From Sulfurimonas sp. (GTDB lineage Bacteria > Campylobacterota > Campylobacteria > Campylobacterales > Sulfurimonadaceae), in the NCBI GenBank assembly GCA_022712845.1, contig JAFLJV010000151.1, positions 1-11,897 on the forward strand: a stretch of DNA of 11,897 nucleotides. The letters are read 5' to 3'. The position numbers and the translations under genes were made by a program. Shown piece after piece: positions 1 through 11,897 of this stretch. How positions within the stretch are numbered: position 1 is the first letter of the stretch; every line of letters begins with the position of its first letter. The notes beneath the pieces were generated by a model. That model made no database searches. It had not been told where the DNA came from and saw only the letters and a list, made by a program, of their open reading frames with translations.

Positions 1-1259
1 CTTTGATTTGTTTTATAGATGGCACTTAGAAGCATTTGAGCCTCTTTTGTAATATCATCTCTTTTTTCATCCGATTCTAAACAGTTATCACATCTATCTT
101 TACAATCATCAAGCTCATTATCAAAGTAGTTTGCTAGTTGTTTATGAAAACATAACTCACTTGTAGCAAACTTATAAATGCCATCAATTTTCTCAGTAAG
201 ATGAGTTTTATACTCTTGGTTTATTATCTCTTCTAAAAAGCGTTTTTGTAAAGCAATATCAGCCGCATTAAAAAGTAATAGCACTTCACTATCTTCTCCA
301 TCACGACCAGCTCGTCCAATCTCTTGGTAATAATTTTCTTGTGATTTAGGAAGTGACATATGCACTACAAATCTTATGTCACTTTTATCTATCCCCATCC
401 CAAAAGCGATAGTAGCTACCATAATGTCTACTTTATCATTTACAAAATCTTTAAAGTTACTTTCTCTTTGATGTTGAGGTAATCCTGCATGATAAGAGAG
501 TGCTTTGTAGCCATTTTTATTCAGATACTCACATAAAGCATCAGTTTTTTTTCTAGAACTTACATAGATGATTCCACTCTCATTATTATGTCTGCTTAAA
601 AAGTCTTCTAGTTGTTTATAGCCACTGCTAAGTCGTCTTTGTGCTGAGATAAAGATATTTTTACGAAATATTTTACCTTTTAGAATCTTTGGATTATCAA
701 GACAAAGCTCACTAACTATATCTTTTGTTACATGATTAGTAGAAGTTGCTGTAAAGGCACAGATGGCAGTATCTGGAAAGTTAGCTTTTAAATTACCCAA
801 AGCCCTATAACTATCACGAAATTCATGCCCCCATTGGGATATACAATGAGCTTCATCAATTACAAAAAAATTAATATTTAGATTTCTAAGTAGATTTATA
901 GTTGACCTAGTATTTAATCTCTCAGGTGAAAGATATAAAAATTTTAATTCACCACTATGTGCTAAAGATATAATCTCATTAACTTGCAGTTCACTTTGAG
1001 CTGAAGATATCATATCTGCACTAATATTTTGAGCCTTAAGTGCACTCACTTGATCTTGCATAAGTGCAATAAGTGGAGAGACAACTATACTAATACCATC
1101 TTTTATAAGAGTTGGTAGTTGATAAACAAGAGATTTACCGCCACCAGTTGGTAAAATCATAAGTAAATCTTGGTTGTTTAGTATGGTATCAACACCATCT
1201 TCTTGAAGCTCTCTAAAGCTGTTGTGTCCAAATATATCTTTTAGTATTTTATGTTTCAT
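1..1259 (-). CDS. recQ: ATP-dependent DNA helicase RecQ (3' end outside window)
   Basis: Superfamily 2 3'-5' DNA helicase for recombination and fork repair in the cytoplasm. Reading the complement from an ATG at 1259 gives 419 open codons that run off the left edge. Visible motifs in order: Walker A LPTGGGKS (residues 36-43), SPLIALMQDQ (61-70), DEAH (135-138), the RecQ aromatic-rich loop SQWGHEFR (141-148), TATS (170-173), SYHAGL (255-260), and motifs V-VI ATIAFGMGIDKSDIRFVVH to QEIGRAGRDG (282-321). Zinc-binding cysteines follow at about 370, 386, 390 and 393. Any winged-helix and HRDC domains would lie beyond the window. The start overlaps the end of flhX by 11 nt, which suggests translational coupling; no strong Shine-Dalgarno is seen. 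Identification is very secure. Confidence 0.96.
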   Translation of the reverse strand, partial: MKHKILKDIFGHNSFRELQEDGVDTILNNQDLLMILPTGGGKSLVYQLPTLIKDGISIVVSPLIALMQDQVSALKAQNISADMISSAQSELQVNEIISLAHSGELKFLYLSPERLNTRSTINLLRNLNINFFVIDEAHCISQWGHEFRDSYRALGNLKANFPDTAICAFTATSTNHVTKDIVSELCLDNPKILKGKIFRKNIFISAQRRLSSGYKQLEDFLSRHNNESGIIYVSSRKKTDALCEYLNKNGYKALSYHAGLPQHQRESNFKDFVNDKVDIMVATIAFGMGIDKSDIRFVVHMSLPKSQENYYQEIGRAGRDGEDSEVLLLFNAADIALQKRFLEEIINQEYKTHLTEKIDGIYKFATSELCFHKQLANYFDNELDDCKDRCDNCLESDEKRDDITKEAQMLLSAIYKTNQ

Positions 1260-1512
1260 TAAATCTTTTTTCATTTTTCATTAGCCATATAAAAACATCA
1301 GCTATCCCTTGGTAGAGTTCTGCTGGAATTTCATGATCTATCTCTAAATCAAGTAGTGAGTTTACAAGAGCTTCATTTGCAAAGATAGGGACATCAAACT
1401 CTTTTGCTTTTTTGATAATACTTTGAGCAATGCTCCTTTTTCCAGAAGCTATAACTTTTGGAGCGTTAGAATTATTTTTGTCATATTTTAGAGCAGCTGC
1501 TTTATCTGCCAT
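1249..1512 (-). CDS. flhX: FlhX: free-standing FlhB/YscU C-terminal domain protein
   Basis: An 87-residue cytoplasmic protein matching only the C-terminal domain of the flagellar type III export switch FlhB. Recognisable family features are ALKYD near the N-terminus, APKVIASGK, an I-x3-AKEFDVPIFAN segment (about 36-47) and HEIPAELYQGIADVFIWL (about 60-77). It begins where full-length FlhB has its NPTH autocleavage site, so it corresponds to the cleaved fragment and has no membrane helices and no NPTH motif. Helicobacter pylori has a comparable short homologue (HP1575/FlhX). It lies 2 nt after the ribE stop and overlaps recQ by 11 nt, so all three are probably co-transcribed. No other flagellar gene is in the window. 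A role in flagellar export is inferred from homology only. Confidence 0.85.
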   Translation of the reverse strand: MADKAAALKYDKNNSNAPKVIASGKRSIAQSIIKKAKEFDVPIFANEALVNSLLDLEIDHEIPAELYQGIADVFIWLMKNEKRFNET

Positions 1513-1514
1513 GG

Positions 1515-2126
1515 TTAGTATCTTGCAGTTATGGAATCAACTTCATCCCAAGATAGAGCGTTCTTTTGATGAGAGATGATGTGTGAGACGTATCTTGCAA
1601 ACATATCTGTCTCTATATTTACAAGTGAGTTTTTTTTATAGTTTTTAAATAGTGTCTCTTTCATAGTGTGAGGGATTATAGTAAGTCTAAAACTATCTGA
1701 ATTTACATCATTTACAGTTAAACTAACTCCATCAACTGTTATAGAACCTTTAGGAATAACAAAAGGGATAAATTTTTTATCAATATTTATAAAAATATCA
1801 TATGAGTTGCCAGAGTTTCTAATCTCTTTTATTTTACCTATACAATCAACATGACCTTGAACGATATGCCCCTCAAATCTATCACCCATCATCATGGCAG
1901 GTTCTATATGGACTTCGTTTTTGTAATTATCTATAGCTAGTACTTTTTGGCTTTCAGGCGATAATTCAACACTAAAACCATCACTTAAAACTTTGATAAC
2001 TGTTAAACATGCACCATTAATTGCTATAGAGTCACCAAGTTTTGCTTTATGTTTTGCTTTGATAGTTAAAGTACTACCAGAGAGACTTTTTACTGTAGCA
2101 ATCTCTCTTATTAAACCAGTAAAAAT
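1515..2126 (-). CDS. ribE: riboflavin synthase (alpha chain), probable ATT start
   Basis: Catalyses dismutation of two 6,7-dimethyl-8-ribityllumazine molecules into riboflavin. Both lumazine-binding repeats are visible: NGACLTV (37-43) and GHIVQGHVD (86-94) in the N-terminal barrel, then DGVSLTVND (132-140) and ETDMFARYV (172-180) in the C-terminal barrel. Family members normally begin MFTG; here the codon at the M position is ATT, giving IFTGLIREIA and 203 residues, the usual family length. An AAAGGA Shine-Dalgarno at 2138-2133 lies exactly 6 nt upstream of this ATT. No in-frame ATG or GTG exists upstream. The only upstream alternative is TTG at 2174, which adds 16 residues (rich in Cys, Ile and Tyr) not expected in the family and leaves the SD inside the gene. 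First gene of the ribE-flhX-recQ cluster, divergent from mnmG. Symbol usage varies (ribE or ribC). Confidence 0.93.
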   Translation of the reverse strand: MFTGLIREIATVKSLSGSTLTIKAKHKAKLGDSIAINGACLTVIKVLSDGFSVELSPESQKVLAIDNYKNEVHIEPAMMMGDRFEGHIVQGHVDCIGKIKEIRNSGNSYDIFINIDKKFIPFVIPKGSITVDGVSLTVNDVNSDSFRLTIIPHTMKETLFKNYKKNSLVNIETDMFARYVSHIISHQKNALSWDEVDSITARY

Positions 2127-2138
2127 AGCATATCCTTT
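2124..2138 (-). promoter_or_regulatory. ribE ribosome binding site deciding an ATT start
   Basis: On the minus strand, AAAGGA (2138-2133) is followed by the spacer TATGCT and then ATT at 2126-2124. The spacing is optimal for ATT. An out-of-frame ATG inside the spacer would make only a six-codon peptide (ATG CTA TTT TTA CTG GTT TAA). A one-base indel in the assembly or strain could instead restore an ATG start, so the read-level sequence should be confirmed. Confidence 0.6.
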
Positions 2139-2177
2139 ATAAAGATGTATATATGTTATGCAAATGATACACAAAAA

Positions 2178-2186
2178 TGATAAAAT
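2178..2186 (+). promoter_or_regulatory. extended -10 promoter element for mnmG
   Basis: TGATAAAAT fits the extended -10 form TGnTAtAAT used by the Campylobacterota housekeeping sigma factor. It predicts a transcript start near 2193 and a leader of about 24 nt carrying a purine-rich SD (AAAGAAAG, then GGAA) before the ATG at 2217. No convincing -35 is visible, as is usual in this group. Confidence 0.5.
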
Positions 2187-2216
2187 TCGCCTAAAGAAAG
2201 AAAATGGAATTTATAT

Positions 2217-4169
2217 ATGAATTATGATGTAATAATTGTTGGTGGTGGACATGCTGGAGTTGAAGCAGCACTTTCATCTGCTAGAATGGGAAGCAAAATT
2301 TTAATGATATCTATGCTCGCTGAAAATGTTGGAGCAACTAGTTGTAATCCAGCTATTGGTGGTTTAGCAAAAGGGCATTTAGTTCGTGAGCTTGACGCAC
2401 TTGGTGGAGAGATGGGTCTTATAACTGATGAGGCTGGTATACAGTTTCGTATCCTTAACCAAACAAAAGGTCCAGCAGTTCGTGGAAGTCGTGCTCAAAT
2501 AGATATGGATAAATATCGTGTTATTGCTAGAAATAAAGTTTTAAATACTCCAAATTTAGATTTAGTTCAAGAGATGGCTGAATCTTTGATTATAGAAAAA
2601 ATAAGTCATCCTGAACTTGATTCAGGATCTGAGATTCCAAATCAAGTTTGGAATGACGATAACACTAAGATTATAGGTGTTAAAACAAACCTTTTAAACG
2701 AATACAAAGCAAAAAAAGTAATTATAACTTGTGGAACATTTCTAAAAGGAATTATCCATATTGGAGAGACCCAACAAGAGGGTGGAAGATTTGGAGAGCA
2801 GACAAGTATAGGTTTAAGTGCTTCACTTAAAGAGTGTGGTTTTGAGATGGGACGTTTGAAGACAGGTACATGTGCAAGAATAAACAGTTCATCTATTGAT
2901 TTTTCAGTAATGGAAGAGCAGGGTGGAGATGAGATTCCTAACCCTTTTAGTTTTAGAACCAATAGAGAAGAGTTTAGAGCTAACAAAAAACAAATTCCAT
3001 GTTTTATAGCTTATACAAATGAGACTACACATACTATTATAGAGTCTAACTTTTACAGAGCACCACTTTTTACAGGTCAAATAGAGGGAACAGGTCCAAG
3101 ATATTGTCCAAGTATAGAGGATAAGGTAAATAGATTTCGAGATAAAGATAGACACCATCTTTTTATAGAGCCACAAACTATTGATAATACAGAGTGTTAT
3201 ATAAATGGTATGAGTACATCTATGCCACCAGAAGTTCAACAGCAGATGATTCACTCTGTAAAAGGGATGGAGAATGCAAAGATAGTTCGCTTTGGATATG
3301 CAATAGAATATGATTTTGTAGATCCAAGAGAGTTAAAACACTCATTAGAGACAAAAAAAATAAAAGGGCTTTATTTAGCTGGTCAGATTAATGGAACTAC
3401 AGGTTATGAAGAAGCAGCCGCACAAGGTTTGATGGCAGGGATAAATGCAACACTTAGTTTGCAAGATAAAGAACCACTAATTCTAAGAAGAGATGAAGCG
3501 TATATAGGTGTTTTAATAGATGATTTAGTAACAAAAGGAACTAAAGAGCCATACAGAATGTTTACATCTCGTGCAGAGTACAGACTTCTTCTTCGTGAAG
3601 AGTCAGCTGATACTAGACTTTCTAAGTATGGGTATGAATTAGGGTTGTTAAGTGATGAGGTTTACGAAGCTGTTAAGTTAAAAGACAAACAGATTCAAGA
3701 TGGACTTAAACTTCTTAATGAGACGAAATACACTCCAAATAAAGAGTTTATAGAGCTTTTAGTTTCTATGGATGAGGAGAAGATTAAAGATAGTATTACC
3801 GCTCAGCAATTAATTGCAAGAAAGAGTTTTGATACTAAAAAGATGGTTACACTTCTTCCAGAGTTAGATAAATATAGTGAGTATATAAAAGAAGAGATTT
3901 TAGTAGAGGGAAAATATTATCGTTATATTATAAAACAGGCCGAAGAGATAAAGAGGATGAAAAAGTATCTTAAGGTTAAAATTCCTGAAGGATTTGACTT
4001 TAAAAATGTTAGTGGACTCTCTAAAGAGATAGTTGAAAAACTAGAAACTTACAACCCTCCAACGCTTCAAAATGCTTCAATGATAAGTGGTATAACACCA
4101 GCAGCAATAGAGATACTTCACATATATATAAAAATTGCTGATAGAAAAACAACAAATAAAGTAAGGTAG
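2217..4169 (+). CDS. mnmG: tRNA 5-carboxymethylaminomethyluridine synthesis enzyme MnmG (GidA)
   Basis: FAD-dependent subunit of the MnmEG complex, which installs cmnm5U at the wobble position of several tRNAs. The 650-residue product has the FAD-binding GGGHAG (9-14), SCNPAIGG with catalytic Cys43, [18 protein letters not shown] with the second conserved cysteine at 297, NGISTS-type and [16 protein letters not shown] motifs, [19 protein letters not shown], and the C-terminal SGLS...SGITPAAI signature. It is about 20 residues longer than E. coli MnmG. The excess maps to residues 128-150, where the protein reads [18 protein letters not shown]: a palindromic intergenic-type repeat translated in frame, located in the loop where E. 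coli has a short Asn-Asp turn after LIVE. The rest of the gene looks intact, so the protein is probably functional. The next gene starts 3 nt after the stop. Confidence 0.97.
2605..2657 (+). repeat. palindromic repeat pair inserted in frame within mnmG
   Basis: Two head-to-head units of the family seen in the intergenic regions. The left unit starts GTCATCCTGAACTTGATTCA and has stem ATCCTGAA/TTCAGGAT around loop CTTGA. The right unit (about 2633-2657) has stem ATTCCAAA/TTTGGAAT around loop TCAAG and ends GGAATGAC. The left unit equals the reverse complement of the copy at 11341-11365, and the right unit equals the reverse complement of the copy at 11403-11428. Outer ends are GTCAT...ATGAC. 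It is read through in a stop-free frame as mnmG residues 130-147. Confidence 0.93.
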
Positions 4170-4172
4170 AGA

Positions 4173-5036
4173 ATGAAATTTTATTATTATGTACATACAG
4201 GACACAGGATAGGGTTAGATAGATTTAGAAGAGCATGTACGATAATTCGCTCACTTGGTGATATAGATATTACACTTTTATGCTCAGACTATCGTATAGC
4301 TCAAGTAGCTTGTGATTTTGGAGTTGACAAGAGCGTAGGGATAGATGTAGTTAGAAATATACCACAAATTGCTCTTTATGGAGATAAAATAATTTTTGAT
4401 TCAGAGGAAGCAAATCCAATTATGTTGGATGATATGAGAAATTTTTTCTCTACTTTTATCAGAATTAGTGATGATAAAGATGATAAAAAAGAGCTTCAAG
4501 AGTTTTTAATATCTCCATATTTAGAAGAAAATGATGTTTGTAATTCTTATATTATAGATGATAAGTACTTCCAAAATCATGAAAAAACTATAAAAATAGC
4601 TTACTTTTTTGGTGATGATGATTATGAAAAAGATATAGAAAAAAACTTAGATTTTATACAGGAATTAAAACCTGAATTGTTGCTTGGTTTTTATTATTTT
4701 TTAGATTATGAAGAATTTTTAAAGGAAACTTTTTCAAACTATTATGAGTTTGAAGAGTATGATGAAGTTATTCAAAAATCAGAAATATTAATCACAGCAT
4801 CACCTCAAGCAGTTTTAGAGAATCTTGCGTCAGGTGGGAAACCAATCTATATTCAAAGAGAAGATTATACAACTGGATTTCAGCCATTATTTGAAAAATT
4901 AGGGGTTCCTATAATCAGAGACTATAATAAAAATTACTTATACTTAGTTTTAGAAACATTATCTAGTGACAAATACAAAAAACCTACACAAAATGGTGAC
5001 AAAGTAGCAAAATTCATAAAAGAATGTATAAAATAA
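4173..5036 (+). CDS. unrecognised protein with GT-B glycosyltransferase-like features
   Basis: A 287-residue, acidic, probably cytoplasmic protein with no signal peptide or clear membrane segment. I do not recognise a named family. The N-terminus HTGHRIGLDRFRRACTIIRS (about 9-28) resembles the glycine/histidine/arginine segment of PseG- and MurG-like GT-B enzymes. The C-terminal part ITASPQAVLENLASGGKPIY (about 207-226) resembles the nucleotide-sugar-binding region of that fold, where a conserved Glu precedes a 'GkP' turn. A middle segment rich in Asp and Glu (about 100-200) is less ordered. The start is 3 nt after the mnmG stop with an AAGG-type SD, so it is likely co-transcribed with mnmG. 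The stop is followed directly by the petABC promoter. A sugar-transfer or nucleotide-sugar hydrolase role is only a fold-level guess. Confidence 0.72.
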   Translation: MKFYYYVHTGHRIGLDRFRRACTIIRSLGDIDITLLCSDYRIAQVACDFGVDKSVGIDVVRNIPQIALYGDKIIFDSEEANPIMLDDMRNFFSTFIRISDDKDDKKELQEFLISPYLEENDVCNSYIIDDKYFQNHEKTIKIAYFFGDDDYEKDIEKNLDFIQELKPELLLGFYYFLDYEEFLKETFSNYYEFEEYDEVIQKSEILITASPQAVLENLASGGKPIYIQREDYTTGFQPLFEKLGVPIIRDYNKNYLYLVLETLSSDKYKKPTQNGDKVAKFIKECIK

Positions 5037-5060
5037 TATACACTTCAACTTATTTTAGTA

Positions 5061-5066
5061 TATAAT
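5061..5066 (+). promoter_or_regulatory. -10 element for the petABC operon
   Basis: A perfect TATAAT lies in the 67-nt gap between the GT-B-like gene and petA, predicting a start near 5073 and a leader of about 31 nt with AAGAGGA as SD at 5092-5098. No TGn extension and no good -35 are visible. Confidence 0.5.
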
Positions 5067-5103
5067 CGTTCTTTAAAAATTTTTATTATGAAAGAGGATA
5101 AAT

Positions 5104-5628
5104 ATGCATAATAATAGCCGTAGAGGTTTTATGGGTAAAGCATTTGGTGCTGTGGCAGGTATCGGTGTGCTTGGTTCATTGGTTGCAATGAAAAAATCTT
5201 GGGATCCACTTCCAAGTGTTAAAGCTGCTGGTTTTACAACTCTTGATATGTCAATATACCTAGAGGGTGAACTTATTACAGAGCAATGGAGAGGAAAACC
5301 AGTTTTTGTTCTTAAAAAAACTGCTGAGATGATAGCAAAACAAACTGAGAGCCAAAAAGAAAGAGATATCGTTATAGGTGGCTCTCACTTTATGATAGCA
5401 ATTGGACTATGTACTCATCTTGGATGTATTCCAGCATATAAAGTGGCTGAAGAAGAGTTTTTATGTGCATGTCATGGTGGTAAGTTTGATTGGGCTGGTG
5501 AAGTAACTTTATTACCTCCACCACGTGCATTAGACATTCCTCCATTTAAAATAGAGGGTAACAATATGATTTTAGGTGAAGTTGGACCTGAATTTAAAGC
5601 TATGAAAGATAGCGGAATTACGCTGTAG
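5104..5628 (+). CDS. petA: ubiquinol/menaquinol-cytochrome c reductase Rieske iron-sulfur subunit
   Basis: [2Fe-2S] subunit of the bc1 complex, passing electrons from quinol to the c-type subunit on the periplasmic side. The 174-residue product begins with a Tat-type signal, NNSRRGFMGKAFG, followed by a hydrophobic anchor (about 12-29). The cluster motifs are CTHLGC (103-108) and CACHGGKFD (121-129). Expected ligands are Cys103, His105, Cys121 and His124, with disulfide Cys108-Cys123. The usual CPCHGSxY has Gly126 for Ser and Phe128 for Tyr, changes known from bc1 mutagenesis to lower the midpoint potential. First gene of the petABC operon; petB starts 11 nt after its stop. Confidence 0.96.
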   Translation: MHNNSRRGFMGKAFGAVAGIGVLGSLVAMKKSWDPLPSVKAAGFTTLDMSIYLEGELITEQWRGKPVFVLKKTAEMIAKQTESQKERDIVIGGSHFMIAIGLCTHLGCIPAYKVAEEEFLCACHGGKFDWAGEVTLLPPPRALDIPPFKIEGNNMILGEVGPEFKAMKDSGITL

Positions 5629-5639
5629 GGGGAGGATAA

Positions 5640-6854
5640 ATGGCAAATTTTACAAAAGCAACTAGTATTAAAGATTGGTTAAATCAAAGACTAGCGATTG
5701 AAAAAGTTGAAAAAGTTATGGCGTCTGAATATTGGATTCCAAAAAATATTAACTTTTTGTGGGCAATGGGTATGATTTTAGTAGTTACATTTAAACTACT
5801 TTTAGTTTCAGGAATATTTTTAATGATGTACTATCAACCAAGTATAGATCAAGCATTTGATAGTGTTAATTATATTATTATGAGAGAGGTTGATTATGGT
5901 TGGTTATGGAGACATATTCATGCCGTAGCTGCATCGGCAATTTTCTTAATTATGTATATTCATATGTTTACTGGTATATATTACGGCTCTTATAAAAAAG
6001 GTCGTGAAATGATTTGGATCTCTGGTATGTTATTATTCATAACATTCTCAGCAGAAGCTTTTTCTGGTTATATGCTTCCTTGGGGACAAATGAGTTATTG
6101 GGCTGGTATGGTTATTACAAACATATTTTCACTTGGTGGATTACATATGGATGGTTTAGTTGAGTGGATTCGTGGAGATTATGTTCCAGCACAAGCTTTC
6201 TTAACTCGTTTTTATATGCTTCATGTATTACTTTTACCATTAGCTATTCTTGGGCTTATTGGGCTTCACTTTGCAGCTCTTCGTATACCTCATGTGAATA
6301 ATCAAGATGGTGAAGAGATTGATTTTGATGCTGAAGCTAAAAAATATTTAGATGGTGATAAAAAAGGCTCAAAAGTTATGCGTTTTGCTAATGATTTTAT
6401 GTCTAAAGATATGATGGTTTTAGGAATATATTTAGTATTTTTCTTTTACTTAGTGTTTTATCATTATGGATTTGCACTTGATCCTGTAAATATGGATAAA
6501 GCAAATGGACTTAAAACCCCAGCACATATCTATCCTGAGTGGTATTTTTTATGGTCTTATGAGATTTTACGACCATTTTCTACTAATATAGGACTAATGG
6601 CATTTGGTTTTGCACAAGTAATTTATCTACTTTTACCATGGTTAGATAGAAGTCCAAATACAGTTGCAGCAAACCGTCGCGGTAAGTTTAAAATTTGGTT
6701 TTGGGTATTACTTATTGATATGATTGTTTTAACAGTTATGGGTAAATTACCTCCAGAGGGTATATATAGCACTATTGGATTAGTAGCAGCATTAGTATTT
6801 ATTGGTTTATGGATTATACTTCCATTTATCACTAAAAATGAAAAAAAAGTATAG
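5640..6854 (+). CDS. petB: cytochrome b subunit of the bc1 complex
   Basis: Membrane core of the quinol-cytochrome c reductase, carrying hemes bL and bH and the Qo and Qi sites. The 404-residue fused-type protein has about eight membrane helices. Heme ligands are His94 and His108 in helix B, and His195 and His210 in helix D. The Qo-site segment GYMLPWGQMSYW (143-154) and the PEWY motif (299-302, in IYPEWYFLWSYEILRP) are intact. The helix-D histidines are separated by 14 residues, as in cytochrome b6, rather than 13 as in mitochondrial cytochrome b. A GGGGAGG Shine-Dalgarno at 5628-5634 precedes the ATG. Middle gene of petABC. Confidence 0.97.
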   Translation: MANFTKATSIKDWLNQRLAIEKVEKVMASEYWIPKNINFLWAMGMILVVTFKLLLVSGIFLMMYYQPSIDQAFDSVNYIIMREVDYGWLWRHIHAVAASAIFLIMYIHMFTGIYYGSYKKGREMIWISGMLLFITFSAEAFSGYMLPWGQMSYWAGMVITNIFSLGGLHMDGLVEWIRGDYVPAQAFLTRFYMLHVLLLPLAILGLIGLHFAALRIPHVNNQDGEEIDFDAEAKKYLDGDKKGSKVMRFANDFMSKDMMVLGIYLVFFFYLVFYHYGFALDPVNMDKANGLKTPAHIYPEWYFLWSYEILRPFSTNIGLMAFGFAQVIYLLLPWLDRSPNTVAANRRGKFKIWFWVLLIDMIVLTVMGKLPPEGIYSTIGLVAALVFIGLWIILPFITKNEKKV

Positions 6855-6864
6855 GGAGAAAATG

Positions 6865-7812
6865 ATGAAAAATAAAGAACCTTTAATATTAGGTGTTGTT
6901 GTTGCTTTTTCTCTTTTAGTATATTTTTTAGTTGAAACTTATGCTCACAGCGTAATGCATAAACATGTTGATTCTCAAAATTTTGAGTATAACGATTTAC
7001 CAGCAATTACAAAAACTGGTGATATTAGAAATGGTAAGCTACTAGTTACTGGTGCTGGAGCTTGTACAGGTTGTCACTCTATAGAGAGTGAAGGAATTGC
7101 TGCAAATATTGATCCTGTTGGAGCTGCTGCAACATATGGAGTTAATCCACCTGATTTAAGTGATGTGGGTGTTTTATATGAAACTAAATTTTTAGCGAAC
7201 TTAATTAAAAATCCAGCTCACGCACTTAAAGTTGAGCATAAATTTGATGCTTCTAAAGGTCAGATGCACCCAATGGTTGCTTTTTATGGAGCTGGTGGAG
7301 ATATAGACCAAGAAGTTGCTGATATGGTTGCATACTTAAAGTCTATTGCTGTATCTATTGATGAAGTAACTCCTAAGATGGCATATGAAAATGCTTGTGG
7401 TAGATGTCACGCTATGGCTTATGAAAACTGGACAGAAATTGGTGAAATACCAAAATTCAAAAATAAAAAAGATGAGTTAGCATATGAGATTCAAACACTT
7501 GAATATCAAGATTCTCTTAAAGCTTATATGGGTAAATTACCACCAGATTTAAGTATGTACTATCGTTCTCGTACTGCATCTTTTTTAAGTACTTTTGTTG
7601 AGAATCCTCAAAATCATTTAGAAGGAACTGCAATGCCTAGAGTTGGTATTACAGCTGAAGTTTTTGATAAAGTATATGAGCATATGGCTGATTCTGCTGA
7701 TACAAAAAGAGCAGAAAGAGATGCTATTGGTAAAAATGTTATGATTTATATAATTATTTTTGCAATCTTTGCTTTCTTATGGAAGAAACAAGTATGGAGA
7801 GATTTAAAGTAG
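6865..7812 (+). CDS. petC: diheme cytochrome c subunit of the bc1 complex
   Basis: Electron-accepting c-type subunit of the bc1 complex. From the ATG at 6865 it has 315 residues with an N-terminal hydrophobic anchor (about 8-24), two heme c sites, CTGCH (67-71) and CGRCH (178-182), and a C-terminal membrane helix (about 292-306) ending in KKQVWRDLK. Candidate Met axial ligands are in GQMHPM (132-137) and TAMPR (255-259). Two hemes in one subunit is the pattern known for Campylobacterota, unlike the monoheme cytochrome c1 of mitochondria. The start follows GGGAG (6854-6858) at 6 nt; the adjacent ATG at 6862 is equally in frame but closer to the SD. An upstream in-frame extension to 6802 lies inside petB and is not credible. 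Last gene of the operon, followed by a terminator. Confidence 0.95.
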   Translation: MKNKEPLILGVVVAFSLLVYFLVETYAHSVMHKHVDSQNFEYNDLPAITKTGDIRNGKLLVTGAGACTGCHSIESEGIAANIDPVGAAATYGVNPPDLSDVGVLYETKFLANLIKNPAHALKVEHKFDASKGQMHPMVAFYGAGGDIDQEVADMVAYLKSIAVSIDEVTPKMAYENACGRCHAMAYENWTEIGEIPKFKNKKDELAYEIQTLEYQDSLKAYMGKLPPDLSMYYRSRTASFLSTFVENPQNHLEGTAMPRVGITAEVFDKVYEHMADSADTKRAERDAIGKNVMIYIIIFAIFAFLWKKQVWRDLK

Positions 7813-7815
7813 TTT

Positions 7816-7842
7816 GAAAAAGGAAGTAATTCCTTTTTCTTT
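7816..7842 (+). terminator. intrinsic terminator of petABC
   Basis: A perfect 10-bp stem, GAAAAAGGAA / TTCCTTTTTC, with loop GTAA begins 4 nt after the petC stop and runs into TTT. The stem is AT-rich and the T-tract short, but position and symmetry fit a rho-independent terminator. Confidence 0.75.
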
Positions 7843-7884
7843 AATTGTTGTTACCATGGCAACTAAAACTAAGTTTATCACCCT

Positions 7885-7912
7885 GTCACTCTCAGCTTGA
7901 CTGGGAGTCTAA
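7885..7912 (+). repeat. palindromic repeat unit (plus orientation)
   Basis: GTCACTCTCAGCTTGACTGG, then GAGTCTAA. Stem CTCTCAG/CTGGGAG with one G-T pair around the CTTGA loop. Same family as the element inside mnmG. It pairs head-to-head with the unit at 7931-7958. These units fill the 344-base gene-free stretch between petC and the RDD gene. Confidence 0.85.
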
Positions 7913-7930
7913 TCTTTATATATAAATAAC

Positions 7931-7958
7931 TAGATTCCGTGTCAAGCACGGAATGACG
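7931..7958 (-). repeat. palindromic repeat unit (minus orientation)
   Basis: TAGATTCCGTGTCAAGCACG, then GAATGACG. Perfect 8-bp stem ATTCCGTG/CACGGAAT around loop TCAAG. With the preceding unit it makes a GTCA...TGAC bounded pair with an AT-rich spacer. Confidence 0.9.
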
Positions 7959-7966
7959 AAAGTATC

Positions 7967-7994
7967 GTCACTCTCAGCTTGACTGGGAATCTAA
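7967..7994 (+). repeat. palindromic repeat unit (plus orientation)
   Basis: GTCACTCTCAGCTTGACTGG, then GAATCTAA; nearly identical to the unit at 7885-7912. It is part of a 50-bp segment (7945-7994) copied at 8074-8123. Confidence 0.88.
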
Positions 7995-8014
7995 ACCAAT
8001 AATTAGGCAAAAAC

Positions 8015-8042
8015 TAGACCCTGAATCAAGTTCAGGGTGACG
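8015..8042 (-). repeat. palindromic repeat unit (minus orientation)
   Basis: TAGACCCTGAATCAAGTTCA, then GGGTGACG. Perfect 8-bp stem ACCCTGAA/TTCAGGGT around TCAAG. Second half of a head-to-head pair with 7967-7994. Confidence 0.9.
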
Positions 8043-8073
8043 ATGAAATTTATCTTAGTTTTGAATTACCAGT

Positions 8074-8123
8074 AGCACGGAATGACGAAAGTATCGTCAC
8101 TCTCAGCTTGACTGGGAGTCTAA
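8074..8123. repeat. 50-bp direct duplication containing a truncated and a full repeat unit
   Basis: Matches 7945-7994 at 49 of 50 bases, offset 129 bp, and differs only at 8118 (G) versus 7989 (A). It holds the right half of a minus-oriented unit (GCACGGAATGACG, left half missing) plus a full plus-oriented unit at 8096-8123. It must have been copied as a block, cutting the first unit at its loop. Confidence 0.9.
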
Positions 8124-8156
8124 TTTATAATTTATTAAGAGGGTTCAATTCTATAA

Positions 8157-8621
8157 TTATTTTTTTTCAACTACAACAAAAGTTCCACAAATTAAATCAT
8201 GTAAAGCTTTTTTGTCTTTTCTATAAAATGGAAGAATAAGCCCTATTAAAGTTGTTGCTGTAAATAAAAATGCAAAAAATCTTAAAACAGCTCTAAAAAA
8301 ATTTATATATTCACCAGTTTTATGATCAACAACTTTTATATCATAAGCCTTTTTACCGATAGTTTGTCCAAATTTACTTATAAGTGTCGCGTAAACGAGT
8401 CCATATAATGTTACAGCTGCTAAAGGTGCTAATTCAGATGTTTGAAAATCATCTTTACCGTTCATTGCAACATATGCAACAAGATATAGAATAGGAGCAT
8501 ATATCATAAATAAATCAGTAATAAATGCTTTTACTCGATAATTATATTTTGCGTGAATATACTTAGGTTTCTCAATATTTGAAGTTTTTGACCTGTTTTG
8601 TTTTAATTTTCTAAATTTCAT
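8157..8621 (-). CDS. RDD family integral membrane protein
   Basis: A 154-residue inner-membrane protein of the RDD family. From MKFRKLKQ it has a basic cytoplasmic N-terminus, then YRVKAFITDLFMIY (28-41) with the family Arg29 and Asp36, three hydrophobic helices (about 33-53, 66-83 and 111-131), the typical FGQTIGKKAYDIKVVD loop (84-99), and KALHDLICGT (138-147) with the second conserved Asp142. Substrate and function are unknown; members are proposed to be transporters or membrane accessory proteins. The start at 8621 is preferred to an upstream in-frame ATG at 8693 because a consensus extended -10 lies directly before it, and because the extra 24 residues add only a hydrophobic stretch. It is convergent with petC and divergent from the porin gene. 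Confidence 0.88.
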   Translation of the reverse strand: MKFRKLKQNRSKTSNIEKPKYIHAKYNYRVKAFITDLFMIYAPILYLVAYVAMNGKDDFQTSELAPLAAVTLYGLVYATLISKFGQTIGKKAYDIKVVDHKTGEYINFFRAVLRFFAFLFTATTLIGLILPFYRKDKKALHDLICGTFVVVEKK

Positions 8622-8627
8622 GGTGGT

Positions 8628-8636
8628 ATTATAACA
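8628..8636 (-). promoter_or_regulatory. extended -10 promoter of the RDD gene (predicted leaderless)
   Basis: On the minus strand, TGTTATAAT is a perfect TGnTATAAT extended -10. Only six bases (ACCACC) separate it from the ATG at 8621, so transcription would begin at about the A of the start codon. No SD can exist in such a transcript. Confidence 0.6.
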
Positions 8637-8728
8637 GATATATAAGTATGAAAAACCTAAAAAAGTACATAAAATAGTGCTTAAACTAAACAATTAAGTA
8701 AAATTGTAAATGAATTATAAACAAATTG

Positions 8729-8734
8729 TATAAT
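8729..8734 (+). promoter_or_regulatory. -10 element upstream of the porin gene
   Basis: A perfect TATAAT in a very AT-rich stretch, with a weak TTGTAA -35-like hexamer at 8704-8709 (19-bp spacer). It predicts a start near 8741 and a leader of about 136 nt, which would include the inverted repeat at 8796-8840. Confidence 0.45.
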
Positions 8735-8795
8735 TTAAACTTAAATTAAAAATTAGAAATGTAAAATATGTCAAGTCGTAATATTTCACATAATG

Positions 8796-8840
8796 AGAAG
8801 TGATATCAAAGTGACAGGTTGTTATTTTGATATCACTTCT
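8796..8840 (+). promoter_or_regulatory. 15-bp perfect inverted repeat in the porin leader
   Basis: Arms AGAAGTGATATCAAA (8796-8810) and TTTGATATCACTTCT (8826-8840) enclose a 15-nt loop. There is no T-tract, so it is not an intrinsic terminator. Each arm also holds the palindrome TGATATCA, with centres 27 bp apart. It could be a leader RNA stem-loop that stabilises or regulates the porin mRNA, or a double operator. The SD AGGAG lies 26 nt further on, outside the stem. Confidence 0.8.
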
Positions 8841-8876
8841 ACATGGGTGATTACACAAACAAAACAGGAGATATAA

Positions 8877-10112
8877 ATGAGAAAAATGTTAAAAATGTCT
8901 ATAGCTGCAGCTATGGTAATGGGTATCGGTTCAGTTTCAGCTCAAGCAGATGGGATTAACATCTTAAGTAATGTTCAAGCAAATGGTGAGATAAGACTTC
9001 GTTATGAAAATGTTGATACTGATGATGGAGTAAATGGAAATGCTAACGCATATACTAGTCGTTTAACTGTTGGTGCAAGTGCTGATTTATTAGATACTGA
9101 TTGGTTATCAGCGTATGTTGAAATGACAAATGTTGCAAATCTTAACCACAACTACAATGATGGTGCAACTAATCGTAACCTTAAAGACACAGTTGTTGAT
9201 CCAGAACAAACACGTCTTACACAATCATATATAGATATTAAATATGGTGATACGAACTTAAGAATCGGTCGTCAACTAATTAATCTTGATAATCAAAGAT
9301 TTTTAGGAGCTGTAGGTTGGAGACAAATGTTCCAAACATTTGATGCTATTACAGTTACAAATAAATCTATAGAGAACCTTAACATATTTGCATCTTATGT
9401 AACTCGTGTAAATGCTGTTAGTCTTGATAATCAAAATAGTTCAAGAGATTTACTTGTAAATGTTTCTTATAAAGTTATGCCAGAGCTTAAAGTTACTGTT
9501 TATTCATATATGTTAGGTTCAGTACATGATACTTATGGTATTGCTTTAACTGGTAAAGTTGGTGTTAGTGATGATGTTAAAATAAGCTATCGTGCTGAAT
9601 ACGCAACTCAAGGTGATCCAAGCATGGAAGAAGATGGTATTGCTGATAAAGATACAGTAAATGCTGACGCTGATTACATGAGATTTGATCTTGGTGTAAA
9701 AGTTAGTGATTTTTCAGCTGGTATAGGTTATGAAGAATTAAGTGGAGCAAATGGTACAGATACTAGATTCTCAACACCATATGCTACACTTCATGGTAAA
9801 AATGGTTGGGCTGATGCATTTCTTGGTAATGGCGGAAATCCAACTAATGGCTTAGAAGACTTAAGTTTTAATGTTGGATATAATGCAGGTGAACTTGGTA
9901 GCTTAACAGTTGTTTATCATGATTACTCAAGTGAAGTTGGAAGTACTGATTATGGTACAGAAATCGATGCTGTTTATAAAAACAAAATCCCTGGTGTTAA
10001 TGGTGTAACAGGTATGTTAAAGTATGCTGATTTTGATGCTGATACAGCAGGTGGAATGACAGATAATACAAAAATCTGGTTAATGTTAGGTTATAAATTC
10101 GCTAGCAACTAG
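8877..10112 (+). CDS. outer-membrane porin, alginate-export-like beta-barrel
   Basis: A 411-residue outer-membrane channel. Sec signal peptide MRKMLKMSIAAAMVMG... with a likely cleavage after SAQA (residue 24). The mature protein is a run of alternating amphipathic strands. Near the start is NGEIRLRYENVD (about 36-47). A recognisable block, GRQLINLDNQRF (131-142) plus GWRQMFQTFDA (147-157), is typical of the alginate-export-like porins abundant in Sulfurimonas and relatives. The end reads LMLGYKFASN, so the usual terminal aromatic is three residues from the C-terminus. A strong SD AGGAG is 6 nt before the ATG. Substrate cannot be told from sequence. A leader inverted repeat upstream and a hairpin downstream suggest a stable, highly expressed monocistronic message. 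Confidence 0.9.
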   Translation: MRKMLKMSIAAAMVMGIGSVSAQADGINILSNVQANGEIRLRYENVDTDDGVNGNANAYTSRLTVGASADLLDTDWLSAYVEMTNVANLNHNYNDGATNRNLKDTVVDPEQTRLTQSYIDIKYGDTNLRIGRQLINLDNQRFLGAVGWRQMFQTFDAITVTNKSIENLNIFASYVTRVNAVSLDNQNSSRDLLVNVSYKVMPELKVTVYSYMLGSVHDTYGIALTGKVGVSDDVKISYRAEYATQGDPSMEEDGIADKDTVNADADYMRFDLGVKVSDFSAGIGYEELSGANGTDTRFSTPYATLHGKNGWADAFLGNGGNPTNGLEDLSFNVGYNAGELGSLTVVYHDYSSEVGSTDYGTEIDAVYKNKIPGVNGVTGMLKYADFDADTAGGMTDNTKIWLMLGYKFASN

Positions 10113-10120
10113 AACTATTT

Positions 10121-10152
10121 AGTTTTCAAGTCACTCCATGTGACTTGAAACT
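10121..10152 (+). terminator. hairpin terminating or capping the porin mRNA
   Basis: AGTTTTCAAGTCAC / GTGACTTGAAACT form a stem of about 13 bp with one bulged T and loop TCCAT, starting 8 nt after the porin stop. The following sequence (AACTCCCTT) lacks a proper T-tract, so it may protect the 3' end rather than terminate efficiently. Confidence 0.6.
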
Positions 10153-10203
10153 AACTCCCTTAAAAACTTCAAAAAATTTAACTTCACTTTTACTTCTAAA
10201 AGA

Positions 10204-10209
10204 TATAAT
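10204..10209 (+). promoter_or_regulatory. candidate -10 element for moaA
   Basis: TATAAT in the AT-rich gap after the porin hairpin. If used, transcription starts near 10216 and the leader of about 160 nt carries all three repeat units at 10229-10349. No clear -35. Readthrough from the porin is the alternative. Confidence 0.35.
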
Positions 10210-10228
10210 ACTTTTATATAATAATATT

Positions 10229-10256
10229 TAGATTCCCAGTCAAGCTGAGAATGACG
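10229..10256 (-). repeat. palindromic repeat unit (minus orientation)
   Basis: TAGATTCCCAGTCAAGCTGA, then GAATGACG. Stem ATTCCCAG/CTGAGAAT with one C-A mismatch around TCAAG. Its right part is identical to 10290-10315. Confidence 0.82.
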
Positions 10257-10270
10257 GTATTTATACTTTT

Positions 10271-10307
10271 GTCATCATAAACTTGTAGGGTCAAGCTGAG
10301 AATGACG
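10271..10307. repeat. chimeric palindromic repeat
   Basis: Begins like a plus-oriented unit (GTCATCATAAACTTG) but continues with the right half of a minus-oriented unit (GGGTCAAGCTGAGAATGACG). A 26-bp exact match links 10290-10315 to 10239-10264. It looks like two half-units joined by recombination. Confidence 0.75.
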
Positions 10308-10320
10308 GTATTTATGTTTT

Positions 10321-10349
10321 CGTCACCCTAAACTTGATTTAGGGTCTAG
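10321..10349 (+). repeat. palindromic repeat unit (plus orientation)
   Basis: CGTCACCCTAAACTTGATTT, then AGGGTCTAG. Perfect 8-bp stem ACCCTAAA/TTTAGGGT around CTTGA. It ends 12 nt before the moaA SD (GAGGA, 10361-10365). Confidence 0.9.
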
Positions 10350-10374
10350 TTGAGAATAAAGAGGAAATATAACA

Positions 10375-11340
10375 ATGCTAACAGATAACTACGATAGAGT
10401 AGTTGATTATCTTCGTGTCTCTGTAACAGAGAGATGTAATTTTAGATGCCAATACTGTATGCCTGAGAAACCTTTCTCATGGGTTCCAAAAGAAAATTTA
10501 CTATCTTTTGAAGAGTTATTTGAATTTATGAAAATAGCTATTGATGAAGGTGTTAAAAAAATTCGTATAACTGGTGGAGAACCTCTTCTTCGTGTTGATT
10601 TAGATAAATTTATTAAAATGATTTATGACTATAAACCCACAATTGATTTAGCTATGACAACAAATGCTTTTTTACTTAAAAATGCTGCTCAAAAATTAAA
10701 AAATGCTGGACTTAAACGTATAAATGTAAGTATAGATACACTAAAGCCTGAAGTTGCACAAATTATAGCAGGTAAAGATGTTTTAAAAGATGTGTTAGAT
10801 GGAATTGATGAGGCACTAAAAGTTGGACTTAAAGTAAAAGTAAATATGGTTCCTATGAAAAATATGAATTTTGAAGAGATAGTTGATGTTTTAGAGTACT
10901 CCAAAGAGCGTAATATGTCAATTCGATTTATAGAGTATATGGAAAATAGATTTGCTTCTAAAGAGATAAGTGGAGTAAAGTCTGATGAGTTATTAAAAGT
11001 TCTTAAAGAGCATTATGAGTTTGAAGACGAAGGTTTTGATGGTTCATCCCCTTCTCACTATTTTCGCATGAGAGATGGATATAGATTTGGTTTGATTGAA
11101 CCTTATAAAGATGATTTTTGTAAGAAATGTAATCGTATAAGGCTCACTGCTGAGGGTAATTTAATTCCATGTCTGTATTTTGATGAAGCACTTAGTATAT
11201 CTAAAGCTATAAAGGCTGGTGATATTAAAGGGGCAGCTGAAATTTTAAAGGAAGTTGTAAGAACTAAACCTGAAAAAAATAGATGGGGTGGAGATGATTC
11301 AGAAGTATCATCTCGTGCTTTTTATGAAACTGGTGGGTGA
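10375..11340 (+). CDS. moaA: GTP 3',8-cyclase MoaA (molybdenum cofactor biosynthesis)
   Basis: Radical SAM enzyme that converts GTP to 3',8-cyclo-GTP, the first step of molybdenum cofactor synthesis (with MoaC). The 321-residue product has the radical SAM cluster motif C21-x3-C25-x2-C28 ([12 protein letters not shown]), the SAM-binding GGEP (67-70), a second [4Fe-4S] motif from Cys249, Cys252 and Cys266 ([19 protein letters not shown]), and the C-terminal Gly-Gly tail (320-321) needed for catalysis. Length is normal. The SD GAGGA lies 9 nt before the ATG. The stop codon is contiguous with a palindromic repeat. No other moa or moe gene is in the window, so it stands apart from the rest of the pathway. 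Confidence 0.97.
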
Positions 11341-11365
11341 GATCCTGAATCAAGTTCAGGATGAC
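11341..11365 (-). repeat. palindromic repeat unit abutting the moaA stop
   Basis: GATCCTGAATCAAGTTCAGG, then ATGAC. Perfect 8-bp stem ATCCTGAA/TTCAGGAT around TCAAG. It starts right after the moaA TGA, and is the exact reverse complement of the left unit inside mnmG. Confidence 0.92.
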
Positions 11366-11395
11366 AAACGCTTGGTTCAGGATCTCAACCACTTG
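11354..11395. repeat. two tandem 21-bp half-unit repeats
   Basis: Two copies (11354-11374 and 11375-11395) match at 17 of 21 bases and begin GTTCAGGAT and end ACTTG or GCTTG. The same 21-bp unit, with small changes, is tandemly repeated downstream of the GIY-YIG gene at 11811-11894. Confidence 0.75.
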
Positions 11396-11402
11396 TATAG
11401 CT

Positions 11403-11429
11403 CGTCATTCCAAACTTGATTTGGAATCT
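11403..11429 (+). repeat. palindromic repeat unit (plus orientation)
   Basis: CGTCATTCCAAACTTGATTT, then GGAATCT. Perfect 8-bp stem ATTCCAAA/TTTGGAAT around CTTGA. Its reverse complement is the right unit inside mnmG. Confidence 0.92.
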
Positions 11430-11439
11430 TTAATGTGTT

Positions 11440-11491
11440 CGTCATTCCAAACTTGTACCCCAAGGGCATTTCCTATGGGCATTTGGAATCT
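11440..11491 (+). repeat. palindromic repeat unit with a nested hairpin in its loop
   Basis: Same ends and stem as the unit at 11403-11429 (ATTCCAAA 11444-11451, TTTGGAAT 11482-11489), but 25 extra bases (11456-11480) lie between CTTG and A of the loop. The extra sequence folds itself: CCCAAGG pairs with CCTATGGG (one bulged A) around GCATTT. It is the unit nearest the 5' side of the GIY-YIG gene. Confidence 0.85.
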
Positions 11492-11508
11492 CTAATTTAG
11501 GAATTTAA

Positions 11509-11793
11509 ATGAATTCATATATCTATATAATGACAAATAAATCAAAAGGAACTTTATATATAGGTGTAACATCAAATATTATAAAAAGAATTTATGAACA
11601 TAAAAATAAATTAACAGATGGTTTTACAAAGAAGTATAATCTTAAAAAGTTAGTTTATTATGAAATTTATGATGATATTGATGAAGCAATTAAAAGAGAA
11701 AAACAATTGAAATCTTGGAAGAGAGAATGGAAAATTGAATTAATTGAGAAAATAAATGATAATTGGAATGATTTATATGATGAAATATTATAG
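11509..11793 (+). CDS. small GIY-YIG nuclease-domain protein
   Basis: A 94-residue single-domain GIY-YIG protein, the small YhbQ/UPF0213-like type. The first motif reads YIYIM (4-8), the second LYIGVTSNIIKRIYEH (16-31) with Tyr17, Gly19, Arg27 and His31, then FTKKYNLKKLVYYE (39-52), and AIKREKQLKSWKREWK (60-75) with the likely metal-binding Glu64. The C-terminus NDNWNDLYDEI matches the family ending N-x-x-W-x-D-L. All expected catalytic residues are present, so it should be active, cutting one DNA strand through a metal-dependent mechanism as known for the fold. TAGGA at 11498-11502 serves as SD. Its codons are more AT-rich than those of neighbouring genes. Both flanks are made of the palindromic repeats, which suggests it belongs to them. 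Confidence 0.93.
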   Translation: MNSYIYIMTNKSKGTLYIGVTSNIIKRIYEHKNKLTDGFTKKYNLKKLVYYEIYDDIDEAIKREKQLKSWKREWKIELIEKINDNWNDLYDEIL

Positions 11794-11795
11794 AT

Positions 11796-11822
11796 TAGAT
11801 TCTGAATCGAGTTCAGAATGAC
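11796..11822 (-). repeat. palindromic repeat unit (minus orientation)
   Basis: TAGATTCTGAATCGAGTTCA, then GAATGAC. Perfect 8-bp stem ATTCTGAA/TTCAGAAT around TCGAG. It lies 2 nt after the GIY-YIG stop. Positions 11798-11840 match 11341-11383 at 36 of 43 bases, so the gene is also flanked by direct repeats. Confidence 0.88.
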
Positions 11823-11894
11823 AAACACTTGGCTAAGAATGACAAACACTTGGTTCAGAATGACAAACACTTGGTTCAAAATGACAAACACCGT
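11811..11894. repeat. 21-bp tandem repeat, four copies
   Basis: Copies start at 11811, 11832, 11853 and 11874, each built on GTTCAGAATGACAAACACTT plus G, with few substitutions. The unit contains the right half of the palindromic repeat (TTCAGAATGAC) plus a short spacer. The final copy runs into CGTCAC at 11892-11897, which looks like the start of another plus-oriented unit cut by the window edge. Confidence 0.9.
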
Positions 11895-11897
11895 CAC

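Follow-up and report, generated by a model that had tools for sequence, protein, structure and literature searches.

The window, by which we mean the whole analysed stretch of 11,897 nucleotides, carries genes for MnmG, an RDD protein and a small GIY-YIG protein, all three named from profile matches (Pfam, NCBIfam). Among the other genes are presumably recQ, a ribE-like gene, a bc1-type operon, a porin gene and moaA, as judged from the sequence. The features considered here are the following.

2217–4169, plus strand: mnmG (gidA), host gene of the insertion, 650 aa (open frame, profile matches and alignment to E. coli MnmG)
2598–2660, plus strand: excess over the empty relative L001, 63 nt (21 codons), edges approximate
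2605–2630, plus strand: CGTC-type REP unit 1, tag AGTC, encodes SHPELDSGS
2632–2657, minus strand: CGTC-type REP unit 2, CGTC tag intact (2655–2658, minus strand), encodes EIPNQVWND
7885–7910, plus strand: CGTC-type REP unit, intergenic
7932–7957, minus strand: CGTC-type REP unit, intergenic
7967–7992, plus strand: CGTC-type REP unit, intergenic
8016–8041, minus strand: CGTC-type REP unit, intergenic
8096–8121, plus strand: CGTC-type REP unit, intergenic
10230–10255, minus strand: CGTC-type REP unit, intergenic
10322–10347, plus strand: CGTC-type REP unit, intergenic
11340–11365, minus strand: CGTC-type REP unit, identical to the reverse complement of 2605–2630, overlaps the moaA stop codon by its final base
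11404–11429, plus strand: CGTC-type REP unit, identical to the reverse complement of 2632–2657
11509–11793, plus strand: GIY-YIG nuclease gene, 94 aa (PF01541, E 1.2e-16), within the repeat cluster 11340–11897; candidate REP mobiliser or processing nuclease
11797–11822, minus strand: CGTC-type REP unit directly 3′ of the GIY-YIG gene

The repeat doublet in mnmG

The mnmG frame (2217–4169), which codes for a conserved enzyme of tRNA modification, is open over 650 aa, and its product was matched along the whole length by the Pfam profile GIDA (532 bits) and by NCBIfam TIGR00136 (856 bits, cut-off 525). The sequence-only reading of this DNA had placed an insert peptide of 18 residues in an otherwise normal MnmG, and the same peptide was read here. 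In the alignment to the E. coli MnmG structures 3CP2, 3CES and 9HIP there is a single 21-residue gap exactly at the insert, with gapless alignment on its sides, which bears out the earlier estimate that the loop is 21 residues longer than in E. coli. Among the 196 relatives found, of which the best 80 were used, the closest MnmG loci belong to Sulfurimonas MAGs.

Twelve CGTC-type REP units were found in the window, both mnmG units included. The latter two lie in opposite orientation with a 1-nt gap between them and are 77% complementary; their GTC ends point outward, and their ATCT tails meet at the centre. This head-to-head pair had been described as made of reverse complements of distant units, and the matches are exact, 26/26 between 2605–2630 and 11340–11365 and 28/28 between 2632–2659 and 11402–11429, each about 8.7 kb apart. 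A chance palindrome is ruled out by exact matches of this length over such a distance. The doublet itself spans 53 nt (2605–2657), and the excess over L001 is 63 nt, which corrects the extent given before; the edges of this excess are only approximate because the flanks have diverged as well. The 229 units in the loci examined have 35 distinct sequences, and the two in the insert are the commonest of these; the loci were in part picked for likeness to the insert.

As for the class of these repeats, unit 2 has the CGTC tag, and unit 1 has AGTC, which lies outside the listed variants (CGTC, TGTC, CCTC). The units have an 8-bp stem (ATTCCAAA/TTTGGAAT) starting with A-T and a 5-nt loop, CTTGA. The unpaired tail of the window units reads CT(A/G/C/T), as against the CCA given for “most” CGTC units in the covered sections of the published description (PMC3733652). 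Besides the 12 units of the window, 20 or more units are present in 19 of 135 Sulfurimonas genomes, with a maximum of 299. Folded as RNA, the doublet is predicted to form a strong hairpin (−23.1 kcal/mol, z −5.1). Reading frames +0, +2 and −2 are open in 97–99% of the 229 units, one further frame is open in 56%, and two are never open. Since three of the six frames are nearly always open, in-frame survivors are easily made. A tandem with 21-nt spacing (AATGACAAACACTTGGTTCAG) was also noted at 11823–11897, up to the window edge, apparently consisting of partial units in an array.

Recurrent filling of the MnmG turn

In a structure model of MnmG, strands 121–128 and 150–157 flank the insert, and residues 130–147 have a pLDDT below 50. 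Only the local hairpin was used from this poor model (whole-model mean pLDDT 56), for which a fold search ranked MnmG structures first. The beta-turn proposed earlier as the site of the insert is recovered as the turn of a predicted beta-hairpin, at low confidence. By a hand count on the alignment, it corresponds to about residues 131–134 of E. coli MnmG. Residues 100–160 lie in the FAD domain according to a 2025 paper on the MnmE–MnmG structure, and in the sections of that paper covered here the turn residues are not named among the MnmE contacts (PMC12397908).

The turn is empty in 77 of 80 MnmG loci, these 80 being the best among the 196 relatives. Among the other three, L013 and L072 have other long inserts and L050 has four residues. 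The case in which all relatives carry the extra residues is thereby excluded, and the proposed in-frame insertion of a dispersed palindromic repeat agrees both with the empty site in relatives and with the match of the insert to repeats in DNA. An alignment with close relatives had been suggested in order to find an empty site and the exact junctions; it gave the former, and the latter are known approximately. The case resembles the Rickettsia palindromic elements (RPE) in that the insertion is in frame, the gene is still open and relatives have an empty site. The insertion in mnmG is, in our opinion, well supported.

When a 46-residue query covering the insert region was searched against about 5.8 billion proteins, the same insert was found in two further MnmGs, P0001 and P0002 (2 matches among 54 candidates). 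This search was not exhaustive, because P0054 and P0063, which have such peptides, were not returned. The array of P0054 used as a protein query gave 6 matches among 5399 candidates, P0054 counted. With the window DNA as query against the 135 Sulfurimonas genomes, at most 6 candidates being scored per genome, a CGTC insert in mnmG was found only in G065 among the matches listed.

An alignment of 201 MnmGs was made from the window, the above 80 loci and, out of 8000 scored proteins, the 120 that were listed. Internal insertions of at least 3 residues relative to L001 occur in 17 of the 201 sequences, and all 17 lie at the same beta-turn; they represent 15 distinct filled sequences because L072/P0020 and L013/P0031 are near-identical pairs. 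The fillers differ in sequence and range in length from 4 to about 85 aa. The filler of P0054 consists of four tandem 60-nt CGTC doublets, as confirmed in the DNA of G065 (37.8-kb contig), which agrees with P0054 over the part covered, and P0063 has another CGTC filler, judged by peptide only. The fillers of L072 and L013 are GGAAGT-tagged palindromes of the type CGGAAGTGRGRCTTCAGYCYCGC, confirmed in DNA and unrelated to the CGTC type. In G009, the genome of L072, the core of this palindrome occurs 20 times (0 times with the pattern reversed), but in the L013 genome only twice, one of these being the mnmG filler. By peptide, the fillers of P0024, P0003 and P0094 resemble the GGAAGT family; those of P0023, P0093, P0059, P0061 and L050 were assigned to neither repeat family. 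The MnmG beta-turn is thus a recurrent landing site for repeats of two unrelated families.

According to a FastTree tree of 192 distinct sequences, built with the insert columns removed and the filler types labelled by hand, there were 15 changes of filler state from an empty root. The window, P0001 and P0002 are placed apart in a clade of 74 sequences, 68 of which are empty, and the nearest relatives are empty or differently filled (P0004, P0003).

The inserts of the window, P0001 and P0002 are identical. We are evenly divided on whether this reflects one insertion that was passed between species by homologous recombination of mnmG segments, or an old insertion that was often lost, and not repeated insertion of the same doublet. 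The immediate flanks are also common to these inserts (KI before, DD.TK after). In addition, P0002 looks mosaic: every block of its residues 1–426 is 97–100% identical to P0004, which is empty while P0002 is filled, and beyond 426 it is nearest to the L030/L045 clade. Inter-lineage exchange, or a chimeric contig that could also produce the mosaic, therefore belongs to the picture. However, a single insertion leaves P0054 and P0063 (other lineages, other junctions) and the GGAAGT fillings unexplained. Homologous exchange between species has probably also spread the filled allele.

It seems improbable that the extra loop is useful to MnmG and has been retained by protein-level selection. One and the same 21-residue peptide is found in the window, P0001 and P0002, and elsewhere their MnmGs are 86.6–89.3% identical, but recent exchange accounts for this identity equally well; moreover, the variation among the fillers and the empty or otherwise filled state of the nearest relatives argue against such co-option. 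An ancestral MnmG loop without relation to the repeats is ruled out by the 77 empty relatives and by the identity of the insert with dispersed repeats at the DNA level, and an assembly artefact, to which repeats can give rise, is ruled out because two other assemblies (P0001, P0002) encode this insert too and the 37.8-kb contig of a third (G065) encodes a related one, so that both have a negligible probability.

Clustering of CGTC repeats near the genes of one GIY-YIG nuclease subfamily

The protein encoded at 11509–11793 belongs to a set of 39 close GIY-YIG loci, comprising the window, 14 loci from the genus and 24 new ones from the phylum search. Residues Y6, Y17, G19, R27, H31 and E64 are invariant in 39/39 sequences, and N83 is conserved at 0.97; we take these seven to be the catalytic residues of GIY-YIG. 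A GIY-YIG match at E 1e-5 or better is present in 111 of 135 genus genomes, and a close one (E below 1e-33) in 14. Ten of these 14 genomes have 20 or more CGTC units versus 9 of the 121 others (Fisher p 1.8e-7, ignoring kinship). In the phylum sample (397 genomes; GIY-YIG threshold E 1e-15 or better), five or more copies of GTCATTC...GAATC occur in 12 of 24 genomes with the gene versus 22 of 373 without it (p 2.8e-8, ignoring kinship); 4 of these 24 genomes are also among the 14 of the genus.

GTCAT...ATC repeats lie at most 400 bp from the GIY-YIG gene at 25 of the 39 loci, on both sides at 22, and shuffles by composition gave 0.02 in total. This count refers to the relaxed pattern; with the strict-stem pattern, repeats were found beside 19/39. 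No such repeats were found beside distant GIY-YIG paralogues in either the 400-bp or the 600-bp test (0/16, the control being only those 16 weaker matches for which loci were at hand). When a second repeat, GTCATTG...GCAATC, was included, 36 of the 39 loci had repeats within 600 bp, 33 on both sides, but this pattern was picked post hoc after viewing G116, one of the 39. At that locus (L246, G116:C1:329500–337500), the GIY-YIG gene stands amid roughly 18 copies of a further CGTC-started repeat (CGTCATTGCGAG...CGGCAATCTC), and a neighbouring MBOAT gene of 597 residues appears to be decorated in frame by the same repeat.

The density of CGTC units relative to the genome mean, determined in 7 of the 14 genomes, was 36x at 0–1 kb from the GIY-YIG gene, 20x at 1–3 kb, 10x at 3–6 kb and 1.4x at 6–10 kb. 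Farther out the course is not monotonic, with 8.0x at 10–15 kb, 1.0x at 15–20 kb and 3.7x at 20–30 kb; 14 of the 21 units in the 10–15 kb bin come from G065, and 8 of them are its mnmG array. In the window, G065, G016, G032 and G112 the GIY-YIG gene comes after moaA, and in G115 before it; the distance between mnmG and the GIY-YIG gene is 7–10 kb in the window and G065. A position near mnmG is not general, since moaA is absent from the 3.3-kb GIY-YIG loci of G003 and G007. It should be noted that nine CGTC-rich Sulfurimonas genomes have no close GIY-YIG match (e.g., G008 with 299 copies and G109 with 227). In G013, G041, G060 and G135, the GIY-YIG gene is present with 0–2 units of the CGTC pattern, and other GTCAT repeats adjoin it.

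Genes other than mnmG have also received units. Well inside frames of at least 150 aa lie 29 of 238 distinct CGTC units, a proportion that gives no genome-wide rate because the loci were fetched partly for their repeats. A single MBOAT gene of G003 holds 15 of these 29; mnmG accounts for 2 in the window and 6 in G065, and the remaining 6 occur singly. Two of the single cases (L005, L044) look like upstream extensions and L149 is ambiguous; the other three are in frames matching HsdM, a HIT protein and an NAD-dependent epimerase. The unit in the HIT protein is near the N-terminus, and therefore the assigned start may be wrong. The MBOAT protein of G003 (P0121, G003:C32:57475–59610, locus L232) has 712 aa, 279 of which fall in five in-frame CGTC-coded segments marked by eye; about 1.2 kb separates its gene from that of the GIY-YIG protein in G003. 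An alignment to 10 relatives of 390–486 aa (3 of 13 loci fell outside the length filter) showed seven runs missing from most relatives, all of which overlap REP-coded segments. In other assemblies, P0122, P0123, P0124 and P0125, among them a restriction-modification methylase and a kinase-like protein, have 12-residue segments of repeat type and are probably REP-decorated.

Y1_Tnp enzymes were matched in 4 of 8 genomes searched. Seven matches lie in the CGTC-rich genomes G003 and G065, and one of them (L228, G003:C30:4665–5003) has CGTC units inside the 400-bp limit, a cluster 145 bp away on one side. No Y1_Tnp match was found in G016, which has 113 CGTC units. In G009, a Y1-type (RAYT-like) transposase gene truncated by the contig start (L231, G009:C65, 26–313 and 329–408) ends in a GGAAGT palindrome, with a second unit just past it, and the GGAAGT-filled mnmG is on the same contig, about 16 kb away. 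There is no shown link between the GGAAGT fillings and the GIY-YIG gene.

Relation to known repeats and proposed mechanism

The earlier account of the insert set it in parallel to the Rickettsia elements, but in a different phylum. One of the genera with published CGTC repeats, Sulfurovum, is itself a campylobacterote. In the sections covered of Di Nocera et al. (2013), the superfamily of CGTC-tagged REPs includes RPE-4 and RPE-6 of R. conorii (CGTC-4 and CGTC-1, respectively) and CGTC repeats are given for Sulfurovum sp. NB37-1 (PMC3733652), so that a mere parallel, new to another phylum, is not supported. The window repeats fit this superfamily, and the kind is therefore already known. The same sections describe intragenic CGTC copies in several species, some of them translated, and report a shared insertion site only for recB of two Xanthomonas species (PMC3733652). 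They state that CGTC elements apparently have no transposase dedicated to them and that RAYT or IS200 transposase genes flanked by CGTC units were not found (PMC3733652). RPE-1 of Rickettsia is a separate, longer element.

As far as these sections go, the window repeats resemble the published CGTC REPs: the GTCA...ATC units have an 8-bp stem starting with A-T and a 5-nt loop, as in the CGTC-2 family, and they form dimers that are mostly intergenic, with some in genes and translated. They depart from the description in a tail that reads CT where CCA is the most frequent form, and in the GIY-YIG gene that often adjoins the units. Like RPE-4 and RPE-6 as described there, they stand in frame in genes whose proteins are apparently functional; unlike those, their host is Sulfurimonas-like, a single turn of one protein has been hit repeatedly, and two unrelated repeat families are involved. 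The arrangement also recalls the RAYT-linked repeats (REPtrons), in which a nuclease gene is flanked by repeats possibly mobilised by its product, although in the window the repeats surround a GIY-YIG gene. The GGAAGT palindromes of G009, with a Y1_Tnp gene that has a repeat at its 3′ end, are arranged as in REPtrons.

The Ssn family of GIY-YIG single-strand nucleases reportedly acts on the Neisseria repeat NTS (Nature Communications, 2025), which we take to be dRS3. By description only, the window is similar to that system in pairing a small GIY-YIG protein with a dispersed GTCATTCC-type repeat and different in its host, which belongs to Campylobacterota. To our knowledge, intragenic landings and a density gradient were not part of the Ssn work. 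In the covered sections of the 2013 paper, dRS3 is equated with CGTC-1 (PMC3733652). Among the matches listed in our literature search (open papers, titles and abstracts), we found none that pairs GIY-YIG genes with CGTC REPs or has a REP inserted in MnmG, and none on a recurrent landing site in MnmG or on a density gradient around GIY-YIG genes. The repeat class and its intragenic occurrence being already known, the interest lies mainly in the MnmG hotspot and in the link to the nuclease.

Based on the above results, we consider the following explanation likely. The CGTC-type REP doublet 2605–2657, together with about 10 further bases, is inserted in frame in the FAD-domain turn of MnmG and adds 21 residues, its spread presumably having been promoted by the GIY-YIG protein and its presence accepted by a tolerant turn. 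As a possible course of events, the GIY-YIG nuclease, presumably Ssn-like, would cut single-stranded repeat DNA, and this cutting would promote the copying or re-insertion of units; since the nuclease is proposed to cut the repeats, new copies would be seeded mostly near its own gene. The mnmG gene would lie close to this source, and selection would leave only the in-frame hits in the tolerant turn. The insert-bearing MnmG is presumably made and functional.

More tentatively, and without claiming that the balance is yet in its favour, we suggest that CGTC-type REPs in general may have a dedicated enzyme, namely a small GIY-YIG nuclease acting on single strands, which would copy or move them for the most part close to the gene that encodes it. 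If this reading is true, neighbouring genes would be bombarded with units open in most frames, and rigid enzymes, MnmG for example, and membrane proteins, for instance an MBOAT acyltransferase, would repeatedly gain translated loops at a few tolerant sites.

On the other hand, the units may have spread by other means, such as template switching, duplication driven by hairpins, recombination among copies or the action of a Y1-type transposase. The GIY-YIG gene may then be a passenger that tolerates the repeats or is regulated by them. The nine CGTC-rich genomes that lack a close match to the GIY-YIG protein, the resemblance of the G065 array to a tandem duplication of a 60-nt unit, the strong hairpin predicted for the doublet and the Y1_Tnp match next to a CGTC cluster in G003 are in line with this. 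However, a passenger would not be expected to be tightly flanked by genome-specific repeat variants in one GIY-YIG subfamily, nor to be the centre of a fall in density within 10 kb, and its flanking is absent from all 16 distant paralogues; a Y1-type enzyme is at odds with G016 and its many units. We therefore regard spread by such means as possible but rather unlikely.

Under the proposed role of the nuclease, a candidate answer is offered to a question left explicitly open in the covered sections of the 2013 paper, that is, what moves CGTC-type REPs, those of Rickettsia included (PMC3733652). The repeated colonisation of one protein turn by different small repeats amounts to insertion scanning of a conserved enzyme carried out by nature, and it indicates that bacterial repeats can repeatedly give proteins new segments. 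If the link to the nuclease is true, the spread of REPs, the decoration of genes and a single-strand nuclease would form one system.
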